Positions 1 through 64,000 of a stretch of DNA of 64,000 nucleotides are shown one piece after another. This stretch comes from Lacrimispora indolis DSM 755. GTDB lineage: Bacteria > Bacillota > Clostridia > Lachnospirales > Lachnospiraceae. A program made the translations under genes and the position numbers. The stretch spans positions 248,001 through 312,000 of the forward strand of contig NZ_AZUI01000001.1 of the NCBI RefSeq assembly GCF_000526995.1. The letters are read 5' to 3'. The notes beneath the pieces are model-generated. The model was given only the letters and a program-made list of their open reading frames with translations, was not told the origin of the DNA and did no database searches. Position 1 is the first letter of the stretch, and each line of letters begins with the position of its first letter.

Positions 1-2177
1 TATATCGTCACTGAATGGCTATCCTCATCATACATATATTGTTCTTCCCCCTGCCCGATATCAGCCGGCGTGCCGTCAATCTCAAGTGTCCCATCGGTAA
101 AGGATACATATTGGTGCAGCGCATCTATCGCGACGACATCTTTCCAGGTAAGAGTGGACGCATCTGTGTTTTCTATTGTAATGGTAAACAGCAGGGTATC
201 TCCGGGGCGCACTGTCGATTTGCCATTTAGGTTTTCCCAATTTTTTTCAATCGACGGCAGCAAATTCCGCACTGCTACAACGGTATTGGCCGGACCGCTT
301 ACCAACTTTCCAGCTTCCTTTTGTGTCCCTGTCAGGGTATCTCCCACATAAAGCGATTCGCCGCTGGGTACAGCAATATACCATTTGCCCTGGGAATCGA
401 CCTCAGTCACATTTATAGCGCCGCTGGGAAACGTCACCGTAACCTCAGATCCGGGAATCCCTGTACCCGATACCCGTTTGTCCGTGGTGTATACAATGTT
501 GATAACAGGACGTCTAGAGACATTCTGAACCTCTGGTGTAAAACCACAAAAATCAAAGTACGGATAGGTTTCACCTTCAACGATGTTCCAAATATTTCCA
601 AAGTCCCATCCAACGAAGGTCTCCTGCTTCATCATCTCTTCCGTTCCGCGTCCTTGAGGCGGTATCCCGGACGGACTTCCGGCAGAGCCATGGCTCGCAG
701 AAACATTGGCCCGGTCGCTGTCATAGTAGTTGGTACCTGTAAATGTAACGCCAGAATGTCCTGTAAAGGCACCCAACTCACTCCCTGAAATGCCTGACAC
801 TGTTCCGGTAGAATAAGAGTTCAGGACAGTCTGTCCAGAAGAAGCGGTTCCGGAAAAATAGCCTACCAGACCTCCAACGCTTAACTTACCCGACACGTCA
901 CCCCGGGCATAGCTGTTGCTTACCTTGGAATAAAGAGATTCACCGATCAAACCACCGACAACATTTCCCTTTGCAGTTACGTTGCCATAGGCGCTGCACT
1001 GTTCAACCGTTGACGCATTATTGATGGAGCCTGCATGCAATTGTCCTAACAGACCACCGGCATAATTACCGTTGCTGGATACATCTCCCAATGCATTGCA
1101 CCGGGTTAGTGAGGACTGGGCATAGGCAATCCCGGCAAAACCGCCGGCTACTTGCCCTCTCACTGCCGCCACATTCCCCGTAGAACAAGCGTTAGTGACT
1201 GTCACGGAGTTCAGTTCTCCAGCAAAGCCTCCGACATAGTTTCCATAGTCTGCAAAAACATCGGCCGTTGCATAGCAATATGATATATCAGCTTTTTCAT
1301 AGGCCGTACCGATAAAACCTCCGGCATAAGAGGCAGCCGCTCTAACAGTTTCAAATTCCGCATTACACCGGGAAATTGTGGATTGCTCATACATAGCGCC
1401 GATAAAACCGCCGGCATAAGAAGACCTTGCATAAATGCTCCCTCCCGCTGCACTGCTGTCTGTGATCACAGACTGTCCATGTATAGCACCGGCCAAGCCG
1501 CCAACGTAGGAGTTGCCCTCCGCACGTACATCAACAGTTTTACAGCCTGTGATCTTTGTCTTATAGGCCACGCCAATAATTCCGCCGGAATAGTTTCCGC
1601 TTGTATAAGTTGTCACGTTCATCACGGTACAGTTAATCACTTTTCCATCAGGCCCGTCTGATTTTCCAACGATTCCACCTGCATATCCGCCTCCGGTAAC
1701 CTTAATTGGCCCGCCGGAAACAGTGCAGTTTTCTATGACCGTAGCGCCCGTAGCCTTACCAACAATGCCACCGACTTCATAGGCACCGGAAATGCCTTTG
1801 GCGTCAAGCTCAACAATAAGATTTTGAATTGTGGCGTTGTTTGCCGTGGAAAACAAACCTTTATAGGCGCCGCCGCTATTGTGCCACAAGCCAGTGATTT
1901 TATGGCTGTCTCCATCAAATTTTCCGCTGAACGGGCCTATGCTTGCCCAGCCATTACTTTTGTCTGCCAGGTAGGATGTCAAATCGATGTCATTTGCCAA
2001 CCGATAGTTTCCGCTTAAATTATTGCTTACATTAACTAAATCCTCTGCTGTGTAGATCATGGTAACTGAAGCTTCCGCCCGGGCAATCATTTGACTGCCC
2101 AGAACAGCCGACATTACTACTACCAAGGCCAACAGCATATAGATCTTTTTCAAAAGGGTTCTTCCATAAATTTTCAT
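1..2177 (-). CDS. GLUG-repeat secreted surface protein, C-terminus outside window
   Basis: At least 725 residues are visible and the frame is still open at the left edge. The start ATG at 2177 follows a GGAGCAGG ribosome binding site. The N-terminus is a signal peptide: a basic MKIYGRTLLKK stretch, a hydrophobic core, then an ARAEA-type cleavage region. Residues about 45-500 hold roughly ten repeats ending in YAGGFIG / YVGGLAG-like motifs, the signature of GLUG repeats, which form beta-helical stalks in adhesins. A bacterial Ig-like segment follows (IPGSEVTVTFPSGAI, then a DSQGKW turn). After it comes a DUF11-like module (VRPGDTLLFTITIENT). The role is probably a cell-surface adhesin or stalk protein. 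Any LPXTG-type anchor would lie beyond the window. Family assignment is firm; the ligand is unknown. Confidence 0.82.
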   Translation of the reverse strand, partial: MKIYGRTLLKKIYMLLALVVVMSAVLGSQMIARAEASVTMIYTAEDLVNVSNNLSGNYRLANDIDLTSYLADKSNGWASIGPFSGKFDGDSHKITGLWHNSGGAYKGLFSTANNATIQNLIVELDAKGISGAYEVGGIVGKATGATVIENCTVSGGPIKVTGGGYAGGIVGKSDGPDGKVINCTVMNVTTYTSGNYSGGIIGVAYKTKITGCKTVDVRAEGNSYVGGLAGAIHGQSVITDSSAAGGSIYARSSYAGGFIGAMYEQSTISRCNAEFETVRAAASYAGGFIGTAYEKADISYCYATADVFADYGNYVGGFAGELNSVTVTNACSTGNVAAVRGQVAGGFAGIAYAQSSLTRCNALGDVSSNGNYAGGLLGQLHAGSINNASTVEQCSAYGNVTAKGNVVGGLIGESLYSKVSNSYARGDVSGKLSVGGLVGYFSGTASSGQTVLNSYSTGTVSGISGSELGAFTGHSGVTFTGTNYYDSDRANVSASHGSAGSPSGIPPQGRGTEEMMKQETFVGWDFGNIWNIVEGETYPYFDFCGFTPEVQNVSRRPVINIVYTTDKRVSGTGIPGSEVTVTFPSGAINVTEVDSQGKWYIAVPSGESLYVGDTLTGTQKEAGKLVSGPANTVVAVRNLLPSIEKNWENLNGKSTVRPGDTLLFTITIENTDASTLTWKDVVAIDALHQYVSFTDGTLEIDGTPADIGQGEEQYMYDEDSHSVTI

Positions 2178-2277
2178 TAACGCCTGCTCCTTTTTTTTAA
2201 ATTCGGAAAAACGCTGTGCTGCATTTATACGCATTCCGCTTCATTTGCCGCTCCTCATATCAAGAGATCATTTTTCT

Positions 2278-2493
2278 TTATGTTTTTTGTGAATGGACAA
2301 TCAGCCCATCCAATTCATCAAGTCGTTTTTTAGTCAACCCGCTTTTTCTTCTTGAAAAGACTGCAGAATTTTGCATTGGACAGATGATACCCATCGCATC
2401 CGCCGCCTTATTTACGGGTGAGACCTTATCCTTCCGCTGTGCCATGCAGAGAATGATTCTCAAAACATAGTCCGTGATAATTTGAAACTTCAT
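2278..2493 (-). pseudogene. truncated Rrf2-family regulator remnant
   Basis: The 71-residue frame begins MKFQIITDYVLRIILCMAQ and continues KDKVSPVNKAADAMGI. That is the usual first helix and start of the winged helix of Rrf2 regulators. Family members are about 130-150 residues; here the similarity stops near residue 40 and the frame ends at 71. The usual GGY wing and the cysteine cluster are missing. It reads as a 3'-deleted or frameshifted relic about 100 bases upstream of the surface-protein gene. An in-frame upstream ATG at 2511 is also possible. It is unlikely to bind DNA as an intact dimer. Confidence 0.5.
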
Positions 2494-2937
2494 GACCTCC
2501 CACCATAACATAAAGGAATGGGATAGTCAGTTATCTTTTCACCTCCTTACTTAAGCAAAACTTTACAAGAAAGGTATAATATAGAAATAAGTCGTATGGT
2601 TGATAAAAGTAACGAATTATAGGTTTAATGTTCTGAATAAACCCACCTCATAATCTAGTACATATCTTCGACATGAAAGATCGCATGAAAGAGAATCTGG
2701 AGCTCTGAAACTTAACAGGAATCGACAGCCGAAAAGAACAGGGTATGTTCTGAAACATACCCTGTTCTTTCGAGTCAATGTTTATTAGGTAAATATATGC
2801 AAGATTATAAAAATTTGAGGTATCCTATGCTCCATTCAGCGCAACTTGTAATTCATTAAATTTCGTCTCCTCTGTCCTTTTCATCAAGATGGTCAGACGA
2901 AGGAAACGCCGCAGGAAAAATGTATAGAGGTAATCGG
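2494..2937. other. non-coding or decayed stretch
   Basis: No convincing gene. On the minus strand there is a strong ribosome binding site (AAGGAGGTGAAAAG, near 2545) with no good start codon after it. A short open frame ends MKRTEETKFNELQVALNGA at about 2827, with sensible codons but no proper start; it may be the tail of a deleted gene. The stretch also contains the inverted repeat listed separately. Confidence 0.4.
2736..2767. terminator. 14-bp perfect inverted repeat, possible bidirectional terminator
   Basis: GAACAGGGTATGTT and its exact complement are separated by four bases. Short T runs lie on both sides (TTT on plus, CTTTTC on minus). The stem is strong but the U tracts are weak, so it could also be a small mobile-element end or a protein site. 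Confidence 0.4.
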
Positions 2938-3051
2938 CTATTCGTAAACCTCTTCACCGGGCAAGTGTGGGTACTGGATTACGTCAGCACATATTTCTTC
3001 TTTAATATCATGTCTATTACCTATACTATATCTTTCCTGTGAAAATGACAT
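2938..3051 (-). CDS. small hypothetical protein, 37 aa
   Basis: ATG at 3051 is preceded at good distance by GGAGGTAGGAAAT, one of the best ribosome binding sites in this strip. The peptide starts MSFSQERYSIGNRHD and ends PHLPGEEVYE. It is soluble and acidic at the end, with no signal or membrane segment. It lies downstream of the terminator of the 3150-4170 gene pair, so it would need its own promoter. No family is recognised. The start signal supports translation, but the length makes the call tentative. Confidence 0.4.
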   Translation of the reverse strand: MSFSQERYSIGNRHDIKEEICADVIQYPHLPGEEVYE

Positions 3052-3084
3052 ATTTCCTACCTCCATATTTTTACACTATAAGCA

Positions 3085-3121
3085 CTATAAAAGGCACTGG
3101 ATTATAATTCTCCAATGCCTT
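3085..3121 (-). terminator. Rho-independent terminator after the 3150-4170 gene pair
   Basis: On the minus strand AAGGCATTGGA pairs with TCCAGTGCCTT across a loop of about nine bases (one mismatch) and is followed by TTTTAT. It lies about 30 bases after the stop at 3150. Confidence 0.6.
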
Positions 3122-3149
3122 CTGACTGATTACAATATTCTTCTCTTTA

Positions 3150-3545
3150 TTACTCTTTATTCTTTTCTGGTTCAATTTTTATAGTTGGCAACCGATTAAT
3201 CTGTTTGAACAAGTAAGTTTCCCCATCTATCACAATTGTAAATGTCTGATTTTCCCCATTATACAGTATTTTAGTATTATTAAATTTGGAACTATTGATA
3301 AAGTGCTCATTATCCGAGCCTTTTGAATAAGTGCCTTTATCTGTTTCATCATAGTTATAATAATAAAATGTATAATTATTATCTAAATCAAAAACCATTG
3401 ATGTGAATGGAAGTTTATCAGATGTGTATGTTCCCTGCAATACTGAAAATCCCTTCAATGATTTCTTATAATTAAGAAAAATACCAACTGCACATATAAT
3501 CAAAAAAACAAGAAGTCCGAACAATATTTTTTTATGTGTTTTCAT
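3150..3545 (-). CDS. membrane-anchored hypothetical protein, 131 aa
   Basis: Residues 1-8 are basic (MKTHKKIL) and residues 8-26 form one hydrophobic segment followed by NYKKS, so the protein is probably a single-pass, N-in membrane protein or an uncleaved signal anchor. No lipobox cysteine sits at a suitable place. The outer part is rich in Tyr, Asn and Asp (a YTFYYYNYDETDKGTY stretch) and looks like a small beta-sheet domain. It starts one base after the stop of the upstream gene (3547), so the two are surely co-transcribed. The pair may act together at the envelope. No family is recognised. Confidence 0.7.
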   Translation of the reverse strand: MKTHKKILFGLLVFLIICAVGIFLNYKKSLKGFSVLQGTYTSDKLPFTSMVFDLDNNYTFYYYNYDETDKGTYSKGSDNEHFINSSKFNNTKILYNGENQTFTIVIDGETYLFKQINRLPTIKIEPEKNKE

Positions 3546-3546
3546 T

Positions 3547-4170
3547 TTATTTTACTTTTACCACTTCTAAATAGTTTCTCGTTGGCACTTTTGCATACTC
3601 ATTTCCAACATATTCCCATTTTCCATTCCCTGCAATAGGTTTCCTATATTTATCATATTTAGTAACTGTTATATCTTTATAAATCAATAATTTGACGGCT
3701 GTATTTACATATGGCGACTGAATCCACGTACCTGAAGTACCCGTTTTCCCCGGACTAACACTCATACTAAAAACACCATAACCAACACTGAATGATACTG
3801 TAGTCTCATTTCCGCCATCCGACCAGTAAAATCCGCCTTTCGATGCAAAAACAGTACCATTAGCAGGCTGGTTTGCGGCGTAACCTATTTTAGTCTTTGT
3901 AGCTACATTAGTTCCTACTTTTTCTAATTTATATTCATATGACGGCGAGCGCAATCTGTTCAAGTTCAACATTATTTGATCTTTGGCAGCCTGCTCAGAC
4001 TTATTAATTACGTCTTGAGGAATATCTATAATTACCGTATCAACAATTGTTTCATCGACTTCGACCTTATCATATGTGCTATAACTTTCTGCTGCAAAAG
4101 AAGTCACCGCACCTCCTAGCGCCATGGTAACTGACAATAAAACGCCACACAATACTTTTCTTTTTCTCAT
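3547..4170 (-). CDS. secreted hypothetical protein, 207 aa
   Basis: ATG at 4170 follows AAAAGGGAGAG. Residues 1-27 are a clear signal peptide (MRKRKVLCGVLLSVTMALGG, then a SFAAE cleavage region). The mature part has a helical segment near residues 50-75 (INKSEQAAKDQIMLNLNRL). A Gly/Ser/Thr-rich region follows (FYWSDGGNETTVSFSVGYGVF). It then has a C-terminal VTKYDKYRKP segment. No cell-wall anchor, repeats or catalytic motif is seen. It forms a two-gene operon with the membrane protein at 3150. The pattern resembles small secreted proteins with a membrane partner near mobile-element scars in Firmicutes, but no function can be named. Confidence 0.72.
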   Translation of the reverse strand: MRKRKVLCGVLLSVTMALGGAVTSFAAESYSTYDKVEVDETIVDTVIIDIPQDVINKSEQAAKDQIMLNLNRLRSPSYEYKLEKVGTNVATKTKIGYAANQPANGTVFASKGGFYWSDGGNETTVSFSVGYGVFSMSVSPGKTGTSGTWIQSPYVNTAVKLLIYKDITVTKYDKYRKPIAGNGKWEYVGNEYAKVPTRNYLEVVKVK

Positions 4171-4481
4171 AAATAAACTCTCCCTTTTTTATATTTGTTA
4201 ACAATCTAATTATATGTTTATTTATATAATTTAGAACAATTTATAAGCTATTTCTATTAAACTAAATTTTGCTTATAATCTTCATTTACCGGCAATAATT
4301 CCACACAATAAAATCTCCCTTATCAACAAATTTTCTTATAATAAAATTATACTCTTTTATTTTCTTTAAATTGTAGAAACTGTCCCTCATATGGAGTCCG
4401 GGAAGCAATGAATAATGTGGAATAATCAGGAGACATTACGTCACCCTCCATGGGACATCAATCCAGCCTTCCCGCTTCAAA
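4171..4481. other. AT-rich intergenic stretch
   Basis: Upstream region of the secreted-protein gene. Several TATAAT-like stretches are present on the minus strand, but no -35 partner was convincing. No coding frame is supported. Confidence 0.35.
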
Positions 4482-4595
4482 TTATCTAAATAACGAATTA
4501 AATTTTTTTGCTTCTTTACGAAGCTTTTCGCAATTATCAAAGTCTGCAATCGACTCTTCTACTTTATCTATATAGCTTTTAAGAATTATTTTCAT
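4482..4595 (-). CDS. small hypothetical protein, 37 aa, overlapping cluster
   Basis: The peptide MKIILKSYIDKVEESIADF continues to KEAKKFNSLFR. It is highly charged and predicted to be almost entirely helical. The preceding GGCGGG is a weak ribosome binding site. The start lies inside the end of the 24-codon frame at 4579-4653, an arrangement typical of translational coupling. No family is recognised. It could also be a C-terminal piece of a broken longer gene. Confidence 0.35.
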   Translation of the reverse strand: MKIILKSYIDKVEESIADFDNCEKLRKEAKKFNSLFR

Positions 4596-4653
4596 TCACA
4601 CCCGCCTTATTTTTCAACTTCATTATCTCCTCCAAAATCAATTTAAACCTCAT
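4579..4653 (-). CDS. short ORF, 24 aa, possible coupling leader
   Basis: The peptide begins MRFKLILEEIMKLKN and overlaps the neighbour at each end. An internal ATG at codon 11 is itself preceded by TTGGAGGAGATA, the best ribosome binding site of the cluster, giving a 14-codon version. Either form could couple translation into the 4482 frame. No family is recognised. Confidence 0.25.
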   Translation of the reverse strand: MRFKLILEEIMKLKNKAGVNENNS

Positions 4654-4738
4654 CTTCTCCGGCGGTTGCAGTTATATCAATACTTACAAGTTCCAGCAGT
4701 TTTTTTGATATATCCATTAATCCCACTATTTTTTCCAT
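4643..4738 (-). CDS. short ORF, 31 aa
   Basis: The peptide MEKIVGLMDISKKLLELVSI ends with an acidic GEDEV tail. It has no clear ribosome binding site and its stop overlaps the start of the next frame. It may be the tail of a decayed gene; upstream frames toward 4860 (ending MWMGE) look equally broken. Confidence 0.22.
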   Translation of the reverse strand: MEKIVGLMDISKKLLELVSIDITATAGEDEV

Positions 4739-4862
4739 GAATCTTAGATTTTATTAAATTGTTATGACGACCTCTTTCTATTCACCCATCCACATACTTC
4801 TTTCAAGTTTAATTTCAACAATATCCTTTTCACTTAATTCATTTGTTAGCAGCTCTCTGCAA

Positions 4863-4943
4863 TCACAATATACTGATTCGTTTTATCTTCAATTCTGAAA
4901 TTACAATTCCACTGATTAAAAAATTCTTTACTTTTACTTTCAT
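4863..4943 (-). CDS. short ORF after the 117-aa gene, 26 aa
   Basis: ATG at 4943 follows GATGGGGTGGTAAC, 18 bases after the stop of the 4962-5315 gene. The peptide is short (MKVKVKNFLISGIVISELK, then IKRISIL). A neighbouring frame continues past it (CNFRIEDKTNQYIVIAESC), suggesting that one indel has broken a longer protein here. Confidence 0.22.
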   Translation of the reverse strand: MKVKVKNFLISGIVISELKIKRISIL

Positions 4944-4961
4944 GTTACCACCCCATCAAAC

Positions 4962-5315
4962 TCAAATTTTATCAGTAATTTTCTTTAGTAATATCGCACT
5001 TCCTTTAATTCTATGTTCAAGAAATCCTTCATTTTCCATGATGGGTGCTATTGCTGAAGCATGTCGAGGAGTTAAATTCTTAATATTATTAGATGTATAT
5101 TCGCCCAGTCCTCCATGCGTAGGTTTTGTCATGCTCGCACCAAGCGGATACCATGTATCTGATCTCACAAGTAAATTGTTGAGAATATCATTAAAAGCTG
5201 CATAAGAAACCTCAAAGTTTGTTTCTCCCCAAGAAACGGTATATTCAGATTCTCCTTTTGTGTATTGTACTAAATTCTTGCCACCTGTAAAAGTTTCTAC
5301 TTTTATCTTATTCAT
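4962..5315 (-). CDS. hypothetical protein, 117 aa
   Basis: ATG at 5315 has the strong site ATGGAGGTGTTGAT. The protein is soluble, starts MNKIKVETFTGGKNLVQY and contains an aromatic-rich centre (SDTWYPLGASMTKPTHGG), then a helical C-terminus ending AILLKKITDKI. No signal peptide or membrane segment is present and no family is recognised. Low GC and position in the accessory strip suggest cargo of a mobile element. Complete by start and stop signals. Confidence 0.6.
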   Translation of the reverse strand: MNKIKVETFTGGKNLVQYTKGESEYTVSWGETNFEVSYAAFNDILNNLLVRSDTWYPLGASMTKPTHGGLGEYTSNNIKNLTPRHASAIAPIMENEGFLEHRIKGSAILLKKITDKI

Positions 5316-5445
5316 ATCAACACCTCCATTATACTATTTTGGCAATACAAAAGCCACCAGATCTTTAGCATTTAGTAGCCTTCAACGATATATGACGCTC
5401 ATATTATTTGTAGTGTCCGTTTCGTATTCTATTTTGCATTTCCTT

Positions 5446-5580
5446 TTATGAATATTTATTGGAATCTCTCATAATTCCATCTAAATCTCTTGTGTTCTCA
5501 GCCGGTGTGTTTGGTGTCGTGCTTTCTTTTGCCCATAAAATTATCCCTACAAGTAATCCTAATAATGCTATAGCTCCCAT
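5446..5580 (-). CDS. small single-pass membrane protein, 44 aa
   Basis: ATG at 5580 is preceded by GAGGTATATC. Residues 1-19 (MGAIALLGLLVGIILWAKE) form one membrane segment. The remaining 25 residues are polar (STTPNTPAENTRDLDG, then NKYS). It may serve as a small membrane regulator or toxin-like peptide, but no family is recognised. It stands alone, divergent from the gene at 5707. Confidence 0.45.
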   Translation of the reverse strand: MGAIALLGLLVGIILWAKESTTPNTPAENTRDLDGIMRDSNKYS

Positions 5581-5625
5581 GATATACCTCTATCTTACTC
5601 TTATAATTACAGCTTTTTCAATTAT

Positions 5626-5656
5626 TTGACATATCTTTTTACATTTCTCATATAAT
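5626..5656 (+). promoter_or_regulatory. promoter upstream of the 5707 gene
   Basis: A perfect TTGACA (5626-5631) and a perfect TATAAT (5651-5656) are separated by 19 bases, longer than the usual 17. This suggests weak or activator-dependent use. The gene start lies about 50 bases downstream. Confidence 0.5.
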
Positions 5657-5706
5657 TTATTTGTAGGCTCACGCCAGAACCGAGAATAGACCAAAGGAGA
5701 CGTTCC

Positions 5707-5982
5707 ATGATAAAAGTTAATCATTTTTCTGATCTATCTCTTCAGGATCAGTATATTTTGATCGATCACATCTTTTTTAACTATAAGATGATTCCAAGCA
5801 TTAACTATCAACAGACTGCTTATGGTCTGAAGGCGTGCTTCAACCGCTTTACTGGGGTTAATATTGGGCACCAAATTACTTCACAATGCTTTATGGAAGC
5901 CATGGTTAAAGCAGGTTACAGAGCGATTCCTGCTAAAAAAGATGTTATACCTAATTGGTATTTTAATGTTGGCAGGGTTTAA
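5707..5982 (+). CDS. mobile-element-type hypothetical protein, 91 aa
   Basis: ATG at 5707 follows AAAGGAGA. The sequence starts MIKVNHFSDLSLQDQYILID and ends PNWYFNVGRV. A C-terminal pattern of the kind QCFMEAMVKAGYRAIP then NWYF is, from memory, common in small proteins of Firmicute phages and integrative elements, where the function is unknown. It has its own promoter and terminator, so it is a single-gene unit. It supports the reading of this strip as element-derived. Confidence 0.6.
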   Translation: MIKVNHFSDLSLQDQYILIDHIFFNYKMIPSINYQQTAYGLKACFNRFTGVNIGHQITSQCFMEAMVKAGYRAIPAKKDVIPNWYFNVGRV

Positions 5983-6009
5983 TTAATACCTCATTGACTC
6001 ATCTCATTT

Positions 6010-6038
6010 TGCACTCCAAAAGTTATGGAGTGCATTCT
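6010..6038 (+). terminator. hairpin after the 91-aa gene
   Basis: TGCACTCCA pairs perfectly with TGGAGTGCA around a 7-base loop, 28 bases after the stop. The following TTCT is a weak T tract. Confidence 0.5.
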
Positions 6039-6114
6039 ACGTAAAAAGCAATGACACTTTCAATCTGTGTTCCGTCAAATTTCAGTTTTTACCGCAATAA
6101 AAAACTACCAGCTC

Positions 6115-6137
6115 AACACTGATAGTTAGTGTTTTTC
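6115..6137 (+). terminator. second hairpin with T tract
   Basis: AACACT and AGTGTT flank a 7-base loop and are followed by TTTT. It may back up the hairpin at 6010. Confidence 0.4.
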
Positions 6138-6182
6138 TATTCATATTCAGTACATTATTGGATATGCATTACACCGATAGAC

Positions 6183-6773
6183 TTACATATATTTATTATC
6201 TTCAAGTAATACCCAGGGGACATTTGCAGATATTTCCAACTGCAAAGCGGGTCTAGGAAAACATCCTCCAGCAAATCACATTCTCTTTGAAAGGAAATAT
6301 GAAAATCATCTGTTACTCGAAACGCTTGTTCTTCTTCTCAATGAGAAGTTGAAGGACTCTTAGGCACCCATGCACTTTTGCCCGCCAACAAGGTTCCACA
6401 AAGATGATAAAAACCACCGTAAAACAATGTCCCGTTAGAATTGGTGCAATTCACATAAACTTCACTTACTTTTCTCATATCAACTCCCAGATCAAAAAAA
6501 ACTGTCACTTCTGGTGGAAGCGCTTTAATAACTTTTTCATAATTACGGCAACCACTACAAGAACAACCTTCACTAATAAAAGGAGCATTTTCATAGAATG
6601 ATCTCGTTTTATCTACATCAATATCTACCTGATGCTGTCCAAACTAAAAAATCATAACTCACGTCATATAGATATTTCATTTTTATGAATAGTATACTAT
6701 CCAACTTACTGACCATCAATATTAAGCTTTCAATGTACAGAGATTCGTAAAATCCTAATATTCTCACTCTCAT
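6183..6773 (-). pseudogene. broken gene of a Cys-motif hypothetical family
   Basis: Three minus-strand frames join into one protein of about 195 residues. Frame one runs MRVRILGFYESLYIESLIL to YDFLV. A shift leads to DIDVDKTRSFYENAPFISE, then the conserved-looking CSCSGC, a GGFYHLCGTLL segment and STSH. There a TGA (probably once TGG) interrupts, and the frame goes on EEEQAFRVTDDFHISF to DLLED. A second shift gives FPRPALQLEISANVPW and LLEDNKYM before the stop. Each piece keeps protein-like composition across the break, so this is recent decay rather than chance. I recall similar uncharacterised Firmicute proteins with an EGCxCxGC motif; the role is unknown. Confidence 0.68.
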
Positions 6774-6783
6774 ATACTTTTTC

Positions 6784-6811
6784 TTGCCATTCCAGATAAA
6801 TTTGCTATAAT
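6784..6811 (+). promoter_or_regulatory. promoter of the 6901 gene
   Basis: TTGCCA (6784-6789) and TATAAT (6806-6811) with 16-base spacing, about 90 bases upstream of the start codon. Confidence 0.5.
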
Positions 6812-6900
6812 AAATGCAGCAAAACTCGGCAGAACATTTATGAATTGTATTATTATAGTAATGATTACAATTATTCAACATCATTTGAGGAGGTATCCAT

Positions 6901-7233
6901 ATGAGCAGAGGAATCCATGCCAAATACAGGTTACTAAATACAGAAAATGATATTGCATATTATGCCTATGGTGGTTCAAACTTCAGCTTTTCATATGATG
7001 AGGATATCTTTAACTCTCTTGACGGAAGAATTCAAATTCCCTTGCATCTTTTCAATGACCGTAATACGATTGCAGATGCAATTGAAAATCAAATAATTCA
7101 GGTTACGCCCTGTTATTATGCCGAATTTAACTTTGAGAATTTCGATATATTCGCCCTAATAACGATTAATAAAATCATATCCCTTTATCAAAAGACCAAA
7201 CAACTGCCCAAAGAAGGTATGTGGGTCTGTTGA
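6901..7233 (+). CDS. hypothetical protein, 110 aa
   Basis: ATG at 6901 follows TTGAGGAGGTATCCAT. The protein starts MSRGIHAKYRLLNTENDIAY and contains YGGSNFSFSYDEDIF. It is soluble and has no signal peptide. From memory, proteins beginning MSRGIHAKYRLL occur in Lachnospiraceae accessory regions and are usually somewhat longer. Here the end (QLPKEGMWVC) comes early, so a slight 3' truncation is possible. Function unknown. Confidence 0.6.
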   Translation: MSRGIHAKYRLLNTENDIAYYAYGGSNFSFSYDEDIFNSLDGRIQIPLHLFNDRNTIADAIENQIIQVTPCYYAEFNFENFDIFALITINKIISLYQKTKQLPKEGMWVC

Positions 7234-7253
7234 TATTCATTCCATACCTTTTC

Positions 7254-7394
7254 CTAATTATATTCCTCTTTCCATTCAAGCGGTTCACCGCATTCTTGGC
7301 AAAAGCTCTGACCAAGCTCAGTTTCATCGTTTTCGTACTCAGGGCACTCATAACCATCAATACCGTGCCCTATTTCAACTTTTATTTCTGCCAT
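7254..7394 (-). CDS. small Cys-containing protein, 46 aa
   Basis: ATG at 7394 is preceded by GGGAGGTCAAG. The 46 residues include C17 and a FCQECGEPLEW motif, i.e. three cysteines with one CxxC, reminiscent of half of a zinc ribbon. It is acidic (several Glu/Asp). It is convergent with the gene at 6901. No family is named; the start signal is strong. Confidence 0.5.
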   Translation of the reverse strand: MAEIKVEIGHGIDGYECPEYENDETELGQSFCQECGEPLEWKEEYN

Positions 7395-7495
7395 CTTGAC
7401 CTCCCAATCTCAATTTAATTAACAAGCTCTTTGGAATAAGTTTCTTTTAGAAATAATATCTTTTATTAATTAAGCAATTCTCAATGGGGGAAATT

Positions 7496-7948
7496 ATGAA
7501 AAATCGGAAGAATTTAATTGTATACTTGGCTTTATTATGGTTCTTATTATTATTGATATCTGCCAATTTTATCAACAATTATAAAATTCAAAGCACATTT
7601 AATATTAATGCCACTTCCCCCACTGAGTTAAAGGATGAATTAATAATAGCATTATTTATTGAGTATATTACATCCGCCTCAAATGGCTTCTATGACGAAT
7701 ATTTTACAATGACCCCAGCTATTTTTAATTATGAAATAAAAGTTCAAAAGATCTTAAAGGAACATGGAAATATAAATATTACTTTTGGTATTACTCCAAT
7801 GATAGGGGCGCATGATCCAGTTGGTTATGACGAAGCATCATTTCAGATAGATTCATCTGGGAATAAAACATTTATTAGCTTTGTACATATAAAAACATAT
7901 GACATTCCCAATCATCTAAAGGATATGATAAAGAAAGCCTTACCTTAA
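7496..7948 (+). CDS. signal-anchored protein, DUF3888-like, 150 aa
   Basis: ATG at 7496 follows GGGGGAAATT; an upstream in-frame ATG at 7484 is poorer. Residues 1-25 (MKNRKNLIVYLALLWFLLLL) form a signal peptide or membrane anchor. The outer domain has ELKDELIIALFIEYITSA near residues 45-62. A GAHDPVGYDEASFQI segment lies near residue 105. This layout resembles DUF3888 proteins of Bacillus and relatives, which carry a similar GPHNPPYG-type turn. Assignment is tentative. The stop overlaps the stop of the opposing HTH remnant. Confidence 0.55.
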   Translation: MKNRKNLIVYLALLWFLLLLISANFINNYKIQSTFNINATSPTELKDELIIALFIEYITSASNGFYDEYFTMTPAIFNYEIKVQKILKEHGNINITFGITPMIGAHDPVGYDEASFQIDSSGNKTFISFVHIKTYDIPNHLKDMIKKALP

Positions 7949-8055
7949 ATGACCCAATCTACCCTACTCTGGGAAATCAAAGACTTTTTTCTAATCGTAT
8001 ATGTTGTGATGCCTTTCTTTTCCAATTTATTCATCAGTTTACTAAAGTTTACCAT
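7945..8055 (-). pseudogene. truncated XRE/YozG-type HTH regulator, 36 aa
   Basis: ATG at 8055 follows AGAGGTAAAGCA. The peptide MVNFSKLMNKLEKKGITTY continues TIRKKSLISQS. That is the first half of a small Cro/CI-type helix-turn-helix of the YozG kind, normally about 65-75 residues. The recognition helix and C-terminal half are replaced by RVDWVI and a stop. It is probably a deletion scar. Confidence 0.5.
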
Positions 8056-8524
8056 TGCTTTACCTCTTTCGCTTATTATGTTTCCTTAATATTTTCTGCG
8101 AGAGTTCGGCAACGGAGGGGGTTCCTCACTTTCCAAACTTAACTCCCATCAAAGACGGCACTTTTTCCTCACTTACTGAACTGAAATAATATATAACCTA
8201 TATAATAAGAAAGAACATATCGTATTTACTATCATAAATACTCTTTAGAAAACCGCTACAATGTTTACAGGTAGTTACACATATTGACTGCTATAAAACT
8301 ACTATTTCAAGTCCGGCTATTGCGATGCAGCTATAGTACCCATGTAACGCACCAGAAAACTCATATTGACGTTTACTGGCACAGGTACAGATTTTTCCTC
8401 ACATGATACTTTTAGGCACTAAAATAAGCCTATAGACTCATATTTCTACAAGCTTATAGACTTATTCAGATGTCCAAAATATATTAAGTTTATGTTTTAT
8501 ATCATACCAAGGCTCTTGTATAAT
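8056..8524. other. non-coding stretch beside the att-like site
   Basis: AT-rich, with no start-stop frame worth calling on either strand and no regulatory gene. It contains only short imperfect inverted repeats, such as around AAGCCTATAGACTC and AAGCTTATAGACTT (about 8426-8465). It probably belongs to the end of the decayed element whose attachment site lies next to lysS. Confidence 0.35.
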
Positions 8525-8566
8525 TGGTGTCAAATCTTATTAATTTGGTGTCAAACTGGTGTCAAA
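8525..8566. repeat. three direct repeats of TGGTGTCAAA
   Basis: Copies at 8525-8534, 8546-8555 and 8557-8566 (minus-strand sense TTTGACACCA). Short tandem repeats like these next to a core site are typical arm-type binding sites for tyrosine-recombinase integrases. Confidence 0.6.
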
Positions 8567-8596
8567 TCATTAATTTTAATAATTCTCATGTTAATA

Positions 8597-8619
8597 GAAC
8601 CTCGTAAAATCAAGGGTTC
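8597..8619. other. att-like core inverted repeat downstream of lysS
   Basis: GAACC and GGTTC flank a 13-base centre, ten bases after the lysS stop codon and 31 bases from the direct repeats. The layout (gene 3' end, short inverted core, arm repeats) is that of a phage or ICE attachment site. No integrase gene is left in the strip and no second core copy was seen in the window. A role as lysS terminator is also possible. Confidence 0.5.
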
Positions 8620-8628
8620 TAAGACTTT

Positions 8629-10134
8629 TTAAACATCCTTGCTCTTCATCGTCGGAAACAACAACACATCCCTTATCGCATAAGAATCCGTAAGCAGCAT
8701 AACAAACCTGTCGATTCCGATTCCAATACCGCCAGTCGGAGGCATACCGATCATGAGTGCATTTACAAAATCATCATCCATGGTATTGGCTTCATCATTA
8801 CCTGCCGCAAGCAGTGCTTCCTGTGCCTTAAAGCGTTCAATCTGATCCAATGGATCATTTAACTCAGAGTAAGCATTGGCCATCTCCCGCTTTGTAATGA
8901 ACAGCTCAAAACGCTCCGTATAATCCGGGTCATCGGGCTTTTTCTTGGTAAGAGGGGAGATCTCCACCGGGTGGTCAATGATAAAGGTAGGCTGAACCAA
9001 ATGCTCTTCTACAAATTCCTCAAAGAGCAGGCTTAAAATATCGCCCTTCTTATGGTGTGCCTCATATTCCACATGGTACTGGTCTGCCAGAGCTTTGGCT
9101 TCCTCATCCGTATGAACGGCAGTAAAATCAATGCCCTTGTATTTCTTCAAAGCGTCTACCATGGTTATGCGCTCAAATGGTTTTGACAAGTCAATTTCCA
9201 CGCCGTCATAGGTCACCACGGCTGTTCCAAGAACCTTAAGAGCCACAGAACGGAATAAATTCTCCACAAGGTCCATCATGCCATGGTAATCGGTATAAGC
9301 CTGATATAATTCCATCAAAGTAAACTCCGGATTATGGCGGGTATCCACACCCTCGTTGCGGAAAACGCGTCCGATTTCATAAACCCTTTCCAAACCGCCT
9401 ACGATCAGTCTCTTTAAATAAAGCTCAAGTGAAATGCGCAGCTTTACATCCTCATCAAGGGCGTTGTAGTGGGTTTCAAACGGTCTTGCCGCAGCGCCGC
9501 CTGCATTGGCAACCAGCATTGGCGTCTCCACCTCCATGAAGCCCTGGGCATCTAAATAGTCACGGATGGACTTGATGATCTGGGAACGCTTTACAAAAGT
9601 ATCCCTTACCTCGGGATTCATGATTAAATCTACATATCTCTGCCTGTAACGAATATCCGTATTGGTCAGACCGTGGAACTTCTCCGGCAGAATCTGAAGA
9701 CTCTTAGTAAGCAGTTGAACACTCTCAGCATGGATGGAAATTTCTCCAGTCTTCGTTGTAAACGCAATTCCCTTAATGCCTACGATATCACCGATATCCA
9801 GCTTCTTAAATTCCTTGTATTCCTCTTCTCCGATACTGTCTCTGGCAACGTAGGACTGAATATTGCCCTTTAAATCCTGTACATTACAGAAGGAAGCTTT
9901 CCCCATCACACGCTTTGACATAAGACGTCCTGCAATGGATACTTCCTTTCCTTCCCATTCGTCATATTGTTCCTTGATTTCACTGCTGTGTACGGTTACA
10001 TCGTACTTTGTAACTTTAAACGGATCCTTTCCCGTCTCCTGAAGCTCTGCCAGCTTTTCCCGGCGGACCTTCAGCAAATGGTTTATGTCTTCTTCCATAA
10101 CCTGATTCTGGTTTTGATTCTGCTGTTCTGCCAC
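8629..10134 (-). CDS. lysS: lysyl-tRNA synthetase, class II
   Basis: Charges tRNA-Lys with lysine using ATP. The 501 residues match the family length. An N-terminal OB-fold anticodon-binding domain covers about 50-160 ([19 protein letters not shown]). The class II catalytic core follows, with motif 2 at [20 protein letters not shown] and motif 3 at [13 protein letters not shown] near the C-terminus. The start is GTG at 10134, preceded by AAAGGAGTGAAAACAG. The first 12 residues are Gln/Asn-rich ([10 protein letters not shown]), an unusual but harmless extension. It lies downstream of greA in the same direction, the order common in Clostridia. Its 3' end abuts the att-like site, so the element inserted beside it without destroying it. 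Confidence 0.96.
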
Positions 10135-10249
10135 CTGTTTTCACTCCTTTGTGAACTATGTTAAAGAAGTCCGATTCGCCGGTCGGCTCATCGAACGGCT
10201 AATTTTCCAAGTTCAGCCATTGCTGCACTCAGCTTTGCCCAAAAAATAC

Positions 10250-10732
10250 CTAAGACACTCTCTGGATTTCCAATACCTTATACTGGATCACTCCGGACTG
10301 TGTCTCTACGTCTACCACATCTCCCACTTTCTTGCCGATGAGGGCATGACCTACCGGGGATTCGTTGGAAATTTTATTTTGAAGGCTGTTTGCCTCCGTG
10401 GAACCCACAATTTTGAATTCCATCTCTTCGTCCTCGTCAACATCGTAGACTTTTACCTTGCAGCCAATGTTAATCTTATCTAAATCAATCTCATCCTCTA
10501 CCACGACCTCTGCATTCTTCAGGAGCTTCTCCAGCTCTTCGATACGCAGCTCAATATCCCTCTGCTCATCCTTTGCAGCATCATATTCAGCGTTCTCGGA
10601 TAAATCGCCCTGTTCTCTGGCTTCCTTGATCTTCTGGGCGACCTCTTTTCGTTTCACTACTTTTAAATTCTGAAGCTCATCCTCGTATCTTTTAAGGCCT
10701 TCGTAGGTTAAAATATTTTTCTTGTCTACCAT
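10250..10732 (-). CDS. greA: transcription elongation factor GreA
   Basis: GreA enters the secondary channel of RNA polymerase and stimulates cleavage of backtracked RNA. The 160 residues have the N-terminal coiled coil ([20 protein letters not shown], with the acidic tip residues) and the C-terminal FKBP-like domain ([20 protein letters not shown]). ATG at 10732 follows CAGGAGGAATC. It precedes lysS by about 115 bases, probably in one transcript. Confidence 0.95.
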
Positions 10733-10817
10733 GGTTTTTGATTCCTCCTGGTTTCATACTCGCTCATTCGCATTCCAAATATTATAGCGTAAACATCTGA
10801 AAATGTCAAGAATACAA

Positions 10818-11810
10818 CTACTCCTGATTCCATTTATCTGACCGGATTTTTCCGATCCTTTCTTCCGCAAATTTTCTCAATTCATCCATGGTTCCCACCT
10901 GGTTGATATCGTTTCTTAGCTTTGCGGAATGGGGCAGGCCGGCAGTGTACCATGCCATGTGCCCGCGCATCTCGCGCATGGCCACAGACTCTCCTTTGTG
11001 CTCCATTTCAAGGGTTCCGTGGCGGATGATCATCTTAGATATCTCCTCTCTGGTAGGTCCAGGAAGCAGCTCTCCTGTTTCCAGATAGTGAAGGGTCCTT
11101 GAAAAGATCCAGGGATTTCCCTTGGCTCCCCTGGCGATCATCACCCCGTCACAGCCTGTTTTATCCATAAGATCCCTGGCATCCTCCGGCTTAAATACAT
11201 CGCCGTTTCCAATGACCGGAATCTCCACAGCTTCCTTTACCTTCCTTATAATATTCCAGTCCGCTGTTCCTGAATAATACTGTTCCCTGGTTCTTCCGTG
11301 AACAGCTACTGCTGCCACTCCGCAGCCTTCCGCCATTTTAGCGAACTCCACGGCATTGCAGTCCTCTTCTGTAAAACCCTTTCTGAATTTTACGGTCACA
11401 GGCTTTTTAACAGCCTTTACCATGGCTGTCAAAATGCGCTCTGCAAGCCTGATATCCTTCATAAGTGCTGACCCTTCTCCGTTATTTACGATCTTGGGCA
11501 TAGGACAGCCCATGTTTACGTCAATGAACGCATAAGGTCCCTCTTCCACCTGGGCCGCAATATCTGCCAGGATCTCCGGGTCAGAGCCAAATAGCTGGAG
11601 GCTTACAGGGCCTTCTCCATCAGCTACTTTCAGCAGTTCTTTTGTGTTTCTGTTTTTATATAAAACCGCCTTGGCACTGACCATTTCCGTCACTGCCATG
11701 CCGCAGCCCTGTTCCCTGCAGAGAAAACGAAATGGCAGGTCTGTAACCCCTGCCATCGGTGCCAGTATCAGGTTGTTGTCCAACGTCACATTTCCAATTC
11801 TAAGCTTCAC
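10818..11810 (-). CDS. dusB: tRNA-dihydrouridine synthase DusB
   Basis: A flavoenzyme that reduces uridine to dihydrouridine in the tRNA D-loop. The 330 residues form an FMN-binding TIM barrel: LAPMAGVTDLPFRFLCREQG at the N-terminus, the conserved DVNMGCPMPKIVNNGEGSAL with the catalytic cysteine, and KFRKGF and VHGRTREQYYSG motifs. A helical C-terminal domain follows. The start is GTG at 11810, five bases beyond the stop of the upstream DUF6145 gene, whose end supplies the GGCGGAG ribosome binding site; the two are translationally linked. greA lies about 85 bases downstream. Confidence 0.94.
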   Translation of the reverse strand: MKLRIGNVTLDNNLILAPMAGVTDLPFRFLCREQGCGMAVTEMVSAKAVLYKNRNTKELLKVADGEGPVSLQLFGSDPEILADIAAQVEEGPYAFIDVNMGCPMPKIVNNGEGSALMKDIRLAERILTAMVKAVKKPVTVKFRKGFTEEDCNAVEFAKMAEGCGVAAVAVHGRTREQYYSGTADWNIIRKVKEAVEIPVIGNGDVFKPEDARDLMDKTGCDGVMIARGAKGNPWIFSRTLHYLETGELLPGPTREEISKMIIRHGTLEMEHKGESVAMREMRGHMAWYTAGLPHSAKLRNDINQVGTMDELRKFAEERIGKIRSDKWNQE

Positions 11811-11815
11811 GTATC

Positions 11816-12163
11816 TTATTCTCCGCCTTCCAATTCTTCTCCCAGATAAAACACCCGGTAATACATTTCCAGGGCTTCCAAAAGTTCCCGTTTCTCCTTC
11901 CGGTACTGTTTGATCTTCAGCACGCTTCCGATCTCATCAAACAGGTAATCTCCTTCTTCTGCCGTCACCTTAAATTCCAGAGTGCCCTCCTCATCGTATT
12001 CCAAAACAAGGATTCCTCCCACATCTTCGGTATAAAGCACACACATGATCTGAAGCTCCTGCTTAATGCTTTCCGGGAGGCTTGAAAACTGCTGGTTAAA
12101 ATAATATTTCTGCTCATAGGAATTGGCACCGCAAAGCACCACATTGTCTCCATCCTGCTCCAT
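11816..12163 (-). CDS. DUF6145-type conserved protein, 115 aa
   Basis: I chose ATG at 12163 (peptide MEQDGDNVVLCGANSYEQKY) because sequence upstream in the same frame looks like structured RNA rather than protein. A longer frame reaches 12319. The protein is acidic and soluble, with KQELQIMCVLYTEDVGGIL and YLFDEIGSVLKIKQYRKEKR. This matches, from memory, a small family found almost only in Lachnospiraceae and placed next to dusB. Its role is unknown; tight coupling to dusB hints at a link with tRNA modification or translation. Confidence 0.75.
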   Translation of the reverse strand: MEQDGDNVVLCGANSYEQKYYFNQQFSSLPESIKQELQIMCVLYTEDVGGILVLEYDEEGTLEFKVTAEEGDYLFDEIGSVLKIKQYRKEKRELLEALEMYYRVFYLGEELEGGE

Positions 12164-12184
12164 CGTTCCTGCCACCGCTCTTTC

Positions 12185-12360
12185 CTTATTTTCACCCAAG
12201 CTCTTTGAACATGACTCGCCTCGCTTCAGCGCACCCCGCATTATCGGGTGTACCGGGTGTAAAGGGATACCTGCAGGGTGTTTCCTTACTGCCGCCCATA
12301 CTTTTTGGGCAGAGTCCAACCGGTCTTACCGGGTGGAGCCTGCCCTGCTCATAAAGGTAT
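12185..12360 (-). ncRNA. possible structured leader RNA
   Basis: The stretch upstream of the DUF6145 gene is GC-rich against its surroundings and full of complementary segments. On the minus strand GGGCAG (12343-12338) pairs with CTGCCC (12314-12309), with TCCA/TGGA and CGGT/ACCG inside, giving a long hairpin. A second part has three CACCC blocks facing a GGGGTG. No known riboswitch or housekeeping RNA consensus was recognised (SRP, 6S, RNase P, T-box, common riboswitches considered). It may be a cis-regulator of the DUF6145-dusB-greA-lysS run. Confidence 0.3.
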
Positions 12361-12427
12361 GCCCTTAAGTATTTCCATCATTTACTGATTTTATATTGTA
12401 GCATACAAGAAAAGAAATGGCAATAGG

Positions 12428-13435
12428 TTAAAAATCCGTGGTACACCGCTTAATCAGCCGGCATGTCACCCGGCTGTTCCTGCTGACTTCTGTCTTTTCT
12501 CCCAAAAGGATCTTCATCATATTATCAACGGTGATGTTGCATAGTTCCTCCACCCTGTTATCAATGGAAGAAAGCTCAGGATCGCTGCATATGGACAGGG
12601 CAGAATTATTAAATCCGGTAATGCACAGATCTTCCGGAATCTTTAAAAGTTTTGAATTGGCATATTTAATCGCTCCCACAGCAAGGCCGTCATCAGAGGC
12701 AACCACGCTGTCAAATTTTAAATCACGGCGCTCCAGAAGAATATCTCTTACCGTATGGATCCGGTTCTTTACATAAAGCTTTAAATCTCCAAGCACCGGA
12801 AGTCCGTGAGCTTTTAAAGCGGCTTCATAGCCTGCCAGTTTCTGAGTTGCGCTGTAAGAGCGGGAATCGCAGAGAAACAAGATCCGCTGCCGCCCTGTCT
12901 CAATCATCTGGCTGGTTACGCTGTAGGTTGCCTGATAATCATCCCCATAAGCGCAGTATACATTTTCACTGTCCAGATAACCATTGATCAGGAACACAGG
13001 AACCTGCTTTGCCGCATCCCGGACATACTGTGTTTTTTTATCCGCTTCCCCTGTCCCTGCATAAGTGGAACCAACCATAATGAGCGCATCGATCCGCTTG
13101 GCAAGAAGAAGGCTGACATATTTTTCCTTAACTGACTGTTCAAATCCGCTGCAGCACAAAATACAATCATAACCATGCTCATGCATGCGGCTCTCTAAAT
13201 GTGCTACCGCTGTAGCCATATAGGCATCTGACACATCAGGACATAAAATCCCGATGGTTTTCATTGAATCAAGCCCCAATCCCCTGGCAAATACATTGGG
13301 AGTGTAGCCGTTCTCCTCCATAATCGCTCTGACCTTCTGCTTTGTTCTCTCACTCACACGGGGGCTGTCGTTCACCACCCGAGACACGGTAGCGATGGAA
13401 ACTCCTGCAAGCTCTGCAATATCATAAATGTTCAT
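12428..13435 (-). CDS. LacI-family regulator of the pectin/galacturonate locus
   Basis: The 335-residue version starts at ATG 13435 (MNIYDIAELAGVSIATVSRV), the canonical LacI helix-turn-helix at residues 1-46 with hinge helix (NVFARGLGL). A 25-residue upstream extension is unlikely. Residues 60-335 form the periplasmic-binding-protein-like effector domain (IGILCPDVSDAYMA; VVASDDGLAVGAIKYAN; DLCITGFNNSALS). It is divergent from uxaA. A GTAAGCGCTTAC palindrome lies 48 bases upstream of its own start and the identical site lies upstream of the importer gene, so it probably represses itself, uxaAB and the importer until a galacturonate-derived sugar binds. Confidence 0.88.
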   Translation of the reverse strand: MNIYDIAELAGVSIATVSRVVNDSPRVSERTKQKVRAIMEENGYTPNVFARGLGLDSMKTIGILCPDVSDAYMATAVAHLESRMHEHGYDCILCCSGFEQSVKEKYVSLLLAKRIDALIMVGSTYAGTGEADKKTQYVRDAAKQVPVFLINGYLDSENVYCAYGDDYQATYSVTSQMIETGRQRILFLCDSRSYSATQKLAGYEAALKAHGLPVLGDLKLYVKNRIHTVRDILLERRDLKFDSVVASDDGLAVGAIKYANSKLLKIPEDLCITGFNNSALSICSDPELSSIDNRVEELCNITVDNMMKILLGEKTEVSRNSRVTCRLIKRCTTDF

Positions 13436-13480
13436 CCTGGTTGTCCCTTTAGCATTATAAAATTTCCACGGGTCAAGTGA

Positions 13481-13496
13481 GCGTAAGCGCTTACAC
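13481..13496. promoter_or_regulatory. LacI-type operator (or cre) upstream of the regulator
   Basis: GCGTAAGCGCTTACAC, with a perfect 12-bp palindrome at 13483-13494 and the central CG typical of LacI-family sites. The same 16 bases occur at 23488-23503. The sequence also fits the CcpA cre consensus, so catabolite control is an alternative or addition. Confidence 0.65.
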
Positions 13497-13629
13497 TTTT
13501 CCTGATCCATTATACAAGATAATTTTTAGTAAAGCAACTGTTATTGCTGATTTAATCTAAGAAAAATCTTTTATTTTTCTTAATCTATTCCTTTAAATAA
13601 AAAGAAAAATCTCTTTTTTTCTTTCCCTA

Positions 13630-13676
13630 TTGACGTATACACTAAAATAGTGTATGTTTTATGTAAGTACTTACAT
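13630..13676 (+). promoter_or_regulatory. uxaA promoter with two operator-like palindromes
   Basis: TTGACG (13630-13635), 17 bases, TATGTT (13653-13658). The spacer holds a perfect inverted repeat ATACACT/AGTGTAT (13637-13655). The palindrome ATGTAAGTACTTACAT lies at 13661-13676 just after the -10. The latter resembles the GTAAGCGCTTAC operator with a TA centre in place of CG. Repressor binding here would block initiation. Confidence 0.6.
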
Positions 13677-13721
13677 TACGTGTATCAATGGAAAATGATA
13701 CGAAGAAAGGAAAGGAAGCTT

Positions 13722-15203
13722 ATGCAGGATTTTATCAAAATTCATTCCGGAGACAATGTTGCAGTCGCATTAAAACCGCTTTCTTCCGGCACTGCCGCGG
13801 AGATTGACGGAAACACTGTTACGCTTCTGGAAGATATTCCACAGGGCCACAAGTTTGCCCTCGCCGATATACCTGCCGGCTCATCCGTCATCAAATACGG
13901 CTGTGCCATTGGCATGGCAAAGGAAGATATTAAGACAGGGGCCTGGATTCACACACACAATTTAAAAACAGGTTTGGGGGATTTACTGACTTATACTTAC
14001 GACAGACAGGAAACAGCCGTTGCTCCTACTGCCGAACGATTCTTTCAGGGTTACCGCAGACCGGAGGGAAAAGTGGGCGTGCGCAATGAAATCTGGATCA
14101 TTCCTACGGTTGGCTGTGTCAATAACATAGCCACTGCACTGGAACGCATGGCAAAGAAGTACGTTGGCGGCACCATTGACGAGGTTGCGGCATTTCCACA
14201 TCCCTATGGCTGTTCCCAGATGGGCGATGACCAGGAATATACCCGGACCATTCTGGCTGATTTGATCAACCATCCAAATGCAGGCGGTGTTCTGGTCCTG
14301 GGCCTTGGCTGTGAAAACAGCAACATTGCCGAGCTGAAACCCTATATCGGAGATTACGATGAACGCAGGGTAAAGTTCCTGGCAGCTCAGGAGTCCGAGG
14401 ATGAAATGGCTGATGCCATGGAGCTCATTGGGCAGCTGGCTGAATATGCAGCCACGTTCCGCAGGGAGCCCATAAGCTGCAGCGAACTCGTCATCGGTAT
14501 GAAATGCGGCGGTTCCGACGGTTTATCCGGAATTACAGCCAATCCCACGGTAGGGGCATTTTCCGATATGCTGGTTTCCAAGGGCGGAACCACCATTCTG
14601 ACAGAGGTTCCCGAAATGTTCGGTGCGGAAACCCTTCTCATGAACCGCAGCCAGAATGAAGAAGTCTTTGAAAAGACCGTGGACTTAATCAATGATTTTA
14701 AAAACTATTTTACCAGCCATAACCAGACCATATACGAAAATCCCTCCCCAGGCAACAAAAAGGGCGGCATCTCCACACTGGAAGACAAATCCTTAGGCTG
14801 CGTCCAGAAATCCGGCAGCGCTCCGGTCATGGATGTCTTAAAATACGGAGAACCGGTACGTACCAAGGGGTTAAATCTCTTAAGCGCTCCAGGCAATGAC
14901 TTAGTGGCCTCTACGGCTCTGGCCGCTTCCGGCGCCCACATTGTCCTGTTTACTACAGGCCGCGGAACCCCATTTGCCTGTCCGGTGCCTACCATGAAGA
15001 TTTCCACCAACACCGCCTTAAGCACAAAGAAGAATAACTGGATTGATTTTAACTGCGGAGTACTGGTGGAGGATACGGATATGGATACCCTTAAAAACCA
15101 ATTCTTTGATTTTGTCATTGAAGTGGCTTCCGGCAAAAAGGTGAAATCCGAAGAGGCAGGCTTCCACGACATGGCTATCTTTAAACAGGGTGTGACCTTA
15201 TAA
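13722..15203 (+). CDS. uxaA: altronate dehydratase
   Basis: Dehydrates D-altronate to 2-keto-3-deoxygluconate in galacturonate catabolism. ATG at 13722 follows AAAGGAAAGGAAGCTT and gives 493 residues, the normal length; a longer frame from 13650 is not supported. The N-terminal SAF domain (residues 1-95) is followed by the catalytic part. That part contains IWIIPTVGCVNNIA, FPHPYGCSQMGDD, GLGCENSN and MKCGGSDGLSGITANPTVG, with the conserved cysteines expected of this Fe-dependent family. It is the first gene of a two-gene operon with uxaB, 85 bases apart, where an inverted CATTCTG/CAGAATG (15218-15247) could form a stem-loop. Confidence 0.94.
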   Translation: MQDFIKIHSGDNVAVALKPLSSGTAAEIDGNTVTLLEDIPQGHKFALADIPAGSSVIKYGCAIGMAKEDIKTGAWIHTHNLKTGLGDLLTYTYDRQETAVAPTAERFFQGYRRPEGKVGVRNEIWIIPTVGCVNNIATALERMAKKYVGGTIDEVAAFPHPYGCSQMGDDQEYTRTILADLINHPNAGGVLVLGLGCENSNIAELKPYIGDYDERRVKFLAAQESEDEMADAMELIGQLAEYAATFRREPISCSELVIGMKCGGSDGLSGITANPTVGAFSDMLVSKGGTTILTEVPEMFGAETLLMNRSQNEEVFEKTVDLINDFKNYFTSHNQTIYENPSPGNKKGGISTLEDKSLGCVQKSGSAPVMDVLKYGEPVRTKGLNLLSAPGNDLVASTALAASGAHIVLFTTGRGTPFACPVPTMKISTNTALSTKKNNWIDFNCGVLVEDTDMDTLKNQFFDFVIEVASGKKVKSEEAGFHDMAIFKQGVTL

Positions 15204-15288
15204 TTCAACTACTATGTCATTCTGTGTTCATTTATGAATCCAGAATGGGAATTGAACTATGCAATGAAGAAAAAAGGAGATAAATTCA

Positions 15289-16779
15289 ATGGAAAAGTTA
15301 TGTTATGAAACACTGGAAAAGCTTGGGTTTGACGGATACCTTTTAAAGGAGGCTCCTGAGCGTGTGCTGCAGTTCGGCGAGGGTAACTTCTTAAGGGCGT
15401 TTGTGGACTACTTTATCGACGTTTTGAATGAAAAGACCGGATTCAACTCCAAGGTTGTCTTATGCCAGCCCATTGCACCAGGTCTCGCAGATATGATCAA
15501 CCAACAGGAAGGACTTTATACTCTTTTCCTCCGTGGTTTTGAAAACGGGCAGAAGGTAAATGACAAGCGTGTGATCTCCTGTGTAAGCAGATGCTTAAAT
15601 CCTTATACGGATTATGAGACCGTACTTGCCTGTGCGGATAATCCTGATCTGCGTTTTATTGCCTGCAATACCACCGAAGCAGGTATTACCTATGATCCTT
15701 CCTGCCAGTTTACAGATGTCCCGGCTGACAGCTACCCTGGAAAACTGACTCAGTTCCTTTACAGAAGATTTGAAAAGTTGGGAAAGGAAACTGGAAAGGG
15801 TTTTGTCATCCTCTCCTGCGAGCTGATAGATAATAACGGAAAAGAACTGGAAAAATGTGTTTTAAAATACGCTGAGCAATGGAACCTTGGGGGGGAATTC
15901 ATTGACTGGATCAAAGCAGAGAACATCTTCTGCTCCACTCTGGTAGACCGCATCGTTACCGGGTATCCGAGAAATGAAGCTGCTGCCATTTGCGAGGAAT
16001 TAGGCTATGAGGATAACATCATTGATACAGGCGAAGTCTTTGGATTCTGGGTCATCGAGGGACCGGACAGCTTAAAGAAAGAACTGCCCTTTGAAGAAGC
16101 AGGCCTTCCTGTTATCATCTGTAACGACCATAAGCCATATAAGCAGAGAAAAGTCCGCATATTAAACGGTGCCCACACCTCCTTTGTATTAGGCGCTTAC
16201 CTTGCGGGACAGGATATTGTCCGCAACTGTATGGAGGACGAAGTGATCTGCGGCTTCATGAATAAGACCATTTACGATGAGATCATCCCTACCCTGACTC
16301 TCCCAAAAGAAGAATTAATGAGTTTTGCAGCCTCTGTTACAGAGCGCTTTAAAAACCCGTTTATTGATCATGCCCTGTTATCCATTTCTTTAAATTCCAC
16401 TTCCAAATGGAAAGCCCGGGTTATGCCTTCTCTTAAGAGTTATGTGGAAAACACAGGCACGCTTCCCAAATGCATAACAGCCTCCTTTGCTTTTTACATC
16501 GCATTCTACAACGGAATGAATCTCACGGATGACGGCCTTGTTGCAGCACGTCCTGCCGGTGACGAATACACCGTCAAGGATGATAAGCCGATCCTTCAGT
16601 TCTTCTATGATCACAAAGATGACGATGCAGCTTCCCTTGTTCATGCAGTTTGCACCAATGCTGATTTCTGGGATGAGGATTTAAGTGAAATTACAGGATT
16701 TGAAGATGCCGTGACAGGGTATTTAAAAGACTTAAAAGAAAAAGGCGCTTATGAAGTTATGAAGGATTGCTTAAACTGA
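15289..16779 (+). CDS. uxaB: tagaturonate reductase (altronate oxidoreductase)
   Basis: An NADH-linked enzyme interconverting tagaturonate and altronate, the step before uxaA. The 496 residues belong to the mannitol dehydrogenase family. The Rossmann part starts near residue 20 (VLQFGEGNFLRAFVDYFID). The C-terminal catalytic helices include VRILNGAHTSFVLGAYLAG with the Lys/Asn/His set of the family. ATG at 15289 follows AAAAAAGGAGATAAATTCA. A strong terminator follows. With uxaA it forms the uronate module; uxaC, kdgK and kdgA are not in the window. Confidence 0.93.
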   Translation: MEKLCYETLEKLGFDGYLLKEAPERVLQFGEGNFLRAFVDYFIDVLNEKTGFNSKVVLCQPIAPGLADMINQQEGLYTLFLRGFENGQKVNDKRVISCVSRCLNPYTDYETVLACADNPDLRFIACNTTEAGITYDPSCQFTDVPADSYPGKLTQFLYRRFEKLGKETGKGFVILSCELIDNNGKELEKCVLKYAEQWNLGGEFIDWIKAENIFCSTLVDRIVTGYPRNEAAAICEELGYEDNIIDTGEVFGFWVIEGPDSLKKELPFEEAGLPVIICNDHKPYKQRKVRILNGAHTSFVLGAYLAGQDIVRNCMEDEVICGFMNKTIYDEIIPTLTLPKEELMSFAASVTERFKNPFIDHALLSISLNSTSKWKARVMPSLKSYVENTGTLPKCITASFAFYIAFYNGMNLTDDGLVAARPAGDEYTVKDDKPILQFFYDHKDDDAASLVHAVCTNADFWDEDLSEITGFEDAVTGYLKDLKEKGAYEVMKDCLN

Positions 16780-16820
16780 TCAATATAAGTAATTCATATA
16801 GCACAGTGACCTGAGAAAAC

Positions 16821-16864
16821 AAACACCGGTATCACCAGGATTGGAGATATCGGTGTTTTTGATT
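16821..16864 (+). terminator. terminator of the uxaAB operon
   Basis: AAACACCGGTATC pairs with GATATCGGTGTTT (one G-T) around 12 bases and runs into TTTTTGATTTTT. Confidence 0.85.
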
Positions 16865-16907
16865 TTTCATGAAAAAAATTATCTGTTTTCTTTTTCAGTT
16901 TACCTTC

Positions 16908-17738
16908 TTAACCGCCATAATTTTCAAGAAATTCCCTGGACCACTCCGCATTATCCGGCTTGCTGTCCTCAATGGTCATCTGAATATACGGCTTTTCTTT
17001 TTTCACAAAATCCATGATCACATCATATTTCATGACTCCGGTTCCCGGAGCGCCGGAAACGATCCGGCCGTTTTCCACCACAAAATCTTTCATATGTAGG
17101 ACATCCGTATACCGGCCTAAATCCTCAATGGCCTCTGCAATCACCTGCTCATACTGTTCACTGTTTTCCGCTGACAAAAGATTTACCGGATCCAGGATAA
17201 TTCTTAAATTAGGCGAGCCAATAGCCTTAAGCACCTTCAGTGCCTGCTTGGAGTTATATACAATGTGACTCCACACCGGCTCAATAGCAATGATCACCCC
17301 GAACTTTTCCGCACATTCCACAACCGGCCGCAGATTTGTGATAAAAGTCTGAAGCGCTTCCTCCGAGTGACAGGCCGGCTCATAACGATACTCCTCATTA
17401 GGCGCACCTGTTTCGGTTCCAACAACGCTGCAGCCCAACATAGAAGCAAAACGCAGATGGGCGAAATAACGCTCCTGGATCTTTTTGATTTCTTCTGGGT
17501 CCGGATGGGCCAGATTCAAATAGCAGCCCAGGACTGCAATATCCACATCATGCTCCGCAAACTTCTTACGCAAATAAGTGGCATATCCCGGTGTCAGGGC
17601 GGAATTCTCCACGGAATGCTCTTTTACTGTCTTTGCCAGGGCCAAATGGACACAGGTAAACCCCTGCTCATGGGCGGTCTTCACCCGTTCCTCCAGGGTC
17701 CCTGGTGCCACATCGTGTAACCGGATTCCAATCTGCAT
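16908..17738 (-). CDS. sugar phosphate isomerase/epimerase-like TIM barrel
   Basis: The 276 residues belong to the xylose-isomerase-like AP-endonuclease-2 family. It has RVKTAHEQGFTCVHLAL, metal-binding-type acidic segments (IAIEPVWSHIV; LRIILDPVNLL; VLHMKDFVV) and the C-terminal PYIQMTIEDS. Family members isomerise or epimerise keto sugars with a divalent metal. ATG at 17738 follows AAAGGAGGAGTTATT. It is 13 bases after the GH28 gene and last of the minus-strand pectin group, so the substrate is probably a pectin-derived sugar or uronate. The exact reaction cannot be read from sequence; non-enzymatic or dehydratase-like relatives exist. Confidence 0.8.
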   Translation of the reverse strand: MQIGIRLHDVAPGTLEERVKTAHEQGFTCVHLALAKTVKEHSVENSALTPGYATYLRKKFAEHDVDIAVLGCYLNLAHPDPEEIKKIQERYFAHLRFASMLGCSVVGTETGAPNEEYRYEPACHSEEALQTFITNLRPVVECAEKFGVIIAIEPVWSHIVYNSKQALKVLKAIGSPNLRIILDPVNLLSAENSEQYEQVIAEAIEDLGRYTDVLHMKDFVVENGRIVSGAPGTGVMKYDVIMDFVKKEKPYIQMTIEDSKPDNAEWSREFLENYGG

Positions 17739-17751
17739 AATAACTCCTCCT

Positions 17752-19305
17752 TTATCTCACTTCATAATGATTGATGTCACTCAGCTCAAAGGCTTCCCCT
17801 TCCTGTCCGGAAATCTTCACATGATCACAGATCAGGGTATCCACATTGCTGATGAGAAAGCCTTTTTTCCTGCAATCTTCCACTCCCGACAGCATGGCGG
17901 GCGCTCCTGCCTTTGCATTGTCAGCAAAGGAAATATCAACGTTTTTAAATTCAATTCGTTCAATTTTCCTTTCCGGAAGCCCATAGAGGAAGGAAGCCGC
18001 CACATGGCAGTTTTCCGCCTTAATGTTGGTAAAGGAAAGCCTCTTGATCTCAGGGGTCCTCTCATCCACGGTCAGGGCCTCACGGCACTGTACATAATCG
18101 GACTTTCCGTCGGGATCACAGAAATAAAAGCTGTTTACAACAAAAGGCGTCATAACGTGATCCATGTGGATATGGTCAAAATAAATATCAGAAAGCACAG
18201 AATCCTTTCCTCTGCCTCTTCTTGTCTTGATCCGGAGGCCTCTGTCCGTATTACGGAACAGACAGCACTCCACCCGGATATTTTTAACGCCTGCGCCCAC
18301 TTCGCTTCCCACGGTAACGGCCCCGTGACCGTTTTCCATAAGGCACTGGCGGATCAGGATGTTTTCAGACGGTGTCTGATATTTACGGCCCATGTATATT
18401 TTTCCGGACTTGACCGCAATGCAGTCGTCTCCTAAAGAAAAATGCAGGCCCAGTATTTCCACATCCTTGCAGGATTCCGGGTCCAGGCCATCGGTGTTGG
18501 GAGAATCCGCCGGATTTTCAATATCCAGATTTAAGAATTTTAAATCCTGGCTGAAATATGGATGAAGCACCCAGGCAGGGCTGTTTTTTAAGGAAAAGCC
18601 CTGAAGGACCACGTTTTTACACCTCTCCAAAAATACGGTGCGGGGGCGGAATGCCACCTTCATCTGGCGGACATTGTCCCACCAGTTGTCAAAGGAAGCC
18701 TGTCCATTGATCAGGCCAGGGCCATAAATCACCACATCCTCTGCATCGATTCCAGTTATGATCCCTGCAAACATGGGGAGTGGATTTCCTTCCCATGTTC
18801 CCAGATTATAATCCTCTTTTTCGTCATAGCTTTCAATCATTCCGGGAAATCTGGGATATTTGTACCGGTCCGTATCCGCCAAAAGCTCTGCTCCTTCTGC
18901 CAGCTCAAGCCTTAAATGGCTCTTTAAGAATAAGCTGGTTATCCGGTACCTTCCTTTTGGTATCAATACCCGGCTATCCTTTGGGCAGGCCATGATAGCA
19001 GCCTGGATAAAGGAGGTGTCATTCTGGATCCCATCTCCTTTCGCCCCAACATCTTTTACATTTAACGTCACAAATTCATAATCAGTACGGAAGCTTACTT
19101 CCGCTCTTTCTCCATTTCTTTCCAGAGAAATATTATAATCCATATCCGGCTTTAAGTCAAACAGGGTAAATATGACCCGCTTTGTTTCTCCAAATTCTTT
19201 TCCGTTTACCAGGATCTTTCCCGGCGTTTCAAATTCATAGAGCTGCCGGGTCACCGTTTCCACGGTCACAGACCGTGCCGTTTTAAAGACAATTTTTAAT
19301 TCCAT
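17752..19305 (-). CDS. GH28 polygalacturonase, intracellular
   Basis: Hydrolyses alpha-1,4-galacturonosyl links. The 517 residues (ATG at 19305 after GGGGAGGTCAGAACCAGT; an alternative ATG at 19341 adds 12) have an N-terminal fibronectin-like region (1-85). A pectate-lyase-type beta helix follows and carries every GH28 signature: NTDGLDPESC, LGDDCIAVKSG, ENGHGAVTVGSE and LRIKTRRGRG. The catalytic aspartates of the NTD and DD motifs are present. There is no signal peptide, so it acts in the cytoplasm, probably as an exo-enzyme on imported oligogalacturonides. This agrees with the ABC importer upstream. Confidence 0.93.
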   Translation of the reverse strand: MELKIVFKTARSVTVETVTRQLYEFETPGKILVNGKEFGETKRVIFTLFDLKPDMDYNISLERNGERAEVSFRTDYEFVTLNVKDVGAKGDGIQNDTSFIQAAIMACPKDSRVLIPKGRYRITSLFLKSHLRLELAEGAELLADTDRYKYPRFPGMIESYDEKEDYNLGTWEGNPLPMFAGIITGIDAEDVVIYGPGLINGQASFDNWWDNVRQMKVAFRPRTVFLERCKNVVLQGFSLKNSPAWVLHPYFSQDLKFLNLDIENPADSPNTDGLDPESCKDVEILGLHFSLGDDCIAVKSGKIYMGRKYQTPSENILIRQCLMENGHGAVTVGSEVGAGVKNIRVECCLFRNTDRGLRIKTRRGRGKDSVLSDIYFDHIHMDHVMTPFVVNSFYFCDPDGKSDYVQCREALTVDERTPEIKRLSFTNIKAENCHVAASFLYGLPERKIERIEFKNVDISFADNAKAGAPAMLSGVEDCRKKGFLISNVDTLICDHVKISGQEGEAFELSDINHYEVR

Positions 19306-19502
19306 ACTGGTTCTGACCTCCCCTGTTAATTTTCTTCTCAAAAACCTTATCTCCTATAGAATCAAGAGTCTGTTCTGCATTTTCCCATGATATAAATAAA
19401 GAGCCTGCAATGCAGACTCTCGCGCCGGAGCACGGCTGCCAAAGCAGCCATACTTCCTTAACGCAGAGGGCACAGCAATGATATACTACGCCCGTTTTTT
19501 AA

Positions 19503-20354
19503 TTATCCCTTAACTCCTCCGGCCGCGATGCCGTCAATAAAGGCTTCCTGGGCGCAGAAGAATACGATCAGGGAAGGAATGATGGAGATCAAGGACATTG
19601 CCAAAATCCGGTTCCACTGGAATCCCACATCACCATCCATGGACATGCGCAAATAAATGGAGTTTGTATATTTGGGCATATCGGAAATATAAATAAGCGG
19701 TCCCATAAAGTCATTGGAAGTCCACATGAACTGGAACAGTGCAACAGAGACCAGAGATGGCTTTAACATAGGGACAATCACATACCACAAGGTTTTAATG
19801 GAACTGCAGCCATCGATCTTGGCGGCTTCTTCCAATTCCTTTGGCACGCCTCTTAAAAACTGAATCAGCATGAACAAAAAGTACGTATCGCCTGCAAACA
19901 GGGATGGAATCACCAGCGGTAAGTAGGAATTGGTCCAGCCCCATTTATTAAACATGATATACTGGGGGGCATTTAAGACTACCTGGGGCAGGAACAGGGT
20001 GGAAATCATAAGAGAAAACAGGATTCCTTTTCCCTTGAATTCAAACCTTCCGAAACCATAAGCCGTAATCGTAGCGGAAACCACTGTAAAAAGAACCTTT
20101 GGTGCAATTATTTTATAAGTATTGAGCATGGATTTGATCAGATTGATCTTTCCGCCGTAATCTACAAATGCGTTGGTATAACCGTCGGATACAGGCTTTT
20201 TAGGCCAGAACCAGGCACTGGTGAAAATTTCCGAATTTGTCTTAAAGGTAGCACCCACCATCCAGACTAAAGGATATACCATAACAAGGCCAACTGCAAT
20301 CAGCAATGTATAACGGATGACTGCACTGATCTTTCTCTTTGTCTCTCTCGTCAT
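19503..20354 (-). CDS. sugar ABC transporter permease, MalG type
   Basis: The 283 residues have six predicted membrane helices and the permease EAA loop ELEEAAKIDGCSSIKTLWYV, which docks to the ATPase. It starts with a helix at about 13-35 and ends GGVKG, as is common in the CUT1 family. It pairs with the MalF-type permease immediately upstream (5 bases apart) and the lipoprotein at 22016. No ATPase gene is present nearby; CUT1 systems in Firmicutes often share one MsmK-type ATPase encoded elsewhere. Likely substrate: oligogalacturonides, from context. Confidence 0.92.
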   Translation of the reverse strand: MTRETKRKISAVIRYTLLIAVGLVMVYPLVWMVGATFKTNSEIFTSAWFWPKKPVSDGYTNAFVDYGGKINLIKSMLNTYKIIAPKVLFTVVSATITAYGFGRFEFKGKGILFSLMISTLFLPQVVLNAPQYIMFNKWGWTNSYLPLVIPSLFAGDTYFLFMLIQFLRGVPKELEEAAKIDGCSSIKTLWYVIVPMLKPSLVSVALFQFMWTSNDFMGPLIYISDMPKYTNSIYLRMSMDGDVGFQWNRILAMSLISIIPSLIVFFCAQEAFIDGIAAGGVKG

Positions 20355-20359
20355 ATTAT

Positions 20360-21259
20360 CTACCTCCCGTCCTCATCTGAATAGTAAACCCATTTCTTCT
20401 GGCTTATAAATGCTACCGCTGTAAAGGTCATGACAATGAGGAACAGCATCCATGCCTGTGCACTTGCCATACCCATCTTGTGACGCAGGAATGCATTGTT
20501 GTAAATCAAAATGGAGATTAAAGTGGTTGCTCCGTCCGGTCCGCCCTTTGTTACAAGGAATGGTCCGTTGAATTCCTGGAACGCCTGGCACAGCTGGGTG
20601 ATCAGGTTATAGAAAATAACCGGTGTGATTAAGGGCACGGTGATTTTAAAGAACTGTGTCCATTTTCCTGCCCCGTCAATGGAAGCTGCCTCATACAGAT
20701 CCTCGGAAACGCCCTTTAAGGCCGCAAGGAAAATAACCATGGCAGAGCCAAACTGCCAGACTCTTAAGAGTACGATAACAGCCATTGCGCCTCCCCCGCT
20801 TGCCATCCAGTTGATCTTTTCAAAACCAAATACGCCAAGGGCTGCATTGATCAGACCGTCTGTGTTGAATACGGCTCTCCACAGGATAGCGATGGCAATG
20901 GATCCGCCCAGAATCGAAGGAATATAATATGCGGTACGGAAGAAATTGACTCCTTTCAGTTTAAAGTTCAGTATGTATGCAACGAATAATGCGAACATAA
21001 GCTTTAACGGCACATCAAAAATCGCATATTTGAACGTAACAAAAAACGCCTTTTTAATATCGGAATCGGTGAATATCTTATTGTAATTCATCATGCCTGT
21101 TTTTGTAATTCCGTTAAACAGGTCATAGTTCGTAAAGCTATAGTACAGTGAAGAGGCGAACGGATAAACCTTGAACAGTATAAATCCGATCAGCCATGGT
21201 AAGACGAAAAAGAATCCTGCATTATCTGCCAGGACCTGGCGGATACCCTTTGACTTCAT
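20360..21259 (-). CDS. sugar ABC transporter permease, MalF type
   Basis: The chosen start is ATG 21259 (MKSKGIRQVLADNAGFFFVL) after CAGGGGGTATAAG, giving 299 residues; a 22-residue longer frame is not supported. It has six membrane helices and the EAA loop DLYEAASIDGAGKWTQFFKI. The NYDLFNGITKTG periplasmic segment after helix 1 is usual for the family. It overlaps functionally with the MalG-type partner downstream and follows the half-length GH88-like gene by two bases, so the block is one operon. Confidence 0.92.
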   Translation of the reverse strand: MKSKGIRQVLADNAGFFFVLPWLIGFILFKVYPFASSLYYSFTNYDLFNGITKTGMMNYNKIFTDSDIKKAFFVTFKYAIFDVPLKLMFALFVAYILNFKLKGVNFFRTAYYIPSILGGSIAIAILWRAVFNTDGLINAALGVFGFEKINWMASGGGAMAVIVLLRVWQFGSAMVIFLAALKGVSEDLYEAASIDGAGKWTQFFKITVPLITPVIFYNLITQLCQAFQEFNGPFLVTKGGPDGATTLISILIYNNAFLRHKMGMASAQAWMLFLIVMTFTAVAFISQKKWVYYSDEDGR

Positions 21260-21261
21260 GC

Positions 21262-21921
21262 TTATACCCCCTGTTTTTTTAATATGGTATGTTGCGCTTT
21301 GAGCATTTCCTGTAAGCCCGCGCATGTATTTTTATTGTTACTCTCAATCATTTTCCATATAAGTTCCCCGAAACCGCTGTATTTCTCCCTTTGAAGCACG
21401 CCTGTATTACATGCCCTTAAGATGGAATAACCGATTTCCAGGGATTCAGAAGAATCCGGGAGTTCTTTTATCTTCCCCTTGATCACAGTCTTAAATAAAT
21501 CCCTTAATTCCCTGTAATATTCATAGATTTCTTCTGACATCTGACAGACTGTTTCTATAAGAGCCACCAGATCACATCCTGTAAATCCTTTTTTCTTACG
21601 AAACAACGCTGCAATCTCATTATAATGTTCTTTTCTTTTATACCTGGTCTCATATGCCGTCACAAAGGGCATAAATTCCGGCGTCCAATCATACTGGCTG
21701 ACCAGTGTTTCTATCTTTTGTCTGTATTTCTCATTACCCGTCTGATCCAAAGCAAAAAAATAGGCCAGGCCATCCTGTACCGGCAGACCTTCTGATATCT
21801 CTTCCAGCCTGTTCAGACCAGCCATCGTTAAATCCTTATAGACCTCTTCTCCAGTAGCCTCATACATCTGTATGGCTCCCGTCAGCTGATACGGCTTCCA
21901 TATCTCATCTCTGCATTCCAT
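21262..21921 (-). CDS. half-length GH88/GH105-like protein
   Basis: ATG 21921 (MECRDEIWKPYQLTGAIQMY) gives 219 residues; an upstream ATG at 21990 is in frame but weakly supported. The helical repeats (GAIQMYEATGEEVYKDLTMA; GLAYFFALDQTGNEKYRQKI) resemble the alpha/alpha-barrel of unsaturated glucuronyl hydrolases, which need about 350-380 residues. Only about half a barrel is present and the usual catalytic DGxYM-type aspartate is not evident. It sits between the binding protein and the permease genes of the importer. It may be an accessory binding or regulatory protein, or a decayed hydrolase kept in frame. Confidence 0.6.
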   Translation of the reverse strand: MECRDEIWKPYQLTGAIQMYEATGEEVYKDLTMAGLNRLEEISEGLPVQDGLAYFFALDQTGNEKYRQKIETLVSQYDWTPEFMPFVTAYETRYKRKEHYNEIAALFRKKKGFTGCDLVALIETVCQMSEEIYEYYRELRDLFKTVIKGKIKELPDSSESLEIGYSILRACNTGVLQREKYSGFGELIWKMIESNNKNTCAGLQEMLKAQHTILKKQGV

Positions 21922-22015
21922 GACTCTGCCCGCCCTTTTCTTTATGGGAGCCGCCATAAATCTATGGCGGCTCATAGGAATATGTAACATTTATTCAAAC
22001 TGTCTGAATTTCTTA

Positions 22016-23395
22016 TTAACCTTCAAGAGTCTCGGTAATTCCCTTGATCAGCTCACTTGCTGCCTGAGTGGAATCGATTTCTCCTGTACTTAACTTACCA
22101 AATACCTTATAGTAAACACCGTCCGGATTTGCCTTTAAGTCATTGTGCTCAAATTTGCTGTCCAGACTGAATTTGCTGTAACCCATAACCTTTGTGTTAG
22201 CTTCAATAGTCAGAGGATCGCCAAGCTTGTTGGCTTCCAGAATCTTTAAGCCCTCAGTAGAACAGGGAATTCCTCTCTCAGTGGAGCAGATCTTAACGCC
22301 TTCCTCATCATTTAACAGGAAATCGATCAGCATAGCTGCTTCCTTTGGATGCTCGGAATTTCCGGCAACTGCAAATGCCATGGAAATCTTTGTGAAGCCT
22401 CCGTTATAATCGCCCATCTTAACGAAATCTCCAACCACGAATTCCTGGCCAGGTTTATTTACGCTGCCTTCCAGCGCACTCTGGAATTTGGAAGCAGAGG
22501 AATCCCACTCAAAGATGCCTGCATACTTGCCGTCGATCCATTTTGCGTTTTTGTCAAGAGAATCGGCCATATCGCCCCGGAGAGTTGCCATGTTAGGAAT
22601 GACATGCTTTGTTTCCAGCTCAGTCATGAAATCCATTCCGTCTTTCACTTCTTCTTCCGTATAGTTGACCTCGCCGCCTTCAACCCAGTTTTTGCCGTAC
22701 TTGGATTCCAGATAATAAACCATTAAAATCATACGGTCATATTCGCCAAGGGCTAAGGGATACATATCAGGATCCTTAGCTTTGAAGGCTTCACCTGCAG
22801 CATACAGGGAATCTAAGTCAGTAGGAATGTCACAGCCTACTTCTTCAAAGGCTGTCTTATTCCAGTAGAACACACGTCCTGTTAAGGAAATGGGCACTGC
22901 CATTAACTTATCGTCAACCTTGCAAAGGTCAAGGCTTTCCGGTGTAAACTGCTTTAAATCAAGAACATCTGAATAATCTTCCAGGTTTGCAAAGGCTTTT
23001 CCGCCCTGGCTGTAGGATTCGATCCAGTTCCAGTTGATCTGCATAACGTCTGCGGCATTACCGCCTAAAATATTTAAGGACTGCTTCTCTTCCCAGCCGG
23101 TCCATGCGCCATACTCAGGAGTTACCTTGATGTTCGGATATTTTGCTTCAAATGCCTTAATCGCCTCTTCTGTAGCAGCATGTCTGCTGTCACCGCCCCA
23201 CCAGGAAAACTTAAGCTCTACCGGCTCTCCTGTTGTAGTTGCGGCTGCTGTTGTGGTCTCACCTGCCGCTGCTGAAGTTGTTTCAGCTGATGCTGAAGTT
23301 GTTTCACTGGTGCTCTTGCTTCCACCGCAGGCGCTTAATGACACTGCCATAACAGTTGCTAACCCCATTGCCGCCCACTGTTTGATTTTTTTCAT
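22016..23395 (-). CDS. extracellular solute-binding lipoprotein of the sugar ABC importer
   Basis: The 459 residues start with a lipoprotein signal (MKKIKQWAAMGLATVMAVSL then SACGGSKS; Cys 23 is the lipidation site). A Ser/Thr/Ala-rich linker follows (TSETTSASAETTSAAAGETT), then a family 1 solute-binding domain (FSWWGGDSRHAATEEAIKAF; DVMQINWNWIESYSQGGKAF). It captures the substrate outside the membrane and hands it to the two permeases downstream. ATG at 23395 follows AAAAAGGAGAGAGAATC. The operator at 23490 lies 95 bases upstream, so the importer operon is under the same control as the regulator gene. Confidence 0.93.
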   Translation of the reverse strand: MKKIKQWAAMGLATVMAVSLSACGGSKSTSETTSASAETTSAAAGETTTAAATTTGEPVELKFSWWGGDSRHAATEEAIKAFEAKYPNIKVTPEYGAWTGWEEKQSLNILGGNAADVMQINWNWIESYSQGGKAFANLEDYSDVLDLKQFTPESLDLCKVDDKLMAVPISLTGRVFYWNKTAFEEVGCDIPTDLDSLYAAGEAFKAKDPDMYPLALGEYDRMILMVYYLESKYGKNWVEGGEVNYTEEEVKDGMDFMTELETKHVIPNMATLRGDMADSLDKNAKWIDGKYAGIFEWDSSASKFQSALEGSVNKPGQEFVVGDFVKMGDYNGGFTKISMAFAVAGNSEHPKEAAMLIDFLLNDEEGVKICSTERGIPCSTEGLKILEANKLGDPLTIEANTKVMGYSKFSLDSKFEHNDLKANPDGVYYKVFGKLSTGEIDSTQAASELIKGITETLEG

Positions 23396-23439
23396 GATTC
23401 TCTCTCCTTTTTCTTCTCCCTCATAAATGAGTTCTTAAA

Positions 23440-23503
23440 AGCAATGTGTAAGCATTTTCACTTTTTCGACATTTTTTTCGCTTCTTTGCGTAAGCGCTTA
23501 CAC
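23440..23503. promoter_or_regulatory. operator region of the importer operon
   Basis: GCGTAAGCGCTTACAC at 23488-23503 is identical to the site before the LacI gene. A half-like copy, TGTAAGCA, lies at 23447-23454. A minus-strand TATAAT (23523-23518) lies just upstream, which would place the palindrome near +15, a repressing position. Confidence 0.62.
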
Positions 23504-23566
23504 TGTGCTTTTTTCTTATTATAACATCCATTCCTTGATAATTCATTTCAAATTCAGCACAAAACA

Positions 23567-23595
23567 TTGCAAATGTTGACATCCTATGGTATAGT
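23567..23595 (+). promoter_or_regulatory. promoter of the AraC-type regulator gene
   Basis: TTGCAA (23567-23572), a 17-base spacer, TATAGT (23590-23595), about 33 bases before the start codon. It is divergent from the importer operon. Confidence 0.5.
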
Positions 23596-23627
23596 TTTAG
23601 TAAATTTAGTTAAGGGAATTACAGCTT

Positions 23628-24494
23628 ATGAAAGTACTTACTTCTTTTTCCGACGGAATCGACCACTGCATGGCCTCCCGATCCTTCTCCATTGTACATC
23701 TCCATAAGGATCCAGGAGTTTTAAGCATGCACAGCCACCGCTGCCATGAACTTTACTTTTCCGCCAGCGGAGGGTGCACGTTTTTTATAGATGATAAAAA
23801 TTACCGGATGGAACCGGGGAGCCTGTTCATGATCAATCAATATGAAAAACACCAGGTTCTGCAGATCGATTCTTCCATTCCCCACGAAAAATTTGTCATA
23901 TACATCGATCCTTCTTATTTGGAAAGCATCTCTACGCCGCAGACGGATCTGACCTACTGTTTTACCCACAGGCCGAAGAGGTTTTCCCATCACCTCCCCT
24001 TAAACCAGGGACAGCAGCGGCGTTTTAAGTATTATTTTAACAAATTGGCCGTAGAAGGCGGATTCGGACAAGATGTGGAAGAGCGGGCTGCATTTGCCGA
24101 GTTCATGGTTTTCCTGACAAAACTGGCCACAGAGACTTTTCCTGGAGTAGAATCGAAATTGCATAGGCAGTATTACAGCAGTAAGGTGACCGATATCATC
24201 ACCTATATTCATCACAACATTGATTCTCAATTAAGCATAGGAGAAATTGCAGCTCATTTTTATTTAAGCACCTCTTACCTTTGCAGGCTTTTTAAAAAAA
24301 GCACCGGCACCACCATCAATTCCTATATCATTTCCTGCCGCATCGAGCTGGCTCAGAGACTATTGTCAGGCGGTTACAGCGTCAATGAGGCTTACAGCAT
24401 GTGCGGTTTTAATGATTACAGCAACTTTTTTAAAGCATTTACGAAAAAAGTGGGGATTTCACCAAAGAAATATGCGCAGAACAGCTTAAGTTAA
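23628..24494 (+). CDS. AraC-family transcriptional regulator
   Basis: The 288 residues have an N-terminal cupin (residues 20-100, MHSHRCHELYFSASGGCTFF with metal-type His and Glu). A C-terminal double helix-turn-helix covers about 185-285 (LSIGEIAAHFYLSTSYLCRL; GFNDYSNFFKAFTKKVGISP). It probably binds a pectin-derived sugar in the cupin pocket and activates neighbouring genes. It is divergent from the importer operon and convergent with the GH105 gene. The start at 23628 lies a short distance after GGGAATTACAGCTT, a weak ribosome binding site. Confidence 0.9.
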   Translation: MKVLTSFSDGIDHCMASRSFSIVHLHKDPGVLSMHSHRCHELYFSASGGCTFFIDDKNYRMEPGSLFMINQYEKHQVLQIDSSIPHEKFVIYIDPSYLESISTPQTDLTYCFTHRPKRFSHHLPLNQGQQRRFKYYFNKLAVEGGFGQDVEERAAFAEFMVFLTKLATETFPGVESKLHRQYYSSKVTDIITYIHHNIDSQLSIGEIAAHFYLSTSYLCRLFKKSTGTTINSYIISCRIELAQRLLSGGYSVNEAYSMCGFNDYSNFFKAFTKKVGISPKKYAQNSLS

Positions 24495-24547
24495 AATAAA
24501 TGGGGATTGCAGCCCGGTCAGCCGGCGCCGCAATCCCCATTTATTTT
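24493..24547. terminator. bidirectional terminator between araC-type and GH105 genes
   Basis: AAAATAAATGGGGATTGC at 24493-24510 has its exact complement at 24530-24547. The A-rich and T-rich outer arms provide U tracts in both directions, serving both convergent genes. Confidence 0.85.
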
Positions 24548-24556
24548 CCTGTTTTC

Positions 24557-25693
24557 TTATTTATTATATACCCATCCGGTTCTTCTCATTTCCGTATAGG
24601 CAAGAAGGAAGGGGCCTACTCCCTTGGCATCATCTTTTACAACAGGCTCGGACATGTAATAGTCATAAGTTCCGTTTCTCTTATCTTTGCCGCCAAGTCC
24701 TGCCACCAGGCAGATCCCTCCCAGGCTCATATTCCCTTCCTCCAGATGAAGATAGGTCCGGCAGATTCCCTGGAAAGCCTTTTTCCCATATACAGCGTAA
24801 GATTCCGGAAGATAGCCTAGACGGACTCCCTTTAAAATAGCATAGGAAAAAATGGCGCTTCCGCTGGTCTCCAGGTAATTCCGGTCCATGCCCCCTAAGT
24901 TTACCACCTGATACCACATACCGCCTTCATCCTGGTATTTCAGCATGGAGTCAATCAGGTCCCGGAACGCTTCTTCCATGTGCTTTAAGCTTTCTCCGTC
25001 TGACTTGTCTGATTTGTCCATGGTATCCAGAAGAGCCATGGCGTACCAGCCTAAGGCTCTCAGCCAGAAATTCTGGGACAGTCCTGTCATCTTATCGCAC
25101 CAGAACATTTCCCTGGAGGAATCATATGCATGGTAATAAAGCCCGGTCTCCGTATCCCTCATGAGCTTTACCACATTGGCAAACTGGCTGTAAATATCTC
25201 CGCAGTTCTTCTTATTATGAAACCGGGTCTCATATTCCATATAAAATGGCTGGCACATGTACAGGCCGTCCAGCCATACCTGGTTTGGATAAATGTTCTT
25301 GTGCCAGAAGTTTCCCTCTTTTGTCCGGGGCATCTTCCCGATCTGGCTGTAAACCAGATCAATGGCCTTTCTGTATTTTTCTTTTCCCGTCAGATCGTAA
25401 AGCTCAAACAGGGTTTTTCCTGCATTGACATTATCGATATTCCGTTCCTCCACATCATAGCCATCTATGGTTCCATCCTCTCTCACCCGGTAATCAATAA
25501 ATGTGTCGGCAAAATCCAGATATTTTAAATCTCCGGTGATGGCGTACATTTCTAAAATGGATTTGATCATACAGCCGTCTATGTAATTCCAGCCGGCCTT
25601 CTCTCCCTGGAGCAGTTTCTCGATGTTCCATACCGGACGGTCCGGCGTACTCTTTTCCATCAGTTCATTGATATACTTTTCAATTACATCCAT
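24557..25693 (-). CDS. GH105 unsaturated rhamnogalacturonyl/glucuronyl hydrolase
   Basis: The 378 residues are an alpha/alpha-barrel of the YteR/GH105 type. Conserved segments include NFWHKNIYPNQVWLDGLYMC with the catalytic Asp, QNFWLRALGWYAMALLDT and YLETSGSAIFSYAI. The enzyme removes the unsaturated uronic acid from the non-reducing end of pectin-lyase products. There is no signal peptide, so it acts on imported oligomers. ATG at 25693 follows AAGGAGAGAAAGAAC. It stands in its own unit facing the AraC-type gene and complements the GH28 enzyme. Confidence 0.93.
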   Translation of the reverse strand: MDVIEKYINELMEKSTPDRPVWNIEKLLQGEKAGWNYIDGCMIKSILEMYAITGDLKYLDFADTFIDYRVREDGTIDGYDVEERNIDNVNAGKTLFELYDLTGKEKYRKAIDLVYSQIGKMPRTKEGNFWHKNIYPNQVWLDGLYMCQPFYMEYETRFHNKKNCGDIYSQFANVVKLMRDTETGLYYHAYDSSREMFWCDKMTGLSQNFWLRALGWYAMALLDTMDKSDKSDGESLKHMEEAFRDLIDSMLKYQDEGGMWYQVVNLGGMDRNYLETSGSAIFSYAILKGVRLGYLPESYAVYGKKAFQGICRTYLHLEEGNMSLGGICLVAGLGGKDKRNGTYDYYMSEPVVKDDAKGVGPFLLAYTEMRRTGWVYNK

Positions 25694-25840
25694 GTTCTTT
25701 CTCTCCTTGCTTCCTGTCCCTTGTTAATCGGATATTCGCGAGGCTTTCCCATCCATTTGCGGTCATCCTTATATCAGCATAACCGGAAAGATTCCGGTTG
25801 TCAAATCCCCTTAAAGAAAAATTCTTATTGTTCCCATACA

Positions 25841-25894
25841 AAAAAAGGCGGGAAACAGCCGGGATTTCACTGAAAAGTCCCGTTTGCTCTCGCC
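25841..25894 (-). terminator. terminator after the LUD-domain gene
   Basis: On the minus strand a stem with GGCG/CGCC, AAAC/GTTT and CGGGA/TCCCG steps is followed by TTTTTTT, twelve bases beyond the stop at 25906. Confidence 0.7.
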
Positions 25895-25905
25895 GAATTC
25901 TTTTA

Positions 25906-26499
25906 TTAATATCCCAATACCTCATCCACAAAGATGACTTCACACTTCATGCCCATAGGCGCCCGGTCAATGACTGCCGTTATTCGGCAGATGCGGGCTG
26001 GGCTGCTGCAGTCATAGCACTTGTCTGCATTCCTGGCGCATGGAGTCTTTGCATTGATTCTCCGGGCATTTTGCGGAGCAGCCACATTCCTGCACCGGTA
26101 AATGGCCTTTTCTAGGTTTGGGGTGATTTTATTTTTGCCCACAACATAATAGCATGTCTGGGGACCAAAAGCGGTCATAGCGACCCGGTTTCCTGTCCCG
26201 TCAATGTTTACGATCTGCCCGCCTTCTGTTACGGCATTGGCGCTGGTTATATAGATGTTCGCACAACTGGCCATGTACCGCACATCCCTGGAAGGTACCT
26301 TGTTGTGCCATACCACGGCATTGGTTTGCTGCAGCGCTTCAAATAAGCCCATCTCCTGAAGGGTCACACTTCCTCCAAATCCAATGGTCTGATTTTTCAG
26401 GGCAGACACTAGATAATCCCGTGCTGCTTCCTTAGTGGAGAAAAGCTGGGTGGAAAACCCGTGTTTTTCAAAGTTTTGCCTGATTCCCCCATATTCCAT
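25906..26499 (-). CDS. LUD-domain (lactate-utilisation-like) protein
   Basis: The 197 residues resemble the YkgG/LutC family. Features are a helix with QNFEKHGFSTQLFSTKEAAR, GFGGSVTLQEMGLFEAL, then DVRYMASCANIYITSANAVT and EGGQIVNIDGTGNRVAMTAF. Its C-terminal part has a cluster of cysteines (TPCARNADKCYDCSSPARIC) that could bind a metal or an Fe-S cluster. LutC-type proteins assist lactate oxidation; stand-alone members like this one have no established reaction. The gene is single, 66 bases after pfkA. Confidence 0.82.
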   Translation of the reverse strand: MEYGGIRQNFEKHGFSTQLFSTKEAARDYLVSALKNQTIGFGGSVTLQEMGLFEALQQTNAVVWHNKVPSRDVRYMASCANIYITSANAVTEGGQIVNIDGTGNRVAMTAFGPQTCYYVVGKNKITPNLEKAIYRCRNVAAPQNARRINAKTPCARNADKCYDCSSPARICRITAVIDRAPMGMKCEVIFVDEVLGY

Positions 26500-26565
26500 C
26501 TCTTCCGTCCCCTTCCATATCTACAGGCCTGTATTCTTCCGGCCGTCAAACCTTCCGCTGTTTCC

Positions 26566-27540
26566 TTATCTCACAAGCATTTTGCAGATCCGGTACTGAT
26601 CCTCAGGGATGTCCTTTGTCATGCTAAGGGCTTCCTGAATATCCAGATCCACGAATTCTCCATGCTTATATCCTATTACACGGTTACTCTTTCCCTCACA
26701 GAGAAGTTCCACTGCCCTTGCGCCCATGATGGAAGCATAGACACGGTCCTTACAGGTAGGAGCGCCGCCCCTCTGCATATGACCCAGTATGGTGGCTCTG
26801 GTCTCAATGCCTGTTGCCGCCTCAATCCTCTTTGCCATGGAAGAAGAATGGCCGATCCCCTCTGCATTGATGATGATGTGGTGCTTTTTGCCCCGTTTTC
26901 TGTTCTCAATGATACGGTTGATGAGAGCCTGCTCATCCCCGTCATAGCGCTCCGGTAAAAGAATATCTTCTGCGCCGTTGGCAAAACCGCACCAAAGGGC
27001 AATATAGCCTGCATTACGTCCCATTACCTCAATGATGCTGCAGCGTTCATGGGAGGTAGATGTATCACGTACCTTATCAATGGCCTCCATAGCCGTGTTG
27101 ACAGCCGTGTCAAAGCCAATGGTATAATCGGTACAGGCAATATCCAAATCAATGGTTCCGGGAAGTCCGATGGTATTGATTCCAAGGGCAGAAAGCTTTC
27201 CTGCTCCCCTGAATGATCCGTCTCCTCCAATGACCACTATGCCGTCAATATTATGCTTTCTGCAGATCTCAGCGCCCTTTTTCTGCCCCTCGGCAGTGGT
27301 GAACTCCTGGCATCTGGCTGTATATAAAACGGTTCCGCCCCGGTGGATGATATCGGATACACTGGTGCTGGTCATATCAACGATTTCTTCCTGCAGAAGG
27401 CCTGCGTATCCCCTCATGATCCCCTTTACTTCCAATCCCTTATGGATTGCAGTCCTGACAATAGCACGGATCGCAGCATTCATACCTGGTGCATCGCCGC
27501 CGCTGGTTAATACGCCGATGGTTTTCACTTGTTTTGCCAT
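26566..27540 (-). CDS. pfkA: ATP-dependent 6-phosphofructokinase
   Basis: Phosphorylates fructose 6-phosphate in glycolysis. ATG 27540 (MAKQVKTIGVLTSGGDAPGM) after CAGGAGGAAGCTACT gives 324 residues, the bacterial standard; a 19-codon upstream extension is not needed. It has the ATP-binding GGDGSFRGA, the catalytic PGTIDLDIACTDYTIGFDTA and EVMGRNAGYIALW. It follows dnaE by about 65 bases, an order common in Clostridia and Bacilli. Confidence 0.96.
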   Translation of the reverse strand: MAKQVKTIGVLTSGGDAPGMNAAIRAIVRTAIHKGLEVKGIMRGYAGLLQEEIVDMTSTSVSDIIHRGGTVLYTARCQEFTTAEGQKKGAEICRKHNIDGIVVIGGDGSFRGAGKLSALGINTIGLPGTIDLDIACTDYTIGFDTAVNTAMEAIDKVRDTSTSHERCSIIEVMGRNAGYIALWCGFANGAEDILLPERYDGDEQALINRIIENRKRGKKHHIIINAEGIGHSSSMAKRIEAATGIETRATILGHMQRGGAPTCKDRVYASIMGARAVELLCEGKSNRVIGYKHGEFVDLDIQEALSMTKDIPEDQYRICKMLVR

Positions 27541-27605
27541 AGTAGCTTCCTCCTGATTCACGGATATCTGTTTTTGTAAGTTTCTCATTGCATACACGTT
27601 GTATT

Positions 27606-30600
27606 CTAATTCATTTTACCAATCTTTTCAAGTTTTTTTTCTACGAGCCTGACATTTTTTTCACCAAGTTTTTTTACCAGTGCATCGATGAGTCTTCCCG
27701 CCGCATTTACATTCCGGTTAGCCGGCAAGACCTTTCTGGCCCGCTCTTTTTCCAGATAAATGATGACGGAATCATCACCTTCCGATTCTTTTAAATCATC
27801 TAAAATTTCTCTTTCCACGGCCATATAGGTTTCCTTATCAGAAAATTTCAGCCACAGCTCCTTTGGCAGGGCTGAGAATGGGGTCACCCGCTCACAGATC
27901 AGCTTTCCCACCGGGTCTTCTCCTACCGATACTCTTCCCTGTATGAATACCTTGGAGTCCTCCACAAAAAGGTCTCTCTTGCTCTCATAATCCTTTGGGA
28001 ACACGATCACTTCCACTGCCCCTGCCAGGTCTTCCAAGGTGATAAATGCCATCATCTTATTATTTCTGGTAGTTTTTACAGTTTTTCCGGTAATCATGCC
28101 TCCAATGGTCACATAAGCACCGTCAGCCACACCGGCTTTTCCCGTTTCCTCATCCACAACAAAATCTATTGTGGTTGCGGTGATATTATTTCTCCAGGTG
28201 GATTCGAAGGCTTCCATGGGATGGCCGCTTAAATAGATGCCAAGGGTCTCCTTTTCAAATGCAAGAAGGTCTTCCTTTAAAAATTCCCCTACATCGGGAA
28301 AGGTCACCTGAAAATGAGTCTTTTCTTCTTCCCCTGCAATATCAAACAAGGTCATCTGGCCTTCCATGGTATTCTTCCGTTCCTTGCTTCTCTGTTCCAA
28401 AAGATCCGGCGCGGTCAGAAGTTTCTGCTTTCTTGTACCAGGAAGGGTATCCAATGCTCCTGATTTTATGAAATTTTCCAGAGTTCTTTTGTTGACCTCC
28501 TTATTGCTCATCCGGTCTATAAAATCTTCCATATCGTGATACAGACCGTTTTGCTCCCGCTCCGCCACAATAAGCTCAACCACGGATTTTCCCACGCTCT
28601 TAATGGCAGACAGACCATAGCGTATTGATCTTCCGGAAACGGAAAATCCGCTTTCTCCTTCATTGATATCCGGCGGAAGGATGGATATCCCCATCTGCCT
28701 GCAGCTTAGAATGTATTCCGATACCTTGGATACATTGTCCATAACAGAGGTGAGGAGGGCCGCCATGAATTCCTGGGGATAATAATATTTCAAAAAAGCG
28801 GTCTGATAAGACACCACCGCATAGGCTGCTGCATGGGACTTGTTAAAGGCGTATTTAGCAAAATCAATCATCTCATCATAGATGTGGTTTGCCGTTTTTT
28901 CATCGATTCCATTGGGGATGCACCCTGTCACTTCCTCCTCCGGATTTCCATAAACAAAGTTCTGCCTCTCCTTTTCCATGACAGAGGTTTTCTTTTTTGA
29001 CATGGCTCTGCGCACCAGGTCGCTGCGGCCCATGGTATATCCGGCCAGGTCCCTTACGATCTGCATTACCTGCTCCTGGTACACGATACAGCCATAGGTC
29101 GGATCCAGGATAGGTTCCAGCTGGGTGCATTCATAGGTAATGGAATTCCGGTCATTCTTCCCTTTTAAATATTTGGGGATAAAGTCCATGGGGCCTGGGC
29201 GGTAAAGGGAAATCCCGGCGATAATATCTTCCAGGCTTTCCGGCTTCAGCTCCTTCATAAAGCTCTTCATGCCGGAACTTTCCAGCTGGAACACCCCATC
29301 ATCCCTTCCGGTTCCTATGGAATTTAAAACCGCCTTATCATTATAATCGATCCGGTCTATATCCAGGATCAAGTTCCTGTTTTTCTCAATGGCTTTCACC
29401 GCATTCTGGATGACCGTCAGGGTGCGCAGTCCCAGGAAATCCATTTTTAAAAGCCCCAGTTCTTCCAGGGTCGTCATGGTAAACTGTGTGGTAATGGTTC
29501 CGTCAGCTGCTTTGGAAAGGGGAACATATTCATCTACTGAGGTCTGGCTGATAACAACTCCGGCGGCATGCATGGAGGTATGTCTCGGCAGTCCTTCCAG
29601 ACGCATGGACATATCAATGAGGTATTTGACCTCCGGATCCCCTTCGTATGCATTTCTTAAGTCAGGGCTTTGCCTTAAAGCCTTTTCAAGGGTCATGCCA
29701 AGATCTCCGGGTATCATCTTTGCTATGGCGTCGCACCGGGCATAGGGCATGTCAAGCACCCTTCCCACATCCCTGACCACACCCTTGGCGGCCAGAGTAC
29801 CAAAGGTCACGATCTGAACCACCTGGTCCTTCCCGTATTTTTCGACCACATAGTCAATGACCTCCTGCCGTCGTTCAAAGCAGAAATCCACATCAATATC
29901 AGGCATGGAAATACGTTCCGGATTTAAGAACCGCTCAAACAGCAGGTTGTAGCGGATGGGATCGATGTTGGTGATCCCCAGGCAGTAGGATACAATACTT
30001 CCTGCCGCAGAACCTCGTCCCGGCCCCACGATGATGTCCCTGGATCTGGCATAGTGGATGAAATCCCATACGATCAGGAAATAGTCCACATATCCCATGG
30101 TGTGAATGACATCCAGCTCATAGTCAAGCCTTTCTTTTAATGTGACCTCAGCCTGGGGATAATGGCGCTCAAAGCCATCCAGGCAAAGCTTATTCAAATA
30201 CGACCAGGAATCATATCCTTCCGGCACATCGTATTTGGGCAGCTTGGTCACGCCGAACTCGATTTCCACATTGCACCGCTCTGCGATCTTGTAGGTGTTG
30301 TCAATGGCTTCTCCTGCGTAGGAGAAAAGCTTCCGCATCTCCTCTTCGGATTTGCAGTAATACTGGCCGCCTTCATAGCGCATGCGGTTTTCATCAGCCA
30401 CCTTTTTTCCGGTCTGGATGCACAGCAGGATGTCGTGGGGAGTGGCATCCTCTGCATAGGTATAGTGAATATCATTGGTCGCCACCAGATCGATCCCTGT
30501 TTCATGGCTCATCCGCAGAAGGCCCTGATTCACCGTATTCTGCGCCGGTATCCCATGATCCTGAAGCTCTAAGAAGAAATTCCCCTTCCCGAATATCTCC

Positions 30601-31088
30601 TGATAGCGGAGAGCGGTTTCCACGCCCTTTTCATACTGGCCGCGGCTGACCAGCCTCTGTACCTCTCCTGCCAGACAGGCACTTAATGCAATGATCCCTT
30701 CACTGTATTCTTTTAAAACTTCATAATCAACTCTTGGTTTATAATAAAATCCATCCACAAAGCCCTTTGAGACGATCTTCATCAGGTTCTGGTATCCCTG
30801 GTTATTCTCAGCCAATAAGACCAGATGATAGTACCGGTCCTCGCCGCCCACGGTTTCCCTGTCAAACCTGGATCCGGAAGTCACATATACCTCACACCCG
30901 ATGATGGGTTTTATTCCCGCCTCTCTGGCCGCCCTGTAAAAATCAATGACGCCGTACATCACGCCATGATCCGTGATGGCCATGCTGTCCATTCCAAGCT
31001 CCTTTGCCCTGGACACAAGTTCTTTTATCTTACAGGAGCCGTCCAACAGGCTGTATTCCGTATGGACGTGTAAATGTGTAAATGCCAT
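27606..31088 (-). CDS. dnaE: DNA polymerase III alpha subunit, DnaE type
   Basis: A replicative polymerase of 1160 residues. The PHP domain at the N-terminus (FTHLHVHTEYSLLDGSCKI; MAITDHGVMYG) keeps its metal ligands. The polymerase core has PGRGSAAGSIVSYCLGITNI and PDIDVDF with the catalytic aspartates near residue 400. Next comes SGMKSFMKELKPES and the YQEQVM palm/fingers region. HhH and OB-fold parts follow to the C-terminus. Clostridia usually also carry PolC, so this is the second, primer-extending enzyme. The start is ATG 31088 with a weak ribosome binding site (AGGGAAAATCAA). Confidence 0.96.
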   Translation of the reverse strand: MAFTHLHVHTEYSLLDGSCKIKELVSRAKELGMDSMAITDHGVMYGVIDFYRAAREAGIKPIIGCEVYVTSGSRFDRETVGGEDRYYHLVLLAENNQGYQNLMKIVSKGFVDGFYYKPRVDYEVLKEYSEGIIALSACLAGEVQRLVSRGQYEKGVETALRYQEIFGKGNFFLELQDHGIPAQNTVNQGLLRMSHETGIDLVATNDIHYTYAEDATPHDILLCIQTGKKVADENRMRYEGGQYYCKSEEEMRKLFSYAGEAIDNTYKIAERCNVEIEFGVTKLPKYDVPEGYDSWSYLNKLCLDGFERHYPQAEVTLKERLDYELDVIHTMGYVDYFLIVWDFIHYARSRDIIVGPGRGSAAGSIVSYCLGITNIDPIRYNLLFERFLNPERISMPDIDVDFCFERRQEVIDYVVEKYGKDQVVQIVTFGTLAAKGVVRDVGRVLDMPYARCDAIAKMIPGDLGMTLEKALRQSPDLRNAYEGDPEVKYLIDMSMRLEGLPRHTSMHAAGVVISQTSVDEYVPLSKAADGTITTQFTMTTLEELGLLKMDFLGLRTLTVIQNAVKAIEKNRNLILDIDRIDYNDKAVLNSIGTGRDDGVFQLESSGMKSFMKELKPESLEDIIAGISLYRPGPMDFIPKYLKGKNDRNSITYECTQLEPILDPTYGCIVYQEQVMQIVRDLAGYTMGRSDLVRRAMSKKKTSVMEKERQNFVYGNPEEEVTGCIPNGIDEKTANHIYDEMIDFAKYAFNKSHAAAYAVVSYQTAFLKYYYPQEFMAALLTSVMDNVSKVSEYILSCRQMGISILPPDINEGESGFSVSGRSIRYGLSAIKSVGKSVVELIVAEREQNGLYHDMEDFIDRMSNKEVNKRTLENFIKSGALDTLPGTRKQKLLTAPDLLEQRSKERKNTMEGQMTLFDIAGEEEKTHFQVTFPDVGEFLKEDLLAFEKETLGIYLSGHPMEAFESTWRNNITATTIDFVVDEETGKAGVADGAYVTIGGMITGKTVKTTRNNKMMAFITLEDLAGAVEVIVFPKDYESKRDLFVEDSKVFIQGRVSVGEDPVGKLICERVTPFSALPKELWLKFSDKETYMAVEREILDDLKESEGDDSVIIYLEKERARKVLPANRNVNAAGRLIDALVKKLGEKNVRLVEKKLEKIGKMN

Positions 31089-31192
31089 TTGATTTTCCCT
31101 TCTTTTTTACCTGTGTGTACCTTAGTCCGCAGTATATAGTATATCATAAAGGAACATGCTGGAAAACCTTTTGTCCCAAATTTCTTTGTCTC

Positions 31193-31282
31193 GTACGTTA
31201 TGGTATTGTTCCTGCATGGCAGAACCGTAACCCACGTACAAGAGGCGGAGCCTCCATTGTCGCCAATGGTAGTCTCCGCCTC
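31193..31282. repeat. two consecutive strong hairpins between dnaE and the HPr-like gene
   Basis: GTACGT (31193-31198) pairs with ACGTAC (31234-31239), with GGT/ACC near the loop. Directly after it GAGGCGGAG (31242-31250) pairs with CTCCGCCTC (31274-31282), with CCATTG/CAATGG inside. The second is the probable terminator of the HPr-like gene on the minus strand, although the T tract is poor. Confidence 0.5.
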
Positions 31283-31304
31283 GAAAACACAGTATTTTCA
31301 CATA

Positions 31305-31562
31305 TCATTCATGATTGCTTAAGTATTTTTCGATCTCGGCAATCGCCTGCTCTTCATCCGTACCATCCGCAGTGATCGTAATCTGCTCTCCCGCTGCAAG
31401 TCCCAGAGTCATCATACCCATGATACTCTTGGCATTTACTCTCTTGGATTCGATCTCAACATAAATGTTGCTTTCATACTGGCTGGCAACCTGAACCAGC
31501 ATAGCAACTGGTCTTGCCTCTAAACCTGATGCAAGTTCAACGGTGACTGTTTTTCTTACCAT
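31305..31562 (-). CDS. crh: HPr-like regulatory protein without active-site His (Crh-like)
   Basis: The 85 residues have the HPr fold. At position 15, where HPr has the PTS-phosphorylated His, this protein has Glu (SGLEARPVAML). Ser46 in NAKSIMGMM, the HPr kinase target, is kept. So it cannot carry phosphate in sugar transport but can be phosphorylated by HprK and serve as a CcpA co-regulator, like Bacillus Crh, which has Gln15. The location near whiA, rapZ and hprK matches the Bacillus crh neighbourhood. ATG at 31562 follows GAGGAGGATAATT. The symbol is by analogy. Confidence 0.82.
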   Translation of the reverse strand: MVRKTVTVELASGLEARPVAMLVQVASQYESNIYVEIESKRVNAKSIMGMMTLGLAAGEQITITADGTDEEQAIAEIEKYLSNHE

Positions 31563-31591
31563 AATTATCCTCCTCATTCCTATGAACAGAT

Positions 31592-32560
31592 CTATTCCAT
31601 TCCGCTGCTCACGCCTGTCCCGCGCAGTCGCCCTGCCAGGTCGCAAAGCTTTCTAAGTCGGTGGTTCACTCCTGATTTGCCTACAGGAGGGTCCAGAGCT
31701 TCTCCAAGCTCTTTTAATGTTGCTTCCGGCCTTTCCAATCGTTCCCTGGCAATTTCACTTAGATTGTCCGGAAGATTATCAAGTCCGATTGTATCTCTGA
31801 TATATTTTATATCTTCTATCTGCTTTACCGCAGCTGATACCGTTTTATTAATATTGGCAGTTTCACAGTTGACCTGCCGGTTCACACTGTTTCGCATATC
31901 CTTTAAAATCCTGATGTTTTCAAGCTCCATCAAAGACACGGGCGCCTCCATCACATTCAGGATATCCACAATCTGGCTTCCTTCTTTTATATAAACCACA
32001 AAATAGCGCTTCCTCTTCACAATTTTTGCTTCAAGGTCAAAGGTCCCGATAATAGATTTTAGCTGCTCTGCCTTTTCTTCTGTGGCACATACGATTTCAA
32101 AATGGTAAAATTTTTCAGGGTCGCTTAAGGACCCGGAAGAGAGAAACGCGCCGCGGATGAACGCTCTCCTGCAGCAGGACTGCTGGATGACCACATTCCT
32201 TACAGGATTTAAGTTTTCCCCAATTTCTCCGTTTTCATCAAGAAGCTTTGTGGCGTGCAAAACCCGGATGGCCTCCTCATGCTCCCTGATGGTCACCGTG
32301 TAAGTACGGTTTTTATTTAAATAGGCATTTCTTCTAATGGACACATCAGTACTTATATTAAATGTTTTTTTCAATAATGTAAAGTACTTTCTTGCAACTG
32401 CCACATTTTCCGTATTTATTTTAATTGTATAACAGTCGTCTTCGGATATGATTATTTTTCCGCAAAGACTGATGATCGCAGCCATCTCCGCGATCTGGCA
32501 ATGCCTTGCCGGACTGATTTGTCTGGAAAGCTCTTCTTTTAATTTGGAAGAAAATGACAT
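31592..32560 (-). CDS. whiA: WhiA, sporulation/division DNA-binding protein
   Basis: The 322 residues combine a degenerate LAGLIDADG homing-endonuclease-like N-terminal part (CCRRAFIRGAFLSSGSLSDP) with a C-terminal helix-turn-helix (TLKELGEALDPPVGKSGVNH). In Firmicutes WhiA affects cell division and chromosome segregation. ATG at 32560 lies three bases after the rapZ stop, with AAGGATGGTCTAGAT as ribosome binding site, so translation is coupled. Confidence 0.95.
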   Translation of the reverse strand: MSFSSKLKEELSRQISPARHCQIAEMAAIISLCGKIIISEDDCYTIKINTENVAVARKYFTLLKKTFNISTDVSIRRNAYLNKNRTYTVTIREHEEAIRVLHATKLLDENGEIGENLNPVRNVVIQQSCCRRAFIRGAFLSSGSLSDPEKFYHFEIVCATEEKAEQLKSIIGTFDLEAKIVKRKRYFVVYIKEGSQIVDILNVMEAPVSLMELENIRILKDMRNSVNRQVNCETANINKTVSAAVKQIEDIKYIRDTIGLDNLPDNLSEIARERLERPEATLKELGEALDPPVGKSGVNHRLRKLCDLAGRLRGTGVSSGME

Positions 32561-32562
32561 AT

Positions 32563-33444
32563 CTAGACCATCCTTTTCCGTGTATTGTCCTTGTCGATGT
32601 CCCGGTGTTCCATCTTTATCCCAAATGCTTCTCTGGACTTAAACCGGTCATAAACCGACCTGGCAATGGTAACTGACCGGTGCTTGCCTCCTGTACAGCC
32701 GATGGCAACCACCAGCTGGTTTTTTCCCTCCAGCACATAGTTGGGAATTAAAAATTCCAGCATATCATAAAGCTTGTCTAAAAACAGGGCAGCGGTCCCA
32801 TGCTGCATCACATAGTCCCGCACTTCTTTTTCTTCTCCGGTTTTAGGCCGCAGTTCCTCTGAATAGTAGGGATTTGGGAGAAACCTTACATCAAATACCA
32901 GATCCGCATCCGACGGAATTCCATATTTGAATCCAAACGAAAGGATGGTGATGTACAGGTTCCGGTAGGATTCCCGGTTTACAAATATTTTTTCCAGTTC
33001 CTGCCTCAGCTCCTTTGTAAGAAGACGGCTGGTATCTATGATATAATCCGCTTCTTCCTTTAAAAACGCCAGTTTTACCCGTTCCTTTTCGATCCCGCTG
33101 TCGATCCTGCCTCCTGCCGCCAGGGGATGGGCCCTCCTGGTTTCCTTATAGCGTTTGATCAGCGTCTCATCCCCTGCGTCAAGGAATAGGATTTCAAAAT
33201 GCATTCGTTTTCTTGACCATTCATCAAAAATCCTGTTTAAAACCGACAAATCCTCCCCACTGCGGATATCAATCCCTAAAGCCGCGTTCCTGATCCCTGC
33301 ATGATTGCTCAGGGTCAGCTCCGCAAATGTTTCAATCAGGGGAATGGGAAGATTATCCACACAGTAAAACCCCATGTCCTCCAGCATTTTAAGCGCCTGG
33401 GTCTTTCCCGCGCCTGACATGCCTGTTACAATGACTAGCCTCAC
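32563..33444 (-). CDS. rapZ: RNase adapter / nucleotide-binding protein RapZ (YvcJ)
   Basis: The 293 residues start with a Walker A, VIVTGMSGAGKTQALKMLED. A Walker B-like region and the C-terminal sugar-sensing domain (VVAIGCTGGKHRSVTIARSV) follow. In Bacillus the homologue YvcJ hydrolyses GTP and affects competence; in enteric bacteria RapZ tunes glmS. The start is GTG 33444 after AAAGGAGAACAAT. It lies between murB and whiA. The yvcK gene usually found next to it is absent from this spot. Confidence 0.94.
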   Translation of the reverse strand: MRLVIVTGMSGAGKTQALKMLEDMGFYCVDNLPIPLIETFAELTLSNHAGIRNAALGIDIRSGEDLSVLNRIFDEWSRKRMHFEILFLDAGDETLIKRYKETRRAHPLAAGGRIDSGIEKERVKLAFLKEEADYIIDTSRLLTKELRQELEKIFVNRESYRNLYITILSFGFKYGIPSDADLVFDVRFLPNPYYSEELRPKTGEEKEVRDYVMQHGTAALFLDKLYDMLEFLIPNYVLEGKNQLVVAIGCTGGKHRSVTIARSVYDRFKSREAFGIKMEHRDIDKDNTRKRMV

Positions 33445-33463
33445 ATTGTTCTCCTTTGCACCG

Positions 33464-34375
33464 TTAAAACTTCCCCAGTGTCTTTACCTCCATCTCAAGG
33501 GCCACGCCGGAATTCTTAAGCACCCTTTTTTTCACTTCTTCACACAGGTTCCTGATGTCAGCCGCAGTAGCGTTTTCCTTGTTAATGACAAATCCGCAGT
33601 GCTTCTCCGAAATCTGGGCTCCGCCCAGAGAAAACCCTCTTAATCCGGCCTCCTCTATAAGCTTGCCGGCAAAATGCCCTTCCGGCCTCTTAAAGGTGCT
33701 TCCAGCGCTTGGATATTCCAAAGGCTGTTTTTCTTTTCTTCTCCGCGCCAGCTCATCCATCCGGTTCTTAATGGAAATCTCATCTCCATCTCTTAAGCGG
33801 ATCTTAGCCTCCAGCACAATATACTGCTTTGGTATAATACAACTGGTCCGGTACCCCAGAGAAAGCTCAGAAACAGGCAGTTCCCGTACTTCTCCCCTGG
33901 TTGTCAAAACTTTGACAGACTTTAAAACCTCCTTCATCTCCGAACCATAGGCTCCGGCATTCATCACCACAGCTCCCCCAAGGGTGCCGGGTATCCCGGC
34001 TGCAAATTCAAAGCCGGTCAATGAAGCCTTATATGCTTCCAGCGCAATCCGTTTTAAGGATGCTCCGGCTCCTGCCTTCACGATCCCTGTCTCCTTATCC
34101 ACCTGACACCCGGAAAAGCTATCCATGGAAATGACCACGCCTTCAAAGCCTTCATCCCCAACTAAAAGATTGCTTCCATTGCCAAGTATGAAAAAAGGCA
34201 CCTCTTCCCTTCGGCAGAGAACAATAACAGCAGCAAGCTCATTCTCATCCGCCGGAGTTACAAAGCAGGCGGCAGGGCCGCCCACCCGGAACGAGGTATG
34301 CTTTCGCATCTCTTCCCCAACTTTTATATGGTCCTTATCGGCTGCACCAAGAAGTTTTTCATAAAATCCAGTCAT
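33464..34375 (-). CDS. murB: UDP-N-acetylenolpyruvoylglucosamine reductase
   Basis: A FAD enzyme that makes UDP-MurNAc for peptidoglycan. ATG 34375 (MTGFYEKLLGAADKDHIKVG) after TTGAGGTGTCTG gives 303 residues. Signatures are FILGNGSNLLVGDEGFEGVV, GFEFAAGIPGTLGGAVVMNA and GYRTSCI. Also present are AGSTFKRPEGHFAGKLIEEA with the catalytic Ser, and the Glu-containing C-terminus. It is of the type without the extra loop, as in Bacillus. It is directly downstream of hprK. Confidence 0.95.
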   Translation of the reverse strand: MTGFYEKLLGAADKDHIKVGEEMRKHTSFRVGGPAACFVTPADENELAAVIVLCRREEVPFFILGNGSNLLVGDEGFEGVVISMDSFSGCQVDKETGIVKAGAGASLKRIALEAYKASLTGFEFAAGIPGTLGGAVVMNAGAYGSEMKEVLKSVKVLTTRGEVRELPVSELSLGYRTSCIIPKQYIVLEAKIRLRDGDEISIKNRMDELARRRKEKQPLEYPSAGSTFKRPEGHFAGKLIEEAGLRGFSLGGAQISEKHCGFVINKENATAADIRNLCEEVKKRVLKNSGVALEMEVKTLGKF

Positions 34376-34383
34376 CAGACACC

Positions 34384-35316
34384 TCAATCATCCTGTTTTC
34401 TTGAAAGGTTTGCCTGGACGCGGTTGTATAATTCCTGAGCCGCGTTGTACCCCATCTTCTTTTGTCTGTAATTGACTGCAGCAGATTCAACAATAATGGC
34501 CAGATTACGTCCCGGCCGTACCGGAATGGAATGACATACCACCCGGTTCCCCAGGAATTCCGTATACTGGTCCTCGATTCCCATCCTGTCATATTCCTTA
34601 TCTCTATCCCAGTCTTCCAGCTTGATCACCATATCAATGGCCTGAGTATCCTTTACGCTCTCCACACCGAACAGAGTTTTGACATCAATGATGCCGATGC
34701 CTCTTAATTCAATAAAATGCCTGGTAATTTCCGGAGCGCTTCCAATGAGCGTCTCATCACTTACCTTGCGGATTTCCACTACATCATCGGTCACAAGACG
34801 GTGACCTCTTTTAATAAGCTCCAGAGCCGCCTCGCTTTTTCCGATGCCGCTCTCTCCCATGATCAGCACGCCTTCACCGAATACGTCGACCAAAACCCCG
34901 TGAATGCTGATACAGGGCGCCAGCTTCACCTTAAGCCAGCGGATGATCTCCGCCATAAGATCAGAAGTGGTCTTATCAGACACAAGACACGGCACGCCGT
35001 AATGGTTGCAGAATGCCAGTATATCCTCATCAGGAGCCTGGCTGCGGCTGTATACCAGACATGGGATCTGGCTGGACAAAAGCCTGTCGTACATCTCAAG
35101 CTTTCTGTCATGATTCATCTGATTGATATATTCCTGTTCCACATAACCGATGACCTGCACCCGTTCGTTGTCAAAATGATCATAAAAGCCGGCCAGCTGC
35201 AAAGCCGGACGGTTTACATCCGGATGGCTGAGCACAATTTTTTCCGCATCAATCTCCGGAGTCATATTCCGGAAATTCATCTTCTTAATCAAATCTGTTA
35301 TGGCTACTCCATGCAT
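34384..35316 (-). CDS. hprK: HPr kinase/phosphorylase
   Basis: The 310-residue enzyme phosphorylates and dephosphorylates Ser46 of HPr and Crh according to ATP, fructose bisphosphate and phosphate levels. It has the Walker A GVLIMGESGIGKSEAALELI, then RGHRLVTDDVVEIRKVS. The family signature LRGIGIIDVKTLFGVESV follows. Its N-terminal domain (residues 1-130) is the usual one. ATG at 35316 follows AAAAAGGAGCGTACGCC. The Crh-like target is encoded 3.7 kb downstream in the same direction, and LacI/CcpA-type sites occur in this window, so carbon catabolite control is well represented. Confidence 0.95.
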   Translation of the reverse strand: MHGVAITDLIKKMNFRNMTPEIDAEKIVLSHPDVNRPALQLAGFYDHFDNERVQVIGYVEQEYINQMNHDRKLEMYDRLLSSQIPCLVYSRSQAPDEDILAFCNHYGVPCLVSDKTTSDLMAEIIRWLKVKLAPCISIHGVLVDVFGEGVLIMGESGIGKSEAALELIKRGHRLVTDDVVEIRKVSDETLIGSAPEITRHFIELRGIGIIDVKTLFGVESVKDTQAIDMVIKLEDWDRDKEYDRMGIEDQYTEFLGNRVVCHSIPVRPGRNLAIIVESAAVNYRQKKMGYNAAQELYNRVQANLSRKQDD

Positions 35317-35379
35317 GGCGTACGCTCCTTTTTTCCATCTGTTTTTTTCATACTAACACAGATTTCGTATTTTGAAAAG

Positions 35380-37251
35380 CTATATGTGGAAGAACTCATA
35401 AACGCTCTTCGCTGCCAGGGCATTCATGCCTGGGGTCTGGGAAAGCTCCTCCAAGGTGGCTTCCTTGATTGCCTCCAGCCCTTTAAACCGGCGCATCAGC
35501 GCCTTTCTCCTGTTGGGGCCGATGCCGGGAATGTCGTCCAGAATGGATTTCACCTGTCCTTTGCTTCTTAAGCTTCTGTGATACTCAATGGCAAACCGGT
35601 GGGCCTCATCCTGGACCCTGGTAATCAGTTTAAAGCCTTCAGAATGTTTGTCAATGGGAATTTCCACGTTATTATAGTATAGCCCTCTGGTCCGGTGGTT
35701 ATCATCCTTTACCATGCCGCAGACAGGGATGGAAATATCCAGCGCCCTTAGTACCTCCAGGGCAATGTTTACCTGGCCCCGTCCGCCATCCATCATGATT
35801 AAGTCCGGGAAACGGGTGAAGCTTCCAAACTCCTCATCCACGCCCTTTTCTTTCAGGCTCTCCGCTTCCTGAAGGCCATGGGAAAACCGTCTTGTAAGCA
35901 CCTCGTTCATGGAAGCATAATCATTGGCTCCCTTGACCCATTTGATCTTAAATTTCCTGTAATCATTTCTCTTGGGCTTCCCGTCTTCATAGACGATCAT
36001 GGAGCCCACAGACTCAAAGCCGCTGATGTTGGAAATATCAAAGGCCTCGATCCGCTTAATGCCGGAAAGCCCAAGCCAGCCGCCCACCTCATTCATTGCT
36101 CCGATGGTGCGGAGCTCTTCCCGCTTGATCTTTTCCTTATCCTGGGACAGGACAAGCGCGGCATTTTTTTCCGCCAGCTCCACCAGACGTTCTTTCTGGC
36201 CCTTCCGCGGAACCACGATCTTCACCTTCTGCCCGCGTTTTGCAGAAAGCCACTCTCCTATGACACCTTCATCCTCAAGTCCTGACTGTACCCACAGTTC
36301 CTTTGGAATAAAAGGAGTCCCTGCATAAAACTGTTTCACAAAGCTGGTCAGGATCTGGCTGTTATCCTCTGCCGTTGCTATGCTTACGTGGAAATGCTCC
36401 CGGCCGATGAGCCTGCCTTCCCTGACAAAGAATACGGAAACCACCGCATCCTTTTCATCCTTTGCCATGGCAATGATATCCCGGTCTTCCGTGCCGCTGT
36501 CAGTGATCTTCTGCTTCTGGGCAATCTGCCTGACACTGTTTAACAGATCCCGGTACTCAATTGCCTTTTCATAATCCATTTCCTCTGATGCGGACTGCAT
36601 CTTTTCTTCCAGCATTTTTATGACTGGTCCGTATTTTCCGCCTAAAAAGTCCAGAGCCTTATTAATGGACTGCCAGTATCCTTCCTTGCTGATATAATCC
36701 TGGCACGGAGCGGAACACTGCTTGATATGGTAATTTAAGCAGGGGCGTTCCTTCCCGATGTCCCTTGGTAAGTTCCGGTTGCAGGTCCTGATCTGGTAAA
36801 GCTTATGAATCAGTTCTATGGTATCCTTTACCGCTCCTGCACTGGTATACGGCCCAAAATACTTGCTTTTATCCTTTTTCATATCCCTGGAAAACAAAAT
36901 CCTGGGATAGTCCTCGTACACGGTTACCTTGATATAGGGATAGGTCTTATCATCCTTTAGCATGGTATTGTAACGGGGACGGTGCTCCTTAATGAGATTG
37001 CATTCCAGCACAAGGGCTTCCAGCTCAGAGTCTGTTATAATGTATTCAAACCGGGCGATCCTCGACACCATTTGTTCGATTTTCGCCGTTTTATTTCTGC
37101 TGCTTTGAAAATACTGCCTGACCCTGTTTTTTAAGCTGATGGCTTTTCCAACATAGATAATTTCGTCCCGCTTATCGTGCATGAGATACACGCCAGGCTG
37201 GGACGGCAGTTTTTTTAATTCTTCTTCTATATTAAACGACCTGTGGTCCAC
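35380..37251 (-). CDS. uvrC: excinuclease ABC subunit C
   Basis: Makes both incisions in nucleotide excision repair. The 623 residues show the N-terminal GIY-YIG nuclease ([20 protein letters not shown]), the UVR motif near 205-240 ([20 protein letters not shown]), the RNase-H-like second nuclease ([29 protein letters not shown]) and a C-terminal helix-hairpin-helix ([18 protein letters not shown]). The start is GTG 37251 after TTGAGGTGATTTGTTTCA, just beyond the DUF1653 gene. Confidence 0.96.
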
Positions 37252-37260
37252 TGAAACAAA

Positions 37261-37827
37261 TCACCTCAATCTTGCTCCCTCGTATTTATACTGCAGTTCT
37301 AAATACCTTTTCACTGCATAATATTTCTCTTCAGGTTCAGAATCCGGCCTTCCGATTTCCATAATCTCGCAGATGGCCAGAAGCTCTTCCGCGGAAAAAC
37401 GGTCCTTCCGCTCCTCAAGAACCTCCAACTTCTCATGATACGTCCCAGCGTCAAGAAATGCAAGAAGATTTTTGTTTTCGTGAAGACAAGGATCAGAGGA
37501 CCCGCCTTCCTGGCTTTGGACACAGTCCACAGAGGGCTCCTTGTCCTCTATTTCCGATTCCTGGGTACAGTCCTTTTCCTTTCGCTCCGCAGAACCCATA
37601 TCCACCTTTTCAAATCTGTATTTCTGCTTTGCATCGGGATACTTCTCCTTGTCCACCTCGCTGATGAACATGGGCAGAGGGCGTACGTAAATCCCAAAGG
37701 ATCCGTACAGCGCCTGATATACTACCATTTCTTCTCCTGTTTCCGAATGAACCGCAACAGCTATCACCTGATACATCTTGTCCTTAAAATGCCGGTAGAA
37801 ATCTCCTGGTCTGGGCGTTCTGTCCAT
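37261..37827 (-). CDS. DUF1653 domain protein
   Basis: ATG 37827 (MDRTPRPGDFYRHFKDKMYQ) after GTGAGGGAAGCC gives 188 residues. Residues 5-70 are a DUF1653 domain (VIAVAVHSETGEEMVVYQAL; YVRPLPMFISEVDKEKYPDA), a small beta-rich unit of unknown function. The middle is acidic and low-complexity, and the C-terminal 60 residues form helices (AEELLAICEIMEIG). It ends 10 bases before the uvrC start, forming a transcription unit with it. No catalytic motif is evident. Confidence 0.85.
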   Translation of the reverse strand: MDRTPRPGDFYRHFKDKMYQVIAVAVHSETGEEMVVYQALYGSFGIYVRPLPMFISEVDKEKYPDAKQKYRFEKVDMGSAERKEKDCTQESEIEDKEPSVDCVQSQEGGSSDPCLHENKNLLAFLDAGTYHEKLEVLEERKDRFSAEELLAICEIMEIGRPDSEPEEKYYAVKRYLELQYKYEGARLR

Positions 37828-37842
37828 GGCTTCCCTCACTTC

Positions 37843-39336
37843 CTAATTTCCCTGGCCGCCTGTGGTCACAATGACTACATCAGGCTTGGCTTTCTTTTTA
37901 TTTGCAGCTTTCGTCTCTGGCTGTGTCTCTTCACCTGCTGTGCTTTCCTCAAGACTCTTTTTTGCTTTCTCTTCTTTTCCTTCTGTCTGAGTCTCGGACC
38001 GGGTCTCAGGCTGTGACTCCTTTGTCTCGCCGGCAGCTTCAGTAGACGGTTCCTTTGCTTCAGCAGAAGCTGCAGCAGACATCTCTTCCGCTGCTCTCAC
38101 CCTGGCAAGCTCCTCCGCCTCTTCCCTGGCTGCTTCAGCAGTCAAAAAGCCATCCCATGTATACCGGTTGGAAGCACTCCAAAGGATCCACTCATCATAG
38201 CCTGCATCATAAACCGCCTGGATCTGGGCCCTGATCTCCTTCGCTCCGTAAGGAATATAGTTCTTCAGATAGGAAGCTGTGAAATCCTGGAGCCAGGGGC
38301 GGACAATGGCCTGATGCTTTCCAGCCTCTTTTGCGGATTCCAGATCCTGCTTTGACAGCTTCAAAGCAGCCCGGATGGTGCGGTAAGGCTCCATATCCGG
38401 GTGGTCAATTCCAAAGTTTCCGTCTCCGTAATGGGAAGGGTAGATCATGGGGCAGATATAATCCAGATGGCCGGCCATTTCATGATAGATTTGTCCCACT
38501 GCCTCTGCGTCCACCTTGCTTCCGATGATGGTCCCGAACACATCTGCAGAAACAAAAATATTCTGAGAAGAAAGCTTTTCATAAGCGTATTGGATGAATT
38601 CCGTAATGATGTCCGTTTTAGAACGGCCCCTGGTATCCTCATCATCAAATACTACCTGTTTCATGGAACTGTCGGTGGAGAACCGGATGTAGTCAAACTG
38701 AACCTCATCAAATCCGGCCTTGGAAGCCTGGGTTCCCACCTCTACTAAGTAGTCCCACACTTCCGTCCTGTAAGGGTTCACCCAGGCCAGTCCCTTATTA
38801 TCCCTGTGCAGACTCCCATCCTTGTTCTTAAGGCCCCACTCCGGCTTTTTCTCGGCCAGATAAGGATCCCGGAAGGCCACAACCCGGGCAATGGTATAAA
38901 GCCCCCTGGCCTTTAACTGGGCCATCAGGCTGTCTATGTCTTTGATGTACTTTTCTGTGGCACCGATCTCATTTACAGTAGGTGCATCCTCCATGGCAAA
39001 GGTGATCCTTCCGTCGTCATTCTTTACGTCAATGACCACAGTATTGATCTCCGTGCCCTGGATCTTGTCCAAAATCGCCTGGAGGCCCTCAGAGCCGGCC
39101 ATGTAGCCGGAAATATAGATTCCCTTTACCTTTACCGGCTTCTTTCCCGGTACGGCGGAAGCTTCCAGGGGAAGCTGGCCGCCGTTTTCCCCTGTGCTCT
39201 GCCCGGATTCCTCTGCACTCTGCTGAGATTCTTCTGTTTTGCTGTCTGTCTCTGAGAGTTCAGGAATTCCCTTATACCTGCTGCATCCGGAGGTCACCAA
39301 CGAAAATGCAATCACTGCCAAAAGCCATCTTTTCAT
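37843..39336 (-). CDS. DUF4015 putative glycoside hydrolase, lipoprotein
   Basis: ATG 39336 (MKRWLLAVIAFSLVTSGCSR) after CGGGAGTATT gives 497 residues with a lipobox (SGC) for membrane anchoring. After a Ser/Glu-rich linker the TIM-barrel-like DUF4015 domain covers about 70-405 (VKGIYISGYMAGSEGLQAIL; KNDDGRITFAMEDAPTVNEI; FDEVQFDYIRFSTDSSMKQV; HLDYICPMIYPSHYGDG). The C-terminal 95 residues are Ala/Glu/Ser/Thr-rich with a Lys patch and could contact the wall. The family is predicted to act on a polysaccharide, but no substrate is proven. Confidence 0.88.
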   Translation of the reverse strand: MKRWLLAVIAFSLVTSGCSRYKGIPELSETDSKTEESQQSAEESGQSTGENGGQLPLEASAVPGKKPVKVKGIYISGYMAGSEGLQAILDKIQGTEINTVVIDVKNDDGRITFAMEDAPTVNEIGATEKYIKDIDSLMAQLKARGLYTIARVVAFRDPYLAEKKPEWGLKNKDGSLHRDNKGLAWVNPYRTEVWDYLVEVGTQASKAGFDEVQFDYIRFSTDSSMKQVVFDDEDTRGRSKTDIITEFIQYAYEKLSSQNIFVSADVFGTIIGSKVDAEAVGQIYHEMAGHLDYICPMIYPSHYGDGNFGIDHPDMEPYRTIRAALKLSKQDLESAKEAGKHQAIVRPWLQDFTASYLKNYIPYGAKEIRAQIQAVYDAGYDEWILWSASNRYTWDGFLTAEAAREEAEELARVRAAEEMSAAASAEAKEPSTEAAGETKESQPETRSETQTEGKEEKAKKSLEESTAGEETQPETKAANKKKAKPDVVIVTTGGQGN

Positions 39337-39520
39337 AATACTCCCGTTCACTTTCTTTATGGTTTCAGGTGTTTATCGTAATAAATATTTAACATTTTAC
39401 CACAATTTGTAAAATTTTCCAATAAAAATTACATTTTCCGGATGCAGCCTTATTTTTATTAACCTCTTATTTCACAGGCTATGTACTCTCTTATCAAATA
39501 ATACCCCGCTTTTCCTTATT

Positions 39521-40096
39521 TCACTCCTCCTGTTTTTTCTCCGTTGCCTTTCTGCAAAAGCAGGAAAGTTCGTGGTCATTGACCACACCCACTGCCTGAA
39601 GATAGGAATATATGGTAACAGAACCTACAAAGGCCATTCCTCTCTTTTTCATATCCTTTGAAACCCGGTCGGACAGCTCCGTTTTCACCGGAAAGCTGTC
39701 ATCCCGGCTGACGATGACCTCATTGTTAGTAAATCCCCATAAATACCTGGAGAATGAGCCGAATTCCCGCTGGATCTCCAAAAACACACGGGCATTTTTC
39801 ACGGCCGCCTCCAGCTTTTTCCGGTTCCTGATGATGTCCGCATTCTCCATTAAAGCCTTTAGTTTTTCCTCTCCGTAGCATGCCACTTTTTCCGCATCAA
39901 AACCATCAAAGGCCTGACGGAAAGCCTCTCTTTTTCTCAGTATGGTAATCCAGGAAAGTCCTGCCTGAAAGGTTTCTAAAAGAAGCATTTCATAGAGCTT
40001 CTCATCATCATAAACCGGCACTCCCCACTCCTCGTCGTGATATTTCACATAGACCGGGGAGGTTTCATCCACCCAAATACAACGTTTTTTCTCCAT
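39521..40096 (-). CDS. tag: DNA-3-methyladenine glycosylase I
   Basis: Removes 3-methyladenine from alkylated DNA. The 191 residues begin MEKKRCIWVDETSPVYVKYH with the zinc-ligand Cys, continue DEEWGVPVYDDEKLYEMLLL and ETFQAGLSWITILRKREAFR, and end with the partner His/Cys set around HELSCFCRK. The ATG at 40096 follows the map stop codon with no gap (TAA ATG), so its translation is coupled to map. Confidence 0.94.
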   Translation of the reverse strand: MEKKRCIWVDETSPVYVKYHDEEWGVPVYDDEKLYEMLLLETFQAGLSWITILRKREAFRQAFDGFDAEKVACYGEEKLKALMENADIIRNRKKLEAAVKNARVFLEIQREFGSFSRYLWGFTNNEVIVSRDDSFPVKTELSDRVSKDMKKRGMAFVGSVTIYSYLQAVGVVNDHELSCFCRKATEKKQEE

Positions 40097-40969
40097 TTAT
40101 CTTGCCAGCACCTCCGGACCCTCTTCTGTAATCAAAATTGTATACTCCCACTGGGCAGACAGACTTCCATCCCTTGTGTAAATGGTCCACCCATCCTCGT
40201 CATCCTGCACCACGTCAGCCTTTCCGGCATTTACCATCGGCTCAATGGTAAATATCATCCCGGGTACTAAAAGCATATCGGTCCCTCTTGTACCGATGTG
40301 GCTGACCCATGGCTCTTCATGGAAATCCAGCCCAACGCCGTGTCCGCCGATTTCCCTTACCACCGTAAAACCATTGGCATAGATATGTTCAGAAATAGCT
40401 GCTCCAATATCTCCTAAATGGCCCCATGCCCTGGTTTCTTTAAGAGCTAAATCCACACTCTCCTTTGTAACCTGAACCAGCTTTAATGCTTCAGGAGACA
40501 CCTTCCCGATGCAGTACATTCTGGACGCGTCAGCATAAAAGCCGTCCACAATGGTGGTTACATCCACATTGACGATATCGCCTTCCTGTAAGATCCGTTT
40601 TGGATCCGGGATTCCATGGCATACCACATCATTGACCGAGGTGCACACACTCTTGGGATATCCCTCAAAATTAAGAGGAGCGGGAATCCCTCCCAGCCTG
40701 ATGGTATTTTCGTGCACAAGGGTATTGATATCTTCCGTGCTGATGCCCGGCTTCATAATCTCCTCCACCAGATCAAGAATCTTGTTGTTAACGACTCCTG
40801 CACGGCGGACTCCTTCAATCTGAGCCGGTGTTTTTATCATATAGTGCTCCGGAACTTCATCTCCCATGACCGCATAATTCTCAAGCTTTTGGTCAAAAGA
40901 CAGATGGCAGTTCTTGTATTTTTTTCCGCTACCGCACCAGCATGCATCATTTCTTCCTATTTTAAACAT
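40097..40969 (-). CDS. map: methionine aminopeptidase with SEC-C zinc motif
   Basis: Removes the N-terminal Met of nascent proteins. The 290 residues begin with a SEC-C type zinc motif (NDACWCGSGKKYKNCH, residues 7-22). The type I peptidase fold follows with all metal ligands: VDVTTIVDGFYADASR, GGHGVGLDFHEEPWV, FTIEPMVN and the final Glu near QWEYT. The N-terminal motif is typical for one of the two Clostridial paralogues and may help ribosome contact. ATG at 40969 follows AAGGAGGATCGAT. It is divergent from the DUF1846 gene. Confidence 0.95.
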   Translation of the reverse strand: MFKIGRNDACWCGSGKKYKNCHLSFDQKLENYAVMGDEVPEHYMIKTPAQIEGVRRAGVVNNKILDLVEEIMKPGISTEDINTLVHENTIRLGGIPAPLNFEGYPKSVCTSVNDVVCHGIPDPKRILQEGDIVNVDVTTIVDGFYADASRMYCIGKVSPEALKLVQVTKESVDLALKETRAWGHLGDIGAAISEHIYANGFTVVREIGGHGVGLDFHEEPWVSHIGTRGTDMLLVPGMIFTIEPMVNAGKADVVQDDEDGWTIYTRDGSLSAQWEYTILITEEGPEVLAR

Positions 40970-41131
40970 ATCGATCCTCCTTCTTACTACAACGTTTTAA
41001 CACGTTTAAAGCCGATTGTAAAGGGTTTCAGGAAAAAGAAGGGGGCAGGAAAAAATCCGTGGCAATTTCATAACTTATATGATACAATTTATAAATATTA
41101 CGGTCAAAGATTTCGTGCATGCTTCAAATTC

Positions 41132-41153
41132 AGCCATGCTATTCAACATGGCT
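41132..41153 (+). promoter_or_regulatory. hairpin in the leader of the DUF1846 gene
   Basis: AGCCATG and CATGGCT form a perfect 7-bp inverted repeat around 8 bases, ending 30 bases before the start codon. It could be an operator or an mRNA stem-loop. Confidence 0.35.
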
Positions 41154-41183
41154 ATAAGGTAAGCGCACATCATGGAGGGACAA

Positions 41184-42662
41184 ATGAAATTCGGATTTGA
41201 TAACAACAAATATTTAACCATGCAGTCAGAACACATCAAGGAACGGATCAGCCAGTTCGGGGACAAGCTTTATCTGGAATTCGGCGGCAAGCTGTTTGAT
41301 GATTACCACGCTTCCAGGGTACTTCCCGGATTTGAGCCTGACAGCAAGCTGCGCATGCTGATGCAGCTGTCGGACCAGGCGGAAATCGTGATCGCCATCA
41401 ACGCTGCCGACATCGAGAAAAACAAGATCCGTCATGATCTTGGCATCACCTATGATGTGGATGTGTTCCGTCTGATCCAGTCCTTTACGGATAAGGGACT
41501 CTATGTGGGAAGCGTTGTTATTACACAGTACTCCGGACAGAATTCCGCCGACTTATTTAAAAGCAAGCTGGAAAAAATGGGCATAAAGGTATACCGCCAC
41601 TACACCATTGACGGCTATCCAAGCAATGTCTCTCTCATTGTCAGTGACGAAGGATACGGCAGAAATGATTATATTGAAACCACAAAACCCCTTGTAATTA
41701 TTACAGCTCCGGGGCCGGGCAGCGGAAAAATGGCAACCTGCCTATCCCAGCTCTACCACGAGAACAAGCGGGGGATCAAGGCCGGTTATGCCAAGTTTGA
41801 GACATTCCCCATCTGGAATATCCCTTTAAAGCATCCGGTAAACCTGGCCTATGAGGCTGCTACCGCAGATTTAAACGATGTGAACATGATCGATCCCTTT
41901 CACTTAGAGGCTTATGGTAAGACCACGGTCAATTACAACAGAGATGTGGAGATCTTTCCTGTATTAAGCGCTATTTTTGAAGGAATATACGGTGAATGCC
42001 CTTACAAATCCCCTACGGATATGGGCGTAAATATGGCCGGCTTCTGCGTGGTGGATGACGAGGCCTGCAGGGAAGCTTCCATGCAGGAGATCATCAGACG
42101 CTATTACCAGGCTCTTTCCCGTCTGGCAAGGGATATGGGATCCAAGGAAGAGGTCTATAAAATTGAGCTTCTTATGAAACAAGCCAAAATTACTACCGGC
42201 ATGAGAAAGGTTGTGAATGCAGCCAATCAGCTGGCTGAAATAAAAGGCTCTCCTGCCGCTGCCCTTGAGCTGGACGACGGAACCATTGTCACAGGAAAGA
42301 CTACCAACTTATTAGGTGCATCGGCTGCCCTCCTGTTAAATGCGGTCAAGGTTTTAGGAAACATTCCTCATGATATCCATCTGATTTCTCCTTCCGCCAT
42401 TGAGCCCATCCAGAAATTAAAGATCAACTATCTGGGAAGCAAAAATCCACGGCTTCATACGGATGAAGTGTTAATCGCCCTGTCCGCCTGTGCTGCTGCC
42501 GATCCCAATGCCCAGATCGCTCTGGAGCAGCTTCCCAAGTTAAAAGGACGGGAAGCTCATACCTCCGTGCTTCTTTCTGACGTGGATGTTAAGATATTTA
42601 AAAAGCTGGGCGTAAACCTGACCTGCGAGCCTATTTATGAAGAGAAAAAGATTTATCATTAA
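41184..42662 (+). CDS. DUF1846 family protein
   Basis: ATG 41184 (MKFGFDNNKYLTMQSEHIKE) after GGAGGGACAA gives 492 residues; the ATG at 41172 overlaps that ribosome binding site. Landmarks are LYLEFGGKLFDDYHASRVLP, VIITAPGPGSGKMATCLSQL with a P-loop-like GPGSGKMAT, and DPFHLEAYGKTTVNYNRDVE. The family is widespread in Firmicutes and structurally known but of unsettled function; nucleotide-related roles have been proposed. It stands as a single gene with its own terminator. Confidence 0.9.
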   Translation: MKFGFDNNKYLTMQSEHIKERISQFGDKLYLEFGGKLFDDYHASRVLPGFEPDSKLRMLMQLSDQAEIVIAINAADIEKNKIRHDLGITYDVDVFRLIQSFTDKGLYVGSVVITQYSGQNSADLFKSKLEKMGIKVYRHYTIDGYPSNVSLIVSDEGYGRNDYIETTKPLVIITAPGPGSGKMATCLSQLYHENKRGIKAGYAKFETFPIWNIPLKHPVNLAYEAATADLNDVNMIDPFHLEAYGKTTVNYNRDVEIFPVLSAIFEGIYGECPYKSPTDMGVNMAGFCVVDDEACREASMQEIIRRYYQALSRLARDMGSKEEVYKIELLMKQAKITTGMRKVVNAANQLAEIKGSPAAALELDDGTIVTGKTTNLLGASAALLLNAVKVLGNIPHDIHLISPSAIEPIQKLKINYLGSKNPRLHTDEVLIALSACAAADPNAQIALEQLPKLKGREAHTSVLLSDVDVKIFKKLGVNLTCEPIYEEKKIYH

Positions 42663-42674
42663 TGGAATAAAGAT

Positions 42675-42715
42675 TCCCCTCCGGCCTTTTATTTTGGACC
42701 AGAGGGGATTTTTTT
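42675..42715 (+). terminator. terminator of the DUF1846 gene
   Basis: TCCCCTC (42675-42681) and GAGGGGA (42702-42708) flank a 20-base loop and run into seven T. The T run reaches the convergent deoC stop codon. Confidence 0.8.
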
Positions 42716-43364
42716 ACTTTTTCTGTGCTGCCAGTTTCACTGCGGCGCTTGCGCCCACCCTGCTGCATCCTGCTTCAATATAAGCCCTTAAATCTTCCAG
42801 GGTCTTCACTCCGCCGGCTGCCTTGATCTTTACATCAGGCCCGATATGCTTTTTAAATAATTCGATATCTTCTAAAGCCGCTCCGCCGGTTCCAAATCCT
42901 GTGGAGGTTTTGATATAATCAGCACCTGCTGCCGTAACAGCCTTACACATGGCAATTTTTTCTTCTTCCGTCAGATAACAGGCTTCAATGATGACCTTTA
43001 AGATGCTGCCGCCTGCCGCTTTTTTCAGTTCTGCGATTTCCTTTTCCACCTTATTGTAATCTCCGTTTTTCACATCGCTGATATTCACTACCATATCCAC
43101 TTCAGAAGCTCCATCCTCAATGGCTTTCTTTGTCTCAAGGACCTTTGATTCGGTTACGCTGTAGCCCAGAGGAAAGCCCACCACGGTGCAGATATTAAGG
43201 CCTGGGAATTCCTCATGTACCCGGCTGATGTAACAGGGCGGGATGCACACGGAGGCAGTCTTATATTCCACGGCTTCCTTACAAAGCTCTTCAATATCCT
43301 CCCATGTGGCAAATGCCTTTAACAAAGTATGGTCTACATAGCTTAACATTTCTAAATCTGTCAT
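42714..43364 (-). CDS. deoC: deoxyribose-phosphate aldolase
   Basis: Splits 2-deoxyribose 5-phosphate to acetaldehyde and glyceraldehyde 3-phosphate in nucleoside catabolism. The 216 residues form a class I aldolase TIM barrel: VDHTLLKAFATWEDIEELCK, VCTVVGFPLG-like segment (ICTVVGFPLGYSVTESKVLE), the Schiff-base Lys in DYIKTSTGFGTGGAALED, and KIKAAGGVKTLEDLRAYIEA. ATG at 43364 follows GAAAGGAAGGAAAAGATA. It is 18 bases downstream of deoA. Confidence 0.95.
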   Translation of the reverse strand: MTDLEMLSYVDHTLLKAFATWEDIEELCKEAVEYKTASVCIPPCYISRVHEEFPGLNICTVVGFPLGYSVTESKVLETKKAIEDGASEVDMVVNISDVKNGDYNKVEKEIAELKKAAGGSILKVIIEACYLTEEEKIAMCKAVTAAGADYIKTSTGFGTGGAALEDIELFKKHIGPDVKIKAAGGVKTLEDLRAYIEAGCSRVGASAAVKLAAQKK

Positions 43365-43381
43365 TATCTTTTCCTTCCTTT

Positions 43382-44710
43382 CTATTCTGTCAGGCGTTTA
43401 ACGCCTTCCTTTGTAACACTGGCATAAATCAGGGGTTCGGCCTCCGGCTTCTGCCCGCTGATGGTAACTGCCTTTAAAAATTCCTCCTCAGAAGCTGCAA
43501 ACAGCTCTTCCACAGAAGTATAGAGCACGGCAATGGTCTCACCCTCTTCCACCGTCTGACCCACCTTTTTCTTAAGGGCGATTCCTGCCGTATAATCGAT
43601 GAGACTCTCTTTGGTAAGTCTTCCGGCTCCCAAAAGAGAGGAGGCGATTCCGCATTGCTCTGTGTTCATATGGGTGATATAGCCGCTTTTTAAGGCCTTC
43701 ACTTGTCTTTCAAAGGGGGCCTTGGAAAAAAGCCTTGTATCCCTGATCACCGAAGGATCGCCTCCCTGGGCTTCCACCATGGCAATAAGCCGTTCCAGGG
43801 CGCTTCCATCGGCAATGGCTCCTTCTGCCAGCTTCCGGCATTCTTCCATACCGCCCTTTCCCGCCAGGTAAAGCATGCCGGAAGCCAGGCTTAGGCAGAC
43901 CTCAGTCAGGTCCTTTGGCCCTCTGCCTCGAAGGGTCTCCACCGCTTCGATGACTTCCAGACTGTTGCCGATCAGACTTCCCAGAGGAATGTCCATATTG
44001 GTTATAAGGGCCATAGTACTCTTTCCTGCATGCTCCCCGATGGCCACCATCTTTTCCGCCAGGGTAATGGAATCTTCCAGAGTCTTCATAAATGCCCCGC
44101 TTCCGGTTTTTACATCCAGAAGAATGCAGTCATTTCCCGCTGCCAGCTTTTTGCTCATAATGGAAGCGGCAATCAAGGGGATGCTGTCCACAGTGGCCGT
44201 CACATCCCGAAGGGCATAAAGCTTTTTATCTGCAGGAGCCAGATTTCCGGATTGTCCGATAACGGAAAGACCGGTCTTATTGACCACCTGGAAGAATTCC
44301 TCTTCTGTCAGCACGGTCTTCATTCCCGGTATGGACTCCATTTTGTCAACGGTCCCTCCCGTATGACCTAAGCCCCGGCCTGACATTTTTGCGACCTTGA
44401 CTCCGCAGGCTGCTACAATAGGCGCCACCACTAAAGTCGTCTTATCTCCCACGCCTCCGGTAGAATGCTTATCCACCTTCACTCCCTGGATGGGGGACAA
44501 ATCCACCATATCGCCGGAATGCGCCACCGCATCGGTGAGAATGGCCGTTTCCACATCGCTCATCCCTTTTAAATAAATGGCCATCAGCATGGCTGACATC
44601 TGGTAATCCGGAATGTCCCCCTTTACATAGCCCTGGATCATAAAGCGGATCTCCGTCTCTGTCAGAGCTTCTCCATTCCGCTTTTTTGCAATGATATCAT
44701 ACATCCTCAT
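43382..44710 (-). CDS. pdp: pyrimidine-nucleoside phosphorylase
   Basis: Cleaves uridine, deoxyuridine and thymidine with phosphate. The 442 residues have the family signature VDKHSTGGVGDKTTLVVAPI and KMSGRGLGHTGGTVDKMESI, plus the Lys/Ser/Arg active site. The C-terminal PYNP domain is ALKKKVGQTVEEGETIAVLY. Length fits pdp rather than eukaryotic-type enzymes; thymidine phosphorylase (deoA) is the close alternative. ATG 44710 or, two codons on, 44704 could start it. The ribosome binding site is GGGAGGTTTCAGGG. It forms a salvage group with cdd and deoC. Confidence 0.92.
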   Translation of the reverse strand: MRMYDIIAKKRNGEALTETEIRFMIQGYVKGDIPDYQMSAMLMAIYLKGMSDVETAILTDAVAHSGDMVDLSPIQGVKVDKHSTGGVGDKTTLVVAPIVAACGVKVAKMSGRGLGHTGGTVDKMESIPGMKTVLTEEEFFQVVNKTGLSVIGQSGNLAPADKKLYALRDVTATVDSIPLIAASIMSKKLAAGNDCILLDVKTGSGAFMKTLEDSITLAEKMVAIGEHAGKSTMALITNMDIPLGSLIGNSLEVIEAVETLRGRGPKDLTEVCLSLASGMLYLAGKGGMEECRKLAEGAIADGSALERLIAMVEAQGGDPSVIRDTRLFSKAPFERQVKALKSGYITHMNTEQCGIASSLLGAGRLTKESLIDYTAGIALKKKVGQTVEEGETIAVLYTSVEELFAASEEEFLKAVTISGQKPEAEPLIYASVTKEGVKRLTE

Positions 44711-44758
44711 AATACCCTGAAACCTCCCTTATACACGCCTTGATCCTGCCATATCTTT

Positions 44759-44780
44759 TGGGGTATCAAGGGATACCCCA
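44759..44780. repeat. hairpin between cdd and the phosphorylase gene
   Basis: TGGGGTATC and GATACCCCA flank AAGG, a perfect 9-bp stem with a 4-base loop, five bases past the cdd stop. There is no good T tract on the minus strand. It could be an mRNA processing or attenuation element. Confidence 0.45.
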
Positions 44781-44785
44781 CCCTC

Positions 44786-45214
44786 TTACTGGGAACCCAG
44801 GTTCTTTTTCGTAAATCCCAAAGGAAGCAGCTCCTTTAAGGAATATACAGAAGCTTCCTCTCCTGCTCCCAAAATGATCTTAAATTCCTCAGGATCGCAA
44901 AATTCTGCCATTACCTGCCGGCAAACTCCGCAGGGAGCACATAGTTCTCCCTTTTCTCCCCTTTTATTTCCTACGATGGCAATGGCATCAAATTCCGTGA
45001 TCCCCTCTGAGACTGCCTTGAAAAATGCCGTACGCTCTGCACAGTTGGTTGGCGTAAAGGAGGCATTTTCAATATTGCAGCCCTTGTATACCTTTCCGTT
45101 CTTTGCAAGCAGGGCCGCTCCAACGCAAAAATCCGAATAAGGCACATAAGCCATCTTCTGTGCCTCATAAGCCTCTGCCACCAGCATGTTTTTTGTTTTC
45201 TCTTCCAGTTTCAA
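44786..45214 (-). CDS. cdd: cytidine deaminase
   Basis: Converts cytidine and deoxycytidine to the uridine forms. I start it at TTG 45214, which lies right after GGAGGTGTGTTT. This gives 142 residues; a longer frame to 45310 has no supporting ribosome binding site. Zinc and catalytic motifs are CNIENASFTPTNCAERTAFF (the Cys-Ala-Glu) and APCGVCRQVMAEF (the PCxxC). The product feeds the pyrimidine phosphorylase encoded downstream. Confidence 0.93.
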   Translation of the reverse strand: MKLEEKTKNMLVAEAYEAQKMAYVPYSDFCVGAALLAKNGKVYKGCNIENASFTPTNCAERTAFFKAVSEGITEFDAIAIVGNKRGEKGELCAPCGVCRQVMAEFCDPEEFKIILGAGEEASVYSLKELLPLGFTKKNLGSQ

Positions 45215-45296
45215 AAACACACCTCCTGTTATTCTTCCGGCATACCCTTCCCGCAGTTGCGAAAAGGGATTGCTCTGCAATCCCTTTGCTGATTTC

Positions 45297-45632
45297 TTAA
45301 ATCTTTTCAAATCGTTCTACATCAGTCACAAATATAGTAGCTCCGCCTAGTTCCACCGTCATCGGCATCATCATATATCCGGCCGATACAGACGCAATAT
45401 TGGGCGCCGGAACGTTGCAGGTAATTTTTTGGCGTTTTCCGCAAGTATCCTTAATCAGAGTGATGACTTCTTCTACCTGTCCGTCATCCGTACCGATCAT
45501 TAACGTAGAGTTTCCCTTTTTTAAGAAACCACCTGTTGTGGCAAGTTTTGTCACGCTGAACTGGTGTTCATTCAGCACATCGGTCACCCTGTTTCCATCA
45601 TCGGAGCTGACGATCGCGTAAATTATCTTCAT
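45297..45632 (-). CDS. darA: cyclic-di-AMP receptor, DarA/PstA type
   Basis: ATG 45632 (MKIIYAIVSSDDGNRVTDVL) after GAGGTGGTAGAT gives 111 residues. It is a PII-like trimer protein: TKLATTGGFLKKGNSTLMIG is the T-loop-side binding motif and GYMMMPMTVELGGATIFVTD closes the fold. The family binds c-di-AMP, linking envelope and osmotic state to gene expression. It is upstream of cdd. Confidence 0.92.
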   Translation of the reverse strand: MKIIYAIVSSDDGNRVTDVLNEHQFSVTKLATTGGFLKKGNSTLMIGTDDGQVEEVITLIKDTCGKRQKITCNVPAPNIASVSAGYMMMPMTVELGGATIFVTDVERFEKI

Positions 45633-45745
45633 ATCTACCACCTCGCTGTCTTATTTGGCAAAACTTTATTTATTAGCTGCCTCTATTATAAAACATTATC
45701 AGGAAAAATAAAACAGAAAATTAGAAAATAATTATCAATTTTCTG

Positions 45746-46324
45746 TTAATAATTCCTATCCTTCATTTTATTAAGAAGCTTCTTGTAGATCCTCTCCCTC
45801 ATCCACGGCTCATTTACCGCCGTCAGACATTCTTCCATTCCAAACCAGCCCACGGCGCTGTTTTCATCCTCTTTTTTGTGAAGTGCCTCCTTATCGTCCG
45901 CTTCCAGGAGATAGGTCACATTTAAGTGAAGGTGGGAGGAAACATAGGCTCCCCTCTTTTCATGCCCATCCACTGTCAGCACTTCCAAGGAAAAAATATC
46001 TTCTGAAACCGGCTTTACGGCTGTGATCCCGGTTTCCTCCATGGCTTCCCTGACCGCCACCATCAGCAGATTGGTTTCCCCGTCTGCATGACCTCCTGTC
46101 CATGCCCAGGAGTCATAGATATTATGGTAGGCCATAAGGACCTTATCACGGGACTTGTTTACCACCCAGGCCGATGCCGACATGTGGGCGCCTGTACTTT
46201 CCCTGGAAAATACCGGCTCCCCTGATGACAGATATCGGAGAATCATCTCCTTATCCTTTTCTTCCTGCTCGTTATAGGGCAAAAAGGCTTCTACTGTTTT
46301 CTTAAATTTTTCTCTGCATTCCAT
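45746..46324 (-). CDS. Nudix hydrolase
   Basis: ATG 46324 (MECREKFKKTVEAFLPYNEQ) after GGAGGAAGTAAGGAC gives 192 residues. The Nudix box is GGHADGETNLLMVAVREAME followed by ETG, with the catalytic REAMEE. The N-terminal helical region and the later GAYVSSHLHLNVTYLLEA resemble Lachnospiraceae Nudix proteins that act on an unidentified nucleotide or IPP-like substrate. It is divergent from the ferritin-like gene. Confidence 0.88.
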   Translation of the reverse strand: MECREKFKKTVEAFLPYNEQEEKDKEMILRYLSSGEPVFSRESTGAHMSASAWVVNKSRDKVLMAYHNIYDSWAWTGGHADGETNLLMVAVREAMEETGITAVKPVSEDIFSLEVLTVDGHEKRGAYVSSHLHLNVTYLLEADDKEALHKKEDENSAVGWFGMEECLTAVNEPWMRERIYKKLLNKMKDRNY

Positions 46325-46418
46325 GTCCTTACTTCCTCCATCTTCCTGTGTTTTTAAGTCATACTCTACCATCTGGCGGATATATTTAAAATAGAACAAA
46401 TTAAAATGAGGGTATCAT

Positions 46419-47012
46419 ATGGATTTATCAGCTCTTGCTTTTTCAGACAACACTCCCTGGCCTCCTATAGAGAGCATTTCTCAAAATAAGCAGTATGCAG
46501 CAGCCATGCTTTCCAACATAGGCGCCTGTAATTCCGAAATGTCCGCAATCAGCCTTTACATTTACAACAGTATGATCACCAGAAGCTACTTCTTCGATAT
46601 TGCGGAATGCTTCCATAAGATCAGCATTGTGGAAATGCATCATCTAAATACCTTTGGTGAACTGGCCCTCCTGCTTGGGGCGGACCCCAGGCTGTGGAGC
46701 TATCAAAACGGGCGCACAAGGTATTGGACTCCTGCCTGCAACCGTTATCCCACCCGGATCGGGGCCCTGGTTGCCAACTCCCTGGCCAATGAACTGGAAG
46801 CCATTAAAAAATATCAGGCCCAGGCGGAGTGGATCGAAGACTGCCGGATCAAGGCAATCTTAAACAGGATCATCGCAGATGAGCTTTGCCATGTGCAGAT
46901 CTTCCGGCTTATCCTGGCCGAGCTCAACAACGATCTTTTTAATCCGGCCTCCAACTACAAGGTTTGCGCGGAAGAGGCCGTTCCTGACAGCCACATCTCT
47001 GAACCTACATAA
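46419..47012 (+). CDS. ferritin-like di-metal protein
   Basis: ATG 46419 after ATGAGGGTATCAT gives 197 residues. The four-helix bundle carries the metal ligands expected of the ferritin-like superfamily: NSEMSAISLYIYNSM, ISIVEMHHLNTFGELALLLG with ExxH, ANELEAIKKYQAQA, and IADELCHVQIFRLIL with another ExxH. The bundle resembles the manganese catalase / rubrerythrin relatives found in spore formers. It probably acts in peroxide or oxygen defence, though a spore-coat CotJC-like role is possible. The N-terminus (DNTPWPPIESISQN) is unusual. Confidence 0.82.
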   Translation: MDLSALAFSDNTPWPPIESISQNKQYAAAMLSNIGACNSEMSAISLYIYNSMITRSYFFDIAECFHKISIVEMHHLNTFGELALLLGADPRLWSYQNGRTRYWTPACNRYPTRIGALVANSLANELEAIKKYQAQAEWIEDCRIKAILNRIIADELCHVQIFRLILAELNNDLFNPASNYKVCAEEAVPDSHISEPT

Positions 47013-47026
47013 AACCATGGCATCTT

Positions 47027-47066
47027 CCGGAAAAGGGGCGCTTCATGAGGCATACCCCTTTTCCGG
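47027..47066 (+). terminator. terminator-like hairpin after the ferritin-like gene
   Basis: CCGGAAAAGGGG and CCCCTTTTCCGG pair perfectly around a 16-base loop, between two convergent genes. No T run follows on plus, but CATGG-side A tract gives weak U for minus. It probably serves both sides. Confidence 0.6.
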
Positions 47067-47071
47067 CAAAC

Positions 47072-48988
47072 TTAATCCATTCTTATTTCCAGGTCCTTCT
47101 GATATCCTTTTTCCATCTTATGTCTTGCTTTTCTGTTTTCCACGGTATCGAAAATGATGGAAAAATCGTAATCTTCAGGGTAAAGCTCCTCTGCTGCCAC
47201 TAAAAGCTTCACCCGCTTCTGGTTGATCCAGATCTTCTTATCCGGCATCTGGACCTGCAGCATGCCCTTCTCATTGACAGGAGTGCACACAATTCCCTTT
47301 TTCTTTTCCGGATAGACAAAAACGCTGTCCCCAATGGTGAACTTTTGTTCCATGACATTTTTATTCCCAGACGCTTTTTTCAGCTTTTCAATTTTGGGAC
47401 TGCCTGTTTTTACAAAATCAATCTCTTCTTTTAAAGAGCCCGGCTCCTCTTCCCGTAAGCTTTCCCCCTCTCCGTAAGCATACCTTCTGGCTCTCCTTAT
47501 CATGCTGTCCGGCATTCCCAGACGTTTGGCTATATAAAGGGCGCAGCTTTCTCCTGCTTCTCCTATTTCCATGCGGTAAAGAGGCTTAAGAGTCTCCTTG
47601 TCAAACGCCATCCTGGCGTTGGTGATTCCTTCCGCTTCTTTTGCGTAGGTTTTCACCTCCGGATAATGTGTGGTTGCCAGGAAAAGACAGCCGTTGTTTC
47701 TTAACTCCTCCAGTATGGCAATGGCAATTCCCATGCCTTCCGCCGGGTCTGTTCCTGAGCCCAGTTCATCTAAGATGACCAGACTTTCCGGGCCGGCTGC
47801 CTCTAAAATCTTCATCACATTGGTAATGTGGGCGGAAAAGGTGGACAGGTTTTCTGTAATGTTCTGCCCATCTCCAATATCGCAGAGCACCTGACTGTTC
47901 ATGCAAAGATCCGCTTCCTTACAGGGTACATGAAGTCCGCACTGAGCCATGAGGGAGAAAAGCCCCACCGTTTTGATGGCTACAGTCTTTCCGCCTGTAT
48001 TCGGCCCTGTAATAACAATGCCTCGCCCTTTCCTTCCCAGTTCAAACTCAAGAGGAACCACAGTTTCCGGGTTCATAAAAGGGTGGCGCCCATTTACGAT
48101 CTTTATGATCCGGTCCGTATTAATTCCAGGTTCAATGCCGGCCATTGAAGCGCTTAAGCTTCCCTTTGCAAACAGGAAATCCAGCTTTTCCAAAAGGCGT
48201 TTATCACCTTCCAGCACCTCTAAATTTTCTTCTACTGAGGCAGTGAGCGTATACAAAATCCTTCTTGCTTCATTGTCCTCCTCAATCTTTAAAAGCTCCA
48301 GCTCTCCATTAAGGGCCATAATGGCAGCCGGTTCAATAAAAAGGGTGGAACCGGTTGAGGACTGATCGACGACGCTGCCTGGAACCAATGACCTGTAATC
48401 CTTTTTCACCGGAAGGCAAAGCCTCCCGTTTCTTAATGTCACATAGGAATCTGAAAAATATTTTTTATTTCCCCTTAAAATGGCTTCCGCTTTTGTCCGC
48501 AGTTTTTCTTCCAATCTGGCCACATCCTGACGGATGTTTTTCAAATATTTGCTGGCGCTGTCCTCCACCCTTCCGTTTCTGACACTTTCATAAATTTCTC
48601 TTGCCAAATCTTCCAGCGGGTTCAAATCCTGCTCATAATAAGGAAGGCCAAGCTCTAAATATTTACACCGGTTTAAAAAGTCCTTAAATCGCTTTACTGC
48701 GGTGAGCATCCCGCCTGTGCGTTCCAGCTCCTCTGCGGACAGGCAGCCGCCCTGCCTTGCTGTGTTCATGATCTCCTGCAAGCCGTTCATGCTGACTGCA
48801 GGAGGAAGCCCCATCCGGTCGATGATAGTTTTGGCTTCCGTTGTATCCCGAAGGCTTTTTTTCACTTCACCTTCCTTTAAGCATGGGGTTAAATTCCGTA
48901 TTCTCTCTTTTGATGTTTCTGTGTGTGCAAATTCTTCGAGTTTTTCTAAAATAAGATTAAATTCTAAAATCTGAAATGTGTGATCCAT
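47072..48988 (-). CDS. MutS2-like DNA-binding ATPase lacking the Smr domain
   Basis: ATG 48988 (MDHTFQILEFNLILEKLEEF) after GAGGAGAATTAC gives 638 residues. The clamp/lever region covers 1-290. The MutS ATPase follows: ITGPNTGGKTVAIKTVGLFS (Walker A), LVILDELGSGTDPAEGMGIA (Walker B) and LFLATTHYPEVKTYA. Typical MutS2 is about 780 residues and ends in an Smr nuclease domain. Here the chain ends soon after a KOW-like part (IGDSVFVYPEKKKGIVCTPV), with a normal stop. It is a MutS2 paralogue without the nuclease, perhaps acting on ribosomes or branched DNA. A full mutS2 elsewhere is likely. Confidence 0.88.
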   Translation of the reverse strand: MDHTFQILEFNLILEKLEEFAHTETSKERIRNLTPCLKEGEVKKSLRDTTEAKTIIDRMGLPPAVSMNGLQEIMNTARQGGCLSAEELERTGGMLTAVKRFKDFLNRCKYLELGLPYYEQDLNPLEDLAREIYESVRNGRVEDSASKYLKNIRQDVARLEEKLRTKAEAILRGNKKYFSDSYVTLRNGRLCLPVKKDYRSLVPGSVVDQSSTGSTLFIEPAAIMALNGELELLKIEEDNEARRILYTLTASVEENLEVLEGDKRLLEKLDFLFAKGSLSASMAGIEPGINTDRIIKIVNGRHPFMNPETVVPLEFELGRKGRGIVITGPNTGGKTVAIKTVGLFSLMAQCGLHVPCKEADLCMNSQVLCDIGDGQNITENLSTFSAHITNVMKILEAAGPESLVILDELGSGTDPAEGMGIAIAILEELRNNGCLFLATTHYPEVKTYAKEAEGITNARMAFDKETLKPLYRMEIGEAGESCALYIAKRLGMPDSMIRRARRYAYGEGESLREEEPGSLKEEIDFVKTGSPKIEKLKKASGNKNVMEQKFTIGDSVFVYPEKKKGIVCTPVNEKGMLQVQMPDKKIWINQKRVKLLVAAEELYPEDYDFSIIFDTVENRKARHKMEKGYQKDLEIRMD

Positions 48989-49100
48989 GTAATTCTCCTC
49001 ATTCCTTCTGGCTTTCCAACTGGTTTCCTGAGGTTCATGGAGCATAGGGGCAGGCAGGTAATGGTTGTGCAAGCATATTCGTTCGGCTCATTGCCTGCAC

Positions 49101-49142
49101 AAAAAAAGCCTGTAAGACTACAAACCGACGTCTTACAGGCTT
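49101..49142 (-). terminator. terminator/attenuator upstream of the MutS2-like gene
   Basis: On the minus strand AAGCCTGTAAGAC and GTCTTACAGGCTT pair perfectly around 11 bases and are followed by TTTTTTT. It lies about 115 bases before the gene start with no clear gene ahead of it, so it may control read-through into the gene or end a short leader RNA. Confidence 0.7.
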
Positions 49143-49330
49143 TCCGCCTTGTTCTGTCTGCTTTGTATTCCATGGGCAAAACAGGTACAAGAAATAAAGG
49201 TAAGACCTGTAGCCTTCCTCATCCCACTCCTGCTTTTCATATAAAACTGCCTTATGCTCCATGATTAAATACAATTAACAAACACACACATCCTATCATT
49301 TATACTTTCATCACTATACCACGGAAAGAA

Positions 49331-49376
49331 AATCCGGTCAATCCCTTTTCCTTCCTCCTGCCGGATTTTTTACTTT
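49331..49376 (+). terminator. terminator upstream of the GntR operon
   Basis: AATCCGG and CCGGATT pair around a 23-base pyrimidine-rich loop, followed by TTTTACTTTTT. It precedes the operon promoter and insulates it from plus-strand read-through. Confidence 0.5.
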
Positions 49377-49382
49377 TTCCTA

Positions 49383-49430
49383 TTGACAAGGCGAAAAGCA
49401 AAGTATATAATGTGCTTATTCAATAAGTAC
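49383..49430 (+). promoter_or_regulatory. promoter and operator of the GntR-ABC operon
   Basis: Consensus TTGACA (49383-49388), exactly 17 bases, TATAAT (49406-49411). The near-palindrome GTGCTTATTCAATAAGTAC (49412-49430) covers the start point. This suits autorepression by the GntR/YtrA-type protein encoded next. Confidence 0.75.
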
Positions 49431-49456
49431 ACTACACAACACCAAGGAGATATACT

Positions 49457-49834
49457 GTGGAGATTATAATCAGCAGTAATACAAATAAGCCCATCTATGA
49501 GCAGATCACTTCCCAAATAAAAGCGCTGATTATGAGCGGAGAACTGCAGACGGGTGATCCTATCCCATCCATGAGGGCATTGGCTAAATCCATTCATGTC
49601 AGCGTCATAACCGTACAAAAAGCCTATGAAGATTTGCAGCGGGATGGCTTTATTGAGACAACCGTTGGACGGGGCAGTTTTGTATCGGCACAAAACAAAG
49701 ATTTCTTTCAGGAAGAACAGCAGCGCAAGGCCGAGGAGCATCTGCAGGAGGCCGCTGAAATCGCCCGCACCAGCGGTATTTCACTGAGCAAGCTGATTGA
49801 GCTTCTGACCATGTTTTACCAGGAGGAGGAATAA
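49457..49834 (+). CDS. GntR-family regulator, YtrA subfamily
   Basis: The 125 residues start at GTG 49457 after AAGGAGATATACT. The winged helix covers 5-75 (KPIYEQITSQIKALIMSGEL; SMRALAKSIHVSVITVQKAY; DGFIETTVGRGSFVSAQNKD). A short C-terminal helical dimerisation part follows, with no large effector domain, as in the YtrA group. Such proteins usually repress the ABC transporter genes encoded with them. The stop is two bases before the ATPase gene. Confidence 0.92.
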   Translation: MEIIISSNTNKPIYEQITSQIKALIMSGELQTGDPIPSMRALAKSIHVSVITVQKAYEDLQRDGFIETTVGRGSFVSAQNKDFFQEEQQRKAEEHLQEAAEIARTSGISLSKLIELLTMFYQEEE

Positions 49835-49836
49835 AA

Positions 49837-50700
49837 ATGGATCCAATTTTACAGGTTAAAGATCTGACAAAACAATATCCGGATTTTAAGCTGGATCATG
49901 TATCATTTTCCGTTCCAAAAGGAGCTATTATGGGATTGATCGGTGAGAACGGAGCCGGTAAAAGCACCACCATCAATGGGATCCTTGATCTGATCCAAAG
50001 AGATGAAGGTGTGGTGAAATTTGGGGGGCAGGAACTTTCTTCCGATTCCAAAAGCATCAAGGAAGACATAGGGGTCGTATTTGAAGGAATCAATTTCTAT
50101 GAAACACTCACGCCTGAAAAAGTCGGCAGGATTTCGGCAGCTGCCTATAAGCAGTGGGATGAGACCCTTTACAACAGCTATTTGAAAAAGTTACAGCTTC
50201 CGCCCCGCAAAGAGATCAAAACATTTTCCAGAGGGATGAAGATGAAGCTTGGCATTGCCGTTGCCCTCTCCCATAAACCGAAGCTTCTGATACTGGATGA
50301 AGCCACCGGCGGACTTGATCCGGTCATGCGTGACGATATCCTGGATTTGTTTCTGGATTTCGTGCAGGATGAAGACCATTCCATCCTCATGTCTTCCCAT
50401 ATTTCCACGGATTTGGAGAAAGTAGCAGATTACATCACCTTTATTCATAAAGGAAAGGTCCTGTTCTGTAAACAAAAAGATGAATTACGCTATCATTATG
50501 GGATCATCAGATGCACAACGGCTCAGTTCGATGCTATCGATAAATCAGAGATCCTTGCTTATCGGAAACGTGACTATCAATGGGATGTGCTGGTGGCAGA
50601 TAAGGAAAAGGCACGCCGCAAGTACAAGGCGTCCGTGGTAGATGATGCCTCCATTGACGATATCCTTCTTCTCTATGTGAAGGGAGACCAGGTAAAATGA
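49837..50700 (+). CDS. ABC transporter ATP-binding protein
   Basis: The 287 residues have Walker A (GLIGENGAGKSTTINGILDL), a variant signature FSRGMKMKLGIAVALS, Walker B (PKLLILDEATGGLDPVMRDD) and the switch His (ILMSSHISTDL). It drives the membrane partner encoded downstream, whose start overlaps its stop (ATGA). In the YtrA-type context these exporters handle peptides, antibiotics or cell-wall stress, so export of a toxic compound is likely; the substrate is unknown. Confidence 0.92.
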   Translation: MDPILQVKDLTKQYPDFKLDHVSFSVPKGAIMGLIGENGAGKSTTINGILDLIQRDEGVVKFGGQELSSDSKSIKEDIGVVFEGINFYETLTPEKVGRISAAAYKQWDETLYNSYLKKLQLPPRKEIKTFSRGMKMKLGIAVALSHKPKLLILDEATGGLDPVMRDDILDLFLDFVQDEDHSILMSSHISTDLEKVADYITFIHKGKVLFCKQKDELRYHYGIIRCTTAQFDAIDKSEILAYRKRDYQWDVLVADKEKARRKYKASVVDDASIDDILLLYVKGDQVK

Positions 50701-51353
50701 AAAGTTTGGTTTTAAAAGATTTATATAACATGGGACATAACGCCAAATCCATGCTTTTTTCGCAGCTTATTTTAGCTTTTGCTCTTATTCCTTCTGTGGG
50801 AGTGGAATCCTATATTATTACTAGCGGCATTCTATTCAGCATGATGATCATCACCACATTCAGCTTTGATGATCATTCCAAATGGTTGAAATACGCCATG
50901 GTAATGCCGGTTACCAAAAAGGACGTGGTAGTGGGAAAATTTGTTGTTCTTTTGATCTTTTCAGCCATTGGCGCTTTCTTTGGCTTGGTCATTGGCTCCA
51001 TAGGCGGCCTCCTTATTCACCAGGTTATTTTAAACAGCCCAAGTAATGTTCTCACGCTGCTGCTTACCAGTGGAGCGAGTCTGGTAATTGCAGAAATCAT
51101 GGGAAGCATGTCCATTCCGCTTCTGTTTAAATTCGGTGCGGAAAAAGCCCGCATATTGTTGTTTGTTTCCTGTACGATTCCTGCTGCGATCTGCTTTGGT
51201 TTCTATAAGCTTTTAACCTTGCTGGGTGTTTCTTTTACAGGTCGCTCCATATTTATCCTCTTATGCCTTTCTCCCATATTGGTACTGGTTTGGAATCTGG
51301 TAATGTATCAGATCAGCTATGGGCTTTTTGCGAAGAAGGAACTTTTGGACTAG
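50697..51353 (+). CDS. ABC-2 type membrane protein, 218 aa
   Basis: Six membrane helices are predicted, with no signal peptide (helix 1 near LILAFALIPSVGVESYIITS; helix 6 near LCLSPILVLVWNLVMYQI). A cytoplasmic FDDHSKWLKYAMVMPVTKKD after the second helix is typical of ABC-2 permeases paired with GntR-ABC operons in Lachnospiraceae. ATG 50697 overlaps the ATPase stop. Its last 41 bases overlap the 3' end of the convergent Nudix gene. Confidence 0.85.
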   Translation: MKSLVLKDLYNMGHNAKSMLFSQLILAFALIPSVGVESYIITSGILFSMMIITTFSFDDHSKWLKYAMVMPVTKKDVVVGKFVVLLIFSAIGAFFGLVIGSIGGLLIHQVILNSPSNVLTLLLTSGASLVIAEIMGSMSIPLLFKFGAEKARILLFVSCTIPAAICFGFYKLLTLLGVSFTGRSIFILLCLSPILVLVWNLVMYQISYGLFAKKELLD

Positions 51354-51837
51354 GCCAGGGCGGCGGCAGCGGCGTACCGTTTAACAAAACCTCTGCCAGA
51401 TGATCGCCTCTGTACACAAGCTTCAAAGAGAAAAACGGAATGTCCGCCAATAACAGCTCAAAGAAAATACGGTCTCCTTCCCAGAGAGACAGCCCGCCTG
51501 TTTCTTCTTTGGGCACCCATTTAAGCTCTCCTTCCTCACATTCCGTCAAGGCCCCTTCATATGCATCGGCCGTGTACAAAAACATGTACTCATCCGGATA
51601 TTTATCTGATACAAAGGTTATTATGCCTCTGAGCCGGTAGGAACGCAGGGATAATCCGGTCTCTTCCTTTACCTCCCGCAAAAGACATTCCTCTGGGCTC
51701 TCTCCTTCCTCCAAGTGGCCTCCGACCCCCAGCCACTTGTCCTGGTTCATGTCACCCTTCTTTTTAATCCGGTGCAGCATCAGATATCTGCCCTCCCGTT
51801 CTATATAACAAAGGGTTGTTAAATTTTCATGCCTCAT
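51313..51837 (-). CDS. Nudix hydrolase, MutT-like
   Basis: ATG 51837 (MRHENLTTLCYIEREGRYLM) after GGAGGATGAAAGA gives 174 residues; an ATG four codons earlier overlaps that site. The Nudix box is GGHLEEGESPEECLLREVKE followed by ETG. An N-terminal LMLHRIKKKGDMNQDKWLGV matches 8-oxo-dGTP diphosphatase-like proteins of Firmicutes. The C-terminal tail (PLPPPWPSPKVPSSQKAHS) is Pro-rich and lies in the overlap with the ABC permease gene, so it may be a recent extension. Confidence 0.88.
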   Translation of the reverse strand: MRHENLTTLCYIEREGRYLMLHRIKKKGDMNQDKWLGVGGHLEEGESPEECLLREVKEETGLSLRSYRLRGIITFVSDKYPDEYMFLYTADAYEGALTECEEGELKWVPKEETGGLSLWEGDRIFFELLLADIPFFSLKLVYRGDHLAEVLLNGTPLPPPWPSPKVPSSQKAHS

Positions 51838-51897
51838 TCTTTCATCCTCCATGGTTAATCATTATTTCCTAAAGCTCCTCTTTTCCTCCCGGCCGCA

Positions 51898-52782
51898 TTA
51901 GATCCCGGCGTCCAGTTCCCCATATTCTTCTGTGAGATATTCCAGGAACCGCCTGCTGGCAAAGGGCAGAATTTTCTTATCCTTAAAAACAACACCAATG
52001 GTTCTGGCTAATGGCGGCTCTGTCTCTCTTACCGATATATCATAATTTACACGGTTTAATATAAGCTCTGATAAAATCCCGACTCCCAGCCCCTTTTCAA
52101 TCATGGCCATGATCGTATAATCATCATGGACAATATACTGGAGGTTAGGCTCAATTCCATGCTCACGAAAGCATTCCATTGGTTCATTTAAGCTTCCTTC
52201 CTCCAGAAGAATGAAAGGTTCTGATGCCAGTTCCTTTAACACGATCCTTTTATGCCTGGCCAGGGGATGGGAAAGGGGCAGGACGGCCAGCATGGGATCC
52301 TTCTTTAACGGGATGGTCTTAAGTTCCTGATCCCCCACTGCCAGGGGATTGATAAGGCCAAAATCCACGCTTCCATCCTTTACCAGCTGCTCAATTGCTG
52401 TATAATCCCCCTGGTATAGTTCAAAGCTGACCAATGGGTACTTTTCTTTAAACATTTTAATCAATCCCGGCAGCCAATGACAGGATACACTGGCAAAAGT
52501 GCCGACCCGGATGGTAGCATTCTGGATCCCTTCCATCTCTTTTCGCTTTTCCGTAAGCTCCCTGTAAGCATGGTATATATTTTTTATATAGGGTAAAAGC
52601 TCCGCTCCGTCAGGAGTCAGTATGACTCCTTTTTTGGAACGGATAAACAGCACAGCACCAAGCTCTTCCTCTAAAGACTGCACCATCTGGCTGATGGCAG
52701 ACTGTGTATACCCTAATTCTTCGGAAGCCCTGGTAAATCCCCCTGTTTCCACAATCTTCATAACTGCCCGGTACCGCTTCAT
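51898..52782 (-). CDS. LysR-family regulator next to azlCD
   Basis: The 294 residues have the N-terminal winged helix (VETGGFTRASEELGYTQSAI; SQMVQSLEEELGAVLFIRSK) and the two-lobed effector domain (IRVGTFASVSCHWLPGLIKM; DFGLINPLAVGDQELKTIPL). ATG at 52782 follows AAGGAGCTGGGAAT. It is divergent from azlCD with 130 bases between, so it most likely controls these amino acid exporter genes. Confidence 0.9.
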   Translation of the reverse strand: MKRYRAVMKIVETGGFTRASEELGYTQSAISQMVQSLEEELGAVLFIRSKKGVILTPDGAELLPYIKNIYHAYRELTEKRKEMEGIQNATIRVGTFASVSCHWLPGLIKMFKEKYPLVSFELYQGDYTAIEQLVKDGSVDFGLINPLAVGDQELKTIPLKKDPMLAVLPLSHPLARHKRIVLKELASEPFILLEEGSLNEPMECFREHGIEPNLQYIVHDDYTIMAMIEKGLGVGILSELILNRVNYDISVRETEPPLARTIGVVFKDKKILPFASRRFLEYLTEEYGELDAGI

Positions 52783-52912
52783 ATTCCCAGCTCCTTATCA
52801 TCAGTTTTTCTAATGTTTTCATTATAAACATTTGTTTTACTGATGTAAAGATTCATGGTATATTTTTATAAGCATAACAAGGGGTGGTCACGCCCTATGA
52901 GGGAGGAGCTTT

Positions 52913-53635
52913 ATGAATACCAGCAGAGAACAGCTAAAATCCGGGATAAAGGATGGAATCCCCATCTGTCTTGGTTACTTTGCCGTATCCTTTACCTTTG
53001 GGATTATGGCATTAAATTATGGACTGTCCCCATGGCAGTCTGTTGTCATATCCCTTACCAATCTGACATCCGCAGGACAATTTGCCGGTCTGGGTATTAT
53101 CACGGCAGGCGCTCCCTTCGCTGAAATGGCCGTCGCCCAGCTGGTCATTAACCTGCGCTATTGTCTCATGTCCTGTTCCATTTCCCAAAAGCTCGACAAA
53201 ACAACCCCATTTTATCACCGTCTGCTGATCAGCTACGGAATAACAGATGAAATCTTCGGTGTTTCCGTGTGCAGGCCGGGCCCCTTAAACCCATGGTACT
53301 GCTACGGCCTTTTTCTGCCGGCCATTCCGGGATGGACACTTGGGACTGCTGCCGGAGCCTTCTTTGGACAACTTCTGCCAGAAAGGGCTCTAAGCGCTTT
53401 GGGCGTAGCCTTATATGGGATGTTTCTGGCAATTATCATTCCGCCTGCAAAGAAAGATAAGGTTTTGGCAGGAGTGACCGCTGTTTCCATGATTTTAAGC
53501 CTTTTGTTTTTTCTGATTCCGGTACTGCACAGGATTTCTTCCGGATTCAGGCTGATCATACTGACTGTTGCAATTGCAGGAGCCGCTGCTTTTTTCTTTC
53601 CGGTTCCTGATACTACGGAGGTTTCCCATGAATAA
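52913..53635 (+). CDS. azlC: AzlC-type branched-chain amino acid exporter, large subunit
   Basis: ATG 52913 after GAGGGAGGAGCTTT gives 240 residues with about seven membrane helices (GIPICLGYFAVSFTFGIMAL; SLTNLTSAGQFAGLGIITAG; QLVINLRYCLMSCSISQKLD). The AzlC family exports branched-chain amino acids or analogues together with a small AzlD partner, whose gene overlaps the end of this one. Confidence 0.93.
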   Translation: MNTSREQLKSGIKDGIPICLGYFAVSFTFGIMALNYGLSPWQSVVISLTNLTSAGQFAGLGIITAGAPFAEMAVAQLVINLRYCLMSCSISQKLDKTTPFYHRLLISYGITDEIFGVSVCRPGPLNPWYCYGLFLPAIPGWTLGTAAGAFFGQLLPERALSALGVALYGMFLAIIIPPAKKDKVLAGVTAVSMILSLLFFLIPVLHRISSGFRLIILTVAIAGAAAFFFPVPDTTEVSHE

Positions 53636-53933
53636 CCGAATCTATCTTTACATACTGGTCATGGCCGCAGTTACCTATTTAATCCGCGTCCTTCCTCTGA
53701 CCCTGATCCGGCAGGAAATAAAGATCCCTTTTATCCGGTCTTTCCTTTACTATGTTCCTTATGTGACGTTGTCGGTAATGACCTTTCCTGCTATTCTTAT
53801 TGCCACTAAAAATATATGGTCCGGTGCCGGGGCACTTTTAACAGCTGCCATTCTGGCTTATAAGGAAAAAAGTCTTTTTCAGGTTTCCATAGCCGCCTGC
53901 TTAGTTGTTTTTATACTGGAATCCTTTCTATGA
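53628..53933 (+). CDS. azlD: AzlD-type exporter small subunit
   Basis: ATG 53628 overlaps the azlC stop (start MNNRIYLYILVMAAVTYLIR after CGGAGGTTTCCC). The 101 residues have three or four membrane helices and the family RVLPLTLIRQEIKIPFIRSF and LYYVPYVTLSVMTFPAIL segments. It forms the heteromeric exporter with AzlC. Confidence 0.92.
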   Translation: MNNRIYLYILVMAAVTYLIRVLPLTLIRQEIKIPFIRSFLYYVPYVTLSVMTFPAILIATKNIWSGAGALLTAAILAYKEKSLFQVSIAACLVVFILESFL

Positions 53934-54051
53934 ACATTTTTTGAAGCGATCAGTTTACAGACTATATTTCTTTCTTATGGCTCTTTTAGAAATCAAAATC
54001 TCCATAAGAGAAAAGACGTTTGTTACATATTAACATTGTCTTAACTTTCTG

Positions 54052-54086
54052 AAAAGGGCCGCTGCTTAGTCTGCAGCAGGCCTTTT
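54052..54086 (+). terminator. terminator after azlCD
   Basis: AAAAGGGCCGCTGC pairs with GCAGCAGGCCTTTT (one bulged A) around 7 bases, about 120 bases after the azlD stop. Confidence 0.7.
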
Positions 54087-54283
54087 AAAACCTATGGCGC
54101 ACCAAATAAAAACGAAATATTTCCCTTCAGTTCGCAGTGATCTGTTTTCTAACAAACCTGTCTTTCAATACATATATTAAGATATAAAGGAGTACAAACA
54201 TCCTTTATATTCTGGTTTTAATCAAAAACAGAATTGCTATTTACAGAAACCAAATTTTCGCACCTCAACAGGAGGGAATTATA

Positions 54284-55237
54284 ATGAGTAATTGTAGAAA
54301 TAGGGACGATAATTATTACCAAGATGAACGCAATTGTTGTCCTGGACCACAAGGACCCAGAGGCTGCCAGGGACCTACCGGACCAACGGGACCAAGAGGC
54401 TGTCCAGGACCTACCGGGCCGACCGGACCAAGAGGCTGTCCAGGACCTACCGGGCCAACTGGGCCTCAGGGACCGCAGGGATTACAAGGACCTCAAGGGC
54501 CTCAGGGACCTCAAGGACCTCAAGGAATTCAAGGACCTACCGGGCCTCAGGGACCTCAGGGATTACAGGGACCTACCGGACCAACGGGTGCTACCGGCGC
54601 TACCGGTGCTACGGGTGCTCAGGGACCAGTTGGGCCTATCGGACCTCAAGGGCCTCAGGGATTACAGGGACCTACCGGGCCAACGGGCGCTACCGGTGCT
54701 ACGGGTGCTACGGGTGCTCAGGGGCCCATTGGACCTACCGGGCCTCAAGGACCTCAGGGTATACAGGGACCTACCGGACCAACGGGTCCACAAGGAGAAA
54801 CCACAATTGCATACGGGGGACTCTTTTCAATTGTACCCCAGTCATTTACCTTTACCGCCGCAGATCAGGTATCACAGGTTGCTCTGGCAACCCAGATGCC
54901 TTCTTCCAACGTCGTTCTTGGCAGTAATACGATTCAAGTTAGTCTCTCTGGTTTTTACGAGGTAAACTTCATGATTCGTTTCGCCCCAGCTGCAACGACT
55001 ACAACAATTAATGCCGGAGTGCGTTTTAACGGAGGAAGCACGTTCCTTACTTCTACTCTGCAATCCGTTCTTTTGTCTCTCACGGAAAATACCATCATCC
55101 AGGGGAGTGTCATTCTGGCGCTAGGTGCGGGCTCAGTCCTCGATTTGGCACTGCAGTCAACGGGACCTGTGACAGTCAGCCTGGCAGCCAATGCGAACGC
55201 ATCGCTTAGTGTCAAACTGCTTCAGCTTGCACCTTAG
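54284..55237 (+). CDS. collagen-like G-X-Y repeat protein, exosporium/BclA type
   Basis: ATG 54284 after CAGGAGGGAATTATA. The 317 residues start with a Cys/Asp/Asn-rich head ([20 protein letters not shown]). About 50 Gly-X-Y triplets follow (residues 21-168, mostly GPT, GPQ, GAT). The globular C-terminal domain is about 140 residues ([44 protein letters not shown]). This architecture matches the BclA/BclB spore-surface glycoproteins, whose Thr-rich collagen stalks are glycosylated and trimerise through the C-terminal jelly-roll. No signal peptide is present, as expected for a mother-cell-assembled spore protein. The DNA of the stalk is highly repetitive and prone to length change. Confidence 0.88.
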
Positions 55238-55305
55238 TATTATACTTTTGCAGCACTGTATCCATGAGCGTAAGCTTAGCAATATGATAAAGAGTTAAAT
55301 GAAAC

Positions 55306-55338
55306 AGCCTGAATGGAGTGCCTCCATTCAGGCTGTTC
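55306..55338 (+). terminator. terminator of the collagen-like gene
   Basis: AGCCTGAATGGAG and CTCCATTCAGGCT pair perfectly around 3 bases, followed by GTTCTTT. It sits inside the 3' extension of the minus-strand IS30 remnant. Confidence 0.7.
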
Positions 55339-55619
55339 TTTGGCAGATAGTCCGGGCAGATATCAATACAGCTTTTACATTCTCTGGCAGGCGTGTAACA
55401 GCTTTTACAAAGATTAGTACAATCCAAACCATTGCACAGAAAACGAATCTGGCATTCTCTTTTTCTGTTACATGGAAGAGGTTTCCAGACCTCGCTTCGT
55501 TTTGGAGAAAAGCGGTTGCGCTTCACTTCTTTCAAAACAGTAGCGGGGTCTTTCTCAATCCATATGCGCTGGGTCATGGTCAAGTGTTTCCGGTTGTAAG
55601 TTTTATTCTTAGAATTCAT
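55335..55619 (-). pseudogene. IS30-family transposase fragment
   Basis: The frame from ATG 55619 (after CAGGAGGTATACACA) begins MNSKNKTYNRKHLTMTQRIW. It continues IEKDPATVLKEVKRNRFSP and then a Cys-rich part (CNRKRECQIRFLCNGLDCTN, LCKSCYTPARECKSCIDICP). This is the N-terminal region of IS30 transposases. The usual 15-20 residues between the IWIEK and KDPATV parts are missing, and the catalytic DDE domain is absent. The open frame runs on to 55212 over non-homologous sequence. Clearly a dead copy. Confidence 0.65.
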
Positions 55620-55652
55620 TGTGTATACCTCCTGAAAATATGGAGGATCCAC

Positions 55653-55785
55653 TGCCAAAAACATCATAACATAAAACGGTGTGTAAGACTAACATCATGC
55701 AGAATGAATTTACCTTTACAAACTGAAGTTAGTCCTACAATCATGAAGTTAGAATTAAATTTTATATGCCAAAAACATCATAACA
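55653..55785. repeat. 19-bp direct repeat pair with inner inverted repeat
   Basis: TGCCAAAAACATCATAACA occurs at 55653-55671 and again at 55767-55785. Between them GACTAAC (55687-55693) and GTTAGTC (55728-55734) form an inverted repeat. It may be a duplication left by an insertion, or part of the control region of the epimerase gene. Confidence 0.5.
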
Positions 55786-55804
55786 ATAAAAAAGCAAGTA
55801 ACTG

Positions 55805-55835
55805 TTGACTTAAAGTTAGCGTTAAGGTTTATAAT
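55805..55835 (+). promoter_or_regulatory. MerR-type promoter of the epimerase gene
   Basis: TTGACT (55805-55810) and TATAAT (55830-55835) are 19 bases apart, and the spacer contains the inverted repeat CTTAAAGTTAGCGTTAAGG. This over-long spacer with a central dyad is the mark of promoters activated by MerR-family regulators of the AdhR/NmlR kind. No MerR gene lies in the window. Confidence 0.6.
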
Positions 55836-55896
55836 TATCACACAGTATTACTGCCAAATAACATACATCCACAATAAAGAAAGGAATTATTGGTAT

Positions 55897-56748
55897 ATGA
55901 AGAAAATAGTGATAACCGGAACCGCGGGTCTTCTTGGCTCCTATGTAGTTAAGCACTTTTTAGAACAGGGATATGAGGTTTTGAGTGCAGACAAAATAAA
56001 ACCGGCTGAGTCTTTGACACGGCATATGACGGCAGACTTAACCAATTTGGGCGAGTGTTATGGAATTTTAGAAGGCGCCTATGCAGTGATCCATCTTGCT
56101 GCAATCCCTTCCGCATACATTTATCCCAATGAGGTGACATTTCAAAATAATGTAACAGGTACATACAATATTCTCGAAGCAGCGGCAGGATTAGGAATTA
56201 CAAAAGCGGTTATTGCCTCCAGCGAATGTACTTACGGTATCTGCAACTCTCGTCAGGGGCTGGCACCTGTTTACGTCCCCATAGATGAAGAACATCCTAC
56301 ACTTCCCGAAGATAGTTATGGCCTTGGAAAGATTGTTGGTGAAACGATTGCTGATGCCATTCACCGACGCTGCGGAATGCAGATTGTCTCGTTTCGGATC
56401 GGCAATATTATAAGCAAAGAAAAGTATTTAAACTTCCCTGGCTTTATTCATGACTCAAAAAAACGAAAACAACTTATGTGGAATTATATTGATGCCCGTG
56501 ATATTGCTGTGGCCTGCCGCCTTGCCATCGAAAAAGAGGGACTCGGTTCTATTGTAATGAATCTCGCCGCTGATGATAACTGTATGGACATCAAAAGTTG
56601 TGATCTGATGAGAGCTGAATATCCAGATGTGACCGACATTCGTACACCAATTGATGAGTATCAGACTTTATATTCCAATGAAAAAGCCAAAAACATCTTA
56701 GGCTGGAAACCTGTTCATTTCTGGAGAGACAACGTACCTCAAGGATAA
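55897..56748 (+). CDS. NAD-dependent epimerase/dehydratase, SDR family
   Basis: ATG 55897 follows AAAGGAATTATTGGTAT, giving 283 residues. It is an extended short-chain dehydrogenase: KKIVITGTAGLLGSYVVKHF with the GxxGxxG nucleotide loop, DLTNLGECYGILEGAYAVIH, and an active-site YGLGK (DSYGLGKIVGETIADAIHRR). Substrate is likely a sugar or reactive carbonyl, the latter hinted by the MerR-type promoter. It is a single-gene unit. Confidence 0.86.
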   Translation: MKKIVITGTAGLLGSYVVKHFLEQGYEVLSADKIKPAESLTRHMTADLTNLGECYGILEGAYAVIHLAAIPSAYIYPNEVTFQNNVTGTYNILEAAAGLGITKAVIASSECTYGICNSRQGLAPVYVPIDEEHPTLPEDSYGLGKIVGETIADAIHRRCGMQIVSFRIGNIISKEKYLNFPGFIHDSKKRKQLMWNYIDARDIAVACRLAIEKEGLGSIVMNLAADDNCMDIKSCDLMRAEYPDVTDIRTPIDEYQTLYSNEKAKNILGWKPVHFWRDNVPQG

Positions 56749-56861
56749 TCCTTAATAAAACGCCGGAGGATAGATTTTACAATCTGCAGGTGCTGTTTGT
56801 CCCTGGTCATCAAGCATACCGGAGAAAACTTCATTTTTGTGATATTGGAATAAACTAAAGC
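56739..56861 (-). pseudogene. possible C-terminal fragment of a LysR regulator
   Basis: A 40-codon open stretch ending KMKFSPVCLMTRDKQHLQIV then KSILRRFIKDYP resembles the last strand and helix of LysR effector domains. There is no start or DNA-binding part, and a stop codon lies directly upstream. It overlaps the 3' end of the epimerase gene. Weak evidence. Confidence 0.35.
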
Positions 56862-57464
56862 TCAACACTGGTTTACAATTACAATAACTGATTCAGCATC
56901 TTCTCAAGGAGTTCAAAAAGACAGCGAGCCAGGTAATGCGGAAGGAGCAGGCAATACCTGTGCTGTTGTCTCAGGCGCAATCCCACATTTCCGTTACTTC
57001 ATACCAAAACACCTCCCAATATTTTGCATATGAACATGCGTTTACCGATCCCCCCTTTATGCAGCGTAGATTACACCGATTGCAACGGCGTGCAGCTTTT
57101 TGAAAGTATAAATAAAGTTTCTCCGCCGACACGGCAGCTTACCAATCCGCTTTCGGCAATAATAAATCCCTCCACATCGCTCACGTCATCTGTCCTGATT
57201 TTACTCCATCTGTTTGGCTCCTGATTGGCCCGGATACATCTATTTACAGTACCATTACAATAGATTGTCCCTCGTTTTATACAACGGGTTTATGTGATAA
57301 AAATCCCCGGTATGTTATAAACTGGGGCAAATTGGGGACATGATTCTGGTAATTGGGAACAAATCATGTTTTAATTATGAGCCGGAAAGACTATACTCAG
57401 AAAGAACTAAAGATAATATTTATTGAAATCCAGCTTTTCAATACACAAAACAGAGGTGATCTAT
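56862..57464. other. decayed or regulatory stretch before the ibr-like operon
   Basis: No complete gene. A minus-strand open stretch (about 57067-57280) gives a plausible peptide (VEGFIIAESGLVSCRVGGET) without a start codon. A plus-strand 66-codon frame at 57024 lies antisense to it and has no ribosome binding site. The segment is probably scar tissue from earlier insertions. No promoter was found with confidence. Confidence 0.35.
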
Positions 57465-58778
57465 ATGCCCAAAATATATACCTCAGAAGATGTATTAACT
57501 GCAGCAATGAGGCGGATTAACATCGCGTTTTCAAATTTCTCCCACCTATACCTCTGCGTGTCCGGCGGCAAGGACTCGTCCGTCATGCTCCAGCTCTGTG
57601 CATACATAGCCCGGCTGAGGGGCAAAAAATTCAGCGTCCAGTATATTGATCTGGAAGCACAGTATCAGGCTACGATTCATCACATCGAAGAACTGCGCCG
57701 GATGACAGCGGATGTAGTGGACAGGTTTTACTGGTGCTGCCTGCCCCTGTCACTTCGCAACGCAGTATCCGTCATTCAGCCAAAATGGATCTGCTGGGAT
57801 CCAGATGAGCGGGAGAAGTGGGTGCGGGATATGCCGCAATACGCCTGTGTGATAAACGAAGATAACCTGCCAAAAGACTGGATATGGTTTTATCGGGGCA
57901 TGGAGTTTGAAGAATTTACATATCAGTTCAGCCAATGGTTCCAAAAAACCCACGGCAATACTATCGGGGTCGGCATTGCTATCCGGAGCAACGAAAGTCT
58001 TAACCGTCTCAATACCATTATAAGCAAAAGAAAAGAAAGGTATCAGGATTACGGATGGACAACAAAGCTGCGGGTCCCTGGGCCTGATTGCGAAATCTAT
58101 CATTTCTATCCGCTGTACGATTGGCGAACTGAAGATATCTGGGGCGCTGTGAGCCGTTTGGGACTTGCCTATAATGAGATTTATGAGCTGATGTACAAAA
58201 ACGGGGTGAGCATCCATTTGCAGCGGCTCTGCCAGCCATACGGGGATGACCAGCGCAACGGATTGGACCAGTTCCGTGCGCTGGAGTCTGAGACCTGGGA
58301 AAAGGTTGTAAACAGGGTGCATGGCGTGAATTTCGGAAATATCTATGCCAGATCATCACTGCTGGGAAACATGAAGTCTGAGAAGCCCGCAGGACTGACC
58401 TGGCAGCAATATACCGTATTACTGCTTGAAAGCCTCGGCCTTTATTCTCCTGAGCTGAGGGATCACTACCACCGCAAAATAAAGATTTATTTGAAATGGT
58501 GGTCTTCCCATGGATTCCAGCTGGATCACATACCAGACGAAGCCAACCGGGAGCTGGAGGCGAAGAAAAAGATACCATCCTGGAGGCGGATAGCCAGAGC
58601 TATTGAAAAAAATGATTTTTGGCTGCGCCGGCTCAGCTTTGCACCGTCAAAATCAGACGCAGAGCTATTGATTCAGCTTAAAAAGCAATACCAGAATCTT
58701 ATACATTTGGAGGACGCGCAGGACAAGAAGATGCGTGAGATAATCATGGAGGTGGATCATGGAAATACAATGTTTTGA
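57465..58778 (+). CDS. ibrA: IbrA-like PAPS-reductase-family protein (DUF3440)
   Basis: ATG 57465 (MPKIYTSEDVLTAAMRRINI) after CAGAGGTGATCTAT gives 437 residues. The N-type ATP-pyrophosphatase loop is at residues 34-39, in LYLCVSGGKDSSVMLQLCAY. The family block YWCCLPLSLRNAVSVIQPKW then CWDPDEREKWVRDMPQ follows, and YPLYDWRTEDIWGAV later. In E. coli, IbrA with IbrB raises expression of immunoglobulin-binding surface proteins; the chemistry is unproven. The fold adenylates a substrate, as in PAPS reductase, DndC or tRNA thiolases. It overlaps the next gene by 20 bases. An accessory, possibly transferred unit. Confidence 0.85.
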   Translation: MPKIYTSEDVLTAAMRRINIAFSNFSHLYLCVSGGKDSSVMLQLCAYIARLRGKKFSVQYIDLEAQYQATIHHIEELRRMTADVVDRFYWCCLPLSLRNAVSVIQPKWICWDPDEREKWVRDMPQYACVINEDNLPKDWIWFYRGMEFEEFTYQFSQWFQKTHGNTIGVGIAIRSNESLNRLNTIISKRKERYQDYGWTTKLRVPGPDCEIYHFYPLYDWRTEDIWGAVSRLGLAYNEIYELMYKNGVSIHLQRLCQPYGDDQRNGLDQFRALESETWEKVVNRVHGVNFGNIYARSSLLGNMKSEKPAGLTWQQYTVLLLESLGLYSPELRDHYHRKIKIYLKWWSSHGFQLDHIPDEANRELEAKKKIPSWRRIARAIEKNDFWLRRLSFAPSKSDAELLIQLKKQYQNLIHLEDAQDKKMREIIMEVDHGNTMF

Positions 58779-59223
58779 GGGAAAATACGATAAAGCGCTT
58801 TTCTATTCCAAGATGGGGCGCTTTTTCGCCGAGGAGAGATACATTCGGCAAATGCCTTACCTGCGCAACGAACCTGACCGGGTCTGGTTCCTGATCGAAA
58901 GAGAAGGACGGGTCGCCGCTTTTTCATCTCTGCTGATTAAGAGTGAATATATATTATTTTCCACGGAATATGTAGAGACAAAGTACCGAAGGCAAGGTTT
59001 GTTCAAAGCTTTAACAAAAGCCCGGTTCAAATATTGCTGCGAAATTAACATGCCCGTGCATACCTCTACCAACATTGAGTTTATTAAGGATTATTATGTG
59101 AAGCAGGGTTTTAACATATATCGAACCACCAAACACTACTGGTTTTTATGCAGAGAAGGTCAGGAGGACACTTATGAAATTCACAGAAAAGAAAACATCA
59201 GAAACCTGCAATACGGAGCTTGA
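58759..59223 (+). CDS. GNAT acetyltransferase in the ibr-like operon
   Basis: The 154 residues have the acetyl-CoA binding motif A (STEYVETKYRRQGLFKALTK) and the C-terminal beta strands (YYVKQGFNIYRTTKHYWFLC). The start at 58759 lies within the ibrA-like end, and its own last 50 bases overlap the ibrB-like start, so all three are translationally coupled. The acceptor is unknown: protein, nucleotide or small molecule. The invariant placement between the IbrA- and IbrB-like genes suggests a shared pathway rather than a passenger. Confidence 0.8.
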   Translation: MEIQCFEGKYDKALFYSKMGRFFAEERYIRQMPYLRNEPDRVWFLIEREGRVAAFSSLLIKSEYILFSTEYVETKYRRQGLFKALTKARFKYCCEINMPVHTSTNIEFIKDYYVKQGFNIYRTTKHYWFLCREGQEDTYEIHRKENIRNLQYGA

Positions 59224-59845
59224 AAACTGTATTGAAAACATCAGGAATCTTCTTTATCCAATGAAACTGCACGAAAAGATACAGGCTCTGAACAAGATCC
59301 GGCGGGCTTTAAATGAATGTTCCCCGTTTCATGATCCTGTGGATCTGGTGGAGTGGATCCCCGCCAAAAAAATACAGGCGAATGATTACAATCCCAACAA
59401 GGTCGCCCCGGATGAAATGGAGCTGCTTTATACGTCTATCCGCATGGACGATTTTACACAGCCAATCGTATCCTACCGTATCGACAACGATCACTACGAA
59501 ATTACAGACGGATTTCACCGCAACAAAATTGGCAGGTATCCCGACATCGCAAAAAGACGCCATGGTTACTTGCCATTAACCATTATTGACAAACCCCTGG
59601 ATGAACGCATTGGCTCAACGATCCGCCATAACCGGGCGAGAGGAACCCATCAAATCCGTTCTATGAGCGAGATTGTCGTTACGCTGTCAAAAATGGGCTG
59701 GTCCGAGGCCAGAATAGGAAAAAACCTGGGCATGGAGCCGGATGAAATTATCCGCTTAAAACAAATCAGCGGATTGAAGGAAGCGTTTCAAAATCACGAA
59801 TTTTCTAAGTCGTGGACCGAATTTGAGAATAAATATTACAAGTAA
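59174..59845 (+). CDS. ibrB: IbrB-like ParB/sulfiredoxin-domain protein
   Basis: The 223 residues have an N-terminal helical part (1-60). The ParB/Srx-like nucleotide domain covers 62-150: WIPAKKIQANDYNPNKVAPD, FTQPIVSYRIDNDHYEITDG, FHRNKIGRYPDI. A RHNRARGTHQIRSM segment follows, then a helix-turn-helix-like C-terminus (VVTLSKMGWSEARIGKNLGM). ParB/Srx domains bind NTPs and DNA or act as phosphotransferases. With the ATP-pyrophosphatase-like IbrA this suggests nucleic-acid or nucleotide modification, or regulated DNA binding. Convergent with the histidine kinase gene. Confidence 0.84.
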   Translation: MKFTEKKTSETCNTELENCIENIRNLLYPMKLHEKIQALNKIRRALNECSPFHDPVDLVEWIPAKKIQANDYNPNKVAPDEMELLYTSIRMDDFTQPIVSYRIDNDHYEITDGFHRNKIGRYPDIAKRRHGYLPLTIIDKPLDERIGSTIRHNRARGTHQIRSMSEIVVTLSKMGWSEARIGKNLGMEPDEIIRLKQISGLKEAFQNHEFSKSWTEFENKYYK

Positions 59846-59860
59846 AGAATCAGGCCGTCA

Positions 59861-61216
59861 TCAAATTGATGGGGACTTTTCTTTAAAATCCATAAGGTAT
59901 GGGGTCTGAGGCATACAGACCCTGATTTTGAACACTCTCTTTTCCTTATCCGGATCAATTACAACTAAACCTCCAAGGCTTTCAATCGTTTCCTTAATGA
60001 TTCGCAGCCCAAAGCCATGCAAATCCTTGTCCTCTTTCGTTGTCTCCGGTTCATCGCCTTCTATCAATAACTCACCGTTAAAAGAATTGGTTATCTCAAT
60101 GATGACCCAATTCTGATTTCCGTTGCTCTTTACCTCAATGAATCGTTCCTGACCGGACAACTTATTGCAGGCTTCTATTGCGTTGTTAATGATATTTGCA
60201 AAAACACGGACAATGTCCAATTCCGTCATTGGTACAGTTTCCGGAAGATATGCATGTGCGGAAAAATGGATGTTCTTTTCTTCACAAACATCGGCCGCAT
60301 CCTTTAATATGGCATCCAATATAATATTGTCAGAATAGCTTTTGTGAACAAGTACATTCCGCTGCATCGTATCATGGATGCCGTCTAACATTCGTATGGC
60401 TTTTTTATATTCCTGGCGGTTCAGCAAAGCTTTTAAAGAAGCCATCAAATTTTCATAATCGTGCCGAAATGCCCGATAGCTTTCCGTATATTTACGATAG
60501 GATTGATAATGACGCATTTGGCGGGAAAGCTGATCCTGTAATTGATAGGTATACAACTCGTACTCAAACAATTCGGATACCTGAGTCGTATGATGCAGGA
60601 CAAACAGCAACCATAATTTACTGATAATGCAGGCGCCCAGATAAAGTACAGTGAACCAAGCAGAGGATCTGATGTTGTCATAATAACGGCCATCATTAAT
60701 AAGTGTGAGAAACAGCAGTTGGAAAAAAAGGTAAATGACAACGAATTTCAGCTGCCTCCTGTTATGAAGCAAATGCCCGGCCTTTTTATGTGTAACAATC
60801 AACTTGCGGGAAAGTAAATCCCATGCGATTGAAAGCAGCACAACTAATGGAAGCATTACCTGATTCTGGATATCCCGCAAGAAAATGTCTTTGATGCTGG
60901 TATGAAAAATAATGGAATACAGCGAAAAGACTATGCCCATACTGCTGTATAAGGAAAACATGTAGATGCTGCCTACATAAAGAATCTGCATGTAGTTTAC
61001 ATAAAACAGCAAATGGTTGGCCAGCATTACAGAACCTATAATGAGATAAATGGCAAACCGGGGATCCAGCAGCAAATAGGCTGGCACGGCAACACCGATA
61101 TTGACGGCAAGCGCAGCTGCGCCATAAAGCCAATGGCTCCTTTTCGACGGAAACACCGCCTTGTAATCAAGATAGATAAAAACATCATAAATAATGAGTG
61201 AAATAAGCCCTGACAT
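59861..61216 (-). CDS. GHKL sensor histidine kinase, AgrC-like
   Basis: ATG 61216 (MSGLISLIIYDVFIYLDYKA) after GGAAAGGGAGAAAATC gives 451 residues. Six or seven membrane helices occupy 1-220. A coiled linker follows, then the phospho-acceptor His in SYRAFRHDYENLMASLKALL. The ATPase has the N box (ANIINNAIEACNKLSG) and the G box (DLHGFGLRIIKETIESLGGL). This is the HPK10/AgrC type that senses peptides or membrane signals and pairs with LytTR regulators. It overlaps the regulator gene by 32 bases. Confidence 0.9.
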   Translation of the reverse strand: MSGLISLIIYDVFIYLDYKAVFPSKRSHWLYGAAALAVNIGVAVPAYLLLDPRFAIYLIIGSVMLANHLLFYVNYMQILYVGSIYMFSLYSSMGIVFSLYSIIFHTSIKDIFLRDIQNQVMLPLVVLLSIAWDLLSRKLIVTHKKAGHLLHNRRQLKFVVIYLFFQLLFLTLINDGRYYDNIRSSAWFTVLYLGACIISKLWLLFVLHHTTQVSELFEYELYTYQLQDQLSRQMRHYQSYRKYTESYRAFRHDYENLMASLKALLNRQEYKKAIRMLDGIHDTMQRNVLVHKSYSDNIILDAILKDAADVCEEKNIHFSAHAYLPETVPMTELDIVRVFANIINNAIEACNKLSGQERFIEVKSNGNQNWVIIEITNSFNGELLIEGDEPETTKEDKDLHGFGLRIIKETIESLGGLVVIDPDKEKRVFKIRVCMPQTPYLMDFKEKSPSI

Positions 61217-61967
61217 GATTTTCTCCCTTTCCGCAATCATGGATACTGGCGTGACTGACATAATCAACAAAAGCTTTTTTCGTTTGTTGCATATATGTTG
61301 TGCCTACGGTAACTTTTTCACCTGTTTTTAGATATAGAATGTTATTCTGAAATTGAGAAATGTAAAACAAATTCACAATATATGAACGATGAATGCGAAC
61401 GAATCCCTTGTGAAGCAGCTGATTCTCCAATTGCTCCATTGTCGAATAGAAATCAAAGCTTTCTCCTCCATTATAATGAACTGTTATGATTCGTTTCCTG
61501 ATTTCAAAAAAAGAGATATCCTTGACAGGAATTACCTTTTGAGTTGTCCCCGACTCACAAAGGAACATATCGTATTCCTTTTTCAGGGCTAAAGTCATTG
61601 CCCTTAAAAATACTTCCTCAAATTTAGCAGTGGACGTTTTTGATTTCAGCAGATAATGTACCGGAGAAATATCGTAAGCTTTATAAACAAAATCTTCACT
61701 TGTGGTCAGAAAAATGATTTCCGAACTGCATTGAAGTTCTCTTAGTTTCTTTGCCGTTTCAATACCATTCAGTTTACCCATAAGGATATCCAGATAAATG
61801 ATGTCCGCCCGATTGGGTGAATCTGCCAAGTGAAATAACAGCTCTTCCCCGCTGTTGAAGGAGAAAACAATGACCTCCACCCCGTTTTTCTTTGCAATCT
61901 TTTTAATCAACCGGGCATATTCTGCACAGGTATTTTGATTATCATCACATAAAAATATTGTCATCAT
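61185..61967 (-). CDS. LytTR-type response regulator
   Basis: The 260 residues (or 259 from the second Met, 61964) have a receiver domain with the phospho-acceptor Asp in ADIIYLDILMGKLNGIETAK. The LytTR DNA-binding domain covers about 140-240 (VIPVKDISFFEIRKRIITVH; FVRIHRSYIVNLFYISQFQN). It binds short direct repeats upstream of target genes. It is the first gene of the pair; the ribosome binding site GGTTGGTGAATAAT is modest. Possible targets include the secreted and sortase genes on its upstream side. Confidence 0.92.
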   Translation of the reverse strand: MMTIFLCDDNQNTCAEYARLIKKIAKKNGVEVIVFSFNSGEELLFHLADSPNRADIIYLDILMGKLNGIETAKKLRELQCSSEIIFLTTSEDFVYKAYDISPVHYLLKSKTSTAKFEEVFLRAMTLALKKEYDMFLCESGTTQKVIPVKDISFFEIRKRIITVHYNGGESFDFYSTMEQLENQLLHKGFVRIHRSYIVNLFYISQFQNNILYLKTGEKVTVGTTYMQQTKKAFVDYVSHASIHDCGKGENHVRAYFTHYL

Positions 61968-62083
61968 AATTATTCACCAACCTTTCTCTCGGGCGTCATC
62001 TTTATTTCAACAGTACTAAAATATATATTCGCCCTAATTTCAAGTTAAAGACAAATGTTGTACACTCCGGTTTCTCATAAATC

Positions 62084-62212
62084 TTAAAATTGGAAGAAAG
62101 GTCTTTTCGAGTAAACTAAACCTACCATAAAATACCTTTTGATCCCATAAACCGGCCAATATTTCAGTTCGTTTATGATGCTTATGCCCTCTTCCTTACT
62201 TACAAAATGCAT
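62084..62212 (-). CDS. short ORF upstream of the two-component pair, 42 aa
   Basis: MHFVSKEEGISIINELKYWP continues VYGIKRYFMVGLVYSKRP and ends FFQF. It is rich in Tyr/Phe and basic at the end. It begins about five bases after a good promoter, so it would be leaderless. It could be a signal peptide precursor for the AgrC-like kinase or only leader sequence. It has no Cys, unlike AgrD-type lactone peptides. Confidence 0.25.
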   Translation of the reverse strand: MHFVSKEEGISIINELKYWPVYGIKRYFMVGLVYSKRPFFQF

Positions 62213-62216
62213 TAGC

Positions 62217-62245
62217 AGTATAACATATTTTGTATGTATTTACAA
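62217..62245 (-). promoter_or_regulatory. promoter upstream of the two-component genes
   Basis: On the minus strand TTGTAA (62245-62240), 17 bases, TATACT (62222-62217). It is about 250 bases before the response regulator start. Confidence 0.5.
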
Positions 62246-62362
62246 CCTATTGGTATTGACTACATTTTAGGGAGATTCTTCTGTCCGGGCCTTGTATGAC
62301 CGGTACAGCAACCGTTTAAGCAGCTGTGAGCATGATGATCATGGATTGGAAGATTGGAAAAA

Positions 62363-62398
62363 TAAAAAACACCCAAAGGATTCTCATCCTTCGGGTGC
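62363..62398 (-). terminator. terminator of the secreted acidic protein gene
   Basis: On the minus strand CACCCGAAGGAT and ATCCTTTGGGTG pair (one G-T) around GAGA and run into TTTTTTATTTTT, 12 bases past the stop. Confidence 0.85.
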
Positions 62399-62409
62399 TT
62401 ACAGCTATA

Positions 62410-63243
62410 TCAGCCTTGAGGCAGTGCGCTGATTTTTTCTTTGTTCTCTTCAGAATTAAGTATTCTATATACATTCCGTTCGGAATCTGACAGATTGTAT
62501 ACATCCATACCCGAAGGCTGCACTACACGGATCACAGCATTTGCTCCTGTTTTTGCTCCATTTACAATATTCAGGCTCCAATATATGGATTGAAGCTCAG
62601 CAAAGTCATCCGTGCCCGTAATTTGTATCTCATAGGGATAATTCTCGGTCTGTCCATGTCTTATGGCATAGATGGAAAGTGCTTCACAAAAATTATCTTC
62701 CCCTTCTATGAGAGTATAGGTTTCTGACATGCCCAGCAAATCAGCGATATAATCAATGCGCTCATCCAGGCTGCTGTGTGCGGCATGCATCGCTTCCGCA
62801 ACATTCGGATTGCTCTCGTTTTCTTGCAGGACTGGCAGCTCCTCCCGAATCAGAATCCCACCGCTTCCACCAGTTCCTGCCTCCGGCAGATTTTCTCCTT
62901 CATAGTCAGATCCATCTGGCATAGCCTGGGAAGGGGTTCCCTCCGTTTCTTTGGAGGTCTCCAGGGATTCGCTTTGTTCCGGTTGGTCTATAGCTGCTTC
63001 CTGATCCTCCTCCTCATTATCGCTTTCTTCAGGATACTCCCCATCTCCTGGAATCGGCTCCATGTTGTCCTGGGGTTCAGACTCTGTAACTTGAGGCTCA
63101 GACTCTGTAACTTGAGGCTCAGACTCTGCAGCCTGGAGCTCATCAAGCTGGATTTCCTCCTGTGCAGATACCGGAAGGATGGCTCGTGCGACCAATCCGG
63201 TAAACAAAACCGCACACAAGACAATTGTACTCCATTTTTTCAT
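62410..63243 (-). CDS. secreted acidic-linker protein, 277 aa
   Basis: ATG 63243 after GGAGGAAGGTCAA. Residues 1-28 are a signal peptide (MKKWSTIVLCAVLFTGLVAR then a PVSAQEE cleavage region). Residues 30-140 are a Glu/Ser/Pro/Gln-rich spacer with tandem SEPQVTE units at 41-58. The C-terminal domain (150-277) has VAEAMHAAHSSLDERIDYIA, DNFCEALSIYAIRHGQTENY and VYNLSDSERNVYRI. No sorting signal or membrane anchor is seen. It follows the DivIVA-like and sortase genes and may be part of a surface-assembly unit. Family unknown. Confidence 0.75.
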   Translation of the reverse strand: MKKWSTIVLCAVLFTGLVARAILPVSAQEEIQLDELQAAESEPQVTESEPQVTESEPQDNMEPIPGDGEYPEESDNEEEDQEAAIDQPEQSESLETSKETEGTPSQAMPDGSDYEGENLPEAGTGGSGGILIREELPVLQENESNPNVAEAMHAAHSSLDERIDYIADLLGMSETYTLIEGEDNFCEALSIYAIRHGQTENYPYEIQITGTDDFAELQSIYWSLNIVNGAKTGANAVIRVVQPSGMDVYNLSDSERNVYRILNSEENKEKISALPQG

Positions 63244-63256
63244 TTGACCTTCCTCC

Positions 63257-63724
63257 TTATTTACATTCTATCTCCTCGGGCAAATTGCCGGGACCGTCTG
63301 TTTCATTCTTTTCTATTGCATATTGCGGCGGCGTCTCCGCATATTCCGGATCGCCAAGCAGTTTTCCAATTTCATTTTTAATCCTTTGAAATGCAAGAAT
63401 CTTATACCGTTCAAGAGAGGATATTTCTTCCTGCAATACAGTTTTCTTCTTGTGCAGTACTGCCAGTTCATGGGCACATTCCTGCTTCGTTTGTTCCATT
63501 AAATCTGCCGCTGCCTTTTGCCCAATCAGAAGCGCTTCCGAAATCTGACTCTTCATCTCCATATATTCTGCCTGAACGCTGCGCAGCTGTTCAAGCTCCC
63601 TGCACTGCTCATCGGCTGCTGCCGCAATCTTATCAAGTAAAAGATCCACTTCCCTGGCATCATAGCATTTACTGAATCTTCTTGTCAGCTTAACCGTATC
63701 TATCGATTCTTTCGTTAATATCAC
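63257..63724 (-). CDS. DivIVA-like coiled-coil protein, 155 aa
   Basis: The start is GTG 63724 after AAAGGAAGTAACAAAAA. The N-terminal segment TVKLTRRFSKCYDAREVDLL then LDKIAAAADE matches the DivIVA lipid-binding head pattern. A long coiled coil follows (EQTKQECAHELAVLHKKKTV; LQEEISSLERYKILAFQRIK). Short DivIVA-like proteins recruit partners to curved membranes. Here, between a sortase and a secreted protein, it may place surface-protein assembly in the cell. Confidence 0.72.
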   Translation of the reverse strand: MILTKESIDTVKLTRRFSKCYDAREVDLLLDKIAAAADEQCRELEQLRSVQAEYMEMKSQISEALLIGQKAAADLMEQTKQECAHELAVLHKKKTVLQEEISSLERYKILAFQRIKNEIGKLLGDPEYAETPPQYAIEKNETDGPGNLPEEIECK

Positions 63725-63752
63725 TTTTTGTTACTTCCTTTCGTACCTGTTT

Positions 63753-64000
63753 TTATGCTCCATATTCTGGCCTTAAAACTCCGATTACAATATACCGGGC
63801 ATCGTCAAACTCATAGCTGCACGTGGAAAGCACAATAAACTTATCACGGTCCGTATATTCTGTGCCGCTTTCAAAGGTTGTTTTTGATGATGCGTGTGAC
63901 AGCAGCGCTTCCAGATTTCCTTCGAACATAAATGCCTGGTCACGCCATTGATCTGCACCGATGACACAGCCATATTTCAGATCTATCCGGTAGTTTCCCT
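63753..64000 (-). CDS. srtB: class B sortase, C-terminal part
   Basis: The frame enters from the right edge and ends at TAA 63755-63753; about 82 residues are visible. It contains the catalytic-cysteine motif FIVLSTCSYEFDDARYIVIG of sortase B, and the upstream AFMFEGNLEALLSHA and SGTEYTDRDKFI are typical. Sortases attach surface proteins to the wall through a C-terminal sorting signal. The catalytic His is outside the window. Its substrate is not identifiable here. Confidence 0.85.
   Translation of the reverse strand, partial: GNYRIDLKYGCVIGADQWRDQAFMFEGNLEALLSHASSKTTFESGTEYTDRDKFIVLSTCSYEFDDARYIVIGVLRPEYGA

Follow-up and report, generated by a model that had tools for sequence, protein, structure and literature searches.

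A gene for a protein of GNAT acetyltransferase fold (family X) lies between, and overlaps, the genes for an IbrA-like ATP pyrophosphatase and an IbrB-like ParB protein in Lacrimispora indolis DSM 755, and it recurs in this slot, or fused to either partner, in related loci. The IbrA/IbrB pair itself is already known from viruses and plasmids. The fusions, together with repeated loss of the acetyl-CoA site of X in relatives, suggest that the operon encodes not a simple acetylase but a machine, as yet undescribed, that handles nucleic acids. In the reading that we favour, with a probability of roughly 0.45, the three genes specify one ATP-dependent complex that acts on DNA, with X as its acceptor-side subunit.

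No description of the IbrA-GNAT-IbrB arrangement, or of its links to SNF2-like helicases and type IV-B CRISPR loci, was recognised in the open-access literature, and no biochemistry of IbrA relatives was met in the open-access literature examined. Because the search covered few subscription journals and preprints, this is weak evidence of novelty. The fused, overlapping third subunit names IbrA and IbrB as partners for co-purification, and the natural series of loci with motif A, without motif A and without the subunit could serve to separate acyl transfer from recognition. The finding also ties a gene pair whose IbrA relatives are common on phages and plasmids to SNF2-like helicases and type IV-B CRISPR loci.

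The operon and its three proteins

The window, that is, the whole stretch of 64,000 nucleotides analysed, runs from base 248001 to base 312000 of a genome that forms a single contig of 6.38 Mb and carries one copy of the operon. All three genes lie on the forward strand: IbrA (57465..58778, 437 aa, ATG start), the GNAT-fold subunit (58759..59223, 154 aa) and IbrB (59174..59845, 223 aa), with overlaps of 20 bases (IbrA/GNAT) and 50 bases (GNAT/ParB). The sequence-only reading of this DNA had described just such a set of overlapping genes with their motifs, and the open reading frames were found where it had placed them. Each start is preceded by a Shine-Dalgarno-like stretch read from the sequence (AGAGGTGA, GGAGGTGG and AGGAGG), that of IbrA at 57452..57460. 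A possible terminator at 59855..59882 on the forward strand, between the operon and a convergent AgrC-like gene, is a pattern match only (5 such patterns were found against 3.4 expected in shuffles).

The neighbouring genes look ordinary. Upstream are collagen-like (by sequence) and epimerase genes, and downstream is a convergent AgrC/AgrA-like pair, the AgrC-like gene being on the same side in three other genomes of the genus (L163-L165). The collagen-like protein (54284-55237, 317 aa) has GPQ/GPT repeats and an exosporium-type look. No ParA-type domain was found in five window neighbours scanned with Pfam. The operon is patchy, occurring in 6 of 25 genomes of the genus (its own counted); IbrA is 78-86% identical in the five others, and the nearest named loci by IbrA are those of Lacrimispora celerecrescens (81%) and L. 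amygdalina (78%). Between the window and four relatives, dN/dS is 0.05-0.09 for IbrA, 0.11-0.22 for the GNAT gene and 0.07-0.08 for IbrB (one pair saturated), and it reaches up to 0.34 for the GNAT gene between relatives. All three genes are under purifying selection. The same gene order and tight spacing are seen again in other genomes, and thus the arrangement is not due to chance.

The first protein is an N-type PP-loop ATPase, with matches to DUF3440 (E 4e-28) and PAPS_reduct (E 1e-9) and the PP-loop SGGKDS at residues 33-38. Its identity as IbrA, and that of the third protein as IbrB, were borne out by PHROG 2302 (E 3e-75) and PHROG 2159 (E 8e-69). PDB entries matched by the IbrA profile include CysD, PAPS reductase and FAD synthase, and DndC and BrxP models match the protein weakly (E 3e-4 and E 9e-4). 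In aligned relatives, SxGKDS, R174, E177, S178, R181 and Cys256 are kept at 0.99-1.0. Among the cysteine columns, C256 is present in 154 of 154 rows, C110 in 147 and the next column in 99; with only C256 and C110 strongly kept, a three-cysteine Fe-S cluster is unlikely, while the two residues would still allow a two-cysteine thiolation. At E 1e-5, IbrA has matches in 215 phage and 606 plasmid records, which cover at least 80% of the query in 38 and 568 of them, respectively. These plasmids are mostly from Klebsiella and Escherichia, and 295 of the 606 are predicted to be conjugative (e.g., NZ_CP057100.1).

IbrB has the block RHNRARG at residues 151-157 and a conserved C-terminal segment that appears helix-turn-helix-like by eye. 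Its ParB_N match falls short of Pfam's own cut-off. The DGxHR and RHNRARG columns are kept across 157 aligned IbrB proteins (R154 at 0.89) and, aligned by eye, probably correspond to the nucleotide-contacting C and P motifs of the ParB-CTPase fold. The IbrB profile finds ParB and Noc structures in the PDB; its top match is a short stretch of a CAP REPEAT protein, not a ParB.

The GNAT match of the middle protein likewise falls short of Pfam's own cut-off. Its structure model has a pLDDT of 87.9, and every one of the 50 listed Foldseek matches is an acetyltransferase (best E 5e-7), GCN5 and RimI being among the structural kin. Motif A reads RRQGLF, with R77 and G80 conserved at 0.98 across 57 sequences (the window's counted). 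An identity as EctA, the diaminobutyrate acetyltransferase, was rejected, there being no NCBIfam match at E 0.01. The protein has no PHROG match at E 0.01 and no match in 50,697 phage records, and a one-pattern scan of viral contigs gave 14 stretches, none a relative; a phage-borne window clade was therefore rejected.

The third slot in related loci

The comparison set consists of 160 loci (80 viral and 80 from genomes), chosen as closest to the window IbrA and not at random. IbrB is matched in all 80 viral loci and in 79 of the 80 from genomes; the missing one (L087) sits at a contig end, and the matches in L037 and L118 are short. An iterated profile (threshold E 0.01) places X between, beside or fused to the pair in 70 loci, and two more, L046 (X upstream of IbrA) and L070 (a GNAT missed by the profile), raise this to 72, leaving 88 without X. 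There are 65 separate X reading frames between IbrA and IbrB, with both junctions at most 60 bases in 50 of them. X is fused to IbrA in L009, L010, L091 and L096, and to IbrB in L063. Among 116 genomes, the window's own counted, 7 have a window-type X (E 1e-6), always beside or fused to IbrA. The fusions, the shared slot and the lack of any window-type X away from IbrA indicate that the coupling is real but lineage-bound. The sequence-only reading had singled out the acetyltransferase as a coupled third part and proposed a search for the triad elsewhere: the coupling is upheld, as are order and close spacing, but the GNAT gene is absent from more than half of the related loci, the outcome that this reading had itself named as counting against it, so that the triad does not hold generally.

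X is present in 6/6 loci whose IbrA is at least 69% identical to that of the window, in 25/39 at 55-69%, in 22/27 at 47-55% and in 12/81 below; these counts use the 153 rows with an IbrA of 380-620 aa, a length filter that dropped seven loci from the tree and the 153-row counts (L074, L132, L153, L155, L156, L157 and L159). In five loci (L153, L155, L156, L157 and L159), the IbrA frame lies in two reading frames, through a split gene, a frameshift or an assembly fault. Duplicates are L006/L092, L002/L089 and L115/L116, distinct rows number 147 of 154, and 11 near-identical rows were thinned before one later analysis. Gains and losses of X on the tree amount to at least 18 changes. Because X comes and goes in this way and is missing from so many loci, the IbrA-IbrB core works without it. 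No X was found at one further close locus (L190), nor in 20 distinct distant IbrA loci of the family and order (about 33-38% identity where given), and no IbrB at three distant stretches (L181 and L202, which are the same place, and L201).

Motif A, called as the pattern [QRK]..G[ILVWMYF] within the aligned segment, is missing in 52 of 73 X relatives of the 160-locus set. Acylation, which the sequence-only reading had put forward, is thus not the common chemistry. The fold is kept, and we infer that the acetyl-CoA site was repeatedly lost rather than gained.

Other proteins occupy the neighbourhood of the pair. A small unannotated protein, M (SCEHNL...KAWIGHAA), occurs in 29 of 160 loci and is fused to IbrB in four; examples are L028:5231-5635, L048:2087-3205 and L210:5309-5659, and one copy gave no Pfam match at E 0.1. 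An ectoine-synthase-like domain had no match in the 160 loci, though it is present in other phages: such a cupin is fused to ParB in Mycobacterium phage Gaia and lies between the IbrA and ParB genes in Pseudoalteromonas phage XCL1123 (L206:4302-5201 and L210:4332-4724).

Helicase, CRISPR and defence neighbours

In 46 of 153 loci, an SNF2-like helicase, mostly of 390-490 aa, adjoins the start of IbrA (gene end at most 300 bases before or 150 after that start), and a helicase match occurs anywhere in the stretch in 52 of 160. By class, it adjoins IbrA in 21/45 loci whose X lacks motif A, 6/20 whose X bears it, 19/59 without X and 0/29 with protein M. Examples directly upstream of IbrA are L002:3367-4833, L090:5432-6844 and L341:2105-3517, the L002 copy being matched by the PADLOC ZorD and DpdE models. 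Phages of Streptococcus and Lactobacillus have the helicase beside the pair, a Fusobacterium phage has it downstream, and a Paenibacillus larvae plasmid has the order helicase-IbrA-X-IbrB. No helicase adjoins the window operon; the best match in its own genome (28% identity) is elsewhere.

Genes resembling csf and cysH lie near the pair in 8 of 160 loci (seven elements), in varying order. IbrA-IbrB, in some cases with a GNAT, lies within or beside csf2, csf3 and cysH-like genes in L014 (4346-8986), L101 (6420-10983), L006, L019, L022, L025 and L097, as well as in L342 and L343; in L014 and L101, IbrA-GNAT-IbrB sits between csf3 and cysH. PADLOC confirmed Csf3 in L006 (E 2e-50) and Csf2 in L022 (E 7e-47). 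The hosts are viruses, prophages and two haloarchaeal plasmids that carry Csf2, Csf3, IbrA, IbrB and CysH-like genes. The Halomontanus rarus plasmid has a GNAT in that region, unmatched by the family X profile at E 0.1, and the Natrinema thermotolerans plasmid has no GNAT annotation in its Csf/IbrA region. Approached from the other side, IbrA is present in 6 of 27 viral Csf2 loci, three of them sharing 96% identity over 3.8 kb (L224 and L225, each compared with L223) and three being contigs already in the set, and X in one of the six. A scan of 80 cysH-like loci found Csf2 in 21 and an IbrA-profile match (1e-20) in 4/21 and 29/80, counts that were set aside since each of the IbrA and CysH profiles also gives weak matches to proteins of the other family. 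By eye, the csf3-to-cysH-like interval holds quite different genes in L213, L217, L218, L219, L222 and L237, with a DNA-methyltransferase-like gene in L218.

The ParB fold, the helicase and the type IV-B loci sustain the nucleic-acid context that the sequence-only reading had proposed. Its suggestion of defence-island neighbours was not borne out, and a defence island was rejected: among 10 window neighbours, PADLOC matched one protein only, an ordinary ABC ATPase. Across 99 neighbours from 25 related loci, nine PADLOC models were matched at E 1e-20, with one member each; five are methyltransferase models and possibly hit one protein. This sample, drawn from 128 listed neighbours, understates defence-like ones because several were omitted, including all five neighbours at the type IV-B locus L101. 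In a PHROG scan of these 99 neighbours, no phage family dominated (the commonest in 8/99).

A proposed DNA-directed complex, its rivals and known systems

The window system is a chromosomal, helicase-free, motif-A-bearing form. In the favoured reading, IbrB would bind nucleotide and load on DNA, as its fold and kept motifs suggest, and IbrA, judging from its own motifs, would adenylate a target or small carrier, with the invariant Cys256 as a possible nucleophile. X may hold the acceptor and, where motif A is present as in the window, would also pass an acyl group from CoA; where the motif is missing, X would stay as a recognition or assembly subunit. Many mobile relatives add the SNF2-like translocase. 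The net effect could be a chemical mark on DNA or on a DNA-bound protein that alters expression or host handling. Against such a complex stand the 88 loci without X, the lack of a helicase at the window, the weak DndC and BrxP scores, the CAP REPEAT top match and the Escherichia coli record, which describes the pair as an activator of gene expression, not a modifier (PMC6008420). A bolder extension, which we regard as doubtful, is that the slot is filled by the enzyme that completes the modification, be it acetyltransferase or EctC-like cupin, that the acetyltransferase is now a CoA-free subunit in many lineages, and that the operon provides the chemistry otherwise missing from the type IV-B loci in which it occurs.

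The main rival, which we consider somewhat unlikely, is a transcription-control complex that modifies no nucleic acid: IbrB would be a regulator that binds DNA under the control of a nucleotide, IbrA would be the ATP-driven partner of IbrB, and X would acetylate IbrB or a host regulator, merely binding where motif A is missing. Many solved GNAT kin, GCN5 and RimI among them, act on proteins, and in phage records the genes are annotated as co-activators for the expression of prophage genes. Activation of the prophage eib genes has been reported for E. coli IbrAB (PMC6008420, citing Sandt 2002). In K-12, CitR represses the ybdNM operon (PMC9068703); in the deletion table of that paper, ybdN, ybdM and cys genes are among those raised, a correlation only. 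The E. coli record fits both this and a DNA-directed complex; what transcription control leaves unexplained is the strictly conserved PP-loop site, the helicase neighbour and the EctC-like cupin in the slot.

Alternatively, IbrA might adenylate an RNA base or make an AMP-linked molecule, with X acylating and IbrB binding RNA or NTP. N-type PP-loop enzymes often modify tRNA. In some loci the pair, at times with a GNAT, sits with type IV-B Csf ribonucleoprotein genes and a cysH-like gene; for CasCysH, AMPylation of bound nucleic acid has been proposed (PMC8175902). The ParB fold and SNF2-like helicase favour double-stranded DNA, however, and IbrA occurs in few of the viral Csf2 loci, so that this reading seems distinctly unlikely. 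It is very improbable that the GNAT is a mere passenger, sharing a transcript by chance with genes to which its acetyltransferase function is unrelated: its absence from 88/160 loci would suit such a gene, but fusions to both partners, the same slot across distant hosts and the lack of window-type copies away from IbrA in 116 genomes speak against it.

Among known systems, DndB/DndC phosphorothioation likewise combines a PAPS-reductase-like ATPase with a ParB-superfamily protein (PMC10853773, PMC8175902), but the DndC score of the window IbrA is weak and its 10 neighbours hold no Dnd match, DndD and DndE included. CasCysH is also an N-type PP-loop ATPase in a mobile locus, and belongs to the type IV-B CRISPR loci, for which no role is known according to the review PMC8175902; IbrA is longer and of a separate family, and the 10 window neighbours have no csf match. 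Dpd 7-deazaguanine DNA modification shares a ParB-like DpdB (PMC12839542) and an SNF2-like helicase (the DpdE match at L002), whereas the 10 neighbours have no Dpd match, DpdA transglycosylase included. A 2025 survey of the ParB-CTPase fold (Kaljevic et al., PMC12704722) presents one ParB-acetyltransferase fusion, for which GTP was the only nucleotide bound; this too joins a ParB fold to an acetyltransferase, and the survey's main text does not use the words IbrB, PAPS or phosphosulfate.

The window GNAT may also be set beside Mu Mom and other Mom-like modifiers, which have a GNAT-type fold acting on DNA; it has no PHROG match at E 0.01, and Mom is very divergent. Closest are the IbrA/IbrB genes of E. 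coli and phages (K-12 ybdN-ybdM), which share families, order and adjacent or overlapping genes with the operon. Among eight named phage records, six have nothing between the two genes, one has an EctC-like cupin there and one a cupin-ParB fusion; X is in none of the eight, whereas the window GNAT overlaps both partners.
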